64,000 nucleotides of DNA. Source: Syntrophomonadaceae bacterium (GTDB lineage Bacteria > Bacillota > Dethiobacteria > DTU022 > UBA8154). Of the stretch, positions 1 to 64,000 are shown one piece after another. Each line of letters starts with the position of its first letter. Positions within the stretch are counted from its first letter, which is position 1. The translations under genes and the position numbers were made by a program. The stretch spans positions 1 to 64,000 of the forward strand of contig PWRN01000020.1 of assembly GCA_003556225.1 (NCBI GenBank). Direction: 5' to 3'. The notes under the pieces are model-generated. The model was not told the DNA's origin. It worked only from the letters and a program-made list of their open reading frames with translations, and did not search any database.

Positions 1-122
1 ACAATGTGAACATGGTGATTGAGCTGATCACCCCTATTGCCATCGAGGAAAGCCTGCGCTTCGCCATCCGGGAAGGCGGACGAACCGTCGGCGCCGGCGT
101 GGTCACATCCATTATCGAATAG
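1..122 (+). CDS. tuf: Elongation factor Tu, C-terminal fragment
   Basis: The window opens inside a reading frame whose first complete codon is at base 3. The last 39 residues end in [14 protein letters not shown], the typical C-terminus of EF-Tu domain 3. EF-Tu delivers aminoacyl-tRNA to the ribosome as a GTP complex. Only the end is present, so the catalytic GTPase domain cannot be judged. It lies directly upstream of rpsJ, the usual str-S10 junction in Firmicutes. Confidence 0.95.
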
Positions 123-226
123 AAGGCAAAGATTTTTAGCGATGAAGTAAGAGGTTGCCGCCAATCCGGCGGGAAATTTTTGCGGAGCAGTCTGTTTACA
201 GGAATCAGACGCAAAGGAGGAGCACG

Positions 227-535
227 ATGTCAAACCAGAAAATCAGGATCCGGCTGAAAGCATTTGATCACAACCTGCTGGATCAATCGGCCGGAAAAAT
301 TGTCGATACGGCTAAAAGAACCGGGGCATCTGTTGCAGGCCCTGTACCCCTTCCCACGGAAAAAAGCATTTATACGGTGATTCGAGCGCCGCACAAGTAC
401 AAGGATTCCAGGGAACAATTTGAGATGCGCACGCACAAGCGGTTGATCGACATTATTGAGCCCACACCCAACACCGTTGATGCCCTGATGAGGCTGGATC
501 TGCCTGCCGGGGTAGATATCGAGATTAAGCTGTAG
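227..535 (+). CDS. rpsJ: 30S ribosomal protein S10
   Basis: This encodes 102 residues, the normal S10 length, with the family core [21 protein letters not shown]10 sits in the head of the 30S subunit and is also the NusE partner of NusB in antitermination. The ORF track starts upstream at 155, but the ATG at 227 follows an AAAGGAGG site and gives the conserved N-terminus [15 protein letters not shown]. It is the first gene of the S10 block. Confidence 0.97.
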
Positions 536-564
536 GACTCGTGGAGAGAAAGGGGGTATTGGAG

Positions 565-1194
565 ATGGAAAAGGCAATTATGGCAAAAAAAGTAGGTATG
601 ACCCGGATCTTTGATGACAGTGGTCGCTCCATTCCCGTAACGGTTCTGGAAGCGGGACCCTGCACGGTCATCAGTAAGAAAACACCGGAAAAAGATGGTT
701 ATACGGCTATCCAGGTTGGTTTCCAGCGAGAAAAAGAAAATCGATTAAACAAGCCGGTCAAAGGCCACCTGGAGAAAGCTGGCGTGGGTCCTGTGAAGTA
801 CATTCGGGAGTTCAAACTATCCGATGTGGGGGCTTACGAAATCGGCCAGGACATAAAAGCAGATATTTTTAATTCGGGAGATTATGTTGATGTGACTGGT
901 GTTTCTCGGGGCAAAGGCTTTGCCGGGTCCATTAAACGTCACGGGCATGCACGGGGGCCCATGTCTCACGGCTCTCGATATCACCGTGGACCTGGCACCT
1001 TAGGTTCTATCGATCCTGCCCGGGTCTTTAAAGGCATGAAATTGCCTGGTCGGATGGGCGGAGAGAGAGTTACCGTGCAGAAGTTGGAAGTAGTGAAGGT
1101 TGATCCGGAAAAAAATATTTTGTTGCTCAAGGGAGCGGTTCCTGGCCCGCGGGGCGTTTTGCTCATGGTCAAAGAATCGGTCAAGGTTAGCTAA
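565..1194 (+). CDS. rplC: 50S ribosomal protein L3
   Basis: The protein of 209 residues carries the L3 signature [17 protein letters not shown]3 binds 23S rRNA, initiates 50S assembly and reaches toward the peptidyl transferase centre. The longer track start (GTG 541) lies upstream of the AGAAAGGGGG ribosome binding site, so ATG 565 ([16 protein letters not shown]) is chosen. It is followed by rplD in the standard order. Confidence 0.96.
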
Positions 1195-1228
1195 GCGAAT
1201 GACAGCAAGAAAGGGGGCTGTGTGTTTG

Positions 1229-1855
1229 ATGCCCACAGTGGATGTATACAATGGTCAAGGAGAACGTGTGGGAGAGTTGGAGCTGCATGAGGATATTTTT
1301 GGCGCGGACGTCAAAGAACACCTTTTATTCGATGTCTCCCAAATGTTGCTTAATAATCGGCGCCGCGGCACAGCAAGTACGAAAACCAGGGCCGAAGTGC
1401 GGGGCGGGGGCAGCAGACCCTGGCGCCAGAAGGGGACTGGAAGGGCCCGGCACGGCACGATTCGTTCACCGATTTGGGCCGGTGGTGGTGTTGTTTTCGG
1501 TCCAAAGCCGAGGAGTTATCGCTATGCGCTGCCCAAAAAAGTGCGCCGAGCAGCCATGCGATCAGCCCTTTCCGCCAAGGTGCAGCAGAATGAACTGATC
1601 GTGCTGGAAAGTCTCCATCTTCCTCAGCCAAAAACCAGGGAAATTGTGAACATCCTGGACAACCTCAATGCTGAAGGTCGTGTCCTTCTGGTGACAGCCG
1701 GCCCGGATGAAAATGTATTCAAATCAGGGCGCAATCTTCCCAGGGTGAAAACGACCGTGGCCCAGCAGATCAATGTGCTCGACATTCTCAACTGCGACAG
1801 GTTGATTCTTACAGCTGATGCGGTGGCTACAGTGCAGGAGGTGTTTGCCTCATGA
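1229..1855 (+). CDS. rplD: 50S ribosomal protein L4
   Basis: There are 208 residues from ATG 1229, behind an AAGAAAGGGGG site. The arginine/glycine-rich loop [19 protein letters not shown] is the extension that lines the peptide exit tunnel. The track's upstream extension to 1100 overlaps rplC and lacks family similarity. The stop overlaps the rplW start (ATGA), which suggests translational coupling. In enterobacteria L4 also represses the S10 operon; nothing in this sequence tests that here. Confidence 0.96.
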
Positions 1856-2136
1856 GAGATCCCCGGGACATTATCATTAAACCCCTGGTGACAGAGAAAA
1901 CGACCGGCTTGATGGAAGAAAACAAGTATTGTTTCAAGGTGGATAAACGCGCAAATAAAATCGAAATCAAAAATGCCGTAGAAGAGATATTCGATGTTCA
2001 GGTACAAGCGGTAAATACCATGAACATGAAGGGTAAGCCCAAGCGGTTTGGCATTTACAGGGGTTATACGTCTTCCTGGAAAAAAGCTATAGTCACGTTA
2101 AAAGAAGGCAGCAAAACCATCGAAATATTTGAGTAA
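1852..2136 (+). CDS. rplW: 50S ribosomal protein L23
   Basis: This 94-residue protein begins [20 protein letters not shown], which is typical of L23. L23 lies at the mouth of the exit tunnel, where trigger factor and the signal recognition particle dock. Its ATG overlaps the rplD stop by four bases. Length and gene position match the family. Confidence 0.96.
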
Positions 2137-2191
2137 CCTGGTTGATGAACCTGTATTGTCGATTTATAAGGAAGGAGGTGCCTTTAGGGTC

Positions 2192-3019
2192 ATGGCGTTT
2201 AAAAAGTTTGTACCAACATCTCCGGGACGGCGCTTCATGACGGTTTCCACCTTTGACGAAATAACCAAGTCCGAACCGGATAAAGCACTGCTTGAACCCT
2301 TAAAGAAAAATGCCGGTCGAAACACAGCCGGACGTATTACGGTCCGACACCGCGGTGGAGGCCACAAGCGAAAGTACAGAATAATTGATTTTAAACGTGA
2401 TAAAGAGGGGATACCGGCCAAAGTTTCGGCCATTGAGTATGATCCCAACAGGTCAGCGCGCATCGCGCTGCTGACTTATGCCGACGGCGAAAAACGCTAT
2501 ATCCTTGCGCCGGTAGGGCTGAAGCCAGGTGCCACTATCAGTTCAGGCGAAGGGTCTGAAATCCGACCTGGGAACTGCTTAAAACTTCGGAATATCCCTG
2601 TTGGATCCCTGGTTCATAATGTTGAAATGAAGCCTGGTAAAGGCGGCCAAATGGTCCGATCGGCCGGCAACGTGGCGCAACTTATGGCCAAGGAAGGAAA
2701 ATATGCCCACATCAAGCTGCCGTCGGGAGAAGTCCGCCTGATCTTGACGGAATGCAAAGCGACTATCGGTCAGGTTGGCAACGTTGATCATGAAAACCTG
2801 AGCATTGGTAAAGCAGGCCGCTCACGATGGCTGGGCTATAGGCCCGTTGTTCGGGGTTCCGCGATGAATCCTGTCGATCATCCCCATGGTGGTGGAGAAG
2901 GGAAAGCACCCATAGGACGGAAGAGTCCCATGTCACCCTGGGGGATGCCCACCCTGGGTTATAAAACCCGGACCAAAAAGAAAAAGTCGGATCAATTTAT
3001 CGTCCGCAAGCGGAGCTAA
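2192..3019 (+). CDS. rplB: 50S ribosomal protein L2
   Basis: There are 275 residues from ATG 2192, which follows a GAAGGAGGTG site. The ORF track extends 21 codons further upstream, but those codons do not resemble L2. The C-terminal region contains [17 protein letters not shown], including the histidine region conserved near the peptidyl transferase centre. L2 is needed for subunit association and peptide bond formation. Full length, no anomalies. Confidence 0.97.
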
Positions 3020-3105
3020 TGTCCAAAGCGTTCTCCTGATGGTTAGTGATAGGTTTCCATGGTTATTTACCAGGACCTCGTATTTTGATATAAAGGGGTG
3101 ATTGA

Positions 3106-3390
3106 GTGGGACGTTCGGTAAAGAAAGGCCCGTTTGTTGACCAGAGATTAAAGGCCAGAATCGACAAGATGAATAAAACGGGAGAAAAACGCGTGATCAA
3201 GACCTGGTCCCGTCGTTCTACCATATTCCCGGATATGGTTGGGCATACGATAGCCGTCCATGATGGACGAAAACATGTCCCCATCTATATTTCCGAGGAT
3301 ATGGTGGGGCATAAACTCGGAGAATTTTCACCAACGCGCACGTTTCGCGGCCACGGATCTCACACGGAACGGTCGACTTCTCTCAAGTAG
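3106..3390 (+). CDS. rpsS: 30S ribosomal protein S19
   Basis: This 94-residue protein starts at a GTG ([15 protein letters not shown]) behind AAAGGGGTG. The conserved C-terminal segment [14 protein letters not shown] is present. S19 forms a complex with S13 in the 30S head and contacts tRNA and the intersubunit bridge. It is separated from rplV by about 95 bases with no other gene. Confidence 0.96.
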
Positions 3391-3485
3391 GTAGCAGGAA
3401 TGGGCTGCTTGTTGTTGAGGTGTTACGGCCACTTTCGATGGGTTTCATTATTTACTGCGGTGCATGAGGTAAGGGGGTATAAGAT

Positions 3486-3827
3486 GTGGAAGCAAAAGCA
3501 CAAGCCCGTTTTATTCGGATAGCTCCCCGCAAAGCACGGATCGTGATGGATTTGATCAGGGGAAAAGGCGTTGACGAAGCTCTTTCCATCCTTCGTTTTA
3601 CACCCAAGAGGGCATCATCCATCATTGAAAAGGTGTTGAATTCAGCGATAGCTAACGCTGAACACAACTACGAGATGAAGCGTGAGGATCTTTATATCGA
3701 CAAAGGTTATGTCGATGAAGGACCTACGTTAAGGCGTTTCAGGCCACGGGCCATGGGAAGAGCTAGCCGTATAAACAAGCGTACCAGTCATATAACCGTT
3801 GTTATACGGGAAAGAGAGGAGGATTAA
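3486..3827 (+). CDS. rplV: 50S ribosomal protein L22
   Basis: The gene encodes 113 residues from a GTG start ([20 protein letters not shown]) after an AAGGGGG site. An ATG two bases upstream is out of frame. The long hairpin region [20 protein letters not shown] lines the exit tunnel in known ribosomes and is the site of macrolide resistance changes in other species. The rpsC start follows after three bases. Confidence 0.96.
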
Positions 3828-3830
3828 TCG

Positions 3831-4523
3831 TTGGGTCAAAAAATAAGCCCTATCGGTTTTCGTGTCGGTGTGTTTCGAGATTGGGATGCCCGCTGGTATT
3901 CCGAGAAAGACTATACCCAGCTGGTTCACGAGGACATCAAACTTCGCCAGCATATTAAGGGTCAATTAAAAAATTCCGGTGTTTCTCGCATTGAAATTGA
4001 TCGAGCCGCCAACAACGTGCGGGTGAACATTCATACATCCAAACCGGGTATGGTTATCGGCAAAGGTGGCTCGGGTGTTGATCAACTTCGCCGCAACCTG
4101 GAAAAGCTTACGGGAAAGAAGCTCCACATCAATATCATGGAAATAAAAACCCCGGAAATGGATGCCTACCTGGTTGCCGAAAACGTAGCACAGCAGTTAA
4201 CAAGGAGAATTGCTTTTCGCCGTGCCATGAAACAGTCGGTTTTCAGAACCATGCGCGCGGGCGCTAAAGGGGTTAAGATCGTCTGTAAAGGTCGCCTTGG
4301 AGGCGCCGAAATGGCTCGAACTGAGAGCTATCATGAAGGAACGGTTCCATTGCAAACACTCCGTGCTGATATCGATTATGGCTTTGTGGAGGCACATACG
4401 TCCTATGGTCGAATCGGCGTAAAAGTATGGATTTATAAAGGTGAAATCCTTCCTGAAATGAAAAAGGCAAGTGAGCAGGGCCAGGGAGGAGGGAAAGATC
4501 ATGCTAATGCCCAAAAGAAGTAA
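3831..4523 (+). CDS. rpsC: 30S ribosomal protein S3
   Basis: This encodes 230 residues from a TTG start ([13 protein letters not shown]), placed by a GAGGAGG site seven bases upstream. The KH-domain motif [15 protein letters not shown] is near residue 75. S3 lines the mRNA entry channel and contributes to ribosomal helicase activity. The C-terminus is a charged, glycine-rich tail that overlaps the rplP start by 23 bases, which suggests coupling. Confidence 0.96.
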
Positions 4524-4947
4524 ATTTCGTCGACACCAACGAGGGCGAATGAAAGGTATATCCAAAGGTGGCACGGAGATCGACTTTGGAGAATACGGGC
4601 TGCAGGCGCTGGAACCGAGTTGGGTCACGAGCCAGCAAATTGAAGCGGCCCGGATTGCCATGACCCGCTATGTTAAGCGGGGTGGGAAAATATGGATCAA
4701 AATATTTCCCCACAAACCGGTAACCGAGAAACCGGCAGAAACTCGGATGGGCAAAGGAAAAGGTTCCCCGGAATACTGGGTTGCCGTGGTGAAGCCGGGA
4801 AGAGTCATGTTTGAACTGGCCGGTGTGCCTGAAGATACCGCGAGAGAAGCCATGCGCCTGGCGTCCCACAAGCTGCCCGTTAAATGCAAATTTGTGAAAA
4901 GAGAAGAAATAGGTGGTGAAGCCCATGAAGGTGAGCGAGATTCGTGA
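4501..4947 (+). CDS. rplP: 50S ribosomal protein L16
   Basis: The 148-residue product starts [22 protein letters not shown] 4501 lies six bases after GGAGGGAAA; the track's upstream start at 4471 only adds rpsC overlap. L16 organises the A-site tRNA region of the 50S subunit. The C-terminal few residues ([11 protein letters not shown]) extend past the usual family end and overlap rpmC by 23 bases. Confidence 0.95.
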
Positions 4948-5128
4948 GCTTTCAAACCAGGAGCTTCAGGATAAAATCCGGGAGCTAAAGGAAGAACTGT
5001 TTAACCTGCGCTTTCAAATGGTTACCGGCCAACTGGAAAATACCATGCGGATCCGAGAGGTTCGTAAAACCATTGCCCGCGTAAAAACAGTTCAACGGGA
5101 GAGAGAGCTGTCTGCAACCCGAGTTTAA
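4925..5128 (+). CDS. rpmC: 50S ribosomal protein L29
   Basis: A small protein of 67 residues, [15 protein letters not shown] onward, with the two-helix coiled-coil pattern [12 protein letters not shown] that is diagnostic of L29. It sits beside L23 at the tunnel exit. ATG 4925 is preferred over the track's start at 4913 because the AGGTGGTG site precedes it and the family begins at this residue. Confidence 0.94.
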
Positions 5129-5151
5129 GATGCCAGAAAGGAGGCAGCGGT

Positions 5152-5409
5152 TTGGAGAGAAATACACGGAAGGTTCGTATTGGCAAAGTGGTCAGCAACA
5201 AAATGGACAAGACCGCCGTGGTTGCCGTGGAGCGAATCATGCGGCATCCACTATACGGTAAGAGCTTGCGGAAAACACAAAAATATAAGGTTCACGACAC
5301 CAACAACGAGTGCCGGGTGGGGGATAAAGTGAAGATTATGGAAACACGCCCGCTGAGCAAAGAGAAAAGCTGGCGTTTGATCGAAGTGCTGGAGAAGTCA
5401 CAGTTGTAG
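5152..5409 (+). CDS. rpsQ: 30S ribosomal protein S17
   Basis: The gene encodes 85 residues from a TTG start ([20 protein letters not shown]) behind AAAGGAGG. The OB-fold family core TVVAVER-like segment and the motif [19 protein letters not shown] are intact. S17 is a primary 16S rRNA binder that stabilises the 5' domain early in assembly. Confidence 0.95.
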
Positions 5410-5432
5410 CCTGAGCGAAAGGAGGGGCCGAA

Positions 5433-5801
5433 GTGATCCAGAACCAAACAGTTCTAAATGTCGCCGATAATACGGGGGCCCGAAAGATTATGTGTATCAG
5501 GATCCTTGGTGGCTCCAAGCGAAAAGCAGCCAGTGTTGGCGATATTATTGTCGCCTCGGTTAAAGAAGCAACCCCCGGAGGAGTTGTGAAAAAAGGAAAC
5601 GTGGTTCGCGCCGTTATTGTCAGGGTTAAAAGAGGATACCAGCGAAATGACGGCACCTTCATCCGCTTTGATGAAAATGCGGCGGTAATTATTAATGAAC
5701 AGAAAGCCCCCAGGGGTACCCGGATCTTTGGCCCGGTGGCCAGGGAGCTAAGGGAAAAAGAGTTTATGAGAATTGTTTCTCTTGCTCCGGAAGTGATTTG
5801 A
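5433..5801 (+). CDS. rplN: 50S ribosomal protein L14
   Basis: This is a standard 122-residue L14 from a GTG start ([20 protein letters not shown]), preceded by AAAGGAGGGG. The signature [19 protein letters not shown] is present. L14 lies at the subunit interface and is the docking site of the silencing factor RsfS in other bacteria. Confidence 0.96.
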
Positions 5802-5832
5802 TCAAGGCTGTTTTGTAGAGGAGGTGTGTTTG

Positions 5833-6162
5833 TTGTCCACACATAAACTTCGGGTTCGCAAAGGCGATCGCGTCCTGATTCTTTCCGGGAAAGATAAGGG
5901 GAAAAAGGCAAAAATCATCAGTTCTCTCCCCAGGGAAAAGAAAGTCCTGGTCGAAGGAATAAATATTATAAAAAAGCACTCCCGCCCCACTCAACGAGTG
6001 CCGCAGGGAGGTATCAGGGAGATCGAAGCCCCTATTGCATCGAGCAAGGTTATGCTGATTTGTCCCTCCTGCCAGCAGCCGACCCGTATTTTACGCCGGC
6101 AGCTTCCTGATGGTAAATCAGTCAGGGCGTGCAAAAAGTGCAGCGAGAACATTGATAAATAG
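5833..6162 (+). CDS. rplX: 50S ribosomal protein L24
   Basis: The KOW-domain protein starts MSTHKLRVRKGDRVLILSGKD at TTG 5833, six bases after a GAGGAGGTG site. The track's GTG at 5824 lies inside that site. The C-terminal half has a CPSCQQPTR...CKKC pattern, the zinc-ribbon-like version of L24 seen in many Firmicutes. L24 initiates 50S assembly. 109 residues, normal length. Confidence 0.94.
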   Translation: MSTHKLRVRKGDRVLILSGKDKGKKAKIISSLPREKKVLVEGINIIKKHSRPTQRVPQGGIREIEAPIASSKVMLICPSCQQPTRILRRQLPDGKSVRACKKCSENIDK

Positions 6163-6223
6163 AGTGTGCGAGAAATAGCCAAGGGAGATGCAATGCAGCG
6201 CAGGGGAAGGAGGTATATGGAGA

Positions 6224-6766
6224 ATGTCGACCTTAAGAGAAAAATACTTCGAAGAAGCCCTTCCGGCTTTAATGGAAAAATTCTCTTATCGGAATGCCAT
6301 GGAGGCTCCGCGACTGGAAAAGATTGTGATCAATATGGGGATCGGTGAAGGGAAGGAAAATCCCAAGCTGCTGGATGCCGCCGTGAAAGAGCTTGCCCAG
6401 GTTACAGGACAGAGGCCGGTAATTACCAAGGCAAAAAAATCGGTTGCCAGTTTTAAGCTAAGAGAGGGAATGTCTATCGGTTGTAAAGTAACCCTGCGAG
6501 GGAACCGTATGTATGATTTTATGAATAAGCTGATCAATGTCGCCCTGCCCCGGGTTCGGGATTTTCGAGGAATATCTCCCAAGGCTTTTGATGGCCGCGG
6601 GAACTATTCATTAGGATTAAAAGAACAAATTATCTTTTCGGAGATTGTATATGATGAAGTTGAGAAAATTCAGGGCATGGATATCGCGATTATCACAACA
6701 GCAAAAACCGATGAAGAAGCGAAAGAGCTGCTTCGGCTTTTGGGCATGCCCTTTAGAGCGGCGTGA
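6224..6766 (+). CDS. rplE: 50S ribosomal protein L5
   Basis: The 180-residue product begins [23 protein letters not shown] 6224 follows GGAAGGAGGT; the ORF-track start at 6188 adds twelve residues unlike the family. The motif [15 protein letters not shown] is diagnostic. L5 binds 5S rRNA with L18 and contacts P-site tRNA. It precedes the zinc-type S14, the usual Firmicute order. Confidence 0.96.
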
Positions 6767-6857
6767 TAGAATGGCAAGCGAATTTTGCCCGATTCAAGAG
6801 ATGCAATACCCCCTGGAAAGGAGGTGCGACCTGGTTGCTTGATAACCAGGGATATTT

Positions 6858-7043
6858 GTGGCCAAGAAGTCAATGATAGCCAAAGCAAAGAGGAAGCCCA
6901 AGTTTGAAGTGCGCGGATACAACCGCTGTGAGCTTTGCGGACGTCCGAGAGCCTATATACGCAAGTTTGGAATGTGTCGATTGTGCTTTCGCAAGCTGGC
7001 TCACCAGGGTGTGCTTCCGGGTGTAAAAAAGGCCAGCTGGTAG
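6858..7043 (+). CDS. rpsN: 30S ribosomal protein S14, zinc-binding type
   Basis: This 61-residue S14 has two CxxC pairs (C24/C27 and C40/C43; CELC and CRLC) and is therefore the zinc-dependent form. The GTG start ([18 protein letters not shown]) is the only sensible one. S14 sits in the 30S head. No zinc-free paralogue is present in this window. Confidence 0.96.
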
Positions 7044-7076
7044 CCCTGTGGTAAGAAAGGAGGTTCGTGTTTTATT

Positions 7077-7472
7077 ATGATGACCGATCCCATTGCAGAT
7101 ATGTTAACAAGAGTGCGCAACGCCAACCTGGCCGGGCATCAAAAGGTTGAGGTTCCTTCTTCCAGGATGAAGGATGCGATTGCCGAAATTTTAAAAGCTG
7201 AAGGATATATCAAGAATTTTGAACGGATTTCCAATAACGAGCAGGGAATGTTAAAGCTTTATCTCAAGTATGGTCGAGATTCCCAGCGCGCCATTACGGG
7301 CATCAAACGCATTAGCAAGCCCGGGTTGAGAGTCTATGCGAAAAAAGACGAACTGCCGCGCGTATTGGGCGGTTTGGGGATCGCCATCATTTCTACATCC
7401 CAGGGTCTGATGACCGACAAGGAAGCCGGCAAGGCAGGCCTGGGTGGCGAAGTGATATGCTATGTCTGGTAG
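7077..7472 (+). CDS. rpsH: 30S ribosomal protein S8
   Basis: There are 131 residues starting [17 protein letters not shown], behind AAAGGAGG. Two ATG codons are adjacent, and either could be used. S8 binds the central domain of 16S rRNA. The C-terminal motif [17 protein letters not shown] is typical. The stop is twelve bases upstream of rplF. Confidence 0.96.
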
Positions 7473-7484
7473 GAGGTGGTAATC

Positions 7485-8024
7485 GTGTCACGTATCGGCA
7501 AAAATCCCATCCCCATTCCAGAAGGGGTGGAAATTAAGGTTAAACCGGGCAATTTAGTTACGGTAACAGGGCCCAAGGGTCAACTGCAAAGACAGGTTCC
7601 GACTTGCCTGGAGATTGAGATTGCAGAAGGACAAGCTTCTGTGCTCCGTCCATCGGACCGCAAGGAACATCGGTCCATGCATGGGCTGGGGCGTACATTA
7701 CTGGCTAATATGGTTACAGGAGTTACGGAGGGGTTTTCAAAAAACCTGGAACTGGTCGGTGTGGGCTACAGGGCGGCACTCCAGGGAAAGAACCTGGTGC
7801 TGAACGTTGGTTATTCACAACCGGTCCAATTAACGCCGAAGGAAGGTATCGAGATCGAAGTTCCGTCACCGACGAAAGTGGTGGTGAAGGGGATCGACAA
7901 GGAAAGCGTTGGAGATACAGCGGCCCGGATTCGGCGTATCCGTCCTCCCGAGCCCTATAAGGGGAAAGGGATCAAGTACGAACAGGAATACATCAGGCGT
8001 AAAGTTGGAAAGGCAGGAAAATAA
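7485..8024 (+). CDS. rplF: 50S ribosomal protein L6
   Basis: The gene encodes 179 residues from GTG 7485 ([17 protein letters not shown]), placed by the AGGAGGTGG site at 7471. The track's earlier start overlaps that site. The L6 signature [16 protein letters not shown] is present near the end. L6 binds 23S rRNA close to the factor-binding centre. Confidence 0.95.
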
Positions 8025-8069
8025 TCCAGTGTGCCTGATGGCAGTATGGTATGAAGGGGTGAAAATAAG

Positions 8070-8438
8070 GTGGCAAGAACAAATGAGAAACTTCTGGCCA
8101 GGAAAAAACGACATCGCCGGGTGCGGCGAAAGGTCAGTGGCACTGCCGATCGTCCTCGGTTAAACGTCTATCGCAGTTTAAAGCACATCTATGCCCAACT
8201 GATCGATGATCAAGCGGGAATAACCCTGGTTTCTGCGTCATCACTGGAACCGGGTTTACGCAACCAATTATCGCCTTCCGGGAATAGCGCAGCAGCTAAG
8301 GTAGTTGGAGAACGCCTGGCAGAACGGGCCAGGGAAAAGGGGATCGAACAGGTTTTGTTCGATCGCGGCGGCTACCTTTATCATGGAAGAGTAAAAGCCC
8401 TGGCCGAAGGGGCCAGAGAAAATGGGCTCAAGTTTTAA
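8070..8438 (+). CDS. rplR: 50S ribosomal protein L18
   Basis: This 122-residue protein starts at GTG 8070 ([19 protein letters not shown]) behind AAGGGGTG. The C-terminal motif [23 protein letters not shown] is the family hallmark. L18 binds and delivers 5S rRNA together with L5. Confidence 0.96.
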
Positions 8439-8465
8439 ACCATCATGGGGAAAGGAGGGTAAAGC

Positions 8466-8963
8466 TTGCCAAAAGTTGAACCCAAAGGAGAACTCACAGA
8501 ACGTGTTGTCAAAATCAATCGGGTAGCCAAGGTTGTCAAAGGCGGTCGCCGTTTTAGTTTCAGCGCACTTGTTGTCGTGGGAGATGAAAGCGGGACGGTA
8601 GGAGCTGGCCTGGGTAAAGCCGGCGAAGTGCCCGAAGCCATTCGCAAGGGAATTGAAGATGCCAAGAAAAAGTTGGTGTTTGTCCCCATGGAAGGGACAA
8701 CGATCACCCATCCTGTTACGGGACATTTTGGTGCCGGGCGGGTTTTATTAAAACCGGCATCTGAAGGTACTGGAGTGATTGCCGGTGGACCGGTCCGCGC
8801 GGTCCTGGAGTTGGCTGGCGTAAAAGATATTTTAACGAAAAACCTGGGTTCTGCAAACGCCTTGAATATGGTAAATGCGACGATTGAAGGCTTAAAAGCA
8901 CTCAAGACAAAGGAAGATGTCGCCAAGATACGCGGCAAAGAGGTTGAAGAGCTCAAGGCATAG
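8466..8963 (+). CDS. rpsE: 30S ribosomal protein S5
   Basis: The gene encodes 165 residues from a TTG start ([20 protein letters not shown]) behind AAAGGAGGG. The double-stranded-RNA-binding-like N-terminal domain and the [18 protein letters not shown] motif are intact. S5 lies at the mRNA entry pore and affects decoding accuracy. Confidence 0.96.
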
Positions 8964-8977
8964 GGGAGGAGTATGCG

Positions 8978-9160
8978 TTGAAAAAAATTCGAATTAAGCT
9001 GGTTAGAAGTCCCCATGGCTGCAAACCATCACAACGTTTAACCATAAAAGCACTGGGTTTAAAACGCATTAATCAAACGGTAGAACAACAGGATACACCC
9101 CAGGTCCGGGGGATGATTGATCGGATTCAACACCTGGTAGTCCTGGAAAAAGATGAGTAA
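8978..9160 (+). CDS. rpmD: 50S ribosomal protein L30
   Basis: This short protein of 60 residues begins [20 protein letters not shown] at a TTG codon after GGGGAGGAG. The family core [15 protein letters not shown] is clear. It is the bacterial short L30. It lies fifteen bases after rpsE. Confidence 0.94.
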
Positions 9161-9208
9161 GAGAACCCCTTTCTCGAATATCATACGTAGAGGAGGTGTC
9201 GTAAAACG

Positions 9209-9649
9209 ATGCGGTTACATGAATTAAAAGCGTCTCCAGGATCGAGAACGGTTTCCAAGCGGGTCGGACGCGGTATCGCATCAGGCCAGGGTAAAACAGC
9301 GGGTCGCGGACAAAAAGGCCAAAAAGCCCGTTCCGGGGGAAGCGTTCGCCGTGGTTTTGAAGGAGGCCAGATGCCCTTGTTTCAGCGTCTTCCCAAGCGT
9401 GGATTCACGAATAAATTTCGCACGGAATGGACGGTTGTCAATATCGAAACGCTCAATCGCTTCGAACCGGGAGCCCTTGTTACACCCGATCTCTTAAAAG
9501 AACTGGGCATCGTGAAATCTCTTAAAAAAGGTATCAAAATACTTGGAAAAGGCAATATAGATAAGGAACTAACCGTTCAAGCGCAGAGTTTTAGCGCCCA
9601 GGCCAAGGAGAAAATTGAAGCGGCTGGTGGACGGACTGAGGTGATTTAA
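9209..9649 (+). CDS. rplO: 50S ribosomal protein L15
   Basis: This encodes 146 residues from ATG 9209 behind GAGGAGGTG. The glycine/lysine-rich N-terminal extension ([20 protein letters not shown]) and [18 protein letters not shown] are diagnostic. L15 is a late 50S assembly protein. secY starts two bases after its stop. Confidence 0.96.
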
Positions 9650-9651
9650 CC

Positions 9652-10908
9652 ATGCTCGAAACGGTTCGCAATGCCTGGAAAATAACAGAACTTCGCCAGA
9701 GGCTTTTGTTTACCCTGGCGATGCTGGTCATCTTCCGGATTGGAGCTCACATTCCGGTGCCCGGTATAGACCCTTCCTTGTTATCACAGCTTTTCGAAGA
9801 AGGAACCCTGTTTGGTTTTGCCGACATCCTGGCCGGTGGAGCTTTAAGCAACTTCACGGTATTTGCCATGGGAATTATGCCGTATATTAATGCTACGATT
9901 ATCATGCAGTTGCTGACTGTCGTTGTCCCCAAGTTTAAGGAATGGAGCGAAGAAGGTGTTGAAGGTCGAAAGAAAATGATCCAGGTAACACGCTACGGCA
10001 CGGTTGGATTGGCATTCCTGCAAGCAACCGGGATGACATTCAGCATTATCCAACCGGCGATCATGGATCACAGCACGTCTTCCTACCTGGTGATTATTAT
10101 CACCCTGACAGCTGGAACAGCTTTTTTAATGTGGCTGGGAGAATTAATTACGGAAAAGGGTATCGGTAACGGGATATCCCTGCTCATCTTTGGCGGAATT
10201 ATTGCTGGAATGCCCGGGGCGATCGGTCGTACTGCTGAGCTGGTTCTCATCGGCGAAGTTCGCATCTACATGATCATCCCCATTATTTTGGTGCTGCTGG
10301 GGTTGATTATTGGCATTGTTGCCCTGGATGTCGGCCGACGGCGGATACCCGTGCAGTATGCCAAGCGGGTAGTTGGCCGACGGGTTTATGGTGGTCAAAG
10401 TACTCATATTCCCTTAAAAGTAAACCAGGCCGGAGTTATCCCTGTTATTTTTGCGTCGGCCATCCTGATGTTTCCGGCCACGATTGCGGCTTTCATTAAC
10501 CATCCCTTTGCTCAAAGAATTGCTTCAGCCATGGAGTGGGGAACGTTATTAAACACCACACTTTATGCAACCTTTATTGTCTTGTTTACCTTTTTTTATA
10601 CGGCGATCCAGTTTGATCCCATGAAAATTGCCGGCGATATAAAAAAATACGGGGGATTTATTCCTGGTTTAAGGCCGGGAAGACCGACAGCAGAATATAT
10701 TGGTCGTGTCTCGAACAGGTTGACTTTTGTTGGCGCTTTTGCGCTGGCTTTTATCGCCGTTCTGCCCATGTTGTTACAGGACATATCCCGGGTTGAATTG
10801 CTTTTTGGAGGGACAGCCCTGATTATTGTCGTCGGTGTGGCTTTAGAAACCATGCGACAAATTGAAAGTCAGATGATGATGCGGAACTATGAGGGGTTTA
10901 TGAAATAA
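9652..10908 (+). CDS. secY: Preprotein translocase subunit SecY
   Basis: The protein of 418 residues has the ten-membrane-segment pattern of SecY, the pore of the Sec translocon. Recognisable motifs are FRIGAHIPVPGID near the N-terminus, the plug/TM2 region ending MPYINATIIMQLL, and GIGNGISLLIFGGI in the middle. The C-terminal tail IESQMMMRNYEGFMK matches the family. It is translationally close to rplO. The gene normally found next, adk, is absent; map follows after thirteen bases. Confidence 0.97.
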   Translation: MLETVRNAWKITELRQRLLFTLAMLVIFRIGAHIPVPGIDPSLLSQLFEEGTLFGFADILAGGALSNFTVFAMGIMPYINATIIMQLLTVVVPKFKEWSEEGVEGRKKMIQVTRYGTVGLAFLQATGMTFSIIQPAIMDHSTSSYLVIIITLTAGTAFLMWLGELITEKGIGNGISLLIFGGIIAGMPGAIGRTAELVLIGEVRIYMIIPIILVLLGLIIGIVALDVGRRRIPVQYAKRVVGRRVYGGQSTHIPLKVNQAGVIPVIFASAILMFPATIAAFINHPFAQRIASAMEWGTLLNTTLYATFIVLFTFFYTAIQFDPMKIAGDIKKYGGFIPGLRPGRPTAEYIGRVSNRLTFVGAFALAFIAVLPMLLQDISRVELLFGGTALIIVVGVALETMRQIESQMMMRNYEGFMK

Positions 10909-10921
10909 GGAGCCTTGCACC

Positions 10922-11668
10922 TTGATTATACTCAAATCGTTGAAAGAAATCGAACTGATGCGGCAGGCTGGAAAAATTGTTTCCGCAACATTGGCAGAAT
11001 TGGGTGAGGCTATAAGGCCGGGGATCACGACCTTGGAGCTGGATGCCCTGGCGAGACGCTGCATTAAGAAGTCCGGTGGTAGCCCCGCTTTTCTGGGTTA
11101 TCACGGCTTTCCTGCCAACATCTGCACGTCGATTAACGAAGAAGTTGTACACGGTATACCCAGTCTCAGGCGACTAAAATCGGGAGATATTATTAGCATA
11201 GATGTGGGTGTTTGCTACAAGGGTTATTATGGAGATGCTACGGTTACGTTTCCCGTGGGAGAAATATCTCAGTTGGCCAAGCAGTTGATCGAAGTAAGCC
11301 AAAGCGCTTTATACAAGGGAATCGACCAGGCCTGTGTGGGGAATCGGCTATATGATATCTCCAATGCTATTCAAGTGACTGCGGAATCTGCCGGTTTTTC
11401 CGTGGTGCGCAATTACGTGGGTCATGGAATCGGCAGCCAGATGCATGAAGAACCACAGGTTCCCAACTTTGGAGCCCCCGGCAAAGGGCCGAAGCTGGAG
11501 GCCGGAATGGTTCTAGCCATCGAACCCATGGTGAATGCCGGAACCTGGGAAGTGGAAACCCTTCAAGACAGCTGGACTGTGGTAACCAAGGACCGCAAAC
11601 TCTCGGTTCATTTTGAGCATACGGTGGCTATCCTGGAAGACGGCCCGGAAATCCTGACTGTTTTGTAG
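10922..11668 (+). CDS. map: Methionine aminopeptidase, type I
   Basis: The 248-residue enzyme removes the initiator methionine from nascent proteins. The metal-binding residues are visible: aspartates in SIDVGVCYKGYYGDA, histidine in VGHGIGSQMHEEPQ, and glutamates in AIEPMVNAG and HFEHTVAI. The start is TTG 10922 (MIILKSLKEIELMRQAGKIV). It has no N-terminal SH3-binding or zinc extension, so it is the short class. It lies between secY and a KOW-domain gene. Confidence 0.96.
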   Translation: MIILKSLKEIELMRQAGKIVSATLAELGEAIRPGITTLELDALARRCIKKSGGSPAFLGYHGFPANICTSINEEVVHGIPSLRRLKSGDIISIDVGVCYKGYYGDATVTFPVGEISQLAKQLIEVSQSALYKGIDQACVGNRLYDISNAIQVTAESAGFSVVRNYVGHGIGSQMHEEPQVPNFGAPGKGPKLEAGMVLAIEPMVNAGTWEVETLQDSWTVVTKDRKLSVHFEHTVAILEDGPEILTVL

Positions 11669-11680
11669 GGAGGAAGTAAG

Positions 11681-11968
11681 GTGGAACTGGGGCAGCTGAT
11701 TAAATCCCTGGCGGGACGGGATAAAGGAAAGCACTATCTCGTAGTTGGCTTTGAAGGCCGGCGTGTTTTACTATCCGATGGACAGTTTCGGCCGGTAAAC
11801 CGGCCCAAGAGAAAAAATGTAAAGCATTTGCAACCTTATCGTTGTATATCACCCGAAATCCAAGCTGAGGCTCAAAATAATGCTCTAAGAGACACAACGA
11901 TTAGAAATGTACTGAATTCGCTGCTCGCTGCTGGAAACGGACAGAAAAACAAGGAGAACGGTAGTTAA
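11681..11968 (+). CDS. KOW-domain RNA-binding protein (L14e-like)
   Basis: A small basic protein of 95 residues from a GTG start behind GGGAGGAAG. Its N-terminal half ([20 protein letters not shown]) matches the KOW-domain proteins found between map and infA in many Firmicutes, which resemble archaeal/eukaryal L14e. By that family it probably binds RNA or ribosomes; the exact role is not known to me. The C-terminal 40 residues are low in recognisable motifs. Confidence 0.85.
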
Positions 11969-12027
11969 GTCTGGTTATCTCCGGTTTCCATCATTCCAGC
12001 ATGGTTAGAAAGGAGGGATGTCAGGAT

Positions 12028-12385
<358 letters not shown>

Positions 12386-12466
12386 AAGAAAACCATTGGT
12401 TTTGCCGTCATCTTTAGAAAACGTGATAATTGTAACTTTTTTTTAGAGACAAGGAGGTGGATTTGT

Positions 12467-12838
12467 ATGGCCAGGATAGCCGGTACTGACTTGCCCAGAG
12501 ATAAGCGTGTAGAAGTGGCCCTGACCTATATTTTTGGGATAGGGCGCTCCCGCGCACAGAAAGCGCTGGAGTGGACCCAGATCAACCCCAGCACCCGGAT
12601 CCGGGATTTAACAGAAGACGAGATTGGCCGGTTACGGGAATTTATTGACAAGAACTATGCCGTGGAGGGCGATCTGAGGCGAGATGTTGCTATGAACGTC
12701 AAGCGCCTGATGGAGATCGGTTCTTACCGGGGAATTCGTCATCGCCGCGGTCTACCCGTTCGCGGGCAGTCGACGAAGAACAACGCGCGTACTCGCAAGG
12801 GCGGCAAGAAAACCGTGGGCATACGCCGGAAAAAGTAA
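12467..12838 (+). CDS. rpsM: 30S ribosomal protein S13
   Basis: This 123-residue protein starts [20 protein letters not shown] after AAGGAGGTGG. The conserved C-terminal [20 protein letters not shown] contacts tRNA in the P site. S13 forms the head-head bridge with S19. The roughly 80-base spacer before it holds a short AAAACC-ATT-GGTTTT hairpin and a T-run but no other gene. Confidence 0.96.
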
Positions 12839-12930
12839 TGGTTTCCTTGGCTTAGCGGACTTTTGGAGCCACCGCTTAGCGTGACACATAAGTTTATCCA
12901 ATCAATATGATCAAAGGAGGGAGAGAAAAC

Positions 12931-13326
12931 TTGGCCAAACGAAAAACCCAGGCCCGGACAAAGCGCCGGGAGCGCAAAAACGTCGAGCAGGGTATAGCGA
13001 ATATAAAATCCAGTTTTAATAATACGATGATTACCATTACAGATCTGAAAGGAAATAACATCGCCTGGTCCAGTGCCGGCATGGTCGGTTTTAAAGGATC
13101 TCGCAAATCTACGCCTTTTGCAGCCCAGTTGGCGGCGGAACAAGCTGCGCGAACTGCCATGGATCACGGGATGAGGCAGGTCGAGGTGGTCGTAAAAGGC
13201 CCCGGAGCCGGTCGAGAAGCTGCCATCCGTTCACTTCAAGCAGCGGGATTGGAAGTAAACATGATCAAGGATGTTACCCCGATTCCCCATAATGGTTGTC
13301 GTCCGCCCAAGCGTCGCCGGGTGTAA
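12931..13326 (+). CDS. rpsK: 30S ribosomal protein S11
   Basis: The gene encodes 131 residues from TTG 12931 ([21 protein letters not shown]), eight bases after the AAAGGAGGGAG site. The track's ATG at 12907 is upstream of that site. The family motif [21 protein letters not shown] and the C-terminal [13 protein letters not shown] are intact. S11 sits on the platform near the E-site mRNA. Confidence 0.96.
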
Positions 13327-13359
13327 AAGTTAACATTACAGGAGGTGTACTACCCACGT

Positions 13360-13986
13360 ATGGCCAGATACAAGGATGCTGTCTGTCGGCTGTGCCGCCG
13401 GGAAGCCGTTAAGCTTTACCTTAAGGGAGACCGCTGTTTTAGCGAAAAATGTGCGTTTATGCGCAAAGGTTATATCCCTGGCGAGCACGGGCAAAGCAGG
13501 CAGAAGGTTTCGGAATACGGCATGCAGTTAAGAGAAAAACAAAGGGCTCGTCGGATCTACGGAGTGTTGGAAAACCAGTTCCGGCGCTACTTTAAGGAAG
13601 CGGACCGTCGTAAGGGGGTAACAGGAGAAATCCTGCTGCAGATCCTGGAAAGCCGCCTGGATAACATGGTTTATCGCATGGGGTTTGCCCGCTCCAGGGC
13701 AGAGGCCAGGCAGTTAATTCGTCACGGGCATTTTGAAGTGAACGGTCGTAAGGTGGATATCCCCTCATACCAGACCCGTCCGGGAGATATTGTTTCTGTA
13801 CGAGAAAACCGCAGGAGCCGCAATTTGTTTAGAGAAATCGCCGACTGGGGTTCTGCCCAAGGAACTGTAGAATGGCTTGAGGTGGATCGGGAAAACATGA
13901 GCGGCAAGGTGATCCGTTTCCCGACCCGGGAAGAACTGGATGTCCCCATCACGGAACATCTTATAGTCGAGTTTTATTCACGGTAA
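13360..13986 (+). CDS. rpsD: 30S ribosomal protein S4
   Basis: This encodes 208 residues from ATG 13360 behind AGGAGGTG. The N-terminus holds four cysteines (C9, C12, C26, C31) arranged as in zinc-binding S4 proteins. An S4 RNA-binding domain follows around residues 98-160. S4 nucleates 16S rRNA folding and lines the mRNA entry. It lies in the alpha operon directly before rpoA. Confidence 0.96.
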
Positions 13987-14019
13987 CCCAACCTCTAACA
14001 TATGTTAGGAGGGAATGTT

Positions 14020-14964
14020 TTGATTGAGATGGAAAAACCGAAGATTGAATGGGTAGAGTCAGGCGATAGAAGCTACGGGCGATTTGTTGTTGAACCCCTG
14101 GAAAGGGGCTACGGCATTACGCTGGGCAATTCCCTGCGACGGATCTTATTATCATCCCTTCCGGGAGCAGCTGTTGTCAGCGTAAAAATCGATGGTGTTT
14201 TGCACGAGTTTTCAACCATTCCAAATGTTGTAGAAGACACCCCGGAAATTATCTTAAACCTGAAAGCATTGAGATTGAAGATTCACTCTGATGAACCGCA
14301 GCTACTCATTGTTGACGCCGAAGGAGAAGGGGAAGTCAGGGCCCGGAACATCAAGGCGCCTTCCGATGTGGAAGTCCTGAACCCGGACCTGCTCATTGCC
14401 ACGTTGGAAGAGGGGGGTCGCCTCTATATGGAGATAACAGCCAGTGTAGGCAGGGGATACGTTCCCGCTGAACGCAATAAGACACCGAACCAACCCATTG
14501 GCGTTATCCCGATAGACTCACTTTTTACACCCATTAAAAAAGTGAACTTTACGATCGAAGACACCCGCGTAGGGCAGGTGACGGATTTTGATAAGTTAAC
14601 CCTGGAAATATGGGCCGACGGCAGCATCCGTCCAGATGAGGCTATCAGCTTGGGAGCAAAGATCTTAAGCAAGCACTTAAGTCTTTTTATCAACTTAACC
14701 GATAAAGAGCCGGATGTAGATATGCCTGAAGATACGGAAGACGAGGACAAAGGGAAGGCTCTGGAGATGACCATAGAAGAGCTGGATCTCTCCGTACGTT
14801 CCTATAATTGCCTGAAGCGTGCGGGAATAAACACGGTTGATGAATTAATCCGAAAATCGGAAGAAGAGATGATGAAGGTTCGCAACCTGGGTAAAAAATC
14901 GCTGGAAGAGGTTCAAAACAAGCTGGCAGAGATGGGCTTAAGCCTTCGAAGTGAAAATGAATAG
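14020..14964 (+). CDS. rpoA: RNA polymerase subunit alpha
   Basis: The protein has 314 residues, the usual Firmicute length. The N-terminal dimerisation domain carries [20 protein letters not shown]. The C-terminal helix-hairpin-helix domain ([19 protein letters not shown], then [16 protein letters not shown]) contacts UP elements and activators. TTG 14020 is chosen because it follows AGGAGGG by six bases and restores the conserved start [10 protein letters not shown]; the track's ATG at 14002 sits before the ribosome binding site. Confidence 0.95.
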
Positions 14965-15039
14965 ACCTGTGAAGCCTTAGAACGAAAGGGGGTGCAAAGC
15001 CGGTTGATCCAGCCAGGCTGGAAGCTGGTTTTTTAAACC

Positions 15040-15381
15040 ATGAGCTATCGCAAACTTGCCCGTAAAAAAGGTCCCAGGAGGGCGCTATTACGAAATATGG
15101 TGACTTCTTTTATTATTGCCGAACGCATTCAAACCACGGAGGCCAAGGCGAAGGAAGTCCAACGAGTAGCCGAAAAAATGATTACTCTGGCCAAAAGGGG
15201 CAATCTTCACTCCCGCCGGCAGGCCCTATCCTACATGCTTGATGAAAGCGCTGTCACCAAGCTGTTTGAGATCATCGGTCCTCGCTATGAAGATCGAAAC
15301 GGCGGATATACACGCTTGATCAAGGCATCACACCGCCGGGGAGATGGTGCTCCCATGGTTGTTTTGGAACTGGTGAAGTAG
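15040..15381 (+). CDS. rplQ: 50S ribosomal protein L17
   Basis: This 113-residue protein, [20 protein letters not shown], is the last gene of the ribosomal superoperon. L17 lies near the exit tunnel on the 50S surface. The motif [21 protein letters not shown] is intact. A hairpin with a T-run starts two bases after the stop. Confidence 0.95.
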
Positions 15382-15382
15382 C

Positions 15383-15431
15383 AGAAAAAGCCGATAAACG
15401 GGCAAATTCTCCCGTTTATGTCGGTTTTTCT
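15383..15431 (+). terminator. Hairpin terminator after rplQ
   Basis: The arms AGAAAAAGCCGATAAACGGG and CCCGTTTATGTCGGTTTTTCT pair with one bulge around a short AT-rich loop, and the right arm runs into T5. This looks like a rho-independent terminator. The ecfA1 start is only about 25 bases further on, with no clear promoter between, so partial readthrough is likely. Confidence 0.75.
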
Positions 15432-15455
15432 GGCATTTTTAGGGTGGGATCATTT

Positions 15456-16292
15456 GTGCGCAGTGTACTGCTTGATTTAAAAGATGTGACCTTCGATTAT
15501 ATCCTGGAAAACAAGCAATCGTTACGAGCGGTGAACGATCTGTCCTTGCAGGTTGAAGAAGGAGAATATATTGCCTTGATCGGACCGAACGGTTCGGGGA
15601 AATCTACACTGGCCCGGCTGCTGAATGCGCTGCTCATTCCCCTCTTTGGAGAAATCCAGGTCGATGGTTTCGCTACCAGGGTGGAAGAGCATCGCTGGGA
15701 AATAAGACGCCGCGTGGGGATGGTTTTTCAAAACCCTGACAACCAGATCGTGGCCACGACTGTACAGGAAGATGTGGCATTCGGCTTGGAAAACCTGGGG
15801 GTTGAAACGTCGGAGATTCTCCAGCGGATCACGGAATCCCTGAACCGGGTTGGATTGAGTGCTTATGCCGAACACGCTCCTCACTTGCTTTCTGGTGGTC
15901 AGAAGCAGCGATTGGCTATTGCCGGAGTGATTGCCATGCGACCCCGCTGCCTGGTGCTGGATGAACCTACGGCGATGCTGGATCCCCGGGGGCGCAAAGA
16001 GGTCCTGGATACCATTCACTCCATGAACCGCCAGGAGAATATCACGGTTGTGCACATTACCCACTTCATGGAAGAGGCCTTGCAGGCGGACCGCGTCATT
16101 GTGATGCACCGTGGGGAAATTGCTGCCATGGGTAAACCTGAAACGATTTTTAACGGCAGCATAGATTTGCATCTCCTGGGGCTGGAAGTTCCACCAATAC
16201 CACGCTTGGCCGAGATGCTGCGGGCGGAAGGGCTAACCATTCCCACAGGCATATTAGACACTGATGACCTGGTGAGCTACCTATGTTCATAG
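15456..16292 (+). CDS. ecfA1: ECF transporter ATPase EcfA1
   Basis: This ABC ATPase of 278 residues powers an energy-coupling-factor vitamin/metal transporter. It shows Walker A GPNGSGKST, signature LSGGQKQRLAIAG and Walker B CLVLDEPTAMLDP. GTG 15456 is chosen because AGGGTGGG ends seven bases before it; the track's GTG at 15444 lies within that site. It overlaps ecfA2 by ten bases. With ecfA2 and ecfT it forms a shared (group II) module; the substrate-specific S component is not in this window. Confidence 0.93.
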   Translation: MRSVLLDLKDVTFDYILENKQSLRAVNDLSLQVEEGEYIALIGPNGSGKSTLARLLNALLIPLFGEIQVDGFATRVEEHRWEIRRRVGMVFQNPDNQIVATTVQEDVAFGLENLGVETSEILQRITESLNRVGLSAYAEHAPHLLSGGQKQRLAIAGVIAMRPRCLVLDEPTAMLDPRGRKEVLDTIHSMNRQENITVVHITHFMEEALQADRVIVMHRGEIAAMGKPETIFNGSIDLHLLGLEVPPIPRLAEMLRAEGLTIPTGILDTDDLVSYLCS

Positions 16293-17143
16293 AAGTGAAA
16301 AACCTTACTCATGTGTATATGCCGGGAACCCCATTCCAGGTTAACGCGTTAACCGATGTTAGCCTGGACATTGAGCGAGGAGAATTTATTGGTGTAATCG
16401 GAGAAACCGGTTCGGGGAAATCAACCCTGGTGCAGCATTTAAATGGGTTGCTTAAACCCACATCAGGAGAAATCTGGATTGAAGGCAACAATTTGTGGTC
16501 CAGCAAAACGGACCTGCGAAGGCTGCGTTCCCGCATAGCCCTGCTTTTTCAGTACCCCGAGCACCAGCTCTTCGAAGAGACTGTCTTCAAAGATGTGGCT
16601 TTCGGTCCGCGCAACATGGGTGTAGAGGGCAGAGAGCTGGAGGAACGTGTTCGTTATGGACTGGAATGGGTGGAACTTGATTATCACACCTATAGTCAGC
16701 GCTCTCCCTTCAGTTTAAGTGGTGGAGAAAAGAGAAGAGTGGCCATGGCAGGCATCCTGTCCATGTATCCGGAGGCAATTATTTTAGACGAACCGACAGC
16801 AAGCATGGATCCGGTCAGTCGAAAGCACTTTTTGGCCCGGATCAAGAGACTCCACCAGGAAGGGAAGGTAACCGTTATTTTTGTCACGCACAACATGGAA
16901 GATATCGCCCTGCTTGCCGAGAGGCTGTTTGTTTTCGCCTCGGGGAGGCTTGTGCTGCAGGGCCAACCGGCGGAAATATTTCAGTCGAAAGAAACCCTGG
17001 AAGCGATCGGCCTGGGCATTCCTGTATTAACCGACTTGATGCAAAAAATTTGCCGGAAGGGTAAGACGATTCGCACCGATATCTTTTCCGTAGAAGATGC
17101 TTGCCGTGAGATCATACGTTCGCGCAGGGAAGGGGTCGGGTAA
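16283..17143 (+). CDS. ecfA2: ECF transporter ATPase EcfA2
   Basis: The second ATPase of the ECF module has 286 residues, with GETGSGKSTL (Walker A), LSGGEKRRVAMAG (signature) and AIILDEPTASMDP (Walker B). It is expected to pair with EcfA1 as a heterodimer on EcfT. Start ATG 16283 overlaps the ecfA1 end. The ecfT start follows after five bases. Confidence 0.94.
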   Translation: MFIEVKNLTHVYMPGTPFQVNALTDVSLDIERGEFIGVIGETGSGKSTLVQHLNGLLKPTSGEIWIEGNNLWSSKTDLRRLRSRIALLFQYPEHQLFEETVFKDVAFGPRNMGVEGRELEERVRYGLEWVELDYHTYSQRSPFSLSGGEKRRVAMAGILSMYPEAIILDEPTASMDPVSRKHFLARIKRLHQEGKVTVIFVTHNMEDIALLAERLFVFASGRLVLQGQPAEIFQSKETLEAIGLGIPVLTDLMQKICRKGKTIRTDIFSVEDACREIIRSRREGVG

Positions 17144-17148
17144 AATCC

Positions 17149-17943
17149 ATGAGGAGTTTAACTCTCGGACATTACCTCCCGGGCAACTCGCTTTTGCACC
17201 GCATGGACCCCCGCGTCAAACTGGTGAGCCTGCTGGTTCTCATTATCGCGCTATTCGTGATTGAAACGTTTCTAGGTTTCATGCTGTTCGGTTCTTTTAT
17301 ATTCATGATTTTTCTATCCACCCGGCTTCCTTGGCGGTATTTTTTTCGCGGTCTGCGCCCTGTTTTTTTAATCGTCTTGATCACCCTGATTTTGCATTTT
17401 CTTTTTACAAAAGGGGGGCAGGTTTATGTCCGTTGGGGGCCGCTGACCGTGGAAGAGGCTGGGATCTACCTGGGCTCGTTTATGACCTTGAGGCTGGTGC
17501 TGCTGGTTACGACAACGGTTATGATCACCCTGACGACCTCCCCCATTGCTTTTGCCGATGGAATTGAATATTTGCTCCGTCCTTTCCGTCGCATGGGTGT
17601 GCCGGGACATGAAATTGCCATGATGATGACTATTGCGCTGCGCTTTATTCCGACCTTGATGGAGGAGGGGGATAAAATTCGCAAAGCCCAGATGGCCCGG
17701 GGAGCAGATTTTGAAACGGGCAATATCTTTCGCCGTGCCAGAAACCTGGTTCCCTTGCTGGTGCCGTTATTTGTCAGCGCTTTTCGCAGGGCGGATGAAC
17801 TGGCAGTAGCCATGGAAGCCCGCTGTTACCGTGGGGGACAAGGCCGTACCCGCTTGAGAGAACTTCAAGCACGCCCACTGGATTATTATGGACTTACAAC
17901 CGTGACGGCAATCCTGGTGTTTATTATTTTGACAGGTGTGTAA
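17149..17943 (+). CDS. ecfT: ECF transporter transmembrane subunit EcfT
   Basis: This encodes a 264-residue membrane protein with several hydrophobic segments. The N-terminus (LGHYLPGNSLLHRMDPRVKL) is typical of EcfT/CbiQ. The coupling-helix motifs QMARGADF and AMEARCYRGG, which contact the two ATPases, lie near residues 180-225. It links EcfA1/A2 to exchangeable S components in the membrane. Confidence 0.94.
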   Translation: MRSLTLGHYLPGNSLLHRMDPRVKLVSLLVLIIALFVIETFLGFMLFGSFIFMIFLSTRLPWRYFFRGLRPVFLIVLITLILHFLFTKGGQVYVRWGPLTVEEAGIYLGSFMTLRLVLLVTTTVMITLTTSPIAFADGIEYLLRPFRRMGVPGHEIAMMMTIALRFIPTLMEEGDKIRKAQMARGADFETGNIFRRARNLVPLLVPLFVSAFRRADELAVAMEARCYRGGQGRTRLRELQARPLDYYGLTTVTAILVFIILTGV

Positions 17944-17947
17944 ACAA

Positions 17948-18715
17948 ATGCTTTGCTCTAAAGACAATGGCATGTTGGAATTGGTAAACTACCGGTTGAC
18001 ACTTTCCTACGAGGGTACAGCGTATAGCGGTTTTCAAATCCAGAAAAATGCTTTGACCATCCAGGAAGTACTGGAATCATGCCTGAAAAAACTCTTTAAT
18101 CAACCCATCCGGGTAACCGCTGCCGGTAGAACGGATGCCGGCGCCCATGCACGGGGTCAGGTCGTTCATTACTTTGCATCACCGCGTATCCCCGTTGAAC
18201 GTCTACCCGATGCTTTAAACGGCTTGCTGCCCAAAGACATCGTCGTCACCGCTTCTTGCCTGGAAAAGAATTCGTTCGATGCACGGAAAAATGCCCTGGG
18301 GAAACGCTATCGCTATACCGTTGACAACGGAAAATTTCCAGATGTCTTCTGGAGGCGCTATGCCTGGCATCTTCCCGTTAGCCTGGACCTGGAAGAAATG
18401 CGATCAGCAGCAGCTTCCCTGGTAGGAGAACACGACTTTAAAGGTTTTCAGGCGACTGGTGGTTCTGTAGAGACCACGGTGCGGCGCTTAGATGAAGTAT
18501 CAATCAAGCGAGAGGGCCAGCTTATCCATTTTTACCTGGAAGGAAGCGGTTTTCTTTATAAAATGGTCCGCAATATCGTGGGCACCCTGGTGGATGTCGG
18601 GCGGGCCTGCAAGGGGCCCGGGGAAGTACCAGACATTATCGAAAGCAGGAACCGGAAAAAGGCTGGTGTAACGGCTCCTGCCTGGGGGCTTTGCCTGGAA
18701 GAAGTTTTTTATTGA
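17948..18715 (+). CDS. truA: tRNA pseudouridine(38-40) synthase TruA
   Basis: The enzyme isomerises uridines in the anticodon arm of tRNAs. The catalytic aspartate is in AAGRTDAGAHARGQVVHY, and LSYEGTAYSGFQIQ near the N-terminus is the family start. ATG 17948 (255 residues) is weakly supported by AGGTG upstream; ATG 17972 is an alternative that would remove eight residues. It closes the ecf-truA block, as in many Firmicutes. Confidence 0.92.
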   Translation: MLCSKDNGMLELVNYRLTLSYEGTAYSGFQIQKNALTIQEVLESCLKKLFNQPIRVTAAGRTDAGAHARGQVVHYFASPRIPVERLPDALNGLLPKDIVVTASCLEKNSFDARKNALGKRYRYTVDNGKFPDVFWRRYAWHLPVSLDLEEMRSAAASLVGEHDFKGFQATGGSVETTVRRLDEVSIKREGQLIHFYLEGSGFLYKMVRNIVGTLVDVGRACKGPGEVPDIIESRNRKKAGVTAPAWGLCLEEVFY

Positions 18716-18732
18716 TCGAAGAAGGGGTCTTC

Positions 18733-18761
18733 TTGACGTTGTTCCCCGAATGGTTTAAAAT
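18733..18761 (+). promoter_or_regulatory. Sigma-A-type promoter for rplM-rpsI
   Basis: TTGACG at 18733-18738 and TAAAAT at 18756-18761 are separated by exactly 17 bases. It lies immediately after truA and reads toward rplM, which gives a leader of roughly 140 bases. Confidence 0.75.
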
Positions 18762-18832
18762 ATTCCCTGTGACATCCAAAACGGACAATGCCCCTGGAGA
18801 TGCAGGGATATGAAGGTCTAATGATTCAAGTC

Positions 18833-18904
18833 AGAAAGGAGGTGTGCAGAGTCTGCAATGATGACCCGGGAGATCATGCCCGGGAGCTAGCAGGCCTAAT
18901 GACG
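18833..18904 (+). promoter_or_regulatory. rplM leader with distant Shine-Dalgarno and short upstream ORF
   Basis: A very strong AGAAAGGAGGTG site ends at 18844, but the conserved rplM start is about 60 bases downstream. Between them ATG 18858 opens a ten-codon frame ([10 protein letters not shown], stop 18888-18890), and two CCCGGG blocks could form a hairpin. A known L13 leader RNA exists upstream of rplM in low-GC Firmicutes; whether this is that element cannot be decided by eye. Translational coupling or autoregulation are both possible. Confidence 0.5.
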
Positions 18905-19366
18905 ATGCGCACGACATACATGGCGAAAGAAAAAGACATTGAACGTAAATGGTACGTGATTGACGCGGCGGGGCAACCGCTGGGAAGGCTGGCCAGCGAA
19001 ATTGCTCGCCTGCTGCGAGGTAAGCATAAAACAACATACACGCCCCACGTAGACACCGGAGATTACATTGTGGTTGTGAACGCGGATAAAGTGATGCTGA
19101 CCGGGAAGAAAGCACGACAAAAGATGTATTACCGCCATTCTGGTTATCCCGGCGGGATCAAGGGTATTCCTTTTGAAGAAATGATGGCAAGGTACCCGGA
19201 ACGCGTGATTCATCTGGCAGTCCGCCGGATGCTTCCTTCCAACCGACTCGGTAGGGCCATGCTGAAAAAAATCAAAATCTACACAGGCCCGGAACACCCT
19301 CATCAGGCTCAAAAACCTGAAGCCCGGGTATTTAACCCTAAAAGAGTTGCCGGGAAAACCGAATAG
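18905..19366 (+). CDS. rplM: 50S ribosomal protein L13
   Basis: This encodes 153 residues starting [20 protein letters not shown], the start conserved in Firmicute L13 proteins. The motif [20 protein letters not shown] is diagnostic. L13 is an early 50S assembly protein. ATG 18899 is in frame and could be used instead. The C-terminus is about eight residues longer than usual. No good ribosome binding site lies at normal distance from the start (see the leader entry). Confidence 0.93.
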
Positions 19367-19417
19367 GAGCAGCAAACTAAGGAAATGCAAGAGAAATATA
19401 GGAAAGGAGGAAACAGT

Positions 19418-19810
19418 TTGGCTCAGGTACAATTTTTTGGCACGGGAAGACGAAAAAAATCCATTGCCCGGGTCCGCTTGATCCCCGGAGAAGGTAAAAT
19501 TACCATTAACAACAAGGATATAGACGATTATTTTGGACTGGAAACCCTGAAGGTCGACTTGCGACGGCCCCTGGAACTCACCGGCACGAGGGGCAAATTT
19601 GATGTGATCGCCAAGGTTGAAGGCGGTGGTGTCAGCGGCCAGGTCGGCGCCATTCGGCATGGTATTGCGCGGGCACTGCAGTTGGCGGAAGGCGAATATC
19701 GGCCGGTTCTGAAAAAAGAAGGGCTGCTGACCCGGGATTCGCGCATGACAGAGCGGAAAAAGTACGGTCTGAAAAAAGCGCGACGTGCACCCCAATTCTC
19801 CAAGAGGTAA
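19418..19810 (+). CDS. rpsI: 30S ribosomal protein S9
   Basis: There are 130 residues from TTG 19418 ([20 protein letters not shown]), seven bases after AAAGGAGG. The C-terminal tail [16 protein letters not shown] reaches the P-site tRNA in known ribosomes. The ORF-track start at 19385 adds eleven residues unlike the family. It forms an operon with rplM. Confidence 0.95.
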
Positions 19811-19905
19811 TCTTTACCCGCGGTCGTTGACATACACATTGTGGATGCATCATTGCAGAGTAGCGGTTAACAAGTCCGGCCTGTAGATAGAGGTGATTGC
19901 GATTG

Positions 19906-19937
19906 AAGCTGGCAGGATAGACTGGTCAGCTTTTTTT
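19906..19937 (+). terminator. Hairpin terminator after rpsI
   Basis: AAGCTG and CAGCTT arms around a 15-base loop are followed directly by a run of seven T. It lies about 95 bases after rpsI. The stretch up to the next promoter holds only short frames without support. Confidence 0.6.
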
Positions 19938-20020
19938 GCATGTACCTGGAAACGGAGTCGGAGCCAAGGAATTTGCTCAAGAATGCGGTTATCAAGGGGG
20001 ATTTCGCCAAATCTTAGTAG

Positions 20021-20049
20021 TTGTCAAACCCGAAGAATTCTATTATAAT
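20021..20049 (+). promoter_or_regulatory. Sigma-A-type promoter for the GGGP-synthase-like gene
   Basis: TTGTCA at 20021-20026 and TATAAT at 20044-20049 are 17 bases apart. The ORF-track start codon (TTG 20021) is actually part of the -35 box, so the protein must begin further downstream. Confidence 0.8.
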
Positions 20050-20086
20050 AAATGAAAAAGGAATTATGAACCCGGAGATGGATAAA

Positions 20087-20821
20087 ATGAGCGTGGCGCA
20101 GTACTTAAAGGATAAGCTGAAGCTGGGAACCGTCCATATTACCCTGGTGGATCCCTTAAAGCAATCCGCAGAAGCTGCAGGTCGCCTGGCCCAAACAGCA
20201 CAGGAGGTTGGCAGCGATCTCATTCTGGTTGCGGGATTGTCTGGACTCTCACAGACGAACCTCCTGGAGACGGCCCGGCTGATCAAGGAAAAATCCACCA
20301 TCCCGGTTGTTTATACACCATCTGGCGCTGAGGCGCTCTGCTTCTCTTTTGACGCCGTGTTTTTCCCCTGCTTTCTTAATTGCAATAACGCCCGCTTTGT
20401 CTGCGGCGGCCAATCCCAAGCGTCGGTTATTCTCAAACGCATGGAAATTGAAACCATTTCCGTCGGTTACCTGATGATTGAACCGGGTATGAAAATCGGT
20501 GACGCGAAAGATGTGAATCTGATCACGCGAGATAACTACTGGCAAGCTTCCAGTTTTGCCGTAGCTGCTGAGCTTTTCGGGATGCAGTATGTTTATCTGG
20601 AAGCGGGTACAAGCGCCGCGCAACCGATCCCGGCCGGGATGATTCGCGCGATCAAAAAAGAGTTATCCGTGCCCATGATCGTGGGCGGTGGCATCCGCAC
20701 CGCGGTTGATGCGCGACGGGTGCGGCAGGCTGGAGCCGACATGGTGGTTACGGGAACCATCATTGAAAATGCAGGTTACCGGGAGCGCCTGCGCTCTATC
20801 TTGAGCGCGTTGAAAGACTAA
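20087..20821 (+). CDS. Geranylgeranylglyceryl phosphate synthase-like protein (PcrB/GGGPS family)
   Basis: This 244-residue TIM-barrel protein resembles enzymes that join a polyprenyl diphosphate to sn-glycerol-1-phosphate, the first ether-lipid step of archaea. Supporting motifs are HITLVDPLKQ near the start, YLEAGTSAAQPIP around residue 175, VGGGIRT and GADMVVTGTIIEN. The overall pattern is closer to the longer archaeal-type group than to Bacillus PcrB. The N-terminal phosphate-site region reads AGLSGLSQT rather than the usual GGST-like motif, and the FPG motif is replaced by YTPSG, so activity is not certain. Start ATG 20087 follows GGAG by nine bases and lies downstream of the promoter; ATG 20066 is an alternative. 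Confidence 0.8.
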   Translation: MSVAQYLKDKLKLGTVHITLVDPLKQSAEAAGRLAQTAQEVGSDLILVAGLSGLSQTNLLETARLIKEKSTIPVVYTPSGAEALCFSFDAVFFPCFLNCNNARFVCGGQSQASVILKRMEIETISVGYLMIEPGMKIGDAKDVNLITRDNYWQASSFAVAAELFGMQYVYLEAGTSAAQPIPAGMIRAIKKELSVPMIVGGGIRTAVDARRVRQAGADMVVTGTIIENAGYRERLRSILSALKD

Positions 20822-20969
20822 AGATGCTGGCCAGCACACGGCATTAATGGACTTACCCGATAGACCGCTTAAGCCCCGGCCCGCCAGGAGGTGCCGGGAT
20901 ATCATTTTAGCCGCACGGGTCTTAATCAAACGGATCATCATTCCTGCAGAGAAAGGAGACCGGCTATTG

Positions 20970-21482
20970 ATGAAGAAATGGATTCTGCTCGCCATAGCCC
21001 TTTGTTTCATGACCCTGGTAACCGGTTGTGCTGTGGTTGAAGAACAAGAAGTTGTGGCAGAAATGCGACCCGACCTCTATTGGCAAAAAATCTGGATCGT
21101 GGAAGAGCGACAGATCAATATCGAAGTTGAGGGAGAAGACCCGGAAACGTTGGTGAAAATGGATGTATACGGACGGGTTCGCTATGAAGGGGAAGACCCT
21201 GTAAACAGGGTTCGCTTGATTATCAGGAGTCCATTAACCTTTGATTTCATCGAAGATCATCGTGCCATGAATTATGGGACTGTCTACCCGGGCGACGTGT
21301 TGGAATACAACTTGATCCAAAACTATCCCGAGTGGCAGGAAAGGGTGCCCATCGGGGTCTATAAATATCACATTATTGACGATTTCCGAGACAACGCGTA
21401 TATCAATATCGCCTGGGAGCAGGACGATGAAAGTCACAGTCAGCAGTTTTTCGACTGGAAACCAAAGAGATACGATAAGTAG
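20970..21482 (+). CDS. Putative lipoprotein of unknown function
   Basis: This encodes 170 residues. The first 20 are a signal peptide ending in the lipobox LVTGC, so the protein is probably anchored outside the membrane. The rest is acidic, with beta-strand-like alternation (VKMDVYGRVRYEGEDPVNRVRL), and could be an immunoglobulin-like fold; I do not recognise the family. ATG 20970 follows AAAGGAG. It is co-directional with the GGGPS-like gene, 150 bases upstream. Confidence 0.75.
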   Translation: MKKWILLAIALCFMTLVTGCAVVEEQEVVAEMRPDLYWQKIWIVEERQINIEVEGEDPETLVKMDVYGRVRYEGEDPVNRVRLIIRSPLTFDFIEDHRAMNYGTVYPGDVLEYNLIQNYPEWQERVPIGVYKYHIIDDFRDNAYINIAWEQDDESHSQQFFDWKPKRYDK

Positions 21483-21576
21483 AAGCGTGAGCAAAGAGTA
21501 AAGAAGGAAAGAAAAACGAATCTTGGAGGCGACGCCGTGCATGTGCGGCTGTTACCGTCAGATACTTGGTCACGAG

Positions 21577-21615
21577 GCGGGCTGCTTTCTAAACGGAAAA
21601 AGCGCCCGCTTTTTG
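21577..21615. terminator. Convergent terminator between lipoprotein gene and chrA
   Basis: GCGGGC (21577-21582) pairs with GCCCGC (21604-21609) and is followed by T5; a nested CGGAAAAA/TTTTTTCCG pairing extends past it. Convergent genes on both sides suggest that it serves both strands. Confidence 0.65.
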
Positions 21616-21644
21616 CGAGGTTTTTTCCGGTTCAGCCAGGCTAA

Positions 21645-22172
21645 CTAGAGGTAAATGATCATGCCAGCCACGGCGCCCAGGCCGATGAGTAAAAGCGGGT
21701 GTATGTTGGTCAGAAAAATCGCTGCGAATCCAGCCAGGGCGATCAGCACGCTGAATAGATCGATAAATGCGCTTTGCGCGATCACAAATGCGGCCAACCC
21801 AATCAACGCGATCACGGCAGGCTGAATACCCTCCAGGCTTCGTTGGAAATGTAAATTCGTGTAGAAATGCAAAAATAACTTTGCCGCAGGAATGATTAAG
21901 AGCAGAGATGGGAAAATGACACCCAGGGTGGCGACCGCAGCCCCGGTGAAGCCGGCTACCTGGTAGCCCACAAAAGTGGCGGCATTCACGGCAATGACTC
22001 CCGGGGTCATTTCAGCCACGGCGATGATGTTCACGAATTCAACAGGTTTTAACCACCCATGGATCCGGACGATTTCGTGTTCCATCAGGGCAATCATGGC
22101 GTAACCACCGCCGAACCCGAAAAGGCCGATCTTAAAAAAAGATACATAGAGTTGAACCAGCAGCCAGAACAT
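21645..22172 (-). CDS. Chromate transporter family protein, second half-size subunit
   Basis: This 175-residue membrane protein has the CHR-domain hallmark FGFGGGYAMIALMEHEIV near its N-terminus and EMTPGVIAVNAATFVGYQ. CHR proteins export chromate in some bacteria; many half-size pairs have unproven substrates. It is the downstream member of a two-gene minus-strand pair, 22 bases after its partner, and the two halves together equal one full-length ChrA. Confidence 0.87.
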   Translation of the reverse strand: MFWLLVQLYVSFFKIGLFGFGGGYAMIALMEHEIVRIHGWLKPVEFVNIIAVAEMTPGVIAVNAATFVGYQVAGFTGAAVATLGVIFPSLLLIIPAAKLFLHFYTNLHFQRSLEGIQPAVIALIGLAAFVIAQSAFIDLFSVLIALAGFAAIFLTNIHPLLLIGLGAVAGMIIYL

Positions 22173-22194
22173 TTGTGGGCTACTCCTCCCTGGC

Positions 22195-22776
22195 TCACAA
22201 ATTAAAACGGGGTCGGATGAAACCGGTTACCCCTCCGGCGATGATCACCAGGATGGGGTGCACACCGTAGAACAGCAGCACGGCTAGAAAAATGCCAAAG
22301 ATCAGCAGCAGATCCAACCGGGTGAAGACTCGCCTGCCGAGCTTGATAGCAGCGGCCGCGATGAGCGCGACAATGATCGGTTTAATGCCTTGAAAGGCGG
22401 CCTGCACAACCGGGAGATGCTGGTATTCCCACAAGACGGCGGCTACAAGCAGGATAATGAGAAAAGAAGGTAGAATTGTGCCCAGCAGGCCCAGCAAGGC
22501 TCCCCGCATCCCCATCAAGCGGTAACCGGTCATCAGGGAAAAATTAACAGAGATGGGGCCCGGGATAGACTGGGCAACAGCGAGGTTATCAACGAAGGTT
22601 TTTTCGTCGATCCATTTTTTCCTCTCAATAATTTCTGTTTTAATCAAGGGGATCATGGCGTAACCTCCCCCGATGGTGAAGGCGCCAATTTTAAAAAATA
22701 GCAAAAAAAAGGGCCAGGCGTGCGGTTGATGGAAAAGCTGGCTTTGTTTTTCAGGCGGCGGGCTTGGTGGGTTCAA
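22195..22776 (-). CDS. Chromate transporter family protein, first half-size subunit
   Basis: The CHR-domain motifs AFTIGGGYAMIPLIKTEI and AVAQSIPGPISVNFSLMTGY are present. On the minus strand a CGGAGGAG site is followed eight bases later by TTG at 22776, giving 193 residues (MNPPSPPPEKQ). The ORF-track start adds twenty residues upstream of that site. It is expected to form a heterodimer with the neighbouring half. The substrate is not shown by sequence. Confidence 0.87.
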   Translation of the reverse strand: MNPPSPPPEKQSQLFHQPHAWPFFLLFFKIGAFTIGGGYAMIPLIKTEIIERKKWIDEKTFVDNLAVAQSIPGPISVNFSLMTGYRLMGMRGALLGLLGTILPSFLIILLVAAVLWEYQHLPVVQAAFQGIKPIIVALIAAAAIKLGRRVFTRLDLLLIFGIFLAVLLFYGVHPILVIIAGGVTGFIRPRFNL

Positions 22777-22807
22777 CGCTTTTTCTCCTCCGTTGAGCTG
22801 CTGCTTT

Positions 22808-22837
22808 ATTTTATCACTGCCCCTTTTGATTTGCAAA
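22808..22837 (-). promoter_or_regulatory. Promoter for the chrA pair
   Basis: Read on the minus strand, TTTGCA and TAAAAT are 18 bases apart, about 30 bases upstream of the TTG start. The -35 match is four of six. Confidence 0.5.
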
Positions 22838-23002
22838 CAGCCCAGTTTTGCGAAACCCTAGCAGGGAAGATGCTGCGGCATCTCGAAATACTTGCCATGG
22901 TGCTCCCCGTGAAGCTGCAGACCTCCGTGAATCGGTAAGTTGTTCCGCGACAGTTAAGACTAAAGAGAAATTTTGTTTATCTTGAGTAAACCGCTAGCCA
23001 TA

Positions 23003-23101
23003 GGGGACGGTTCCCTCGTCTGTTACAGGGAGACACCTCTAAAAACCAGAAGAATGTCCCCGAAGCCTCCGCTTCGCTTCGGTAACGATGAAACCGTCCC
23101 C
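23003..23101. repeat. GGGGACGGTT inverted-repeat element
   Basis: GGGGACGGTT at 23003-23012 is matched exactly by AACCGTCCCC at 23092-23101. Inside lies a second hairpin, CCGAAGC...GCTTCGG. Similar GGGGACGGTTC...GAACCGTCCCC elements are, from general knowledge, dispersed in many Clostridia genomes. Only one copy is in this window. The ORF-track ATG at 23088 lies inside its right arm. Confidence 0.55.
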
Positions 23102-23159
23102 ATGGTTCCGCTATTTGCAACGTTTCGCTGTAGGGTTAAAGGAAGGAGATTACGCAATC

Positions 23160-24101
23160 GTGTCCTCGTATCAAACCCGTGCTGGCGACCGCTTTTGGGA
23201 GGGTTTTTGGCAGCTCGCAGACCCCAAGATCTGGATCGCTTCCACTGTACCCATGGCCCTGGCCGCTGCCCTTGCTTACGGCCTGGAAGGGAAGTTCAAT
23301 TTCTTTTGGTTCGCGCTGACCCTGTTGGGGATCTACCTCATTGAAATCGGGAAAAATGCCATTAATGAATATGTTGACTACCAGTCGGGTGTCGACCGGT
23401 TTGTGACCCCTGACAAGCGAACTCCCTTCAGCGGGGGTAAAAAGGCCATTGTTCAGGGTAAACTAAACCTGCAGCAGACGGCCTGGATTGCGCTCGTAAC
23501 CATGCTGGGCGGTTGCCTGGTTGGCCTGGTCATTGTCCTCTTTCGGGAGCCCGGGGTGTTTTGGATCGGGCTGGCAGGTGCAGCCATGGCCACCTTTTAC
23601 AGCTTGCCCCCTTTTAAATTTTCTTACCGGGGCCTGGGAGAATTAGCCGTGGGTATCACATTTGGACCCTTGATCGTTTCCGGCACATACCTGGTGCAGA
23701 CAGGCGCGATAAATCTCCCGGTGATCCTGGCCTCTTTTCCCCTGGGATTCTTGATCGCCAATGTGCTGTGGATAAACCAGTATCCCGACGTGGAAGCCGA
23801 TGCCATGGGGGAAAAATTAAACCTGGTGGTGCGCCTGGGTAAGAGAAAAAGTGTTCAGGTCTACAAAGGGCTTTTTGCGGCCGCGTATCTCTCGGTGTTG
23901 GTTCTTATTTTTGTCACCGGCAATATCCTTTGGGCGCTGGCTTTTCTCAGCATCCCCTTAGCCGTTCGTGGAATGCGCGTGGCTTCCCGGCATTACGACC
24001 ATGTCCCCCGCCTGGTGGAGGCAAACCTTAAAACCATCCAGGTGTACCAGGTTACCGGAGTTGGCATGGTCTTGGCGGCTTTGCTTCCCCGGTTATGTTG
24101 A
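23160..24101 (+). CDS. UbiA-family prenyltransferase (MenA-like)
   Basis: This 313-residue integral membrane protein transfers a polyprenyl chain to an acceptor. The first Asp-rich motif is NAINEYVDYQSGVDRF, followed by FSGGKKAIVQGKL. The second region, YSLPPFKFSYRGLGELAVG and NQYPDVEADAMGEK, resembles dihydroxynaphthoate prenyltransferases. GTG 23160 follows AAGGAAGGAG; the track's ATG 23088 is within a repeat. A role in menaquinone or, given the nearby GGGPS-like gene, in ether-lipid synthesis cannot be separated by eye; the MenA-like reading is favoured. Confidence 0.85.
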   Translation: MSSYQTRAGDRFWEGFWQLADPKIWIASTVPMALAAALAYGLEGKFNFFWFALTLLGIYLIEIGKNAINEYVDYQSGVDRFVTPDKRTPFSGGKKAIVQGKLNLQQTAWIALVTMLGGCLVGLVIVLFREPGVFWIGLAGAAMATFYSLPPFKFSYRGLGELAVGITFGPLIVSGTYLVQTGAINLPVILASFPLGFLIANVLWINQYPDVEADAMGEKLNLVVRLGKRKSVQVYKGLFAAAYLSVLVLIFVTGNILWALAFLSIPLAVRGMRVASRHYDHVPRLVEANLKTIQVYQVTGVGMVLAALLPRLC

Positions 24102-24276
24102 TCCAAATTTTTGTTCTGCTGGCGTAAATGATGTTGAGAGGGAGATAATAGCTAGAAAACAGAGCCTGATCGTTTTTGATAGAGCTTTTCAGGGTTCGAC
24201 TTTATGCAGGGATTCATGTAAATTATTTTCAATACGCAGTCGGCTGCGAGTTTTGGTGACCGAGAGGAGTTGTGCC

Positions 24277-26073
24277 GTGTTCATGATCCGCTTTGCAGCA
24301 AAGTATGAACGAATAAAGGCCGGTGTCCCGTTGTTATTGCTGCTATTTTTTTTCTTTTCCGCCCTCCTTCCGGGCTGCTCATCCGAGGTGCCGGGTCCTG
24401 GCGAAACGGATGCGTCAAAACAGGAGCCTGAACAAAACGGTTCGCTGGAAAACCCGGGAAACCTTTGTGAGGCATCTGAAGCAGCGCCAGAACGATCAGC
24501 AGAAGAAGAGGAAGAGGCCCGCCGCTTAGAAGAAGAGGCCCTCCGGGAAGAAGAGGAGCGAAGGCGCCAGGCCCTGGAAGCGGAACGTCGGGAAGCCCTG
24601 GGCAAGTATTATGTTCCACTTCCCGGAGAGAAAAGGGATGTCACCGCGGTAAAGGCTCGCGGCCTCTATGTCACCGGCCACAGCGTTGCCCATTCCCGCT
24701 ATGATACCATCCTGGAGATGGTGGAATCGACGGAATTGAATGCCCTGGTCATTGATGTAAAGGATGATCACGGACATGTTACATATAACAGCGAGCTGGA
24801 AATCGTGAAGGAGTTAAACTCCAACCGGTCTCATCCCATCAAGGATCTAAAAGCCGTGCTGGACGATCTCCATGAGCGGGGCATCTATACGATCGCCCGG
24901 GTAGTAGTTTTTAAAGATCCGTACCTGGCCGAAAGAAGGCCCGATTGGTCTATTACGCGCAATGAGGGTGGTCTCTGGCGCGATCGTAAAGGGGTGGCCT
25001 GGGTTGATCCGTATGAGCAAAATGTGTGGGATTATACCGTAGCCGTTTCCCGGGAAGCGGCTTTAGCGGGTTTCCAGGAAATCCAGTTTGATTATGTCCG
25101 TTTCCCCGAAAATGCCCACCGGGTAGACGTGGAAGCCTATTACCCGGCCCAAAATGAACTGGAAAAAGATGAATTAATCCGCGAGTTTTTGATCTATGCC
25201 GGTGAAAAATTACAGGACTATGACGTGTTAATTTCGGCCGACGTATTTGGTGTGATTTCCACCTCCTGGGGGGACAGCGACCGCATTGGGCAGACCTGGG
25301 AAGCGGTTTCGCCGTACGTGGATGTGATCTGTCCCATGATTTATCCCAGCCATTATGGCCCGGGATACTTCGGCTACAGTGTTCCCGATGCCCACCCGGC
25401 AGGAACGGTCCGCAGGGCTCTTCTCGACGCGATCAAGCGCAATGCCCCACTCCAGTACCCCGCCGTGATTCGCCCCTGGCTCCAGAGTTTCACAGCTTCC
25501 TGGATTCGTGGCCACATCCGCTACGGCCCGGCCCAGATCCGGGAGCAGATCGAAGCAGCCCTGGCGCTGGGGATCGACGAGTACTTGCTCTGGAATGCAG
25601 GAAATAATTACCAACCTGCGGCTTTGCTGACCGAAGAGGAAGCCGCAGCGCTGGCGGAAGAATTGAACCAGTCTCGCTTCCGCAAAGGCCTGGATGCCAT
25701 CGGCAATACCCCGGAGGAGGCCGTGGAATTGTTTTTGGAAGCGGTGCGCAAGAGGGACTGGCGGGAGGCCTTTTCCCTTCATGTCACCGGCCCCGAGCTG
25801 CATTATCTGAATTACTCGGAGTGGAAGGATTCCTGGCACAATCGCCCTGCAGCGTACCAGGTAGAACCCCTCGAGGACCGGGAGAAGGCCGTGGAAATTC
25901 TCCAGGGCACAGGAGAAACGCTGCAGATTAACCTCTCGGTCCGGCTGGATGGAGGCGAAGATGAATATCACCTCTCCCATGAACGCTGGGAAGTTCGATT
26001 GGAAAATAGTATCTGGCGGGTTAAACCCTCGGAAGCTTTCATTTCCAAGTTAACCCTTGCTGCAGAAGATTGA
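24277..26073 (+). CDS. Lipoprotein with glycoside-hydrolase-like domain (COG1306 type)
   Basis: The 598-residue protein begins with a signal peptide and lipobox (SALLPGC) and is therefore probably on the outer face of the membrane. Residues about 55-105 are an extremely Glu/Arg-rich helix. From about 125 to 470 lies the putative glycoside hydrolase domain, with ARGLYVTGHSVAHSRYD, LNALVIDVKDDHGHVTY, FQEIQFDYVRFP and ISADVFGV. The last 130 residues look like a separate small alpha-beta domain (VELFLEAVRKRDWREAFSLH). GTG 24277 follows AGGAG by seven bases. The substrate is unknown. Confidence 0.8.
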   Translation: MFMIRFAAKYERIKAGVPLLLLLFFFFSALLPGCSSEVPGPGETDASKQEPEQNGSLENPGNLCEASEAAPERSAEEEEEARRLEEEALREEEERRRQALEAERREALGKYYVPLPGEKRDVTAVKARGLYVTGHSVAHSRYDTILEMVESTELNALVIDVKDDHGHVTYNSELEIVKELNSNRSHPIKDLKAVLDDLHERGIYTIARVVVFKDPYLAERRPDWSITRNEGGLWRDRKGVAWVDPYEQNVWDYTVAVSREAALAGFQEIQFDYVRFPENAHRVDVEAYYPAQNELEKDELIREFLIYAGEKLQDYDVLISADVFGVISTSWGDSDRIGQTWEAVSPYVDVICPMIYPSHYGPGYFGYSVPDAHPAGTVRRALLDAIKRNAPLQYPAVIRPWLQSFTASWIRGHIRYGPAQIREQIEAALALGIDEYLLWNAGNNYQPAALLTEEEAAALAEELNQSRFRKGLDAIGNTPEEAVELFLEAVRKRDWREAFSLHVTGPELHYLNYSEWKDSWHNRPAAYQVEPLEDREKAVEILQGTGETLQINLSVRLDGGEDEYHLSHERWEVRLENSIWRVKPSEAFISKLTLAAED

Positions 26074-26133
26074 GCAGGGCTTCGTGGATTCACGGTAGAC
26101 GGACGTTTTGATCATTCGTAGAGGATAGAGGAT

Positions 26134-26176
26134 AGCGGCATGGCAGGGCTTGAAACAGCCGGTGATGCCGCTTTAT
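26134..26176. terminator. Convergent terminator
   Basis: AGCGGCAT and ATGCCGCT arms (8 bp exact), with an inner GGCT/AGCC pairing, are followed by TTTATT. It lies between the lipoprotein gene and a minus-strand gene whose stop codon is within it, so it probably acts on the plus strand or both. Confidence 0.6.
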
Positions 26177-26787
26177 TCTTCCAGGGAAAGGTGTTCTTGT
26201 TTACGCACAGCTTCGAGAGAGGGAACGCTGTGAATCTCAAAGAAGATCGGGCCTGCCGCTTCGATCAGTCCATTTAACATTAACAAGATCAAAGAGATGA
26301 GGAGTCCAGAGAAGATCAGAGGCAGGTTGCCCTGTAGGGCTTGAATAATCTCCATTTCCCCGAACATCCAATCAACCCCGACGATCATCCCCACGCTTCC
26401 GCCCACCGAAAACGCCGCGAAGGCGAAGATCATATTCGCAACGGCATAAGGAAAGAGCGTTCTTTTTTCGCCAAACGCATGCACCATCCCCGTCACGGTG
26501 CCTGCAAAGCCGGCCCAAAAAGGCGCCAGCAAAAAGACGCCCAGGACAAATTGCAGCACCACCGTGTTAAAATTGATGGCCATGATTCCAAGCACGGCTT
26601 TGACATACTCCTTTTGCTCCATGGCTTTAACCAGGGCTGAAGAGGGTGATCTCCGCAGTTTATCAATGCGCGCATTGTACAGCTGCCGGGCCAGGCGTTG
26701 ATAGCGAATTTGCCGCTTGCGCACCACGTAAAAGCCCCAGGTTCCAAAAATCCAGTAGACGAAATAGATCAATACAAAATAGCCCAC
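26173..26787 (-). CDS. Membrane protein of unknown function
   Basis: This encodes 204 residues with about five hydrophobic segments (for example VVLQFVLGVFLLAPFWAGF and LPLIFSGLLISLILLMLNGL). A basic stretch after the first segment (RKRQIRYQRLARQLYNARID) is probably cytoplasmic. The start is GTG 26787, behind GGAGGG on the minus strand. I do not recognise the family. It is downstream of, and probably co-transcribed with, the 181-residue gene at 26875. Confidence 0.65.
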   Translation of the reverse strand: MGYFVLIYFVYWIFGTWGFYVVRKRQIRYQRLARQLYNARIDKLRRSPSSALVKAMEQKEYVKAVLGIMAINFNTVVLQFVLGVFLLAPFWAGFAGTVTGMVHAFGEKRTLFPYAVANMIFAFAAFSVGGSVGMIVGVDWMFGEMEIIQALQGNLPLIFSGLLISLILLMLNGLIEAAGPIFFEIHSVPSLEAVRKQEHLSLEE

Positions 26788-26874
26788 GGTACGCCCTCCT
26801 GCAGATATCGTTAGAATTTACCGCCAGGGATCTTGCGAGGGGCCTGAAGGGAGCCTGCAAGAAAGAACCTCTAT

Positions 26875-27420
26875 CTAAGAGGCACCGGTGCGGCTGAGAA
26901 TCTCCCTGTACTCCTGGTCCATGCGGGAAGCAACCTCCTCAAACTCGCTGTGCCGCTGGAGATTGAAGCCCGCAATCGCCGATCCGGCGATCCCCGCCTG
27001 GGCCAGCCTGGATTTCATGGCTTGCCAGCTGCGTTCTTCCAAGTTCTTCAGCGCTTCCTCTTGCTGCCGAAGGCATTCCCCGTGTAGCTCTTGCGCCCGG
27101 GAACAAAATTCTCGCATTTCTTCGTTGTCTCGCAGGGCCAGGATCACGGCCAGTATTCGCGGGGTATTCTCCAGGTCCATTTCCGACTTCATCGTGCGGA
27201 TGAATGCATCTGCAGCGGCGGCCCTGTAGCCTTCCGGGTAGCGCTGCAGGGTGTTCTTGATTTCCTCGGTATCAGTTTGTCGGCGCAGAAAAGACCTTCC
27301 CAGGGACACGGCTGCTTTGATATACTGTTCCTGATCCATGGAACGGGCATCTTCCCGCGTCCCCTTCATCTTTTGTGCCCTCTCCATGGCAATTTCCGCG
27401 GCCGATTTGATTTTTTTCAT
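26875..27420 (-). CDS. Conserved-looking hypothetical protein, helical
   Basis: The 181-residue soluble protein is almost entirely helical and charged (MKKIKSAAEIAMERAQKMKG at the start, QELHGECLRQQEEALKNLEE later). A small glycine/alanine stretch AGIAGSAIAGFN interrupts the helices near residue 145. A GGGGAG site precedes the ATG. It is the first gene of a minus-strand pair with the membrane protein at 26173 and is divergent from the hydrolase at 27510. No function can be assigned. Confidence 0.65.
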   Translation of the reverse strand: MKKIKSAAEIAMERAQKMKGTREDARSMDQEQYIKAAVSLGRSFLRRQTDTEEIKNTLQRYPEGYRAAAADAFIRTMKSEMDLENTPRILAVILALRDNEEMREFCSRAQELHGECLRQQEEALKNLEERSWQAMKSRLAQAGIAGSAIAGFNLQRHSEFEEVASRMDQEYREILSRTGAS

Positions 27421-27422
27421 CT

Positions 27423-27452
27423 TTCACACTCCCCGGTGATTTATGATATAAT
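27423..27452 (+). promoter_or_regulatory. Promoter for the MBL-fold hydrolase gene
   Basis: TTCACA at 27423-27428 and TATAAT at 27447-27452 are 18 bases apart, about 60 bases before the start at 27510. It lies in the short divergent intergenic region. Confidence 0.6.
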
Positions 27453-27509
27453 ATTACTTTAGCGGATCTTTACTGCAGCATTCGCCACTATTTTGCTGAA
27501 GGAGGACCT

Positions 27510-28202
27510 ATGATGAAATTGACAGAGAAAATTTATTATTACCCCTGGCAAGGACAGGGGAACAACTGCAACACCTATTTCTTTGCCGGACAGAAAAACG
27601 TCTTGATTGATCCCGGGCACATCAAAACGGAATTCGGTGAGCACTGCTTGACGATGCTGGAAAAATCGATGGAAGCGGACGGTTTTTCTTTCGAGGATTT
27701 GGATTTGATCCTCTGCACTCACGGCCACCCTGATCACTGCGAAGGGGTTTCCGTCCTGAAAGATCGGAAAGATATCCCCACTGCCATGCACCGGGAAGAA
27801 GAATCCCACATGCAGCACTTGGCCCAGTTGTTTGAACGGATGACAGGGAAGAGCCCCTCGCTGCCTGACATAGATATCTACCTGGATGAAGGTAACCTGG
27901 ACCTGGGCACCGAAAATCCTGACGCCCTTCAGGTATTGACCACGCCCGGTCACTCGCCCGGTTCGTTGAGCTTCTTTTTTCCCACGGAGAAAGCCCTCAT
28001 TACGGGGGATGCGGTATTCCAGGGGAGTATCGGGCGCACGGATTTTCAGGGCGGCGACCTGCAGACCCTTGGCCACAGCGTCCACAAGCTTGCTGCCCTC
28101 CATGGCGTGGAACTGCTCCTTCCCGGCCACATGGGAATCGTCAGGGGAGAAGAGGCCGTGCAACGGAACTTTGCCCTGATCCAGCGCATGTTCTTCTCAT
28201 AA
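27510..28202 (+). CDS. MBL-fold metallo-hydrolase
   Basis: The metallo-beta-lactamase-fold enzyme has 230 residues and binds metal through THGHPDHCEG, TPGHSPGSLS, TGDAVF and a final PGHMG. This set fits glyoxalase-II-like or persulfide-dioxygenase-like hydrolases, but no specific substrate motif is evident. AAGGAGGACC precedes two adjacent ATG codons (27510, 27513). It stands alone with its own promoter. Confidence 0.85.
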   Translation: MMKLTEKIYYYPWQGQGNNCNTYFFAGQKNVLIDPGHIKTEFGEHCLTMLEKSMEADGFSFEDLDLILCTHGHPDHCEGVSVLKDRKDIPTAMHREEESHMQHLAQLFERMTGKSPSLPDIDIYLDEGNLDLGTENPDALQVLTTPGHSPGSLSFFFPTEKALITGDAVFQGSIGRTDFQGGDLQTLGHSVHKLAALHGVELLLPGHMGIVRGEEAVQRNFALIQRMFFS

Positions 28203-28283
28203 AGATCGGGTGGAAAACCCTGGCCCTTTGTCTTATCCCGTGCAGGGATGCCTCGAGACCCTGGAGTTCGTTGCTGGAGCCTG

Positions 28284-29213
28284 TTACATCTCCCGCAAGC
28301 GCTGCACCCGCTCCTCCGGGGGCGGGTGAGAAGCAAAAAGCTGGCTCTTTCTCACGCCGCCCTGGCGGCCGGCATGCGCTTCCAGGGCGGGATTGACAAT
28401 ATAAAGGCCTCTCAAAGCTTCCCGGTTGATGGGACTGTCCGCCGCCTGCAGCCCCGCGATCTTTTCCAGGGCGCTGGCCAGTCCTTCAGGATAACCGGTA
28501 AGCTCTGCTGCGCTGGCGTCTGCCAGGTATTCTCTTTGCCGTGAAATGGCAAACTTGAGGACCTGGGCGAATATCGGGGCCAGGATGGCCAGGAGGATGA
28601 CGATCAAGATCACCACAATTTGCCCCTTTCCCTGGCTCCCCCGGCTTCCCCCCCGGCGCAGGCCCCGCCCGTACCACAGGCTGCGCCGCGCCAGTTCGCT
28701 TAAAAGCACGATAGTGCCAGCCAGCACGACGGCCACGGTAGCCAGGAGGATATCGTAGTTTTTAATATGGGCAATTTCGTGGGCGATGACCCCTTCCAAC
28801 TCCAGCCGGTTTAACTTGTTTAAAAGGCCGCGGGTGACCGCTACAACAGCTTTTTCCGGGTTACGGCCGGCAGCAAATGCATTTGGAATATCCGTTTCCA
28901 CGATATATGCCCGGGGTGTCGGGATACCGGCCGCGATGCTCAATCCTTCCACCGTATGATACAAGTATGGTTCTTGCTCCCGGGTGACAGGCCGTGCGCC
29001 GGCCATGGAGGCCACGATCCCCGGCCCCTTAAAATAGCTGATCAAAAAGATCACCACGGCCAGCAGACCGACGGCGATAAGTCCTGCCAGCGGGTTGCCC
29101 ATATAGATCCCCAGGCCGTATCCCACGGCGAGAAACAAGAGGGCAAAAGAGAAAAACAGGAAAAACGTGCGCCGGCGGTTTTGTTTGATGTGACCATAAA
29201 TTGGTACTTGCAT
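28284..29213 (-). CDS. htpX: Membrane zinc metalloprotease HtpX (M48 family)
   Basis: This 309-residue protease carries the zinc motif HEIAHIKNYD and the third ligand region REYLADASAAELTGYP. Two hydrophobic segments near the N-terminus and two further ones around residues 150-210 anchor it in the membrane, where HtpX degrades damaged membrane proteins. ATG 29213 has better ribosome binding site spacing than the track's TTG 29219. A glycine/arginine-rich insert (GRGLRRGGSRGSQGKG) lies between membrane segments. It follows lemA, a common pairing. Confidence 0.9.
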   Translation of the reverse strand: MQVPIYGHIKQNRRRTFFLFFSFALLFLAVGYGLGIYMGNPLAGLIAVGLLAVVIFLISYFKGPGIVASMAGARPVTREQEPYLYHTVEGLSIAAGIPTPRAYIVETDIPNAFAAGRNPEKAVVAVTRGLLNKLNRLELEGVIAHEIAHIKNYDILLATVAVVLAGTIVLLSELARRSLWYGRGLRRGGSRGSQGKGQIVVILIVILLAILAPIFAQVLKFAISRQREYLADASAAELTGYPEGLASALEKIAGLQAADSPINREALRGLYIVNPALEAHAGRQGGVRKSQLFASHPPPEERVQRLREM

Positions 29214-29248
29214 CGGCAACAGATCCTTTCGGGACGTGCACCGGGCTC

Positions 29249-29803
29249 TTAAAAATTCACCTGGACGGACTCCCGTGCCCTTTCTTCCGCTACCTCGAAA
29301 TAATCACGGGCTTGAAAATTAAATAACCCGGCCAGCACATTCAAGGGAAAAACCCGGATGCTGGTATTGTAAGCCATGACCGTTCGATTGTAGCGCTGAC
29401 GGGCGTAGGCGATCTTGTTTTCTATGCCGGAGAGCTCCTCCTGGAGCAGCAGGAAATTCTGATTCGCTTTTAACTCGGGGTAGCTTTCCGCTACGGCGAA
29501 AAGGGTCTTCATTGCGCCCCCCAGCAGGTTTTCCGCTGCAGCATTTTCTTTAACCGTTTCTGCGCGCATGAAAGCCGTTCTAGCGGCGGTAATCCGCTCC
29601 AAAACATCACGTTCATGCTGGAGATACCCCTGAACCGTATTGACCAGGTTGGGAACCAGGTCGTAGCGTTTTTGCAGCAAGGTATCGATATTGGCCCACG
29701 TACTATCGACCATGTTCCGCCTGGTCACCAGGCGGTTGTAGCCTGCCACAACGAAGATCAACAGCACGCCGAGAACTGCCAGGGCCAGGTAAAGTCCAGT
29801 CAT
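29249..29803 (-). CDS. lemA: LemA family protein
   Basis: The 184-residue protein has one N-terminal membrane helix (LYLALAVLGVLLIFVVAGYN) followed by the LemA helical domain: MVDSTWANIDTLLQKRYDLV, YPELKANQNFLLLQEEL and ENKIAYARQRYNRTVMAYN. The function of LemA is not established; it is often paired with htpX or TPM-domain genes. An AGGAGGTT site precedes it on the minus strand. Confidence 0.93.
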   Translation of the reverse strand: MTGLYLALAVLGVLLIFVVAGYNRLVTRRNMVDSTWANIDTLLQKRYDLVPNLVNTVQGYLQHERDVLERITAARTAFMRAETVKENAAAENLLGGAMKTLFAVAESYPELKANQNFLLLQEELSGIENKIAYARQRYNRTVMAYNTSIRVFPLNVLAGLFNFQARDYFEVAEERARESVQVNF

Positions 29804-30098
29804 GTTGAAAAACCTCCTACACGAAAAGATGAAAACCAGTCTTCGCCAGAATGAACCCCCGGAAAAGCCCCCGGCGTAAGTTTTTGAAATAACCCGGTAG
29901 AGTAAACGGAAAGCCCGTTTTAAAAGAAAGCTACTTCTACCAAACGCCGGTATCGTTCCATAGTTATTATTCTCCAGAAGCCAACGTTATCCTTGTGTTT
30001 AAGGGGAAGGATTTTATGAAATCATCCCGAATAAAAAATTGTAGGCAAGTGGGCAGAACGCCATCTTTGCCATGCTGAACAGGAGGTGGGCCAGGGCG

Positions 30099-30620
30099 AT
30101 GAAAACCGTAACGTACCCCTTGAGAAACGCTGTGATCGGCATTCTTTCCGACACTCATATCCCGGCCCGGGCGCGAGTGCTGCCTCCACAAATCTTTTCT
30201 GTTTTTGCAGGGGTGTCATTAATCCTTCATGCCGGCGATATTGAGCATGAAAACGTGCTGCTGGAACTGGAAGCCCTCGCGCCGGTTGAAGCCGTGGCCG
30301 GTAACATGGATCCCCCCGAACTAAAAACCAGGCTGGGAATGGCAAAAATTGTATCCTTTTCCGGGGCTTCCCTCGGGTTGTTCCACGGTTACGGCGCTCC
30401 TGGCGCTTCCGTGCAGAGAGCTTTGGAACAATTCCGCAGCCATGATGTGAATGCGGTAGTCTTTGGTCACACGCATGAACCCCGGGTAGAAGAAAGAGTC
30501 GGCTTGTTAATCATTAACCCTGGCTCTGTATCCGATCCCCGGCGGGGCAGCAAACCTTCCTGCGCGCTGCTGCATCTGGACAACGAAAAGATGCAAGGGG
30601 AAATTGTATTTCTAGTCTGA
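30099..30620 (+). CDS. YfcE/MJ0936-family metallophosphoesterase
   Basis: This encodes 173 residues with the five phosphoesterase motifs: SDTHIP, GDIEHENV, GNMDPPE, FHGYGAPGA and GHTHEPRV, then NPGSVSDPR. Such proteins bind two metal ions and hydrolyse phosphodiesters; the natural substrate is often unknown. ATG 30099 is chosen because the conserved domain starts soon after it and AGGAGG precedes it, although the spacing of twelve bases is long. It is monocistronic by position. Confidence 0.85.
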   Translation: MKTVTYPLRNAVIGILSDTHIPARARVLPPQIFSVFAGVSLILHAGDIEHENVLLELEALAPVEAVAGNMDPPELKTRLGMAKIVSFSGASLGLFHGYGAPGASVQRALEQFRSHDVNAVVFGHTHEPRVEERVGLLIINPGSVSDPRRGSKPSCALLHLDNEKMQGEIVFLV

Positions 30621-30788
30621 ATAAACCGCCAGGCCTGTCCAAACGAGCACAGGTTGCGGGCTCCAGGAGGACGTTTTCCTGCTCCATAACTGGGGTCAAT
30701 GGAACCAGCAACAGATCAATCCCATCCTTTTACAGTGCTCACCGCTTTTTTCCCCGGCACGTAGGAATTTCCCGGTCATTTGGAGAAT

Positions 30789-30828
30789 AGATGAAGCACA
30801 TCTAAATAAACAAAGCACATCTGATGTG
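30789..30828. promoter_or_regulatory. Palindromic operator candidate before the acyl-CoA ligase gene
   Basis: AAGCACATCT occurs twice, 19 bases apart (30794-30803 and 30813-30822). The first copy is part of AGATG-N5-CATCT and the second of a perfect CACATC-T-GATGTG (30816-30828). The arrangement looks like a regulator-binding site; the regulator is unknown, with the neighbouring MarR proteins as candidates. Confidence 0.5.
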
Positions 30829-30846
30829 GAGAAGGAGGTTTGCGTC

Positions 30847-32547
30847 GTGGAGCCAAGTCAAGAAGTCCTATGGACAGCACACTATGAGAAGGGGATCAAG
30901 CACCACCTGGAATACCCTGAAAAATCTGTTTTCAGTATTTTAGAACGCACCGTGAAGCGGTATCCCCAGCGGGTAGCGACATATTTTAATGAAGCGAAAA
31001 TGTCCTATAAAGAACTGCTGATCAATGTTAACAGGCTGGCAACCGCCCTGGCGGCCCTGGGCGTTGAAAAGGGCGACCGGGTGGGGATTTTATTGCCCAA
31101 CTGTCCCCAGGCGGTGATCAGTTTTTACGCGGTGATGCGGCTGGGAGCCAGTGCGATATTTCTGAATCCTGTGCTGGTGGAACGGGAACTTACCAACAAG
31201 ATCAATGATTCCGGCATGCGCACACTCATCCTGTTGGATATGTCCTACCGGAAGATATCCAATATCCGGGAGCGCGTAAACCTGGACACCCTGGTTGTGA
31301 CGCATATTCACGACTACCTGACCTTCCCCTACAACATCCTTTATCCCTTCCGGCAAAAAGGCGATGCCCGGGCGCCGGAAATTCCCCGTAAAGAAGGCAT
31401 ATATCAATTTACCACCTTGATTAAAGGTGCCCCGCCGAATCCGCCAGCTGTGACCGTTGATGCCAAGAATGATGTGGCCGTGCTGCAGTATACCGGTGGC
31501 GTGACGGGCAAGCCAAAGGCGGCCATGATCACCCACTTTAACCTGATGGCCAACCTGATGCAATTCCGGGAGTGGTTCTCCAGCTGTAAAGACGGGGAAG
31601 AGCGGGTTCTTGCCCTGGTTCCCTTTGCCCACATCTATGGGTTAACCTGTGTGATGAATTTCAGCGTATATATCGGTGCGACACTGATTATGCTGCCCCG
31701 CTTCCAGGTGAACCAGGTTTTGAAAACCATTAACAAAAGCCGCCCCACCTTTTTCCCGGGCGTGCCTTCCATGTATTATGCGTTGAGCCATCATCCCGAT
31801 GTAAAAAAGGCCGAGGTTTCTTCCATTGATTACTGCATTTGTGGCGCAGCCCCGCTGCCCTTGGAAATCCAGGAGCGTTTTGAGCAGTTAACCGGTGCAC
31901 GGCTTGTAGAGGGCTTTGGCCTGACGGAAGCCTCACCGGTGACCCACTGTAACCCCGTGCGAGGCAGGCGCAAAGTGGGCAGTATTGGACTGCCGGTGCC
32001 TGACACCCAGGCCAAGATCGTGGACCTGGAAACCGGGACCAGGGAGCTGGGCATCGGCGAGATCGGTGAGCTGATCATCTCCGGTCCCCAGGTGATGAAA
32101 GGCTATTGGAACTGGCCAGAAGAAACGGAAATCGCCTTGAAAGACAGCTGGCTCTATACCGGGGATATTGCAGAAATGGACTCCGAGGGGTATTTCTTTA
32201 TCCTGAACCGCAAAAAAGACATGATTATCTCCGGCGGGTACAATATTTACCCCAGCGAGGTCGAGGGCGTGATTTCCCGCCATCCCAAGGTGAAAGAGGC
32301 CATTGTTGTTGGCATCCCCGATGAATTCCAGGGAGAAGTCGTCAAGGCTTATATTTTCAGTAAGAATCCCAAGGTGAAAATTTATGATGACGAGCTCAAG
32401 GATTACCTGCTGAACAAGTTGGCCCCGTACAAAATACCCAAGGTTTTTGAGATCCGCAAGGATCAACCTCCCAAGAACCTGGATGGCGCCGAACTGCGCC
32501 GCTACCTGGTGGAAGAACGGGATAAAGAAAAAGGCAAAAGCAGCTAA
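30847..32547 (+). CDS. Long-chain acyl-CoA synthetase-like protein, C-terminal lysine replaced
   Basis: This 566-residue AMP-forming ligase should activate fatty acids with ATP and CoA. The P-loop is YTGGVTGKPKAAMITH; the adenylate motifs GFGLTEASPVTH and YTGDIAEMDSEGYFF and the hinge NRKKDMIISGGYNIYP are present. The C-terminal motif that normally reads PK..GK.LRR is PPKNLDGAELRR, so the conserved lysine is alanine (residue 548). GTG 30847 follows GAAGGAGG by eight bases. It is upstream of, and convergent with, a MarR gene next to the fad operon. Loss of the lysine may reduce adenylation or remove a site of regulation by acylation. Confidence 0.9.
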   Translation: MEPSQEVLWTAHYEKGIKHHLEYPEKSVFSILERTVKRYPQRVATYFNEAKMSYKELLINVNRLATALAALGVEKGDRVGILLPNCPQAVISFYAVMRLGASAIFLNPVLVERELTNKINDSGMRTLILLDMSYRKISNIRERVNLDTLVVTHIHDYLTFPYNILYPFRQKGDARAPEIPRKEGIYQFTTLIKGAPPNPPAVTVDAKNDVAVLQYTGGVTGKPKAAMITHFNLMANLMQFREWFSSCKDGEERVLALVPFAHIYGLTCVMNFSVYIGATLIMLPRFQVNQVLKTINKSRPTFFPGVPSMYYALSHHPDVKKAEVSSIDYCICGAAPLPLEIQERFEQLTGARLVEGFGLTEASPVTHCNPVRGRRKVGSIGLPVPDTQAKIVDLETGTRELGIGEIGELIISGPQVMKGYWNWPEETEIALKDSWLYTGDIAEMDSEGYFFILNRKKDMIISGGYNIYPSEVEGVISRHPKVKEAIVVGIPDEFQGEVVKAYIFSKNPKVKIYDDELKDYLLNKLAPYKIPKVFEIRKDQPPKNLDGAELRRYLVEERDKEKGKSS

Positions 32548-32574
32548 GTTTAGGCATGGAGTTGAGTTGCACGT

Positions 32575-32617
32575 AAAAAAACCGGCATGGGGTAAAAACC
32601 CATTTGCCGGCTTTTTT
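32575..32617. terminator. Bidirectional terminator
   Basis: CCGGCA-TGGG pairs with CCCA-TT-TGCCGG around an AAAAA loop. An A-run lies before it and T6 after it, so it can work on both strands. It separates the acyl-CoA ligase gene from the convergent marR. Confidence 0.85.
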
Positions 32618-32632
32618 CTTATTTGCGTGCTT

Positions 32633-33130
32633 CTAACTGCTTGGTTGAGGATCAGGTGGATCAGCAAGTCCGCCACGTTGGGCTTCCAGCTCTTCAAAGC
32701 CCCGCAGGACCGACTGCAGGGACTGGATCAGCATCTGCCTTTCTTCTGCGTCCAGGCGGTCGGCCAGGTTGTTAAAGCGCAAGGTTCGGCGGTCAAAGAC
32801 CAGGGTGGCCAGCTGTCTACCATACGTTGTTAGAGAAACCCGCACGACCCGACGGTCTTTTTCGTCGCCTTTGCGCCGCACCAGGTTCAAGTTGACCAAC
32901 CGGGAGACCAGACGGGTCACGGCGCTCTCCGCCAGGTAGATCTCCTGCCCAAGTTCTCCCATGGTGAGATTCTCTTTCATGTAGAGCACCAGCAGGGCAT
33001 TGATTTGACGCGGTGTGATCTCGAGGCCCGTCAGCTCCCGGGTTTCTTCATTGTTGAGATAATACATCAACTTGGGGAAAATTGTCTGGATCGCTGTGGT
33101 AAAGTTTTCGATTTGTTTAAAATCGACCAT
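32633..33130 (-). CDS. MarR-family regulator, copy 1
   Basis: This encodes 165 residues with a winged helix-turn-helix (LTMGELGQEIYLAESAVTRL, then VRRKGDEKDRRVVRVSLT). MarR proteins bind palindromes as dimers and often respond to small ligands, here plausibly acyl-CoAs. It is about 70 percent identical by eye to the regulator at 39272, and the two flank the fad operon. The gene is divergent from fadN, and an imperfect palindrome lies about 75 bases before its start. Confidence 0.9.
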   Translation of the reverse strand: MVDFKQIENFTTAIQTIFPKLMYYLNNEETRELTGLEITPRQINALLVLYMKENLTMGELGQEIYLAESAVTRLVSRLVNLNLVRRKGDEKDRRVVRVSLTTYGRQLATLVFDRRTLRFNNLADRLDAEERQMLIQSLQSVLRGFEELEAQRGGLADPPDPQPSS

Positions 33131-33203
33131 GGCGGAGCCCCCTTTTCATGATCATAGGTAAAAGGGAAGGCTTTGTCAAGAAACGGAAATTATTTAGAGA
33201 AAG

Positions 33204-33231
33204 CAAAATATTCTTTCAAAAGAGAATTTTG
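33204..33231. promoter_or_regulatory. Imperfect palindrome upstream of marR copy 1
   Basis: CAAAATATTCTTT and AAAGAGAATTTTG are separated by two bases and pair at eleven of thirteen positions. The position, 75-100 bases upstream of the marR start, suits autoregulation. It shares AATATT and CTTT with the site at 33536. Confidence 0.5.
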
Positions 33232-33535
33232 TGCATCATAATACTTAACAGGTGAAAAACTTTACCATGTTAAATAATAAAGTTGCAACGCGGCCTTCTT
33301 GCACAAGATAATTCAAGGTGTTTTGCCGCCACGCTCGTTCAAACAATTTGAGGAGGCTTTGCTGTAACCCCTACGCACCTTTTAATCCAGGCAAATCCGA
33401 TGTTCAATATGAGCAAGCAGAGAAATGTCAGCGAACCCTGACGAAATTTTAAAGACATAAAAAAATTTTAAATAAAGTAGTTTTTTTATTTTTAGAGCAG
33501 GAGATCCCCCTGGACGGAGCGAATCTTAGTATAAG

Positions 33536-33558
33536 AATATTTTCTTTGGTAAAATATT
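33536..33558. promoter_or_regulatory. Perfect palindrome upstream of fadN
   Basis: AATATTTT and AAAATATT are exact reverse complements separated by seven bases (CTTTGGT). It lies about 200 bases before fadN and is a candidate operator for the MarR pair. The regulator assignment is inference. Confidence 0.5.
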
Positions 33559-33756
33559 AACTTTGTGAAATAAGTCTGGTGATGGAGGTGATGGCCCGTA
33601 TTATTGCAGGTTGTCGATGTCTCAAGTGATGCAAGTGCTGCACTATTGAGAAAATGTCCTCTACGTAGAAAAGCATACGAATCGGTTCCGCAAAAACCAA
33701 GGAAGTATAGACGATGATCGGAAGTAGATTAATCCGATGGAAAAGGAGGAGGGAGT

Positions 33757-36165
33757 ATGGCTTTTAAAATCCGTAAGGCTGCTGTTCTGGGAGCGGGAAC
33801 CATGGGAGCTTCCATCGCTGCGCACCTGGCAAACGTGGGGATCCCCAGCTATCTGCTGGATATCGTTCCCAGAGAACTGACCGACGAAGAAAAAGCTGCC
33901 GGATTGACCCTGGAAGATAAGAAAGTCCGGGATCGCCTGGCAGTTCAATCCATTGAGCGATTGAAGAAAATGCGCCCGGCCCCGTTTTACGACAGTAATG
34001 ATGTTGTCCTGTTGACACCGGGCAACATGGAGGATGACCTGGATAAGCTGGCCGAAGTGGATTGGATCATTGAGGTTGTCGTGGAGAACCTGGAGATTAA
34101 GAAAAACCTCTTGGGTCGCATCGAAGAGTACTGGAAAGAAGGAACCATTGTCAGTACGAACACCTCGGGTATTTCGGTCAATAAGATGGTAGAAGACTGC
34201 TCTGACAATTTCAAAAAACATTTTATGGGGACCCACTTCTTTAACCCTCCACGCTACATGAAATTGCTGGAAATCATTCCTGGTGAGCAGTCGGACCCGG
34301 AAATCCTTTCCTTTATGCAGCGGTTTTGCGAGAAAGAACTGGGCAAGGGGGTCGTCTTTGCCAAGGACACGCCGAATTTTATCGCCAACCGCATCGGGGT
34401 CTACGGCATGGTTGTGACCGCCCGCCTGATGGAGCAGGAAGGGCTTTCCGTGGAGGAAGTGGATGCCGTGACCGGGCCGGCCATGGGGCGCCCCAAGAGC
34501 GCATCTTTCCGCACCCTGGATATGGTCGGGCTGGATGTCTTTCTGCACGTGGCGCAAAACGTCCGGGACAACATTTCCGAGGAATGGGAAATCAAGGACT
34601 TTGAAATGCCCGCGTTTACGAAGACAATGGCTGAAAAAGGCTGGCTGGGCGAAAAGACCAAGAGTGGTTTTTACAAGGTGCAGAAAACAGCGGAAGGCAA
34701 GGATATCCTGGCACTGGATTACACCACCATGGAGTACCGTCCCCGGCAGAAAGCCAAGTTCGGCAGCATTGATGCCACCAGGAACGTCAAAGGCGCGGGG
34801 AACAAGGTGAAAACGCTGGTGGAAGGTAAGGACAAGGGTGCTGTGTTTGCCTGGAAAGTACTCAAACCCGTGCTGGTGTACTCCGCTGTGAAGCTGGGTG
34901 AAATCGCCGATGATATCGTTTCCGTGGACCGGGCCATGCGCTGGGGCTTCAACTGGGACCTGGGTCCCTTCGAACTGTGGGATGCCCTGGGCGTGCAAGA
35001 GGTGGTCGACCGCATGCAGCAGGAAGGAGATACGATTCCAGCCGTCGTCCAGGAGTTGCTGGATGCAGGGCATGTATCTTTCTACAAGAAAGAAGACGGC
35101 AAAACCCTCTACTACGATTTCCAGGGGAAAAGCTACCAGGAACTTCAGCCCCGCCCCGGGGTGATTATCCTGAACGAGCTTCGAGAGCAGAAAAAGGTTG
35201 TTAAATCCGTTTCCGGTGCCAGCCTGGTGGACATCGGCGACAATATCCTCTGCCTGGAATTTCACTCCCCTGCCCAGGCCATCGGGCCGGATGTGGTCGG
35301 CATGCTTTTTCGAGCCGTTGAAGAAGTGGAGAAAGGCTGGGATGGACTGGTCATCGCCAACCAGGGCCGCAACTTCAGCGTCGGCGCCAACCTGATGATG
35401 ATTCTCATGGAAGCCCAGGCTGATGAATGGGACGAGATCGATCTGATCGCACACCAACTCCAGCAGTCCCTGCTGCGGATAAAGTACTGCGAAAAGCCTG
35501 TCGTGGCTGCGCCCCACGGCATGACCCTGGGGGGGGGCTACGAGGGGATCGCCCATGCACACCGCATCCGCGCCGCAGCGGAAACATACATGGGCCTGGT
35601 GGAGCTGGGTGTCGGTGTGATCCCTGCCGGGGGAGGTTGCAAGGAAATGGTGCTGCGCAGCGTGGAAAACGTGCAGGATAACAACAACGTCAGCGACCTG
35701 CTGCCCTACGTGCGGCGTGCCTTTGAAACCGTGGCCATGGCCCGGGTTGCGACCAGCGCCAAGGAAGGGTTTGTCTATGGTTACATGCGGCCCCAGGATT
35801 CTTTTACCGTGAACGGGGATCGCCACATTTACGAAGCCAAGAACCTGGTCAAGGCCTTGAACCTGGAAGGTTTCAAGCCGCCTGAACGCAAGAAAATCCG
35901 CGTTGTTGGCGAACCCGGATATGCGGCCTTGAAGGCGGGTATCTACCTGATGAAAGAAGGAAATTACATCTCTGAATATGATGCCTACCTGGGAGATAAG
36001 CTGGCCTATGTCTTCAGCGGTGGTCGGTTGCCGGCCAATACCTGGGTGGATGAGCAGTACCTGCTGGACCTGGAGCGCGAGGCATTCCTGCATCTCTGCG
36101 GCCAGCCCAAGACCCAGCAGCGCATGGTGCACATGCTGAAGACAAATAAACCGTTGAGAAATTAA
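33757..36165 (+). CDS. fadN: 3-hydroxyacyl-CoA dehydrogenase / enoyl-CoA hydratase fusion
   Basis: This 802-residue bifunctional beta-oxidation enzyme hydrates enoyl-CoA and oxidises the 3-hydroxy product. The N-terminal NAD-binding motif is GAGTMGASIAAHLANVG, followed by the dehydrogenase active-site region MGTHFFNPPRYMKLLEI. The C-terminal crotonase-like part has NFSVGANLMMI and APHGMTLGGGYE. The domain order and length match Bacillus FadN (about 789 residues) rather than proteobacterial FadB. AAAGGAGGAGGG precedes the ATG. It is first in fadN-fadA-fadE. Confidence 0.94.
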   Translation: MAFKIRKAAVLGAGTMGASIAAHLANVGIPSYLLDIVPRELTDEEKAAGLTLEDKKVRDRLAVQSIERLKKMRPAPFYDSNDVVLLTPGNMEDDLDKLAEVDWIIEVVVENLEIKKNLLGRIEEYWKEGTIVSTNTSGISVNKMVEDCSDNFKKHFMGTHFFNPPRYMKLLEIIPGEQSDPEILSFMQRFCEKELGKGVVFAKDTPNFIANRIGVYGMVVTARLMEQEGLSVEEVDAVTGPAMGRPKSASFRTLDMVGLDVFLHVAQNVRDNISEEWEIKDFEMPAFTKTMAEKGWLGEKTKSGFYKVQKTAEGKDILALDYTTMEYRPRQKAKFGSIDATRNVKGAGNKVKTLVEGKDKGAVFAWKVLKPVLVYSAVKLGEIADDIVSVDRAMRWGFNWDLGPFELWDALGVQEVVDRMQQEGDTIPAVVQELLDAGHVSFYKKEDGKTLYYDFQGKSYQELQPRPGVIILNELREQKKVVKSVSGASLVDIGDNILCLEFHSPAQAIGPDVVGMLFRAVEEVEKGWDGLVIANQGRNFSVGANLMMILMEAQADEWDEIDLIAHQLQQSLLRIKYCEKPVVAAPHGMTLGGGYEGIAHAHRIRAAAETYMGLVELGVGVIPAGGGCKEMVLRSVENVQDNNNVSDLLPYVRRAFETVAMARVATSAKEGFVYGYMRPQDSFTVNGDRHIYEAKNLVKALNLEGFKPPERKKIRVVGEPGYAALKAGIYLMKEGNYISEYDAYLGDKLAYVFSGGRLPANTWVDEQYLLDLEREAFLHLCGQPKTQQRMVHMLKTNKPLRN

Positions 36166-36186
36166 TGACCAAGGAGGGATAACTCA

Positions 36187-37365
36187 ATGCGTGAGGCTGT
36201 GATAGTCGCCGCAGTGCGCACCCCCATCGGGCGCGCCAACAGGGGGACGTTAAAAGACACCAGGCCGGAAGACCTGGCCGCGCTGGTGATCAATGAAAGC
36301 ATCAAGCGAGCCGACGGTTTGAAGCCCGAGGACGTCGATGATGTGATCCTGGGCTGTGCCTTCCCGGAAGGTGAACAGGGTATGAACGTGGGCCGGATCG
36401 CCTGCCAGCGAGCGGGGCTGCCTTCATCGGTGCCCGGCTATACCGTTAATCGCTTCTGTTCCTCGGGCTTGCAAAGTATTGCCCTGGCCGCATCGCAGGT
36501 TCAGATCGGCGCGGCCGAGATTATCGTGGCAGGTGGCGTGGAGAGCATGAGCATGGTGCCCATGGGGGGCAACAAGCTGGCTCCGAACCCCTACCTGGCC
36601 GATCATTACCCCCAGGCTTATATCAACATGGGGCTGACAGCGGAAAATGTGGCGGAACGACACCAGGTAAGCCGGGAGGATCAGGACCGCTTTGCCGCCT
36701 CCAGCCATCAAAAAGCTGCCAGGGCGATCAAGGAGGGCAAGTTCAAGGACGAGATTTTACCGGTCCCGGTGAAGCAGCGGGGAGTTGACGGCAAGGGGAG
36801 ATTTTTTGAGAAAGAAATCATCTTCGACACCGACGAAGGTGTGCGCCCCGACTCTACTCCGGAGGGATTGAGCAAACTGCGGCCAGCTTTCAAGCAGGGC
36901 GGCGTGGTCACTGCGGGGAACTCATCCCAGGTCAATGACGGGGCCGCTGCGGTCATCGTCATGTCCAAGGAAAAGGCTGCTGACCTGGGCTTAACGCCCC
37001 TGGTTTATTTCAAGAGCTTCGCCGTGGGCGGTGTGGATCCCGATGTTATGGGGATTGGACCGGTTGTCGCCATTCCCAAGGCATTAAAGCTGGCCGGGCT
37101 TAAACAGGAAGAAATCGATGTCTTTGAGCTCAATGAAGCTTTTGCCGCCCAGGCACTGGCCGTGATCAGGGAATTGGGACTGGATGAGAGCAAGATCAAT
37201 CTAAACGGCGGCGCCATTGCCCTGGGTCACCCCCTGGGCTGCACCGGCGCCAAGCTCACGGTGACCCTGATTTATGAAATGATGCGCCAAAACGCCCGGT
37301 ACGGGGCTGTGTCCATGTGCATCGGTGGTGGCATGGGTGCAGCGGGGATTTTTGAGCGCAGGTAA
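36187..37365 (+). CDS. fadA: Acetyl-CoA acyltransferase (thiolase)
   Basis: The 392-residue thiolase cleaves 3-ketoacyl-CoA to acetyl-CoA and a shortened acyl-CoA. The nucleophilic cysteine is in [14 protein letters not shown]; the C-terminal [17 protein letters not shown] histidine and [10 protein letters not shown] cysteine complete the active site. AAGGAGGG precedes the ATG. It lies 21 bases after fadN and is clearly in the same operon. Confidence 0.95.
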
Positions 37366-37402
37366 AAAACGAAAGATGATAGACTGAAAGGAGTGTTGTT
37401 TC

Positions 37403-39184
37403 ATGTCCAATGAATTAATTAAGGGCGGGGCCTTTCTCATCAGCCAGTCCAATGCCGAAGATGTATTTACGCCCGAAGATTTTGATCAGACGCATAAAAT
37501 GATTGACAGCATGAGCAGGGATTTTGTCCATGACAAGGTGCTCCCCAGGACCGATGAAATCGAGGCCATGGAAGAAGGCGTGATCGTGAACCTGCTCAAG
37601 GAAGCGGGCGAGCTGGGGCTGTTAGGGGTTGATATCCCTGAAAAATACGGCGGCGAAGACGGGGATAAAATTTCTACCTTGATCGTGACGGAAAACCTTT
37701 CATTAAATGGTTCTTTCGCCACCGCTTTTGGTGCGCACACGGGAATCGGCACCCTGCCCATCGTGCTCTTTGGAAACGAGGAGCAGAAAGCCAAGTATCT
37801 TCCCGGCCTGGCCAGCGGGGAAAAAATCGCGGCCTATGCCTTAACGGAACCGGAAGCCGGCTCGGATGCCTTGAACTGTAAAACCCGGGCTATGCTCAGT
37901 GAATGTGGGAACTACTACATTTTAAACGGGGCCAAGCAGTATATCACCAACGCGTCCTGGGCGCACGTGATCGTCACCTACGCCAAGATCGACAACGAAA
38001 AGTTTACCGCGTTTATCGTCGACGGGGATAGTCCTGGCGTCAGCATTGACCCGGAAGAAAAGAAGATGGGCTTGAAGGGCTCTTCTACCTGCAGCGTGAT
38101 CTTCGAAGACGCCAAGATCCCCGTGGAGAACGTCCTCTGGGAGATCGGCAAGGGGCACCAGGTGGCCTTTAACATCTTGAATATCGGGCGCTTTAAACTG
38201 GGCGCCGGGTGCGCGGGTGCCGGCAAATACGTGCTGGCCAACGCGGTGGACTATGCGCTGCAGCGCCAGCAGTTTAAGATGCCCATCGCCAAATTCGGCC
38301 TGATCAAAGGCAAGGTTGCCGATATGGCGATCCTGAATTACGTCATGGAAAGCATGCTCTACCGCACTGGCGGCTTGATCGAGGACCTGCTCTCTTCCCT
38401 CGACCTGGAAGGGGAGGGCGCCGGCAAGAAGATCGCCGATGGCATCCAGGAATACGCCATTGAATGTTCCATCAACAAGATCTTCTGCTCCGAGGCCTTT
38501 GACTTTATCGCCGACGAAGGGGTACAGATCTACGGCGGCTACGGTTACAGCATGGAATATCCCATGGAGCGGGCGTACCGCGACAGCCGGATCAACCGTA
38601 TCTTTGAAGGGACCAACGAGATCAACCGCTTGATCATCCCGGCCACATTGATGCGCAAAGCCATGAAAGGTGAAATCGCCCTCATCCAGGCCGCACAAAA
38701 ACTCCAGGAAGACCTGATGATGCCCATGATGCCCGAACTGTCCGGCGAGGTCCTGGAGGAACAGGAAAATCTCATTGAAAACATGAAGAAGGTTTTCCTG
38801 ATGGTCTCCGGCACAGCGGTTCAAAAATTCGGGGAAGCGATCCAGAAAGAACAGGAAATCCTGGGCCGCATGGCTGATATGGCCATCCTGGTCTTCGCCG
38901 CAGAAAGTGCCTACCTGCGCGCCAAGAAAATCGTGCAGCAAAAAGACGAGACTGCCGCCGAGCTGGCCATCAAGATGACCGAGTGTTTTGTGGCCGAAGC
39001 CGTGCCCAAGTTTGACCTCTGGGGTAAAGAAGTGCTGGCCGCCATGGAAGAAGGCGATACCAGGCGCACCATGCTTTCTGCCTTACGCAAGCTGACCCGC
39101 TTCGAGCCCATTAATCTCTACGAGCGCAAGCGCTACATTGCCAAAGAAATGTACGAAGCCAAGAAGTACTTTGTCTTGAAGTAA
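37403..39184 (+). CDS. fadE: Acyl-CoA dehydrogenase
   Basis: This encodes 593 residues, the length of Bacillus FadE (about 594), with an extra C-terminal helical domain beyond the core. FAD/substrate motifs are YALTEPEAGSDALN, YGGYGYSMEYPMERAYRD and the glutamate region IFEGTNEINR. It carries out the first oxidation of beta-oxidation and must pass electrons to an electron-transfer flavoprotein, which is not encoded here. AAAGGAG precedes the ATG. Confidence 0.94.
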   Translation: MSNELIKGGAFLISQSNAEDVFTPEDFDQTHKMIDSMSRDFVHDKVLPRTDEIEAMEEGVIVNLLKEAGELGLLGVDIPEKYGGEDGDKISTLIVTENLSLNGSFATAFGAHTGIGTLPIVLFGNEEQKAKYLPGLASGEKIAAYALTEPEAGSDALNCKTRAMLSECGNYYILNGAKQYITNASWAHVIVTYAKIDNEKFTAFIVDGDSPGVSIDPEEKKMGLKGSSTCSVIFEDAKIPVENVLWEIGKGHQVAFNILNIGRFKLGAGCAGAGKYVLANAVDYALQRQQFKMPIAKFGLIKGKVADMAILNYVMESMLYRTGGLIEDLLSSLDLEGEGAGKKIADGIQEYAIECSINKIFCSEAFDFIADEGVQIYGGYGYSMEYPMERAYRDSRINRIFEGTNEINRLIIPATLMRKAMKGEIALIQAAQKLQEDLMMPMMPELSGEVLEEQENLIENMKKVFLMVSGTAVQKFGEAIQKEQEILGRMADMAILVFAAESAYLRAKKIVQQKDETAAELAIKMTECFVAEAVPKFDLWGKEVLAAMEEGDTRRTMLSALRKLTRFEPINLYERKRYIAKEMYEAKKYFVLK

Positions 39185-39271
39185 GCAGGTTTGCCTTTGC
39201 TGAAGAGCCCGACTGCATGGGCCGGGCTGCTTCAGCGGTATGCTGAAAGATGGAAGAGGGGGAGTTGGACA

Positions 39272-39799
39272 TTGGTGAACTACAAGAACAAGGACAACTT
39301 CACAACCGCCATTCAAACGATTTTCCCCAAGCTGATGCATTACCTGCAGACGGAAGAAAGCCGTGAACTGACCGGCCTGGATATTACGCCGGGGCAGGTG
39401 AATGCCCTGCTGGTGCTGTACTTTAATGAAAGCCTGACGATGGGGGAGCTCAGCCAGGAGCTGTTTTTGGCGGAAAGCGCAGTAACACGTATGGTAAACC
39501 GCCTGGTCAAGCTTAACCTGGTTCGCCGCTACGGGGATGAAAAAGACAGGCGCATCGTCCGGGTTTCCCTGACATCTTTCGGCCGTCAGCTGGCCCGACT
39601 GGTTTTTAACCGCCGAACCCACCGCTTTAACAACCTGGCCGAGCACATTACCCTGGAGGAACGGGAAATGTTGATCATTTCCTTGCAGGCGGTCCTGCGA
39701 GTTTTTGAGGAATTAGAGCAGCTTTACCAGCAAAAGAAAGCCAAGGAAAAAGAAATGCTGGCCCCTCCGTACCCGGAAAACGAGGAAGCCAGGGGCTAG
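39272..39799 (+). CDS. MarR-family regulator, copy 2
   Basis: This 175-residue protein starts MVNYKNKDNFTTAIQTIF at TTG 39272, aligned with copy 1 (MVDFKQIENFTTAIQTIF) and placed by AGAGGGGGAG. The helix-turn-helix (LTMGELSQELFLAESAVTRM) and wing (GDEKDRRIVRVSLT) are intact. It is the last gene of the fad operon, so its level probably follows fad expression. The C-terminus is longer and lysine/glutamate rich. Confidence 0.9.
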   Translation: MVNYKNKDNFTTAIQTIFPKLMHYLQTEESRELTGLDITPGQVNALLVLYFNESLTMGELSQELFLAESAVTRMVNRLVKLNLVRRYGDEKDRRIVRVSLTSFGRQLARLVFNRRTHRFNNLAEHITLEEREMLIISLQAVLRVFEELEQLYQQKKAKEKEMLAPPYPENEEARG

Positions 39800-39881
39800 T
39801 ATCGTTGAACATGGCCTAAACTACCATGGCAGTAGCTTCTTGTATGAACAAAAGGATGATACAATCATTCCAATTTTTGTG

Positions 39882-39917
39882 CTCCCCCCTGGCTGCAGCA
39901 GGAGGGAGTGTTTTTTT
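39882..39917 (+). terminator. Hairpin terminator after the fad operon
   Basis: CTCCCCCCTG pairs with CAGGAGGGAG at nine of ten positions around GCTGCAG, followed after TG by T7. It ends the fadN-marR transcript, or attenuates the next gene. Confidence 0.8.
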
Positions 39918-39949
39918 GACGAATCTTCTAACCAAAGGGGGATGAGCAG

Positions 39950-40921
39950 ATGATCAAAGAGTTGGCTCCTCAACTTTATCAAATCGAAGTGCCCCTGCCG
40001 AAAAATCCGCTAAAAGCGACCAATTCTTATGTGATCAAAACCGCCCAGCGGAATTTGGTTATCGATACAGGCATGTTCCGGGAAGAATGTAAAAGAGTCA
40101 TGGACAAAGCCCTGGAGAGCCTGGAGATTGATCGCGAAATGACCGACTTTTTTATTACCCACTTGCATGCTGACCACCTGGGCCTGGCGGGGTATCTTTC
40201 CTCGGGCAACTCCCGGGTTTATTTTCATCGGCGGGATGCGACTATCCTGGAGGTTCCCAATTTCTGGGAGACGATCTCTCGTCGTGCCCGCCAACTCGGA
40301 TTTCCTGGCCCAGAGCTGGATCAAGCTATCCGCACTCATCCCGGGAAAAAATTTAGCCCTGCGGAAGCCATTCCCTTTGATTTAATCACAGATGGACAGG
40401 TGCTTACTTTTGGGGATTACCACCTGGAATGCCTGCATACCCCCGGACATACCCCCGGTCACACCTGCTTGTATGAGCGCCGAAAGAAAGTATTGTTTTC
40501 TGGCGATCATATCCTGGGAGATATCACCCCCAACATTTCCACCTGGTTTGTAGAGGAGAATCCCCTGGCACAATACCTGGAAAGCCTGGATCGGGTTTTC
40601 TACATGGAAGTGGATCGGGTTTATCCCGGCCACCGCAGCGTGCTCAAAAATTGTCGGGGTCGGATCCAGGAGCTCTTGCAGCATCACCGCCAGCGGGCGG
40701 AAGAAATTCTCTATATTTTGGAGAAAGAGAAAAAAACCGCTTACCAGGTGGCTGCGGAGATGAGCTGGGACATTGTATCCGAAAACTGGGAGATGTTTCC
40801 CCTGAACCAGAAGTGGTTTGCCATGGGCGAAGCCATTGCCCACCTGCGATACCTGGAGGTCCAGGGGCTGCTGGAGAACCGTCTGCTCCAGGATGACACC
40901 TTATACTGGCAGCGGCGGTGA
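39950..40921 (+). CDS. MBL-fold hydrolase with C-terminal winged helix (LACTB2-like)
   Basis: This encodes 323 residues. The metal-binding motif is THLHADHLG, with HTPGHTPGHTCLY, FSGDHILGD and PGHRSVLKN. The last 90 residues (HHRQRAEEILYILEKEKKTAYQVA) form the helical/winged domain typical of LACTB2-like proteins, some of which are nucleases. It lies just upstream of the AmmeMemoRadiSam genes but a promoter candidate intervenes. Substrate unknown. Confidence 0.87.
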   Translation: MIKELAPQLYQIEVPLPKNPLKATNSYVIKTAQRNLVIDTGMFREECKRVMDKALESLEIDREMTDFFITHLHADHLGLAGYLSSGNSRVYFHRRDATILEVPNFWETISRRARQLGFPGPELDQAIRTHPGKKFSPAEAIPFDLITDGQVLTFGDYHLECLHTPGHTPGHTCLYERRKKVLFSGDHILGDITPNISTWFVEENPLAQYLESLDRVFYMEVDRVYPGHRSVLKNCRGRIQELLQHHRQRAEEILYILEKEKKTAYQVAAEMSWDIVSENWEMFPLNQKWFAMGEAIAHLRYLEVQGLLENRLLQDDTLYWQRR

Positions 40922-40980
40922 AGACGCCCCCGGGATGCTGTACCTGTGCGAGATTCCCCTTGATCATGAGTCGCCTGATT

Positions 40981-41010
40981 TTGACTATGCCCGGGCGTCC
41001 TGGATATGTT
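40981..41010 (+). promoter_or_regulatory. Promoter for the AmmeMemoRadiSam operon
   Basis: TTGACT at 40981-40986 and TATGTT at 41005-41010 are 18 bases apart, about 80 bases before the first gene. A GACGCCC/GGGCGTC inverted repeat (40923-40929 and 40993-40999) overlaps it. Confidence 0.45.
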
Positions 41011-41089
41011 ACAATAGATCAAAAGAGGCAGCAGGCGAGGCTGCCCGGCCCGCCACCGGAACCATGACCTGGAAAAGGAGGGATTTTCC

Positions 41090-41920
41090 TTGAGTATTGT
41101 TGCTTCTGGCATTGCCCCTCACCCGCCGATCATCATTCCAGCTATCGGGCGCGGCGAACTGTCCCGGGTAAAAGATACCGTGGATTCCTTGAAACTGTTT
41201 TCACGCCAGGTCGCTTTAACAAACCCGGAAACGGTGATTCTGATCACGCCGCATGGACCCATGCACCGCAATGCCCCGGCAGTTTTGGCCGGCAAGAAAT
41301 TGGAAGGCGATTTTGCCCAGTTTCGTGCCCCCGAGATCCAACTCCACGCGGCAAACGATCTTGAACTGGTTGACGCGATAGAAAAGGAAACAGAAAAAAA
41401 GGGCCCTGGCATTCTCCGGTTGGATGAAGAGAAGGGCCCCGGGGAAGCTTCCACGCTGGACCATGGTATCAGCGTGCCGCTTTACTACTTGCAGGAGGCG
41501 GGCACCGGGAAGCAGGTAGTGGCGATTACGTTTGCCCCGCTCCCCTACGAAGATCTCTTTCGGTTCGGCCAGGCGATGCAAAAAGCCGTGTTGAAAACGG
41601 GCCGGAGAGCTGCCGTGGTGGCCAGCGGCGACCTTTCCCATCGTCTCACGCGCTTTGCCCCGGCCGGCTTCAACCCCCGGGGCCAGGAATTTGACCGGCA
41701 GCTGGTCGAGCGCGTGCAGAACTATGATGTCAAAGGGCTGCTGCACATGGACGAATCCCTGGTGTACGATGCCGGTGAGTGCGGATTGCGCTCCATCATC
41801 ATCTTGCTGGGCTGCCTGGAAGGGCTGCAGGTGTCTCCTCGTGTTCTCTCCTACGAAGGGCCATTCGGCGTGGGGTACCTGGTGGCATCCTTTATGCCGC
41901 AGCAGAAGGAGGCAACGTAA
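41090..41920 (+). CDS. AmmeMemoRadiSam system protein B (Memo/LigB-like)
   Basis: The 276-residue protein matches the class III extradiol-dioxygenase fold that also contains human MEMO1. Visible features are GIAPHPPIIIPAIG, ILITPHGPMHRN, TLDHGISVPLYYL and ASGDLSHRL, a histidine-rich set suited to metal binding. It starts at TTG 41090 behind AAAGGAGGG and abuts the next gene with no gap. The biochemical role is, to my knowledge, not established. Confidence 0.88.
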   Translation: MSIVASGIAPHPPIIIPAIGRGELSRVKDTVDSLKLFSRQVALTNPETVILITPHGPMHRNAPAVLAGKKLEGDFAQFRAPEIQLHAANDLELVDAIEKETEKKGPGILRLDEEKGPGEASTLDHGISVPLYYLQEAGTGKQVVAITFAPLPYEDLFRFGQAMQKAVLKTGRRAAVVASGDLSHRLTRFAPAGFNPRGQEFDRQLVERVQNYDVKGLLHMDESLVYDAGECGLRSIIILLGCLEGLQVSPRVLSYEGPFGVGYLVASFMPQQKEAT

Positions 41921-42442
41921 TTGGACGAAGCAAATAAACCCCGACATGTTGATATCGCCCGCAAGGCGCTGGAAAAAAAACTCAGAGAAGGTCTTGCGCC
42001 CCAGCTTCCCGAAACATTGCCGGCAGACCTATTAAAACCCGGGGCCGCCTTTGTTTCTTTAAAAAAACGAGGGGCCCTGCGGGGCTGTATTGGCACTGTC
42101 CAACCGACACGAAACAGCCTGGCCGAGGAAATTGCCTACAATGCCCTGAGCGCCGGGTTAAACGACCCGCGTTTTCCGCCCCTGGCTCCTGATGAACTGG
42201 ATGAGATCACCATCAGCGTGGACGTCCTCACCGAGCCGGAAAAAATCAATGACCTCTCCCAGCTGGACCCGGCCCGCTACGGTGTGATCGTGCGCAAAGG
42301 ATTCCGTTCGGGACTTTTACTGCCCGACCTGGAGGGGATAGATACCGTGGAAAAACAGCTGGCTATCGCCAAGCAGAAGGCGGGCATCGATGAGCAGGAG
42401 CCGGTAGAACTCTACCGTTTTGAAGTGCAGCGATACGCCTAA
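41921..42442 (+). CDS. AmmeMemoRadiSam system protein A (AMMECR1 domain)
   Basis: The AMMECR1-domain protein has 173 residues and the invariant LRGCIGT-type motif (GALRGCIGTVQPTRNSL), then NDPRFPPLAPDELDEITISV. It begins at TTG 41921, the base after the protein B stop. AMMECR1 proteins are conserved from archaea to humans with no proven enzymatic function. Confidence 0.92.
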   Translation: MDEANKPRHVDIARKALEKKLREGLAPQLPETLPADLLKPGAAFVSLKKRGALRGCIGTVQPTRNSLAEEIAYNALSAGLNDPRFPPLAPDELDEITISVDVLTEPEKINDLSQLDPARYGVIVRKGFRSGLLLPDLEGIDTVEKQLAIAKQKAGIDEQEPVELYRFEVQRYA

Positions 42443-42467
42443 ATCTCAAAAGAAAGGGGCGGCGGCC

Positions 42468-43493
42468 ATGCAGGAAGCCCTCTATTATCGCCGAGAAGGT
42501 GACCGCGTCTCTTGTCAACTATGCCCCCAGGAGTGTCGTCTAAAGGAAGGTCATAAGGGCCTTTGCGGGGTACGGATCGCCAGGGGCGGCCGACTTCTCA
42601 CCAGCAATTATTATCACTGCGGCGCATTTAATGTTGATCCCATCGAGAAGAAACCGCTCTATCATTTTTATCCCGGCTGGGACATCATATCCCTGGGAAC
42701 CATCGGCTGCAATCTGCACTGTCAATTTTGTCAAAATTGGAACCTGGCCCATGGTGATCAAGTTTCTGGGCTAGAAGTACTTACCACGGACAAACTGCTG
42801 CAAATGCTTCGTAACGGCCCCGCCAAGGGCCAGCTCGGCATCGCTTATACGTACAACGAACCCACGGTCTGGTATGAGTTTGTCCTGGAAAACTCCCGCC
42901 TGGTGGCCGCTGAGGGATACAAGAACGTGCTGGTCACCAACGGGATGATTAACCCCGAACCCCTGGCAGAACTTTTACCTTATATTCATGCGATGAACAT
43001 CGATGTCAAGGCCTTTCATGACGATTTTTACCAGCGTTACTGCCGCGGCACAAAGGTGCAGCACATCCAACGGACCGTGGAACAAGCTGCAAAGAGCTGC
43101 CATGTGGAGCTCACTTACCTGCTTATCTCCACCCTCAATGACGACGTGACTGAAATTGGCCGCTTCGTGGACTGGGTTGCTACCCTGGACCCGCAGATAC
43201 CCGTGCACTTCAGCCGATTTTTCCCCGCCCACAGGCTGGATCTTCCTCCAACATCCATCAAGACCATGATTGAAGCTTACGAGCAAGCAAGAAAACAACT
43301 CTCTTATGTTTACTTGGGTAATGTCATGGATAAAGAACGCAGCAGCACATACTGCCCCAACTGTGGCAACTTGCTGATTGTACGCCGGGGTTACGGTGTA
43401 GATAACCCCGGATTGAACGGAAAGAACTGCAACAACTGCGGTTATCAGATCCGCCTTGCAGGGCACATGTTTGGCGAGGAAGAACAGCCATAG
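42468..43493 (+). CDS. AmmeMemoRadiSam system radical SAM enzyme
   Basis: This 341-residue radical SAM protein has the cluster motif CNLHCQFCQNW near residue 80. An N-terminal cysteine motif (CQLCPQECRLKEGHKGLCGV) and a C-terminal zinc-ribbon-like segment (CPNCGNLL...CNNCG) flank the barrel. It resembles pyruvate-formate-lyase-activating-like enzymes. ATG 42468 follows AAAGGGG; the track's 42420 start overlaps the preceding gene. It probably modifies a substrate shared with proteins A and B. Confidence 0.92.
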   Translation: MQEALYYRREGDRVSCQLCPQECRLKEGHKGLCGVRIARGGRLLTSNYYHCGAFNVDPIEKKPLYHFYPGWDIISLGTIGCNLHCQFCQNWNLAHGDQVSGLEVLTTDKLLQMLRNGPAKGQLGIAYTYNEPTVWYEFVLENSRLVAAEGYKNVLVTNGMINPEPLAELLPYIHAMNIDVKAFHDDFYQRYCRGTKVQHIQRTVEQAAKSCHVELTYLLISTLNDDVTEIGRFVDWVATLDPQIPVHFSRFFPAHRLDLPPTSIKTMIEAYEQARKQLSYVYLGNVMDKERSSTYCPNCGNLLIVRRGYGVDNPGLNGKNCNNCGYQIRLAGHMFGEEEQP

Positions 43494-43748
43494 CCCGGCG
43501 CCTGGAAGGCTTCCATAAAATAACCAAAAGAGGTTTTTCCTGCACCGCCGGACATGCTATCCGCCAGATAACATTGCGCTCTTGGTCGGTTTGCGGGTTT
43601 TTTTTCTTCAGCCCTGCTGGCAGGGAGAAAAAGGTACGCAAGCTAAAAAATGTTAGGCTGCAAAAAGGTATTTCCACGCTGCAGAGAGAATAAAGTTAGG
43701 GAACGACGGGTTGCAGAAGGCTGGGGAACGGGGTGTTATTCGCAGTAA
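43494..43748. other. Intergenic region before cdaA
   Basis: A weak CCGC...GCGG stem followed by T8 (about 43551-43597) could end the upstream operon, and CCCTGC-TG-GCAGGG forms another hairpin. TTGCAG-17-TGTTAT (43711-43739) could be a promoter, but it would leave almost no leader before cdaA. No gene seen. Confidence 0.4.
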
Positions 43749-44609
43749 ATGTGGGAACAAATCTGGACTCAGTTTTTGACCACGCTTTCACAATTTCGTC
43801 CGGGACTGCGGGACATCATTGATATCACCATTGTCGCTTATATCTTTTACCGCTTGATCCTGATCATTCGCGGCACCCGGGCTGAACAGCTAGTAAAGGG
43901 CCTAATTATCTTGCTCATTGCCATGGTGGTCAGCGGGGAGCTGGGGCTGGGTACCTTGAACTGGTTGCTGCGCGGCCTCATGACCATGGGTTTGATCGCC
44001 ATTCCCATCGTATTCCAGCCGGAACTCAGGCGTGCCCTGGAACACCTGGGCCGGGGGAAAATATTTCAACGAGCTTTCCAGGAATATGATGATGAGCAGT
44101 TTCGGGATGTGCTGGAAGAACTGCTTAAAGCCATTCCTGTCCTGGTCAAAAAAAGGATCGGCGCCTTGATCGTGTTGGAACGGGAAACCGGGCTCAAGGA
44201 TATCGTTGAAACAGGCATAGAAATCGGCGGTGTCCTCACTGCAGAATTGATGATTAATATCTTTATGCCGCGCAGCCCCCTCCATGACGGGGCTGTTATT
44301 GTCCGGGGGAATGTCGTTGCGGCTGCAGGCTGTTATTTGCCTCTCACAGAAAACCCCAACCTCAGCAAGGAACTGGGCACCCGCCACCGGGCTGCCCTCG
44401 GTATTACCGAAATTTCCGATGCCGTGGTCATTGTCGTCTCGGAAGAGACAGGGGTCATTTCCCTGGCTCACGAGGGCAAGCTGACCCGTTACCTGGATGA
44501 AAAAACCCTGCGCAGCACCTTGCTGAACCTGTATTTTACCCCCAAGAGAAAACGGGAAACATCCTTTTGGCCCTGGAGGTCCGGTCAAAAACATGACAGA
44601 GAAAACTAA
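43749..44609 (+). CDS. cdaA: Diadenylate cyclase CdaA
   Basis: The enzyme of 286 residues makes cyclic di-AMP from two ATP. Three N-terminal membrane helices (to about residue 90) precede the DAC domain, with the catalytic motifs SPLHDGAVIVRG and TRHRAALGITE. c-di-AMP controls potassium and osmolyte balance in Firmicutes. The start lacks a strong ribosome binding site. It overlaps cdaR by 17 bases. Confidence 0.95.
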   Translation: MWEQIWTQFLTTLSQFRPGLRDIIDITIVAYIFYRLILIIRGTRAEQLVKGLIILLIAMVVSGELGLGTLNWLLRGLMTMGLIAIPIVFQPELRRALEHLGRGKIFQRAFQEYDDEQFRDVLEELLKAIPVLVKKRIGALIVLERETGLKDIVETGIEIGGVLTAELMINIFMPRSPLHDGAVIVRGNVVAAAGCYLPLTENPNLSKELGTRHRAALGITEISDAVVIVVSEETGVISLAHEGKLTRYLDEKTLRSTLLNLYFTPKRKRETSFWPWRSGQKHDREN

Positions 44610-45519
44610 ATTTACCCAGAAACTAAATTTCATGCGGGTTCTTTCCATCTTCCTGGCCCTGGTTCTCTGGTTTTACGTGACGGGAGAGCAGCGGCAGGTC
44701 CTGGGCTTTGAATTGACGCTAACCTTTCGAGACATTCCCGTATCCTGGCGCAACCTGGGAGAAGACCTGATCGTCACGGAAATGACGGAAAGCGTAAGTT
44801 TGACCATGCAGGGCATGGAATATGCCTTCGACGGGCTTACTCCCGCAGATATGGAGGCGTACGTGGATCTCCAGGGCAGGGGTGAAAACCGTCATGAGAT
44901 CAAAATCAACGCCACGGTTCCCCGGGGGTTAACGGTGGTCGGCATTCAGCCTCCCCAGGCGATCGTGGTGTTGGACGAGCTGGTCACGGCCCAGGTGAAC
45001 GTAACACCCCTCTACCGGGGCACTCCCGGTGATGGGATGATAATCGATGAATCCGATTTCTCCCCCCGGGAAGTATTTGTGCGGGGTCCCCGCCGGCAGG
45101 TGGACGAGATCCACCGGGTGGTCTTCAACATGGACGTGGAAGGACAAACGAGCTCCCTGAACCAGGAAGTCCGTCTGCATCCCGTGGATAACAGGAACAA
45201 TATCATCGAAGATGTGACCATCTCACCCCAGGAAGCCATCGTTTGGGTGGAATTTAAATACCCCCGCCGGGACATTCCTGTGGAGGTGGTGTTAACGGGC
45301 CAGGACGATCGCCTGCGCAGCCATACCGTAACCCCTTCTTCCCTTACCGTAGAAGGACCGCGTTATTTGCTGGATGAAATCTCGACCCTCAAAACCGAGG
45401 AAATTGACCTGGCGCAGCATGAAGAAGATGTCAGCCTGGAAGTGCCCCTGGAGTTCCCCAGCGGGATTCAGCCTGTTGAACATGAAACCGTAAATGTGAG
45501 GCTATTCTTTAACAGTTGA
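44593..45519 (+). CDS. cdaR: CdaA regulator CdaR (YbbR-domain protein)
   Basis: This encodes 308 residues: one N-terminal membrane helix (VLSIFLALVLWFYVTGEQ) then about three YbbR repeats exposed outside (for example FDGLTPADMEAYVDLQG and VFVRGPRRQVDEIHRVVF). CdaR binds and modulates CdaA. It is shorter than the four-repeat Bacillus protein. The start overlaps cdaA, so expression is coupled. Confidence 0.92.
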   Translation: MTEKTKFTQKLNFMRVLSIFLALVLWFYVTGEQRQVLGFELTLTFRDIPVSWRNLGEDLIVTEMTESVSLTMQGMEYAFDGLTPADMEAYVDLQGRGENRHEIKINATVPRGLTVVGIQPPQAIVVLDELVTAQVNVTPLYRGTPGDGMIIDESDFSPREVFVRGPRRQVDEIHRVVFNMDVEGQTSSLNQEVRLHPVDNRNNIIEDVTISPQEAIVWVEFKYPRRDIPVEVVLTGQDDRLRSHTVTPSSLTVEGPRYLLDEISTLKTEEIDLAQHEEDVSLEVPLEFPSGIQPVEHETVNVRLFFNS

Positions 45520-45564
45520 TCTCTGTGACTCATATTTGACAACAATTAGCGGAGGGACATGACC

Positions 45565-47394
45565 ATGTGTGGAATTGTCGGATATGTTGGCCATCATCAA
45601 GCCTATCCCTTGCTCCTGGAAGGGCTCAAAAAGCTGGAGTACCGGGGATACGACTCCGCCGGGGTGGCCCTCTACTGCCGGACCAACGGCCTGGTGATCA
45701 CCAAGTCCAAGGGGGAGATCGCCCGCCTGGAAGAAAAGATCGGTACCGACATTCCTACCGGGCAGGTTGGGATCGGTCATACGCGGTGGGCAACCCACGG
45801 TGCACCCTCGGATGAGAACGCGCACCCCCATTATGCCTGTACCGAGGAATTCGCCCTGGTGCACAACGGGATCATCGAGAATTACATGAGTTTGCGCCGC
45901 TGGCTGGAAGGGCAGGGACACCGCTTTTCCTCCCAGACGGATACCGAGGTGCTGGCCCACCTGGTAGAGCACTATTATAACGGCGATCTTTTGCTTGCCT
46001 TGAGAGAGGCTGTTCATCGCGTCGAAGGCTCCTTTGCCCTGGTTGTCTTGTCTCAACGGGAAAACAACCGCCTGATTTGTGCTCGCAAAGATAGTCCGCT
46101 GGTCATTGGCCTGGGTGAAGGCGAAAACTTCATCGCCTCCGATATGCCGGCGATTCTAAGCCACACCCGCCGCACGTACATACTGGAAGATAATGAAATG
46201 GCCGATGTCACCCCGGACTCCGTTGTCGTTTATTCCCTGGAGGGCGAAATAAGAGAAAAAGAAGTGCACGAGATTACCTGGGACGCTGTCCAGGCGGAGA
46301 AAGGTGGCTATTCCCACTTCATGCTCAAAGAGATCATGGAGCAGCCCACTGCCCTGCGGGAAACCATGCGGGGGCGCCTCCTGGAGCAGGGACGGGAAAT
46401 TGACCTGGCCGAGTTGAACCTGGCTTTAGAGGAAGCAGCAGATATCTCCAAGATCTATATCGTTGCCTGCGGCACGGCGTATCATGCCGGATTGGTGGGA
46501 AAGTACTCCATGGAACGATGGCTGCGGATCCCCGTGGAAGTGGACCTTGCCTCGGAGTTTCGCTATCGCGATCCGCTGCTGGGCGAAAAGACCCTGGTGA
46601 TTGTGATCAGCCAATCAGGGGAAACGGCCGACACCCTGGCCGCCCTGCGCCTGGCCCGTTCCAGGGGCAACCCGGTCCTGGCCATCACCAACGTAATGGG
46701 TAGTTCCGTGGCCCGCGAGGCTGACCAGGTGATCTACACCTGGGCCGGCCCCGAAATAGCCGTAGCCTCCACAAAGGCCTACCTGACCCAACTGCTTACC
46801 CTCTACATGCTTACCCTGGGCCTGGCATCAAAACGCGGCATCGAAAAGGCCCGCATCCAGGAAGCCGGTCAGGCCCTGTACCAACTACCCGGGTTAGTGG
46901 AGAGCGTGCTGGCCCGGGAGGAAGAGATTAAGGACATGGCCCGCTACGTGGCCCGCTGGCAGAGCACGTTCTTCATCGGCCGTAACCTGGACCACGCCGT
47001 GGCCATGGAAGGCGCGCTCAAGCTCAAGGAAATTTCCTACATTCACGCCGAGGCGTACGCTTCCGGGGAACTCAAGCACGGCACCCTGGCCCTGGTTGTG
47101 CAGGGTATTCCCGTCATTGCTCTGGCCACCCAAAGCGCTGTACTGGATAAATCCATCAGCAACATCAAGGAAGTGAAAACCCGCGGCGGCTATGTAATCT
47201 GCTTCCTGCAGGACGAAAACCAGGACCTGGAAGCCGAAGTGGACCGGATCTTCTACCTGCCAGCCACCCTGGATTTCATCATGCCCATTTTAACCGTGGT
47301 GCCGCTGCAGCTACTGGCTTACCACACCGCAGTGGAACGCGGCTGCCCTGTCGATAAACCCCGCAACCTGGCCAAAAGCGTGACCGTGGAGTAG
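45565..47394 (+). CDS. glmS: Glutamine-fructose-6-phosphate aminotransferase
   Basis: This 609-residue enzyme makes glucosamine-6-phosphate for cell wall synthesis. Met is followed by the catalytic cysteine (MCGIVGYVGHHQA); the glutaminase domain is followed by two SIS domains (ISQSGETADTLAALR, KLKEISYIHAEAYASGELKHG) and the C-terminus KPRNLAKSVTVE. ATG 45565 has eight-base spacing to GGAGGG; the track's ATG 45559 is too close. The 45-base gap after cdaR leaves no room for a glmS ribozyme, and glmM, usually between cdaR and glmS, is absent. Confidence 0.95.
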   Translation: MCGIVGYVGHHQAYPLLLEGLKKLEYRGYDSAGVALYCRTNGLVITKSKGEIARLEEKIGTDIPTGQVGIGHTRWATHGAPSDENAHPHYACTEEFALVHNGIIENYMSLRRWLEGQGHRFSSQTDTEVLAHLVEHYYNGDLLLALREAVHRVEGSFALVVLSQRENNRLICARKDSPLVIGLGEGENFIASDMPAILSHTRRTYILEDNEMADVTPDSVVVYSLEGEIREKEVHEITWDAVQAEKGGYSHFMLKEIMEQPTALRETMRGRLLEQGREIDLAELNLALEEAADISKIYIVACGTAYHAGLVGKYSMERWLRIPVEVDLASEFRYRDPLLGEKTLVIVISQSGETADTLAALRLARSRGNPVLAITNVMGSSVAREADQVIYTWAGPEIAVASTKAYLTQLLTLYMLTLGLASKRGIEKARIQEAGQALYQLPGLVESVLAREEEIKDMARYVARWQSTFFIGRNLDHAVAMEGALKLKEISYIHAEAYASGELKHGTLALVVQGIPVIALATQSAVLDKSISNIKEVKTRGGYVICFLQDENQDLEAEVDRIFYLPATLDFIMPILTVVPLQLLAYHTAVERGCPVDKPRNLAKSVTVE

Positions 47395-47511
47395 GTGCAG
47401 TTCACGGGTTTGGCGTTTATGTGGGAAACAAAAAATATGGTTAATAAAAAATGAAAGCGTATCATAAATTATTTATACAAGGATGGGAAGATATCCCACA
47501 ACATCTGGTAT

Positions 47512-47545
47512 ATGTACATCTATTGAAGATGTACATTTTTATTGT
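47512..47545 (+). terminator. Hairpin terminator after glmS
   Basis: ATGTACATCT and AGATGTACAT are perfect complements around ATTGA and run into TTTTATT. It is about 120 bases after glmS. An upstream GGGA-AGATA-TCCC hairpin (about 47484-47497) lies in the same AT-rich stretch. Confidence 0.75.
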
Positions 47546-47682
47546 CTTATGAGGTTAAGGAATTTCTATTGCTAAATCAATTTATGCAAAAAATATTAGC
47601 GCTTCTTTGGTTCTAATAATAATCTTTCTTAAATGAAAGCACTGACCTTGTTATGAGAATAGCTCAGAAAGGAGGTAAGCAG

Positions 47683-48054
47683 GTGTCCGGGAAAATCCGC
47701 GCGGGTTTTGCCTTTGGTGTAGGTGTTTCCATGATCAGTTTATGGACAATGCTGCTTTTCGCGGGGCAGGTGCCCGAATTGGCAACCCATCCCTATAGTA
47801 TTGCCTTTCACCTCGCCGCGGAGCTGCTCACGGCCGTGTTTTTAATTCTTGGCGCCCTGGTGTATTTCCGCAACCCGCCACTGGGTGAAAAGATCTGCTT
47901 GATTGCCTTCGGCATGCTTCTTTATACCGTGATTAACAGTTCCGGTTACTATGCGCAAAGCGGTGATTGGAGCTTCGTGGCGATGTTTGCTTTATTGTTT
48001 ATCTTTACCGTGTTTTTCCTGGTTCGCCTGCTCTTTGGCGGCAAGGGCGCATAA
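47683..48054 (+). CDS. Small membrane protein of unknown function
   Basis: The 123-residue protein has four hydrophobic helices (for example MISLWTMLLFAGQV, LTAVFLILGALVYF, FVAMFALLFIFTVFFLVRLLF). GTG 47683 is chosen because it follows AGAAAGGAGGT; the ORF-track start at 47653 is upstream of that site. It ends in a short basic tail. I recognise no family. Convergent with the permease pair. Confidence 0.7.
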   Translation: MSGKIRAGFAFGVGVSMISLWTMLLFAGQVPELATHPYSIAFHLAAELLTAVFLILGALVYFRNPPLGEKICLIAFGMLLYTVINSSGYYAQSGDWSFVAMFALLFIFTVFFLVRLLFGGKGA

Positions 48055-48145
48055 TTCTGGAGAAAGGCACCTATCCAGCGGATCTATAACCGTTGTTCTT
48101 CACATAACAAAAGTTTACGAGCAAGCTCCGGGAAATATAAGGAAA

Positions 48146-48769
48146 TCAGGCCTGCGTGGGATTCTTCCTTTCTTGCCCTGCCAGTTTTTCCAGGAGATAC
48201 CCGATGATGAAGACAGCTATCACGGTGAGCACAAAGCGTAAGGCCGTGAAGGCAGGTCCCAGGAATTTTAACTCAACCATCAGCTGGGGAAGCTTGGCTG
48301 CGGCCCAGATACCGAGGAAGATGGTAATGTTCATCAGGCGAGCCCCTTTTCTATGCATGGCGGCTGCGATGGGAAAGGCGATATAAATGGGACCCGTGGG
48401 AATGGTGCCAAACATAAAGGCGAGAAGTGCACCTTTGAAACCGGAGCCGCTGCCCATGTGTTTTTGGATAAATGACTTGGGAACCCAGACTTCAAACAAC
48501 CCCATCAGGATGAAAACCGCCGGGATGATCAAGGCCATCTCTTGCAAGTAGCTCAGGGAGACATCGTATACGGCCCTGGCCTGGGGTGGGTAGAAGAAAT
48601 AAATGGCGATGAAGATGGCTGCCATGACTCCCAGGAGGAAAAGCTCTTTCCTGGAAAACATGGCCCCGGCCGGACCCTGGCCCCGGCCTTGCTCGCCCGG
48701 TACAGGACCGGGTTTCGCTTGACCACCGTTTTGTGGAATTGGCTTGTCCTTCTTGTTATCCCTTTTCAT
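48146..48769 (-). CDS. Permease half (DUF318/COG0701-like), downstream subunit
   Basis: This encodes 207 residues: a proline/glycine-rich cytoplasmic N-terminus (about 35 residues) then membrane helices with FGTIPTGPIYIAFPIAAAMH, which resembles the COG0701 permease motif found in transporters of arsenicals or other metabolites. It overlaps the upstream half by four bases (ATGA). Together the halves resemble one full permease. The substrate is unknown. Confidence 0.75.
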   Translation of the reverse strand: MKRDNKKDKPIPQNGGQAKPGPVPGEQGRGQGPAGAMFSRKELFLLGVMAAIFIAIYFFYPPQARAVYDVSLSYLQEMALIIPAVFILMGLFEVWVPKSFIQKHMGSGSGFKGALLAFMFGTIPTGPIYIAFPIAAAMHRKGARLMNITIFLGIWAAAKLPQLMVELKFLGPAFTALRFVLTVIAVFIIGYLLEKLAGQERKNPTQA

Positions 48770-49245
48770 GTGAGCATCACTCCCATCAGCAAGCTGATGC
48801 CCAGGGCAAAGACAAAGCTCAGCCCGTTGCGCAGTAACGTATATTTGACCCCCAGTTCCCTGATTTCAATGGGTGCCGTAATCGTTCCTACCATGGTCAA
48901 GGTAGTAATGAAAGTGGCAATGGTGGCTACGGTGGCCCCGGAACGCAGCAGGGAGGAAGCCAGCGGGATAGAAATGATGTTGGGGATCAAGGTAATGGCA
49001 CCGACCACGGCAGCCAGAAGAGTTCCTTGAAACCCTGCATCGGTCCCCAGGTATTGTTTGATGGTTTGTGGGGGCACGAAACCCAGCAACAGCCCCACCA
49101 GGCCGATAATGAGCAGCAGGCTAGGCGTCATTTTGATCAGAATCCGGCTTCCCACGAACAGGGCCTTCTTGGTCTTGCCCCTGTCTTTAGAGAGGGAGGC
49201 GGCCAACCCGGCGAAAAGAAACGCATAGATCAAGACCAGTTCCAC
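48766..49245 (-). CDS. Permease half (DUF318/COG0701-like), upstream subunit
   Basis: The 159-residue membrane protein includes VGAITLIPNIISIPLASSLL and TLTMVGTITAPIEIRELG. GTG 49245 (MELVLIYAFLFAGLAASLS) follows AGAGGTG by six bases on the minus strand; the ORF-track start adds sixteen residues through the operator region. It is preceded by an 18-bp TetR-type operator, so it is probably repressed by the adjacent TetR protein. Confidence 0.77.
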   Translation of the reverse strand: MELVLIYAFLFAGLAASLSKDRGKTKKALFVGSRILIKMTPSLLLIIGLVGLLLGFVPPQTIKQYLGTDAGFQGTLLAAVVGAITLIPNIISIPLASSLLRSGATVATIATFITTLTMVGTITAPIEIRELGVKYTLLRNGLSFVFALGISLLMGVMLT

Positions 49246-49274
49246 GGGTAACACCTCTTTTCTTGCCTTGCTTA

Positions 49275-49292
49275 TGAATGAGCATTCATTCA
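49275..49292. promoter_or_regulatory. TetR-type operator 1 (permease pair)
   Basis: TGAATGA-GCAT-TCATTCA is an 18-bp inverted repeat about 30 bases upstream of the permease start. It has the same half sites and spacing as the site at 49966. The pattern also resembles the recognition sequence of Bacillus FadR, a TetR protein. Confidence 0.85.
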
Positions 49293-49336
49293 CATTGACC
49301 CGGCTTTTAACCCCTGGCAGGCCTGAATTGGCCCGT

Positions 49337-49936
49337 CTAGTGCTGTGGGTTGTGCAGACCCTGCCATAAGAGAAGGGCGATCTCTTCAGCGGCGGCGTCC
49401 AACAGCGTGGAAGACCCCTTTTCCTCCACCTCCAGCAGGTAGCGAGCCATTAATGCTTCAATGGAACCCATAATCGCTGGAGCAATAACGTGGAGTTTGC
49501 AGGAACGAAGTGCTCCACTTTCCATGCCCTTCCGTAAAATGTCCGCGATAAAGTAGGGCATTCCTTCGAATTGATGGATTCCTTCAAAGTAACAACTTTT
49601 TGGCATGCCTTTTTCCCGGAGGAGCACCAGGAACACATCTGGATTTTTTTTTACTTCTTCGAAGTGCATGGAAAGGATGCGCTTGATCGTTTCCAGGGGA
49701 TGAAGATCTTCTTGTTTCAATTTTTCAAAGTATGCTTTTCGTTTATGATATTCTTGCTGAAAGATGAAATCCAAGATGTCATTTTTATTAAGAAAATAAT
49801 TGTATACCGTGCCTACCGCTACCCCCGCAGAAGAGGCGATTTTATCCACGGTGGCGTTATGGAATCCTTCCCGGGCGATGACTTTGATTGCCGCCCGCGC
49901 GACGAGATCTTTTTTGTCTTGCACGCGTTTTTGCAT
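49337..49936 (-). CDS. TetR-family transcriptional regulator
   Basis: This encodes 199 residues. The N-terminal helix-turn-helix reads FHNATVDKIASSAGVAVGTVYNYFLNKND. The C-terminal ligand domain has no motif I can assign. ATG 49936 (MQKRVQDKKDL) follows GGAGG; the track's longer start crosses the operator. It is upstream of the permease pair in the same direction and lies between two copies of the same operator, so autoregulation and control of the permease are likely. Confidence 0.92.
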   Translation of the reverse strand: MQKRVQDKKDLVARAAIKVIAREGFHNATVDKIASSAGVAVGTVYNYFLNKNDILDFIFQQEYHKRKAYFEKLKQEDLHPLETIKRILSMHFEEVKKNPDVFLVLLREKGMPKSCYFEGIHQFEGMPYFIADILRKGMESGALRSCKLHVIAPAIMGSIEALMARYLLEVEEKGSSTLLDAAAEEIALLLWQGLHNPQH

Positions 49937-49965
49937 CGTGAACCTCCATTTCAAAGCCGTAGTAA

Positions 49966-50013
49966 TGAATGAACGCTCATTCATATTATACCGCGATGGT
50001 GTGCATTTGTCAA
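49966..50013 (-). promoter_or_regulatory. tetR promoter with overlapping operator 2
   Basis: On the minus strand TTGACA (50013-50008), a 17-base spacer and TATAAT (49990-49985) form a consensus promoter. Immediately downstream lies TGAATGA-ACGC-TCATTCA (49966-49983), covering the expected transcription start. This is a textbook arrangement for autorepression. Confidence 0.88.
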
Positions 50014-50339
50014 TGGTTGAAAAAATTCTTGCGTTAAAAATAAATTTGCACAAGGAGTTTGTTGCACGAAGAGGTTGTCACGCAACGAGTTTGTGTAAAA
50101 AAACGTAGCTGCAGAAAAAAATGTTCAGCAAGTGAAGCAAAAATTACTGGTGCAGGAAGGAAGTAGCGCTGTTATGGAGAATAATAAGATATATGAGATG
50201 TAATTTATCCAGTTCAAACCAGCCAGGATTTTCGTCTCTCTACAGCACGCTGCGTGCGATTTCAGCGCCAGTCGTGAAAGAACTTGAGCTTTTTCCACGA
50301 AGAAACTGCGTGCTAAACCGATGCAAGGGAGGTGGAACA
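50014..50339. other. Intergenic region before the cupin gene
   Basis: Mostly AT-rich sequence with repeated TTGCACGAAG/TTGCACAAGG-like words near 50046-50070. No consensus promoter, terminator or gene was found. The ORF-track extension of the cupin frame into this region has no ribosome binding site. Confidence 0.4.
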
Positions 50340-50660
50340 GTGAGTTTGATCAATGTAAATGAGTTGCCGTCGTTTATCAACACAAGAGGAATCGAAACGA
50401 GAAAAGTTCTGCAGCGGCCTGAAATCAGTATGATCAACCTGGAGTTAAAACCCGGGGAGAAGATTGAATCTCATAAGGTCGATGTTCACGTCACATTTGT
50501 TGTGTTACGGGGTTCCGGTAGAATCAAGATCGGGGAACAGGTTTTTGAGGTGGTTCCCCATTATGTCGTGTTATGCGAACCCGGTATGCCCATGGAGTTG
50601 ATCGGGGGAGAAGAGGGAATGTCATTTTTAAATATAAAGACACCAAACCCGGCGGCTTAA
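50340..50660 (+). CDS. Cupin-domain protein
   Basis: This 106-residue single-cupin protein has the two cupin motifs in degenerate form (GEKIESHKVDVHVTFVVLRGSGRI and VVPHYVVLCEPGMPMEL). Two or three histidines could bind metal. GTG 50340 (MSLINVNELPSFINTRG) follows GGGAGGTGG; the track's earlier start is unsupported. It is followed by a UroD/MetE-like gene, and the two may be transcribed together. Confidence 0.82.
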   Translation: MSLINVNELPSFINTRGIETRKVLQRPEISMINLELKPGEKIESHKVDVHVTFVVLRGSGRIKIGEQVFEVVPHYVVLCEPGMPMELIGGEEGMSFLNIKTPNPAA

Positions 50661-50799
50661 CACTTATTCCCATACCGCGAACGGTGATATGCTGCATAAG
50701 CACGCCGTGCGATGACCGTAAAGTATTTGGCGTGCAGCTTCCAAGGCCCCTTGCTTTGATGGCGAGGTCACCAATTTGCTGTACAGGAGGTTTTCAAAA

Positions 50800-51816
50800 A
50801 TGAAACTGGAAGGCAACTGCCAGACAACGGCCATGGGCATTTTGCCCCATACCGACGTGGATCGGGCTTTAGAGCTCGCCCTTTCCGTGGACATCCCTTT
50901 TTGGCCCCAGCTTCCCCGGGTGAACTTTTTTGAAGACATGTACGCCCAGATATCCGAACACTTCCCGGGGCTTACCGTCGATGTCGAGAACAGGGATATT
51001 CATTTTTCCCTGGAGAAGTTCTATGTAGACATGGAGGCGTTGCTGGAGCATTGGGAGGATGAAACTTTTTTCCGCCTTTCTCCTGAATACTCCGTGGTGT
51101 TTCACCGCTTCTTGGAAAAGGATCTTTCCGCTTACTCCTACATTCGCGGGCAGAGCATCGGGCCGGTCAGCTACGGCCTTAAAATACTCGATGAAAATAA
51201 GAAATCTATGATCTACCACGAAGAGGTGCGGCAGATCCTCTTCGACTTTGTGGCCAAGAAGCTGCAGGCCCAGTACGGGGAGATGAAGGAAAAGCACCCC
51301 GGTGCCTTTGTCTGGGTTGACGAGCCGGGGCTGGAAATGGTCTTTATGGCGTTTACAGGCTATCCCAGCGACAAAGCGGAAAAAGACTACCGGGAGTTCC
51401 TGGAAAAATTCCCCGGCCCCAAGGGCGTTCATCTCTGCGGCAATCCGGACTGGTCCTTTTTGTTGAAGATGGATTTGGATGTCTTGTCCATCGATGCCCT
51501 GGCCTGGGGTCATATCTTCTCCCGTTACAAGGAGGAGATCAAGGACTTCTTGGACCGGGGAGGGATCATTTCCTGGGGTATTACCCCAACCCTCACGGAG
51601 GAGTATGAGAAAGAGTCCATCAAGTCCATGATTTCCCGGTTGGAAGAAAACTGGGAATACATGGGGAAATTCGGAGTCACGCGCCAGCAGATTCTCCAGC
51701 AGTCCTGGTTCGCTCCGGCCCGGTGTTGCCTGGTTAACCAGGATGGAGAAAAAACCGTGGAGAAATCTTATGAACTGCTGCAGCAAGTCGCCGAACATTT
51801 CAAGGGTTTTCTCTAG
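50800..51816 (+). CDS. UroD/MetE-superfamily methyltransferase-like protein
   Basis: This encodes 338 residues. The fold is suggested by MGILPHTDVDRALELALS at the start, WVDEPGLEMVF and a zinc-type HLCGNPDWSFLL in the middle, and SWFAPARCCLV near the end, where MetE-type enzymes have their last zinc cysteine. Such proteins move methyl groups to or from homocysteine, coenzyme M or corrinoids. The substrate cannot be named. ATG 50800 follows CAGGAGG. An inverted repeat GCACGCC...GGCGTGC (50700-50735) lies in its leader. Confidence 0.75.
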   Translation: MKLEGNCQTTAMGILPHTDVDRALELALSVDIPFWPQLPRVNFFEDMYAQISEHFPGLTVDVENRDIHFSLEKFYVDMEALLEHWEDETFFRLSPEYSVVFHRFLEKDLSAYSYIRGQSIGPVSYGLKILDENKKSMIYHEEVRQILFDFVAKKLQAQYGEMKEKHPGAFVWVDEPGLEMVFMAFTGYPSDKAEKDYREFLEKFPGPKGVHLCGNPDWSFLLKMDLDVLSIDALAWGHIFSRYKEEIKDFLDRGGIISWGITPTLTEEYEKESIKSMISRLEENWEYMGKFGVTRQQILQQSWFAPARCCLVNQDGEKTVEKSYELLQQVAEHFKGFL

Positions 51817-51981
51817 AACCTCAGCGCACACCTTTTTACTGGCCCCGGCCGCCTTGGTTGGGGGCCAGCCGCCCTGTCTGCAGCCGCTCGCTTTTGCATA
51901 ACTTTAGAAGAGTTTTTGTGGGGACAGGCGGTAAAACAAGGGTTTAGGCCTGAGTAAGCCTGATCACCAGGGAATCTTTTA
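51817..51981. other. Intergenic region after the methyltransferase-like gene
   Basis: CTGGCCCC and GGGGCCAG (51839-51846 and 51861-51868) form a strong stem, but no T-run follows, so it is not a clear terminator. A GCCTGAGTAAGCCTGA direct repeat lies near 51949. No gene seen. Confidence 0.4.
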
Positions 51982-52010
51982 TTGACACCCCTTGGGGGCC
52001 AAGCTATAGT
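51982..52010 (+). promoter_or_regulatory. Strong sigma-A-type promoter
   Basis: TTGACA at 51982-51987 and TATAGT at 52005-52010 are 17 bases apart. Transcription would start near 52017, which gives a leader of about 190 bases before the coiled-coil gene. Confidence 0.82.
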
Positions 52011-52016
52011 ATAAAT

Positions 52017-52205
52017 TAGACACCTGTGGGAGCTTAAAATAGACGGCCATGCAGTATTGTCAGCTTCCGCTTGCCGTTTGCCTGTTTGCAGGGCAACAAG
52101 AGATGATTTACTCGGCAAGCTTGATCACGAACAAAAAATCTTGTGGATAGAGAATTCTCCCGGGTGTAGATTGACCAAAACAAACAACGAAGAGGAGGAA
52201 GAGAC
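52017..52205 (+). promoter_or_regulatory. Long structured 5' leader
   Basis: GCTTGCCG (52069-52076) pairs with CGGCAAGC (52113-52120), enclosing TTGCC...GGCAA. No class of riboswitch was recognised and no T-run follows the stem. It may be a regulatory leader, or a small RNA region. Confidence 0.45.
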
Positions 52206-52496
52206 GTGAGTGAAAAAGAACTTTACCGGAAAAAGTTAGAGGCCCAGTTAAATGAGTGGAAAGCTGAAATTGATCAGCTGAAGGCGAAAGCACAGGGCGC
52301 TGATGCCGATGCGAAACTAAAAATGAACGAGCAGGTTAAAGAACTGGAAGGGAAGTTAAAAGAAGGAGAAAAAATGCTTTCAGAAGTTGCAGAGTCCAGT
52401 GATGAGGCCTGGGAATCCATCAAAGATGGCTTTGAATCTTCCTGGGGAACATTGAAATCTGCTTTTCGTGATGCCGCTTCGAAATTCAAGAGTTAA
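52206..52496 (+). CDS. Small coiled-coil protein
   Basis: The 96-residue, highly charged protein starts MSEKELYRKKLEAQLNEWKA at GTG 52206, behind GAGGAGGAAGAG. Residues 5-65 form a heptad-like coiled coil; the end (SIKDGFESSWGTLKSAFRDA) is amphipathic. Similar short helical proteins are annotated as stress-related in other bacteria, but I cannot name a function. The strong promoter and long leader suggest high or regulated expression. Confidence 0.8.
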   Translation: MSEKELYRKKLEAQLNEWKAEIDQLKAKAQGADADAKLKMNEQVKELEGKLKEGEKMLSEVAESSDEAWESIKDGFESSWGTLKSAFRDAASKFKS

Positions 52497-52807
52497 CATA
52501 TCTGTCGAGCGCATCCTCACATTGGTTTTACGCAGCTAAGTGCTCCCTGACATCAATTAAGATAAAAATACATGGAAAACGAAGCATTGCCATAGCGAAA
52601 CGATCAAGGGCTTAATTTAGAAAAATACGTCATTGCAATGATGTTTTTGAGCACTGAGGTGTTGTTTCCTGCAGATTTTTAGGGCATGGATCATCTGAGC
52701 AAGTATCCAGGCCCTACCTTTGTTTATTTGGGATGGTATCCGCTGAGGGGCCGTCAGCGACCTGACTGCTGTAGATCATGACCCTTGATGATGAAGGAGG
52801 GCGAAGG
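52497..52807. other. Intergenic region before the SLC13-type transporter gene
   Basis: A palindromic stem TCATTGCAATGA followed by T5 (52628-52648) is a weak terminator candidate. The remainder shows no gene and no consensus promoter. Confidence 0.4.
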
Positions 52808-54625
52808 TTGAGCCTGGATATCGTGCTGGTACTGTTCATTCTGCTGGCGGTAATCCTGCTTTTTATCACAGGATGGGTACGGCTGGATATTGTGCCTTTC
52901 CTGGTGCCTCTCGCCTTGATTGGCGCGAATCTTGTCAGCCCCGCAGAGGTATTTGTCGGTTTCAGCAGCGCCGCGGTGATCACCGTTGCCTCACTTTTCG
53001 TGATCAGCGCCGGCCTGGTGCGCAGTGGTGTCGTCAACCGTGTCGCTGATTTCTTAAGGCATATCACAGGTGAAAGCCCGTTTCGTCTTCTCCTGGCCAG
53101 CACGGCCCTGCCGGGTATTTTTGCCGGATTCATCGTTGTAACCGCCACGGTGTTTTTCTTTGTCCCCACGGTTATGCGCATTGCCCTGCACAGCAATGTG
53201 CCCCGGAGCAGGCTGCTCCTTCCCATGGCCGCAGCCTGTCTCCTGGGGGCAAATCTGACGATTATCGGTGCTTCCCATAACCTGGTGGTAGACAGCTTGC
53301 TCCGGGCTTCCACGGGAGCAGGTTTTTCTTTCTTTGAGCTACTGCCCTTAGGGGTATTTCTGTTGGGCGCCGCCGTGGTCTACAATATTGCGCTTGGTTC
53401 ACGGTTACTTCCTGTGGGAGAAGATGCCACGACAAACAAAAGTGCGGACCCTGGAGACAGCCTTGTGAGAGCTTATCACCTGCATGACCGGATGTGGGAA
53501 CTTTGGGTGAAAAAGAAGACCGCCGCTGAGGGCAAATCTTTGCGCGAGATGGGCCTGGGAGAACGTTACGGTTTAAGCCTGATCACTATTGTCAGGGCGC
53601 AGGAAGAACTGTCTGCAGAGTCCATCGAGCAGCCCTTGCAGGCAGATGATGTGCTGCTGGTCCTGGGCCGGGAAGAGAAAATTAATGCCCTGGCCGAGCA
53701 GGAAGGCCTTTTCGTGGCCGGGTACCCCCGGGAGCAGGTGGCATTTCCCCTGAGCACCGCTGAACTGGTGGAACTGGTTGTCCCTCCCCGCTCGCCGGTG
53801 ATTGGAAAAACGCTGCGTGAGCTGAATTTTCGAGAGAAAACCGGGTTAAGCGGCATTGCTCTCTGGCGCAACGGGAGGCCCTGGCGCACGGATGTGGGCA
53901 GCCAACCGATCCAGGAGGGGGATGGGCTGCTGCTGTTTGGAAGCCGCAGCAATACACGCAGTTTTAAACCCGGGGATTCGTTTCGCTGGCTGCATGCGCC
54001 CAGGGAAGAGGAAGCGCCCCAGGAACTCTGGCACCTGGGGCCTTATGCTGCCTTGATCCTTATCCTGGTGATTGTCAGCGCCGCCCTGGGATGGCTTCCC
54101 ATTGCCGTGGCCGCCTTAAGCGGTGCTGCCGGGATGCTCCTGCTAAATATCCTTACCCCTCAACAGGCCTACGAGGTGGTGGAATGGCGGACGGTGATCC
54201 TGATCGGCTGTCTCTATCCCCTGGGCCTTGCCCTGGAGAACAGCGGCGCTTCCGCCCTGCTGGCCAAGTTCCTGCTGGATACCCTGGGATCTTTCGGGCC
54301 CACGGGTGTCCTGTTGGGGGTCGCCTTTTTCTCCATGCTCCTGACCCAGCCGCTGCACAATGTTGCAGCTGCCGTGGTCATGACCCCGGTTGCATTTGAT
54401 GTCGCGCAGGCCCTGGGCGCGAATCCAAAAGCCTTTGCTGCTGCGGTGATTGCCGGCGTTTCAGCGGCTTTTCTTATGCCGATAGGTCACCCGGCGCCTT
54501 TGCTGGTGCAGCACCTGGGCAATTACAAGCCGCAGGATTATCTGCGGTTTGGACTCGGATTATGCCTCGTCGTCCTGGCGATCATTGCCCTGATCGTCCC
54601 GCGAATTTGGCCCTTTGGTCTTTAA
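52808..54625 (+). CDS. SLC13-family permease with RCK-C domains
   Basis: The 605-residue transporter has two membrane blocks (about residues 1-200 and 415-605), with the helices typical of the DASS/ArsB group. Between them are two TrkA-C/RCK-C-like domains (GKSLREMGLGERYGLSLITI and GKTLRELNFREKTGLSGIAL), which bind ligands in related proteins. TTG 52808 follows GAAGGAGGG. It is upstream of dehydratase subunits, so C4-dicarboxylate, tartrate or sulfate uptake are candidates. Confidence 0.85.
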   Translation: MSLDIVLVLFILLAVILLFITGWVRLDIVPFLVPLALIGANLVSPAEVFVGFSSAAVITVASLFVISAGLVRSGVVNRVADFLRHITGESPFRLLLASTALPGIFAGFIVVTATVFFFVPTVMRIALHSNVPRSRLLLPMAAACLLGANLTIIGASHNLVVDSLLRASTGAGFSFFELLPLGVFLLGAAVVYNIALGSRLLPVGEDATTNKSADPGDSLVRAYHLHDRMWELWVKKKTAAEGKSLREMGLGERYGLSLITIVRAQEELSAESIEQPLQADDVLLVLGREEKINALAEQEGLFVAGYPREQVAFPLSTAELVELVVPPRSPVIGKTLRELNFREKTGLSGIALWRNGRPWRTDVGSQPIQEGDGLLLFGSRSNTRSFKPGDSFRWLHAPREEEAPQELWHLGPYAALILILVIVSAALGWLPIAVAALSGAAGMLLLNILTPQQAYEVVEWRTVILIGCLYPLGLALENSGASALLAKFLLDTLGSFGPTGVLLGVAFFSMLLTQPLHNVAAAVVMTPVAFDVAQALGANPKAFAAAVIAGVSAAFLMPIGHPAPLLVQHLGNYKPQDYLRFGLGLCLVVLAIIALIVPRIWPFGL

Positions 54626-54722
54626 GTGTGGAGATCTAACCTGTGGGATGAACCCGTGTTACTCTGAGCCGGTTTGTTTTGCTGACTGCTGACTGCATGG
54701 AGAAGAAACAGGAGGTTTATAA

Positions 54723-55622
54723 ATGTCCCATGAAGATGATATACAAGCCCTGACACGTTTGATGGCAGATTTCACGGCTTTCATTGGTAAACGCCTTCCC
54801 GATGACGTGGTCGCGAAACTGCAGGCGCTGAGGGACCAAGAGCAAAAGGACCTCTCCAAAGTGGTCTATGACTCCATGTTCGAAAATCTGGCGCAAGCCA
54901 TTGCCCTGAACCGGCCTGCCTGCCAGGATACAGGGGTGATCAATTATTTCATCAAGGCGGGGGCCAATTTTCCCTACCTGGCCCGGCTGCAGAATATCCT
55001 GGTGCAGGCTGTAAAAACGGCCACCGTGGAAGCTCCCTTGCGGCACAACGCCGTGGAAATCTTTGAGGAGATCAACACGGGGGACAATACCGGTGAGCGG
55101 GCGCCGTTTATTCACTGGGATATCATCAATGACGGCGATGAAGTAGAAATAGAAGTCTACATGGCGGGGGGTGGATGCAGCCTCCCGGGTAGGGCGATTA
55201 CATTGATGCCTTCGGCGGGTTATGAGGGGGTCGTGGATTTTGTATTTGACACCATTGTTAACTGGGGCATTAACGCCTGCCCTCCCCTGCTGGTGGGAGT
55301 GGGGATCGCAGGATCGGTTGAAAATGCGGCGCTCCTGTCCAAGAAGGCCATCTTACGCCCGATCGGTTCCTCCCACCCCAACCTAAAAGGTGCCGCCCTG
55401 GAGAAGCGCCTGGAGCAGGGTTTAAATGAACTGGGTCTGGGACCCCAGGGTCTCTCGGGAAGCGCTACGGTTTTGGGTGTGCACATTGAATCTGCGGCCC
55501 GGCACCCCTCCACCATTTCCGCGGCGATTAATATTGGCTGCTGGGCCCATCGGCGAGGCACTATACGAATCAAAGGGGACTTATCGCATGAAATCATTTC
55601 CCACCGGGAGGTAGCGCTGTGA
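54723..55622 (+). CDS. ttdA: Tartrate/fumarate dehydratase subunit alpha
   Basis: This encodes 299 residues of the class I (iron-sulfur) hydro-lyase family. Cluster cysteines are seen in [17 protein letters not shown] and [14 protein letters not shown]. With the beta subunit it would dehydrate L-tartrate to oxaloacetate or fumarate/malate. E. coli TtdA is about 303 residues. ATG 54723 follows AGGAGG. It overlaps the beta gene by four bases. Confidence 0.85.
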
Positions 55623-56224
55623 AAAAAATCCTGAACACCCCCATTAAAGCTGAGGATCTCGCAGGGATCCAGATCGGAGACGTGATCTATCTCACCGGAC
55701 ACCTGGTCACATGTCGCGACGTGGCCCACCGCAGGCTAATCGAGCGGGGTATGGAGCTGCCCGTCGATCTCCGCGGCCTGGCGATATTCCACGCCGGACC
55801 TATTGTCAAAAAAGATCATGAAAGGTACGTCATGGTTTCCATCGGCCCTACGACCAGCATGCGGATGGAAAAGTTCGAAAAGGAGTTTATCGCCAGAACC
55901 GGGGTGAAAGTCGTGATCGGAAAAGGTGGAATGGGGCCCAGGACAGCCGAAGCATGTAAGGAACACCAGGCGATTCACTGCGTGTTTCCGGGAGGCTGCG
56001 CGGTACTGGCGGCCACGGAAGTGGAGGAAATTGAAGGGGTGGAATGGATGGAACTGGGCATGCCGGAATCCCTCTGGATCTGCAGGGTAAAAGAGTTCGG
56101 TCCTTTGATCGTTTCCATCGACACGGCAGGGAACAACCTCTTCGAGATCAATAAAGAAGTCTTCCGTGAGCGCAAAGATCGCATCGTCGCAGAGATCTCT
56201 CGCGAAGTGGGCTTTATTCAATAG
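55619..56224 (+). CDS. ttdB: Tartrate/fumarate dehydratase subunit beta
   Basis: The protein has 201 residues, the same length as E. coli TtdB. Motifs are [34 protein letters not shown] and [15 protein letters not shown]. The IFHAGPIV form resembles tartrate dehydratase more than fumarase beta chains (typically YYVGPT), so tartrate or a similar acid is favoured. The start overlaps ttdA by ATGA-like coupling. Confidence 0.85.
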
Positions 56225-56304
56225 TGGGAACCTGGCCCGCTCCGGCATGTTCGTTTGCGATTCATGCAGCCGATTTCTTGCCGGGCGGACACGCTTTTCT
56301 TAAC

Positions 56305-56365
56305 AACAACCCACCCTGTCCAGGTTGAAAGAACGTCGCATCAGACCTGGAGGGTTGGGTTGTTT
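56305..56365 (+). terminator. Long hairpin after ttdB
   Basis: AACAACCCACCCTGTCCAGGT pairs imperfectly with ACCTGGAGGGTTGGGTTGTT around a 17-base loop. Only a short T-run follows, so termination efficiency is uncertain. Confidence 0.55.
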
Positions 56366-56400
56366 GCATTCAAGCACATGAGTAGAGTCAGAAGAGCCCT

Positions 56401-56421
56401 ATTGAGAGAAAGATTCTCAAT
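56401..56421. promoter_or_regulatory. 21-bp palindrome upstream of mrp
   Basis: ATTGAGA and TCTCAAT are perfect complements separated by seven bases. It lies about 70 bases upstream of the mrp -35 box and could bind a metal or redox regulator; no family is assigned. Confidence 0.45.
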
Positions 56422-56488
56422 TTCATACTAAATGAAAATATCACGGCGTAAACTGTTCCTCAAGGGCAAAAATGGGGATCAATTTTAT

Positions 56489-56518
56489 TTGACAAATGCT
56501 CAATAAATATACTATGAT
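56489..56518 (+). promoter_or_regulatory. Promoter for mrp
   Basis: TTGACA at 56489-56494 and TATGAT at 56513-56518 are 18 bases apart, about 90 bases before the mrp start. Confidence 0.7.
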
Positions 56519-56606
56519 CAATTTGGACATAAGACCATAACTGTGCGGCCGGCAAATGTGTGCAAAATCTTTCTTGATCATGTGATAGAAAGGGGTATCA
56601 GCCGGG

Positions 56607-57416
56607 ATGAGTTCAGAGAAACCGTCATCAGAAAAAGGAAAGAAGGAAATTCCAAAAGTAATGCGTTTCGACATTAAACATGTTATCGCTGTGATGAGTG
56701 GAAAGGGTGGCGTGGGTAAATCCTCGATTACCGCCCTGCTGGCTGTTGGCGCACGCAAGCAGGGTTTCAGCAGCGGGGTGCTGGATGCGGATATAACCGG
56801 GCCAAGTATTCCCAAGATGTTTGGATTGAAAAAATATGACCATGGGCAGCGATTTGCCCCGGCGGAAAGTTCACTGGGGATCAAAATCATGTCCCTGAAC
56901 TTGCTGCTTTTAAATGAGGATGACCCGGTGATCTGGAGAGGTCCGCTCATCGGCAGAGCAGTCGGACAATTCTGGGGAGATGTTGATTGGGGAGACCTGG
57001 ACTATCTGTTTATTGATTTGCCTCCAGGAACAGCAGATGCTCCGTTAACTGTCATGCAGACCATCCCTTTAGATGGTCTGGTGATCGTGAGTTCACCCCA
57101 GGGTTTAGCCGTAATGGTTGTGAAAAAAGCGCTGAAGATGGCGCGATCGATGAATGTTCCGGTCCTGGGCCTGGTGGAAAACATGAGCTATTTTGCCTGC
57201 CCGCAATGTCAGGCCAAGGTGGAAATATTCGGTTCTTTAAAAGGAGAAAAGGTCGCCAGGGCCACAGGCGTGCCTTACCTGGGAAACCTTCCCCTGGATC
57301 CAAACCTGGCAGGTTGCTGTGACAGCGGCAGGATAGAAAGCTACAACAGCGACCTTTTTCTCAAGCTGTTAAACTGCCAGCAGCAGATAAAGGGAAAGGA
57401 AAACGTGATCCCATAG
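56607..57416 (+). CDS. Mrp/NBP35-family iron-sulfur carrier ATPase
   Basis: The 269-residue P-loop protein has the deviant Walker A GKGGVGKSS, switch motif DADITGPSIPKMFG, DLPPGTADAPLTVMQ and the cluster cysteines in ACPQCQAK. Mrp proteins bind and transfer Fe-S clusters. There is no N-terminal MIP18-like domain. It has its own promoter and is followed by a small glycine/tyrosine-rich protein, an arrangement common in Clostridia. Confidence 0.92.
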   Translation: MSSEKPSSEKGKKEIPKVMRFDIKHVIAVMSGKGGVGKSSITALLAVGARKQGFSSGVLDADITGPSIPKMFGLKKYDHGQRFAPAESSLGIKIMSLNLLLLNEDDPVIWRGPLIGRAVGQFWGDVDWGDLDYLFIDLPPGTADAPLTVMQTIPLDGLVIVSSPQGLAVMVVKKALKMARSMNVPVLGLVENMSYFACPQCQAKVEIFGSLKGEKVARATGVPYLGNLPLDPNLAGCCDSGRIESYNSDLFLKLLNCQQQIKGKENVIP

Positions 57417-57540
57417 CCTTTACCCGCGGTTCAACGCGATAGGTTTACCTCCAACCTGCCCTGTCCCTGTCCCTGTTCATGTATCCAACTTTCTAAAAAT
57501 CTGATTCAGGCGATTTAATCAGAGAAAGGAGGGAATGACA

Positions 57541-57840
57541 GTGCCAAGAGGTAGATACTGGTATGGTCCTGGTTTCTGGAAACGAGACACAAACTGGGTG
57601 CCTGGAAGCGGTGGTTTCCGAGGCGGTGCGTATTACCGCGGAGGCCCGGGCACGTTTCGCCCGCATGGTTGGGGCTGGGGCCCATGTTACTGGTTTCATG
57701 GCGGATATGCCGTTTTCCCGCCCGTCATGTATGATCTGGAAACCAACGAAGCCGATGATTTGAAGGATCAAGCTAACGCAATCAAGGCTGAAAAGCAAAA
57801 AATAGAAAGCAGGCTGGCTGAACTGGAAGAAAAGCAGTAG
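57541..57840 (+). CDS. DUF5320-like small protein
   Basis: There are 99 residues from GTG 57541 (MPRGRYWYGPGFWKRD), seven bases after AAAGGAGGG. The N-terminal 60 residues are rich in Gly, Tyr and Trp; the last 35 form a charged coiled coil (DLKDQANAIKAEKQKIESRL). The layout resembles DUF5320 proteins that accompany Mrp and NifB/NifX-type genes. Upstream is a (CCCTGT)3 tandem repeat at 57459-57476. Function unknown. Confidence 0.7.
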   Translation: MPRGRYWYGPGFWKRDTNWVPGSGGFRGGAYYRGGPGTFRPHGWGWGPCYWFHGGYAVFPPVMYDLETNEADDLKDQANAIKAEKQKIESRLAELEEKQ

Positions 57841-57878
57841 AATCAGTCACCATCATCCAGCGGCAAAGCAGGCAGTTG

Positions 57879-57909
57879 AGGGTGTCCTAAACACCCTTTC
57901 TTTTTTTTA
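57879..57909 (+). terminator. Hairpin terminator
   Basis: AGGGTGT pairs with ACACCCT around CCTAA and is followed by TTCTTTTTTTT. It ends the mrp-DUF5320 transcript. Confidence 0.85.
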
Positions 57910-58032
57910 GTATGACGTACATTTGTTTTCGGGAACCGCCGTGATTGCATTCCTGAAAGCTCTGCAGGAGAAGGATGTTGTCGCGTCGAAAAATCAAAAG
58001 GCCAGCAACAAGATGCAAAGGTCGGTGGGACA

Positions 58033-58569
58033 ATGCTGAAAGATTCATTGGAAGTGCTGTTTAGAAAACATGGATTTGATGATTATCGCTGGATCCGCGC
58101 GGACCAGATCCAGGTTGCCCATTGGGTGCGGTTTAAATGCATGTTCGGATGTTCCAGCTACGGGAAAAAAGGGACTTGCCCTCCCCAGGTCCCTGCGGTA
58201 GAAGAGTGCCGCGCTTTTTTTGCTGATTACAAGAAAGCGGTCCTTTTTCACCTGGCGAAAGCGGTGGAGAAGCCGGAGGATCGCGTCCCGTGGAGCAAGG
58301 AGATCAGCCGGCACTTAATCCAATTGGAAAGGGAGGTGTTCTGGTCCGGTTATCATAAGGCTTTCATGCTTTTTATGGACGAGTGCCGTTTTTGTGAAGC
58401 ATGTACGGGTACCCGGGAAAGCTGTGTGAACAAAGAAGACGCACGGCCTGGCCCGGAATCCCTGGCTGTGGATGTTTTTGCTACAGCCCGCAGCGCCGGT
58501 TATCCCCTCGAGGTGCTGCGTCACTACGATCAAACCATGAACCGCTACGCCATCCTCCTGGTGGAGTAG
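58033..58569 (+). CDS. DUF2284 metal-binding protein
   Basis: The cysteine-rich protein has 178 residues. CMFGCSSYGKKGTCPP near residue 35 and CRFCEACTGTRESC near residue 118 are the two cysteine groups of DUF2284, probably binding a metal or an Fe-S cluster. The function of the family is unknown to me. It begins the accessory stretch at 58-61 kb. Confidence 0.87.
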   Translation: MLKDSLEVLFRKHGFDDYRWIRADQIQVAHWVRFKCMFGCSSYGKKGTCPPQVPAVEECRAFFADYKKAVLFHLAKAVEKPEDRVPWSKEISRHLIQLEREVFWSGYHKAFMLFMDECRFCEACTGTRESCVNKEDARPGPESLAVDVFATARSAGYPLEVLRHYDQTMNRYAILLVE

Positions 58570-58697
58570 ACGTTTTGTCACAATAGCCCATGGCTTTGCT
58601 TATTGTTGCAATTCCGGCGCTTCTCTTGGACAAGAAACTTTTGTAGAAATCATCAAAATGATTGAACAATTTTTACAATCTGCAAGGAGATTGCGTA

Positions 58698-58781
58698 ATG
58701 TTTCTTGAATATAAGTTTATAAAGAAATTTCTAATACCATTTAACCAAGGAATAAGAAGATTGCTTGAGTTTAGATCCTAA
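58698..58781 (+). CDS. Candidate 27-residue basic small protein
   Basis: This is too short for the ORF track. AAGGAGA lies seven bases before ATG 58698, which opens 27 codons (MFLEYKFIKKFLIPFNQGIR...) to TAA 58779-58781. The peptide is basic and amphipathic. The region is AT-rich and otherwise decayed, so a chance frame or gene remnant is as likely as a real small protein. Confidence 0.3.
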   Translation: MFLEYKFIKKFLIPFNQGIRRLLEFRS

Positions 58782-58863
58782 AAGGCGGCCGAAACGTGTT
58801 TGGGGACTTTCTGCGAAGGAGGCTGCTGGGACGATGAAAGTCGAATGACGTGGAGATCATGGC

Positions 58864-59143
58864 GTGATCACCCTTCCACAGGAAGTGAATCTCATCAATG
58901 TCTCAGAGTTCAAGCAGGCAGTCCAATCGCTTAGCGACCAGGCATGCAACCCAATATATGTTGATTGCTCTCAGCTCAAAATGATAGACAGCGCCGGTCT
59001 TGGCAGCTTTGTGCTTTGCCAAAAGCAGCTGAAGAAGCAAGGCGGTGAACTGAGGCTTGCCAACGTGTAACGTGTATCATGAATATGTCAAACACCTCTT
59101 TGATATGATCGATTTAAAGAGGGTTATTAAGATTGAAGAATGA
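58864..59143 (+). pseudogene. STAS-domain anti-sigma-factor antagonist, frameshifted
   Basis: The ORF track gives 68 residues (58864-59070). Its sequence matches a STAS domain, with the phosphorylatable serine motif MIDSAGLGSFVLC. The frame stops early inside an exact 7-bp tandem duplication (AACGTGT twice). Removing one copy restores the frame through YHEYVKHLFDMIDLKRVIKIEE, a normal STAS C-terminus, to TGA 59141-59143. Such proteins switch partner anti-sigma factors. The broken allele would lack the last helix. The GTG start follows GGAG by eight bases. Confidence 0.85.
59062..59075 (+). repeat. AACGTGT tandem duplication inside the STAS gene
   Basis: Bases 59062-59068 and 59069-59075 are both AACGTGT with no gap. 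The extra seven bases shift the frame by one. Confidence 0.97.
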
Positions 59144-59233
59144 TCCCCGTAAGAATGACCCCTGCGAGAGATAAGAAAGCAGTTTTCCAGGACCCGGGTA
59201 GTTGCAGCGGGTTAACACAGGAGAAGAAGGAGG

Positions 59234-59755
59234 ATGATCCTGTTGCCGGAACAACTAACACTCTGGCCTGGTGATGAACAAAAACCGCCAGGCGTGGATA
59301 AACGCCTTCACGTGCTCAAACGGCTTGAGATTGCCCCGTTCATTCCCCACGAAGTTTTTGCACGCTATTACCAGGATACCGGAAGACCGCCATATCCCCT
59401 GGAGTCCATGCTTCTGGCTTTGCTCGCACAGGAGCTGTTTAAAATTCCTACCACGGAACTGCTCATAACCGTGCTGCGTATCTCCCCACTTTTATGCCGC
59501 TGTTGCGGTTTTCACAAAAGCATACCCGATGAATCGACCTTTCGCCGCTTTAAGCAACGACTGGGACCTGGTGTAGCCGAGCAGCTCCTGGATAAAGCAT
59601 GCCAGGAAGCCCATCGTTTGCTGGAGCAGGAGCTTTCTGTTCCTCCCCTACCCGCCGCGGTGCGTTTTCGGCGTTTCCACCAGGAAAGGGAAAATGGCGC
59701 TGTTGGCGTGCAACCACAGATTACGTATATCATGGGAACACGAGAAGAAGGCTAA
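59234..59755 (+). pseudogene. Truncated transposase, N-terminal DUF772-type part
   Basis: This encodes 173 residues. Residues 1-125 match the N-terminal domain of IS5/IS1182-type transposases (IPHEVFARYYQDTGRPPYPL, KSIPDESTFRRFKQRLG). The DDE catalytic domain is missing and the last 40 residues look out of family. No terminal inverted repeats were found, so this is a remnant. AAGGAGG precedes the ATG. Confidence 0.8.
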
Positions 59756-59790
59756 AAAAAGACGCGAAAACCACTGTAAGGGAGAGTAAT

Positions 59791-60459
59791 ATGTGCGGGC
59801 GGTTTTCCTTTTTTGATTTTTTAGGTTTTCAGATGCGATTTAGCTTGCAAATTCCCGCTTTGATCCAGCCACGGTACAATATTGCTCCTTCGCAAGAGAT
59901 CCTGGCTATTGTTAACCCCAACCTTGAGGGCTACCAAACCGCTTTTTTCAAATGGGGTCTTATCCCTTACTGGTCAAAAGACGGCTCTTCGGCCAGAAAG
60001 ATGATCAATGCCCGGGCAGAAACCGTGGATCAAAAGCCCAGCTTTAAGCAAAGTTTTCAAAAAAGAAGGTGCCTGATTCCGGCTGACGGTTTTTTTGAAT
60101 GGGAAAAACAGGAAATTGGGAAGAAACCTTACAGGATCGTTTTGAAAAATCGTGAAGTGTTTGCCTTTGCCGGCTTGTGGGATGCCTGGACTGATCCCTC
60201 AGGGCAGACGGTGCATTCCTGCACCATCATCACGACTTCTGCCAATTCGCTGCTTGCAGCCATCCACCTTCGCATGCCGGTCATTCTCGCCAAAGAGGCA
60301 GAAGAAGCCTGGCTTCACCCCGAAACCGATCAGCTTACCCTGAAAAACCTCCTCTTGCCTTATCCGGCAGCATTGATGGAAAGTTATGAAGTATCCGTGC
60401 GCGTAAATTCTCCCCGCAATGACGACCCGAGCATCATTGAACCTCTGCGTACTCCTTGA
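59791..60459 (+). CDS. SRAP-domain protein (HMCES/YedK family)
   Basis: The 222-residue protein begins MCGRFSFF, so removal of Met exposes the catalytic cysteine that crosslinks to abasic sites in single-stranded DNA. The conserved NARAETVDQKP, CLIPADGFFEWEK and HLRMPVIL motifs are present. ATG 59791 follows GGGAG; the track's longer start runs through the transposase remnant. It protects DNA at stalled forks in the known family. Confidence 0.93.
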   Translation: MCGRFSFFDFLGFQMRFSLQIPALIQPRYNIAPSQEILAIVNPNLEGYQTAFFKWGLIPYWSKDGSSARKMINARAETVDQKPSFKQSFQKRRCLIPADGFFEWEKQEIGKKPYRIVLKNREVFAFAGLWDAWTDPSGQTVHSCTIITTSANSLLAAIHLRMPVILAKEAEEAWLHPETDQLTLKNLLLPYPAALMESYEVSVRVNSPRNDDPSIIEPLRTP

Positions 60460-60520
60460 TGGGAATTTCTGATTCCTTTCGCTTTGCTGACCAGGGGTAA
60501 CCAAAGAAGAGGTGGCAGCG

Positions 60521-61582
60521 ATGAGGATCATTTTCGTCCCTTCAAGTTTACAACCTGCACACAAAGAGAATCGAGCCCCGACCCCGTTTTCCTGCAGCGA
60601 GAAACAAGCCTGCCCTGTTTCCTTGAGATGCCAGCCTGGGCCAATCCCTGCTGGGCAACCCCTGTTTTTTTCCGCCGCCGTTCTTTTTAGCTTCTTTTTC
60701 ATGTTCTTCTTTTTCATCGCCGGCTGCACACCTGCGTTCGAAGAAAGAGGACGGGTTATCGAAAAAGAAGATCATGGTTTTCCCCTGGTTGCCGTAGACT
60801 ACGCGGGCAGAAAGATCCGTTTTGAAACACCTCCTGAAAGTTTTATATCCACCCATCCAGCCAACACGGAAATTCTTTTTGCCCTGGGACTGGGCCATAA
60901 GGTCAAGGCCGTGACCACCTACTGCGATTACCCCCCGGAAATAGAAGAACAGCGGCTGGCCTGGGGAGAATGGGATCAGGAAAGGCTGGGTGAAATGGTT
61001 CCAGCTTTGCTTCTCGCAGGAGAGAGGCAGGTACTCATGGCGGATTTCGCCGCCATGATTCCTGGCCTTTCCAGCTTCATGCTGGCTCCCAAAGACTATG
61101 ACGAAGTTGTCGAAGCTATTCTCCTGGTAGGTGAGATCGCGGACAGCGAAGGGTCAGCTGCCGAAATAGCTGCGAGGATGAAAGAAAAAAAGGATCAAAT
61201 CCGCCGATGCGCCGCAAGGGTTCAACCCGCGGAGCAGCCCACCGTTCTGGTTTTGGCCCTCTTTGAAGAGATCATGGCTGCCGGAGAAAATACATTGGCA
61301 AACGAACTGATTGATCTGGCTGGCGGGATCAATGCTGCTGCCACGGGGGAAGGGTTTTATGCGCTGGGGGAAAATGAGCTTTTAAGCCTGGATCCGGAAA
61401 TAATCATCTTTCTTACTCCCTGGGAAGACTACTTTGCTGCACGAAACTGGCGTCATGACTTAAAGGCTTTTCAAAATAACCGGATTTATTCCCTGGAAGG
61501 AGCCCTTGTTCTCAGGCCCGGTCCCAGGTTGGCCCAGGGGTTGGAAGCGATCTTTGAGTGCCTCCACGGTGTCGAGTTTTAA
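60521..61582 (+). CDS. ABC-type cobalamin/iron substrate-binding lipoprotein
   Basis: This 353-residue protein has a hydrophobic segment and lipobox (FFFIAGC) around residues 48-70, then a BtuF/FepB-like binding domain (FISTHPANTEILFALGLGHKVKAV, LVGEIADSEGSAAE). The 45 residues before the signal segment are unusual; the true start may be further inside, but no good ribosome binding site was seen. AAGAGGTGG precedes ATG 60521. No permease or ATPase is adjacent, so it is an orphan binding protein here. Confidence 0.82.
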   Translation: MRIIFVPSSLQPAHKENRAPTPFSCSEKQACPVSLRCQPGPIPAGQPLFFSAAVLFSFFFMFFFFIAGCTPAFEERGRVIEKEDHGFPLVAVDYAGRKIRFETPPESFISTHPANTEILFALGLGHKVKAVTTYCDYPPEIEEQRLAWGEWDQERLGEMVPALLLAGERQVLMADFAAMIPGLSSFMLAPKDYDEVVEAILLVGEIADSEGSAAEIAARMKEKKDQIRRCAARVQPAEQPTVLVLALFEEIMAAGENTLANELIDLAGGINAAATGEGFYALGENELLSLDPEIIIFLTPWEDYFAARNWRHDLKAFQNNRIYSLEGALVLRPGPRLAQGLEAIFECLHGVEF

Positions 61583-61611
61583 AGACTGGGTAAATAAAAC
61601 TTACTATCTAG

Positions 61612-61640
61612 TTGACATAATTATGAGTAAATGCTATACT
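61612..61640 (+). promoter_or_regulatory. Promoter for cooS
   Basis: TTGACA at 61612-61617 and TATACT at 61635-61640 are 17 bases apart. TTACTA (61601-61606) and TAGTAA (61647-61652) flank the promoter as distant inverted copies. Confidence 0.85.
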
Positions 61641-61721
61641 ATCAGGTAGTAACGCTTATCCCTTTCTTTCGTAAACCTGGAGTTCTAAAATTTAATAACA
61701 CGAGGAGGTTAAGATATTACT

Positions 61722-63692
61722 ATGGCTGAGAAAAAGAAAGAGAAAGATCGCAACCGTACGATAGACCCCGCTGCGTTGGAAGTATTGGCCAAGACAGAGG
61801 GCAACGGAGTAGAGTCGGTCTACGACCGATATTTGAACATGCAGCCCCAGTGCAACTACGGCAACGCCGGGGTTTGCTGCACTATCTGTATCCAGGGGCC
61901 CTGCCGCATCACCAAGAAAGCGTCCAAGGGCATCTGCGGTGCGGCCGGCTACACCATTGTGGCCCGCAACCTGGTTCGTTCTGTGCTGGGCGGAACTTCT
62001 GCTCACTCTGACCACGGTCTGCACACCACCCTGGCATTAAGTGAGGTGGCCGAAGGTCATGCAAAGGATTACGGCATCACGGACCCGGAGAAGTTGAAAA
62101 GGGTGGCCGAGCGCATGGAGATCAGTACCGAGGGACGTTCTGACCAGGAGATTCTAAAAGACCTGGTAAGCCTGGCCCTGGAGGATTTCAGCCGCATCAA
62201 CGGCAAATACAACGCCTGGTTGGAAAAGACCGTCGTTCCTGAGCGCATTGAAAAATTCATAGAATGTAACATCATGCCCTACAGCATCCACCGCACTATC
62301 GCCGAATCCATGGCCCAGACGCACATGGGCATGGACGCCGACCCGGTCAACCTGGTCTTCCAGGCCTTGAAAGCAGCCCTGTGCGACTATACCGGTATGC
62401 ACATCGCTACCGACCTTTCCGACATTCTCTTCGGCACTCCGTCCCCCAGTGTCAGCGAAGCGAACATGGGGGTATTGGAAGAAAACATGGTCAACATTGC
62501 CCTGCACGGCCACAACCCCATCTTGAGCGAGATGGTCGTCAAGGCCGCCCGGGAGATGCAAGACGAAGCCAAGGCTGTCGGTGCCGAAGGCATCAAATGC
62601 GTGGGCATCTGCTGCACCGGCAACGAGGTGCTCATGCGGCAGGGCGTTGCCCCGCTGACCAACTTTTTGTCCCAGGAACTGGCCATCATGACCGGCGCCG
62701 TGGACGCCATGGTTGTCGACATCCAGTGCATCATGCCCGGCATCCAGTCTGTAGCGGAATGCTACCACACCAAGATCATCACCACCATTCCCAACGCCAA
62801 GATCCCCAGTTCATACTACATTGATTTCGATGAAAAAAGGGCCATGGAAAAAGCCAGAGAAATCGTCATGGTTGCCGTAGAAAACTTCAAAGAGCGTGAC
62901 CCATCAAAAGTGAGCATACCCCAGATCAAAAACAAGCTTATTGCCGGTTTCAGCCTGGAGGCGTTTGAAGAACTTCTAGCTTCCGTGAACCCCGATGAGC
63001 CTTACAAGGTCATCACCGACGCCGTTGAGCAAGGTGAACTGGAGGGTCTGGTCCTTTTTGCCGGCTGCAACAACCTGAAAGTCCCGCATGACGAAAGTCA
63101 CTATACCATCGCCGTAGAGCTGGCTAAAAACAATATCTTGCCTGTGGCGACCGGGTGTGCCGCAGGAACCTATGCCAAGCTCGGTCTGCTCAACAGCGAT
63201 GCTGTGGAAAAGTATGCCGGAGACGGGCTGAAGGCGTTCATCAACCGCTTGAACGAAGCCAACAAGGAGAAGCTGAAAGGTGAAAAGCTGCCGCTCATTT
63301 TCCACATGGGCTCCTGCGTGGACAACACCCGGGCCTACGACCTGATGACTGCCCTGGCCCGCCAGTGGAAAGTAGACACACCAAAGGTGCCCTACGCCGC
63401 CAGCGCCCCGGAAGCCATGAGTGAAAAGGCTGTTTCCATCGGCAGCTGGTGCGTCACCCTGGGTATGCCCGTCCACGTCGGCGTGGTTCCGCCCATCCCG
63501 GGCAGTCCCCTGGTCGACGGGATCGCCCTGCAGATCGCTCAAGATGTCTATGGCGGCTACTTCATGTGGGAAGAAGACCCCAAGGAAGCTTCCCGCAAAC
63601 TTCTCGAAGCCATCAAAGAGAGAACCTGGAAACTCCGCGTGCACAAAATGGCTGCAGAGAAATACGAAACGGACCTTTCCACTACCTGGTAA
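61722..63692 (+). CDS. cooS: Anaerobic nickel carbon monoxide dehydrogenase, catalytic subunit
   Basis: This encodes 656 residues. The enzyme interconverts CO and CO2 at a Ni-Fe-S centre. The N-terminal cysteines for clusters B and D are complete (C44, C52, C53, C56, C61, C72), and the active-site cluster motifs are seen in LHGHNPILSEM, GICCTGNEVLMRQGV, DIQCIMPGIQS, FAGCNNLKVP, ATGCAAGTYAKLG and FHMGSCVDNTR. It has its own promoter and a terminator, so it is monocistronic; no cooF, cooC or acetyl-CoA synthase gene is adjacent. Confidence 0.95.
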   Translation: MAEKKKEKDRNRTIDPAALEVLAKTEGNGVESVYDRYLNMQPQCNYGNAGVCCTICIQGPCRITKKASKGICGAAGYTIVARNLVRSVLGGTSAHSDHGLHTTLALSEVAEGHAKDYGITDPEKLKRVAERMEISTEGRSDQEILKDLVSLALEDFSRINGKYNAWLEKTVVPERIEKFIECNIMPYSIHRTIAESMAQTHMGMDADPVNLVFQALKAALCDYTGMHIATDLSDILFGTPSPSVSEANMGVLEENMVNIALHGHNPILSEMVVKAAREMQDEAKAVGAEGIKCVGICCTGNEVLMRQGVAPLTNFLSQELAIMTGAVDAMVVDIQCIMPGIQSVAECYHTKIITTIPNAKIPSSYYIDFDEKRAMEKAREIVMVAVENFKERDPSKVSIPQIKNKLIAGFSLEAFEELLASVNPDEPYKVITDAVEQGELEGLVLFAGCNNLKVPHDESHYTIAVELAKNNILPVATGCAAGTYAKLGLLNSDAVEKYAGDGLKAFINRLNEANKEKLKGEKLPLIFHMGSCVDNTRAYDLMTALARQWKVDTPKVPYAASAPEAMSEKAVSIGSWCVTLGMPVHVGVVPPIPGSPLVDGIALQIAQDVYGGYFMWEEDPKEASRKLLEAIKERTWKLRVHKMAAEKYETDLSTTW

Positions 63693-63726
63693 GAGACGTC
63701 AACAGAGCATAAGCGCGGACAAAGGA

Positions 63727-63763
63727 GAAACGGGCCTTATTAACAACGGCCCGTTTCTTTTTT
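63727..63763 (+). terminator. Hairpin terminator after cooS
   Basis: GAAACGGGCC and GGCCCGTTTC are perfect complements around an 11-base loop and run into TTTTTT. Confidence 0.9.
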
Positions 63764-63782
63764 CCTTTTATTCCATTTTCCC

Positions 63783-63811
63783 TTGACAGCGGAAGAAGGA
63801 GGTTTTATAAT
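63783..63811 (+). promoter_or_regulatory. Promoter for the next operon
   Basis: TTGACA at 63783-63788 and TATAAT at 63806-63811 are 17 bases apart, a full consensus. The first gene starts near 63979. Confidence 0.88.
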
Positions 63812-63818
63812 CATTGTT

Positions 63819-63834
63819 ATACCCCATAGGGTAT
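63819..63834. promoter_or_regulatory. CsoR/CstR-like operator
   Basis: ATACCC-CATA-GGGTAT is a 16-bp inverted repeat at the expected transcription start. This matches the G/C-tract pattern of CsoR (copper) and CstR (persulfide) operators. It would block the adjacent promoter when bound. Confidence 0.6.
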
Positions 63835-63978
63835 GTGGGTTGTCCAAGAAGAAAATGGAGTTGATTTCAACGCGCCTGGTCTTGCACTGCAGTCTTATGA
63901 TCAGTGTCGGGCAGCATAAAGAGCAATCAGGTTGGTTTGTGGTAGATCGAAATTATTATCTAGAAGGAGGGGGTCTTG

Positions 63979-64000
63979 ATGCGCAGCAGCACAAGTTCCG
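63979..64000 (+). CDS. Partial gene start at the window edge
   Basis: ATG 63979 follows a strong AAGGAGGGGG site and opens MRSSTSS before the window ends. Product unknown. The upstream CsoR-like operator suggests a metal- or sulfur-stress gene, but this is inference. Confidence 0.45.

Follow-up and report, generated by a model that had tools for sequence, protein, structure and literature searches.

The window, i.e., the whole 64-kb stretch of DNA that was analyzed, carries the disrupted remains of a gene for a STAS-domain protein. The original prediction, made from the letters alone, described this gene as switched off by an exact tandem duplication, and read it either as a very recent pseudogene or as a reversible ON/OFF switch. 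The features of the locus are as follows:

58817..58823, + strand: AAGGAGG, probably the ribosome-binding site serving the ancestral start, 10 nt before ATG 58834.
58834..59143, + strand: pseudogene of an RsbV/SpoIIAA-type anti-sigma-factor antagonist (STAS) with two disabling lesions, delimited against the intact copy at L002:1568-1870 with conserved flanking genes.
58846..58848, + strand: lesion 1, a TGA stop in frame at codon 5, against CGA in the congener (pairwise alignment with L002; profile search).
58864..59070, + strand: the 68-aa open reading frame of the original prediction, its GTG being internal codon 11; GGAG (58852-58855) lies 8 nt upstream.
59062..59075, + strand: lesion 2, the AACGTGT tandem duplication, a frame-breaking 7-bp insertion that creates the TAA at 59068-59070 (read from the sequence; single AACGTGC in L002).
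59069..59143, + strand: C-terminal end of the STAS domain, now out of frame, with the original stop codon; 20 of the 21 residues from HEYVKH on match the congener exactly (alignment of relatives).

Two adjoining AACGTGT copies are read directly in the window sequence (59062-59068 and 59069-59075), as had been reported. The description of the frames was equally accurate: the one opened by GTG 58864 runs for 68 codons to the TAA at 59068-59070, and the remainder of the domain, NVYHEYVKHLFDMIDLKRVIKIEE, follows at 59069-59140 in a different frame that closes with TGA at 59141-59143. When the restored protein was aligned to STAS domains, as the original prediction had suggested, bridging one AACGTGT copy gave a Pfam STAS (PF01740) score of 50.7 bits vs 42.7 bits for the truncated piece, and the two halves joined also matched Pfam STAS_2. 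As a bare motif, the AACGTGT pair is not more frequent than chance: the 64-kb window contains 4 such exact 7-bp pairs, and 20 mononucleotide shuffles contain 2.95 on average. Further exact 7-bp pairs in the window (TCGCTGC, TAGAGGA, and TGCTGAC), together with an exact 9-bp tandem pair, ATGATGCCC, occupy positions 11918, 26119, 54680, and 38717.

A single congener was found among the relatives searched (G001, contig PWWY01000028.1, loci L002 and L003; the genome of the window is G000). Its STAS gene is intact (100 codons encoding 100 aa), has the same neighbors as in the window, and holds just one, diverged copy (AACGTGC) at the duplication site. Because the congener has one copy at this site, the second AACGTGT in the window is a true insertion.

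The congener also relocates the start of the gene. Its coding sequence opens with ATG AAA ATC GAA CGA CGT GAA GAT CAC GGC GTG ATT, and the window reads, from 58834, ATG AAA GTC GAA TGA CGT GGA GAT CAT GGC GTG ATC. By this comparison, the natural start is placed at ATG 58834, and GTG 58864, from which the original prediction had begun the protein, now falls inside the ancestral gene; the codon-5 TGA had been missed. When the genome that contains the window was searched with profiles, the STAS match began at 58837, 5' of GTG 58864, and included one TGA and one TAA. At codon 5, window and congener show a C/T difference in a CpG context. Relative to the intact syntenic orthologue in L002, the gene thus bears two disabling lesions, the codon-5 TGA and the 7-bp insertion, which are independent of each other. 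Deleting one repeat copy does join the two halves of the domain as originally claimed, but it would not restore the ancestral protein because the stop at 58846-58848 would remain.

Just inside the STAS gene lies an inverted repeat, GATCAYGGCGTGATY (58855-58869), which is retained at the same place in L002 with changes in both arms and could be due to chance. Decoding of the codon-5 TGA as selenocysteine, which would leave the duplication as the sole disabling lesion, was considered, as G000 and G001 both encode a full-length SelB. We rejected it as having a practically negligible probability: the congener has CGA at codon 5, a position that is variable among relatives, the short GATCAYGGCGTGATY hairpin 3' of the TGA also follows this TGA-less codon in the congener, the region folds no better than shuffled sequences, and the frameshift would persist in any case.

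Over 99 aligned codons, the STAS genes of window and congener differ with a Ka of 0.069 and a Ks of 0.69, giving a Ka/Ks of 0.10 (bootstrap 0.05-0.20), near the 0.11-0.15 obtained for the adjacent genes (DUF2284, SRAP-like, and transporter). The two copies thus diverged mostly while the gene was under selection, and the lesions are therefore recent. As the DNA comes from an assembly of multiple contigs, the lesions might in principle be assembly or sequencing artefacts that mask an intact gene. This is very unlikely, as a substitution and a 7-bp insertion, unrelated to each other, would both have to be erroneous within one 310-bp gene, and four neighbor genes compared with the congener over about 790 codons contain zero frame-breaking indels, which argues against poor sequence quality.

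Several other observations concern the neighborhood. The DUF2284 gene (58033-58569) resembles the C-terminal part of the selenoproteins MbdU and ArsM-DUF2284, and the genome has SelB. Between this gene and the transporter gene, the window has about 3.3 kb (54663-58017) that is absent here in the congener (L002 703-752) and encodes a putative two-part hydratase that looks fumarase-like, an Mrp/NBP35-type ATPase, and a DUF5320-like protein. Downstream, at 59234-59755 (L002 1945-2463), a 172-173 aa open reading frame corresponds to an IS1182/IS5-type transposase reduced to its N-terminal domain (DUF772); it is single-copy and intact in both congeners (84% identical, Ka/Ks about 0.23), and the fragment seems to be kept under selection and is possibly domesticated. 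A promoter and terminator scan of 58560-59260 found none.

By domain and motif, the ancestral gene is assigned to the small stand-alone antagonists of the RsbV/SpoIIAA type. A STAS domain extends over most of its length, as seen from the PF01740 match (50.7 bits) and from the congener protein, which passes the NCBIfam model for anti-sigma factor antagonists (TIGR00377; 57.7 bits, cut-off 53.45) and aligns with the solved structures of RsbV and SpoIIAA (PDB 6m36, 1auz, and 1th8). The phosphorylatable serine is present in both window and congener within MIDSAGLGSFV, aligned with MDSTGLG of RsbV and MDSSGLG of SpoIIAA. The N-terminal segment ahead of GTG 58864 occurs in 8 of the 8 aligned relatives from the family and order.

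Among relatives in the family and order, the closest STAS orthologues adjoin a gene for a fusion of a SpoIIE-type PP2C phosphatase with an RsbW-like HATPase. For instance, in G013:C6 the PP2C domain (2386-2979) is followed by the HATPase (3091-3348) and the STAS gene (3425-3688), and similar layouts are found in G014:C37, G008:C150, G016:C8, G024:C12, and G037:C6. Near the STAS locus of G000 or G001 there is no such fusion gene, and anywhere in these two genomes we found no strong match to the SpoIIE phosphatase (PF07228) or to an RsbW/SpoIIAB-type kinase (PF13581), both of which relatives possess, nor any SigB/F/G-type sigma factor above cut-off. HATPase_c_2 has only three weaker matches in G000, located in frames 355-412 aa long and, by size only, probably belonging to sensor kinases, and none in G001; a profile search of G000 found no other STAS domains. 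Thus, a partner kinase and PP2C phosphatase were not detected in assemblies that are incomplete (90.6% for G000 and 79% for G001), such that absence there is not proof, and the partner proteins seem to have been lost in the window's genus. In having no strong SpoIIE, SpoIIAB/RsbW, or SigF/G-type match, G000 is unlike many members of its family, and from these missing matches sporulation has probably been lost in its lineage.

As its second option, the original prediction raised a reversible slipped-strand switch, in which the number of AACGTGT copies would go back and forth between one and two and so turn the STAS regulator ON and OFF. In its favor, loss of an exact tandem copy can be precise, the frame of the C-terminus carries no damage, Ka/Ks is low, and the internal GTG 58864, with its GGAG 8 nt upstream, could start a shortened protein. 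Against this, the ancestral frame is already stopped at codon 5, a stop that unit loss leaves in place, and a protein begun at GTG 58864 would be without the N-terminal segment found in all eight aligned relatives. Moreover, just two 7-bp units form a poor slippage tract, such pairs are as frequent as chance predicts (4 vs about 3 expected), the repeat is not conserved in the congener with its single diverged copy, and the genome search detected none of the partner proteins (PP2C, kinase, and sigma factor). We therefore rejected a phase switch, mainly because codon 5 is a further stop and repeats of this kind turn up as often as expected by chance, and consider it highly improbable; that specifically the shortened protein from GTG 58864 is truly phase-variable through one AACGTGT copy is even harder to credit. 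If true, it would be a switch based on one two-copy heptamer in an anti-sigma-factor antagonist. A search for the duplication site in viral contigs found nothing, as did a literature search for a link between a 7-bp duplication and phase variation.

The same internal start figures in another explanation, in which a residual functional STAS protein is made from GTG 58864 by ribosome hopping between the identical GTG codons on either side of the TAA (59065-59067 and 59072-59074), or the 68-aa fragment is itself functional. The GGAG ahead of GTG 58864 and the low Ka/Ks are consistent with such a product, but matching codons arise from any such duplication, the N-terminal segment would be missing, the fragment would also lack the last 22 or so residues of the domain, and there is no precedent in relatives, making this exceedingly improbable.

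Ordinary pseudogenization best explains the observations, namely the two lesions, a congener copy that is intact, a low Ka/Ks, and the lack of partner matches in the assembly, and we consider it highly likely that the locus is a recently inactivated, orphan anti-sigma-factor antagonist gene. Of the two options originally offered, the very recent pseudogene stands, supported by the intact one-copy congener, the Ka/Ks of about 0.10, and a second, nonsense lesion. By analogy with RsbV/SpoIIAA, phosphorylation of the DSAGLG serine would have switched the ancestral protein. The SpoIIE-type phosphatase/HATPase kinase partners seem to have been lost from the window's genus, which may have relaxed selection on the orphan STAS gene; with its partners gone, an orphan antagonist would be an expected target of decay. 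The gene would subsequently have been hit twice independently, by the nonsense change at codon 5 and by the 7-bp tandem duplication near codon 79, and the broken gene would presumably yield no functional product. Counting against this reading, the low Ka/Ks implies that the gene was under selection until recently, and G001 keeps it intact though its partners are likewise undetected; the STAS protein may have had another partner.

The locus is of little importance in itself, but it offers a clean case of the decay of a regulatory module, with partners gone or undetected and the leftover antagonist recently lost. Further, it illustrates that where a switch appears to depend on one lesion, the true start codon needs to be checked before phase variation is called.

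Reversible inactivation of a regulator is known from agr of Staphylococcus aureus, where variants arise by repeat-length change or duplication and some revert through a change in a poly(A) tract or through loss of a duplication-plus-inversion (PMC6686034); hence, the slipped-strand mechanism is a reasonable one in principle, but finds no support at this locus. The window gene resembles these agr phase variants in that a repeat-length change or duplication disables a regulatory gene, and differs from them in having two heptamer copies only and a second lesion that slippage cannot reverse. Compared with the RsbV/SpoIIAA antagonists, the congener copy has the same full-length domain and D-S-x-G-L-G phosphorylation motif; unlike them, the window copy is twice broken, kinase, phosphatase, and sigma factor partners went undetected in the genome, and the score against the SpoIIAA equivalog model TIGR02886 is below cut-off (44 vs 114.75 bits). 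With ordinary bacterial pseudogenes, the window gene shares a nonsense change and a frameshift relative to an intact syntenic orthologue, and it differs from them in nothing notable except that both of its lesions are recent.
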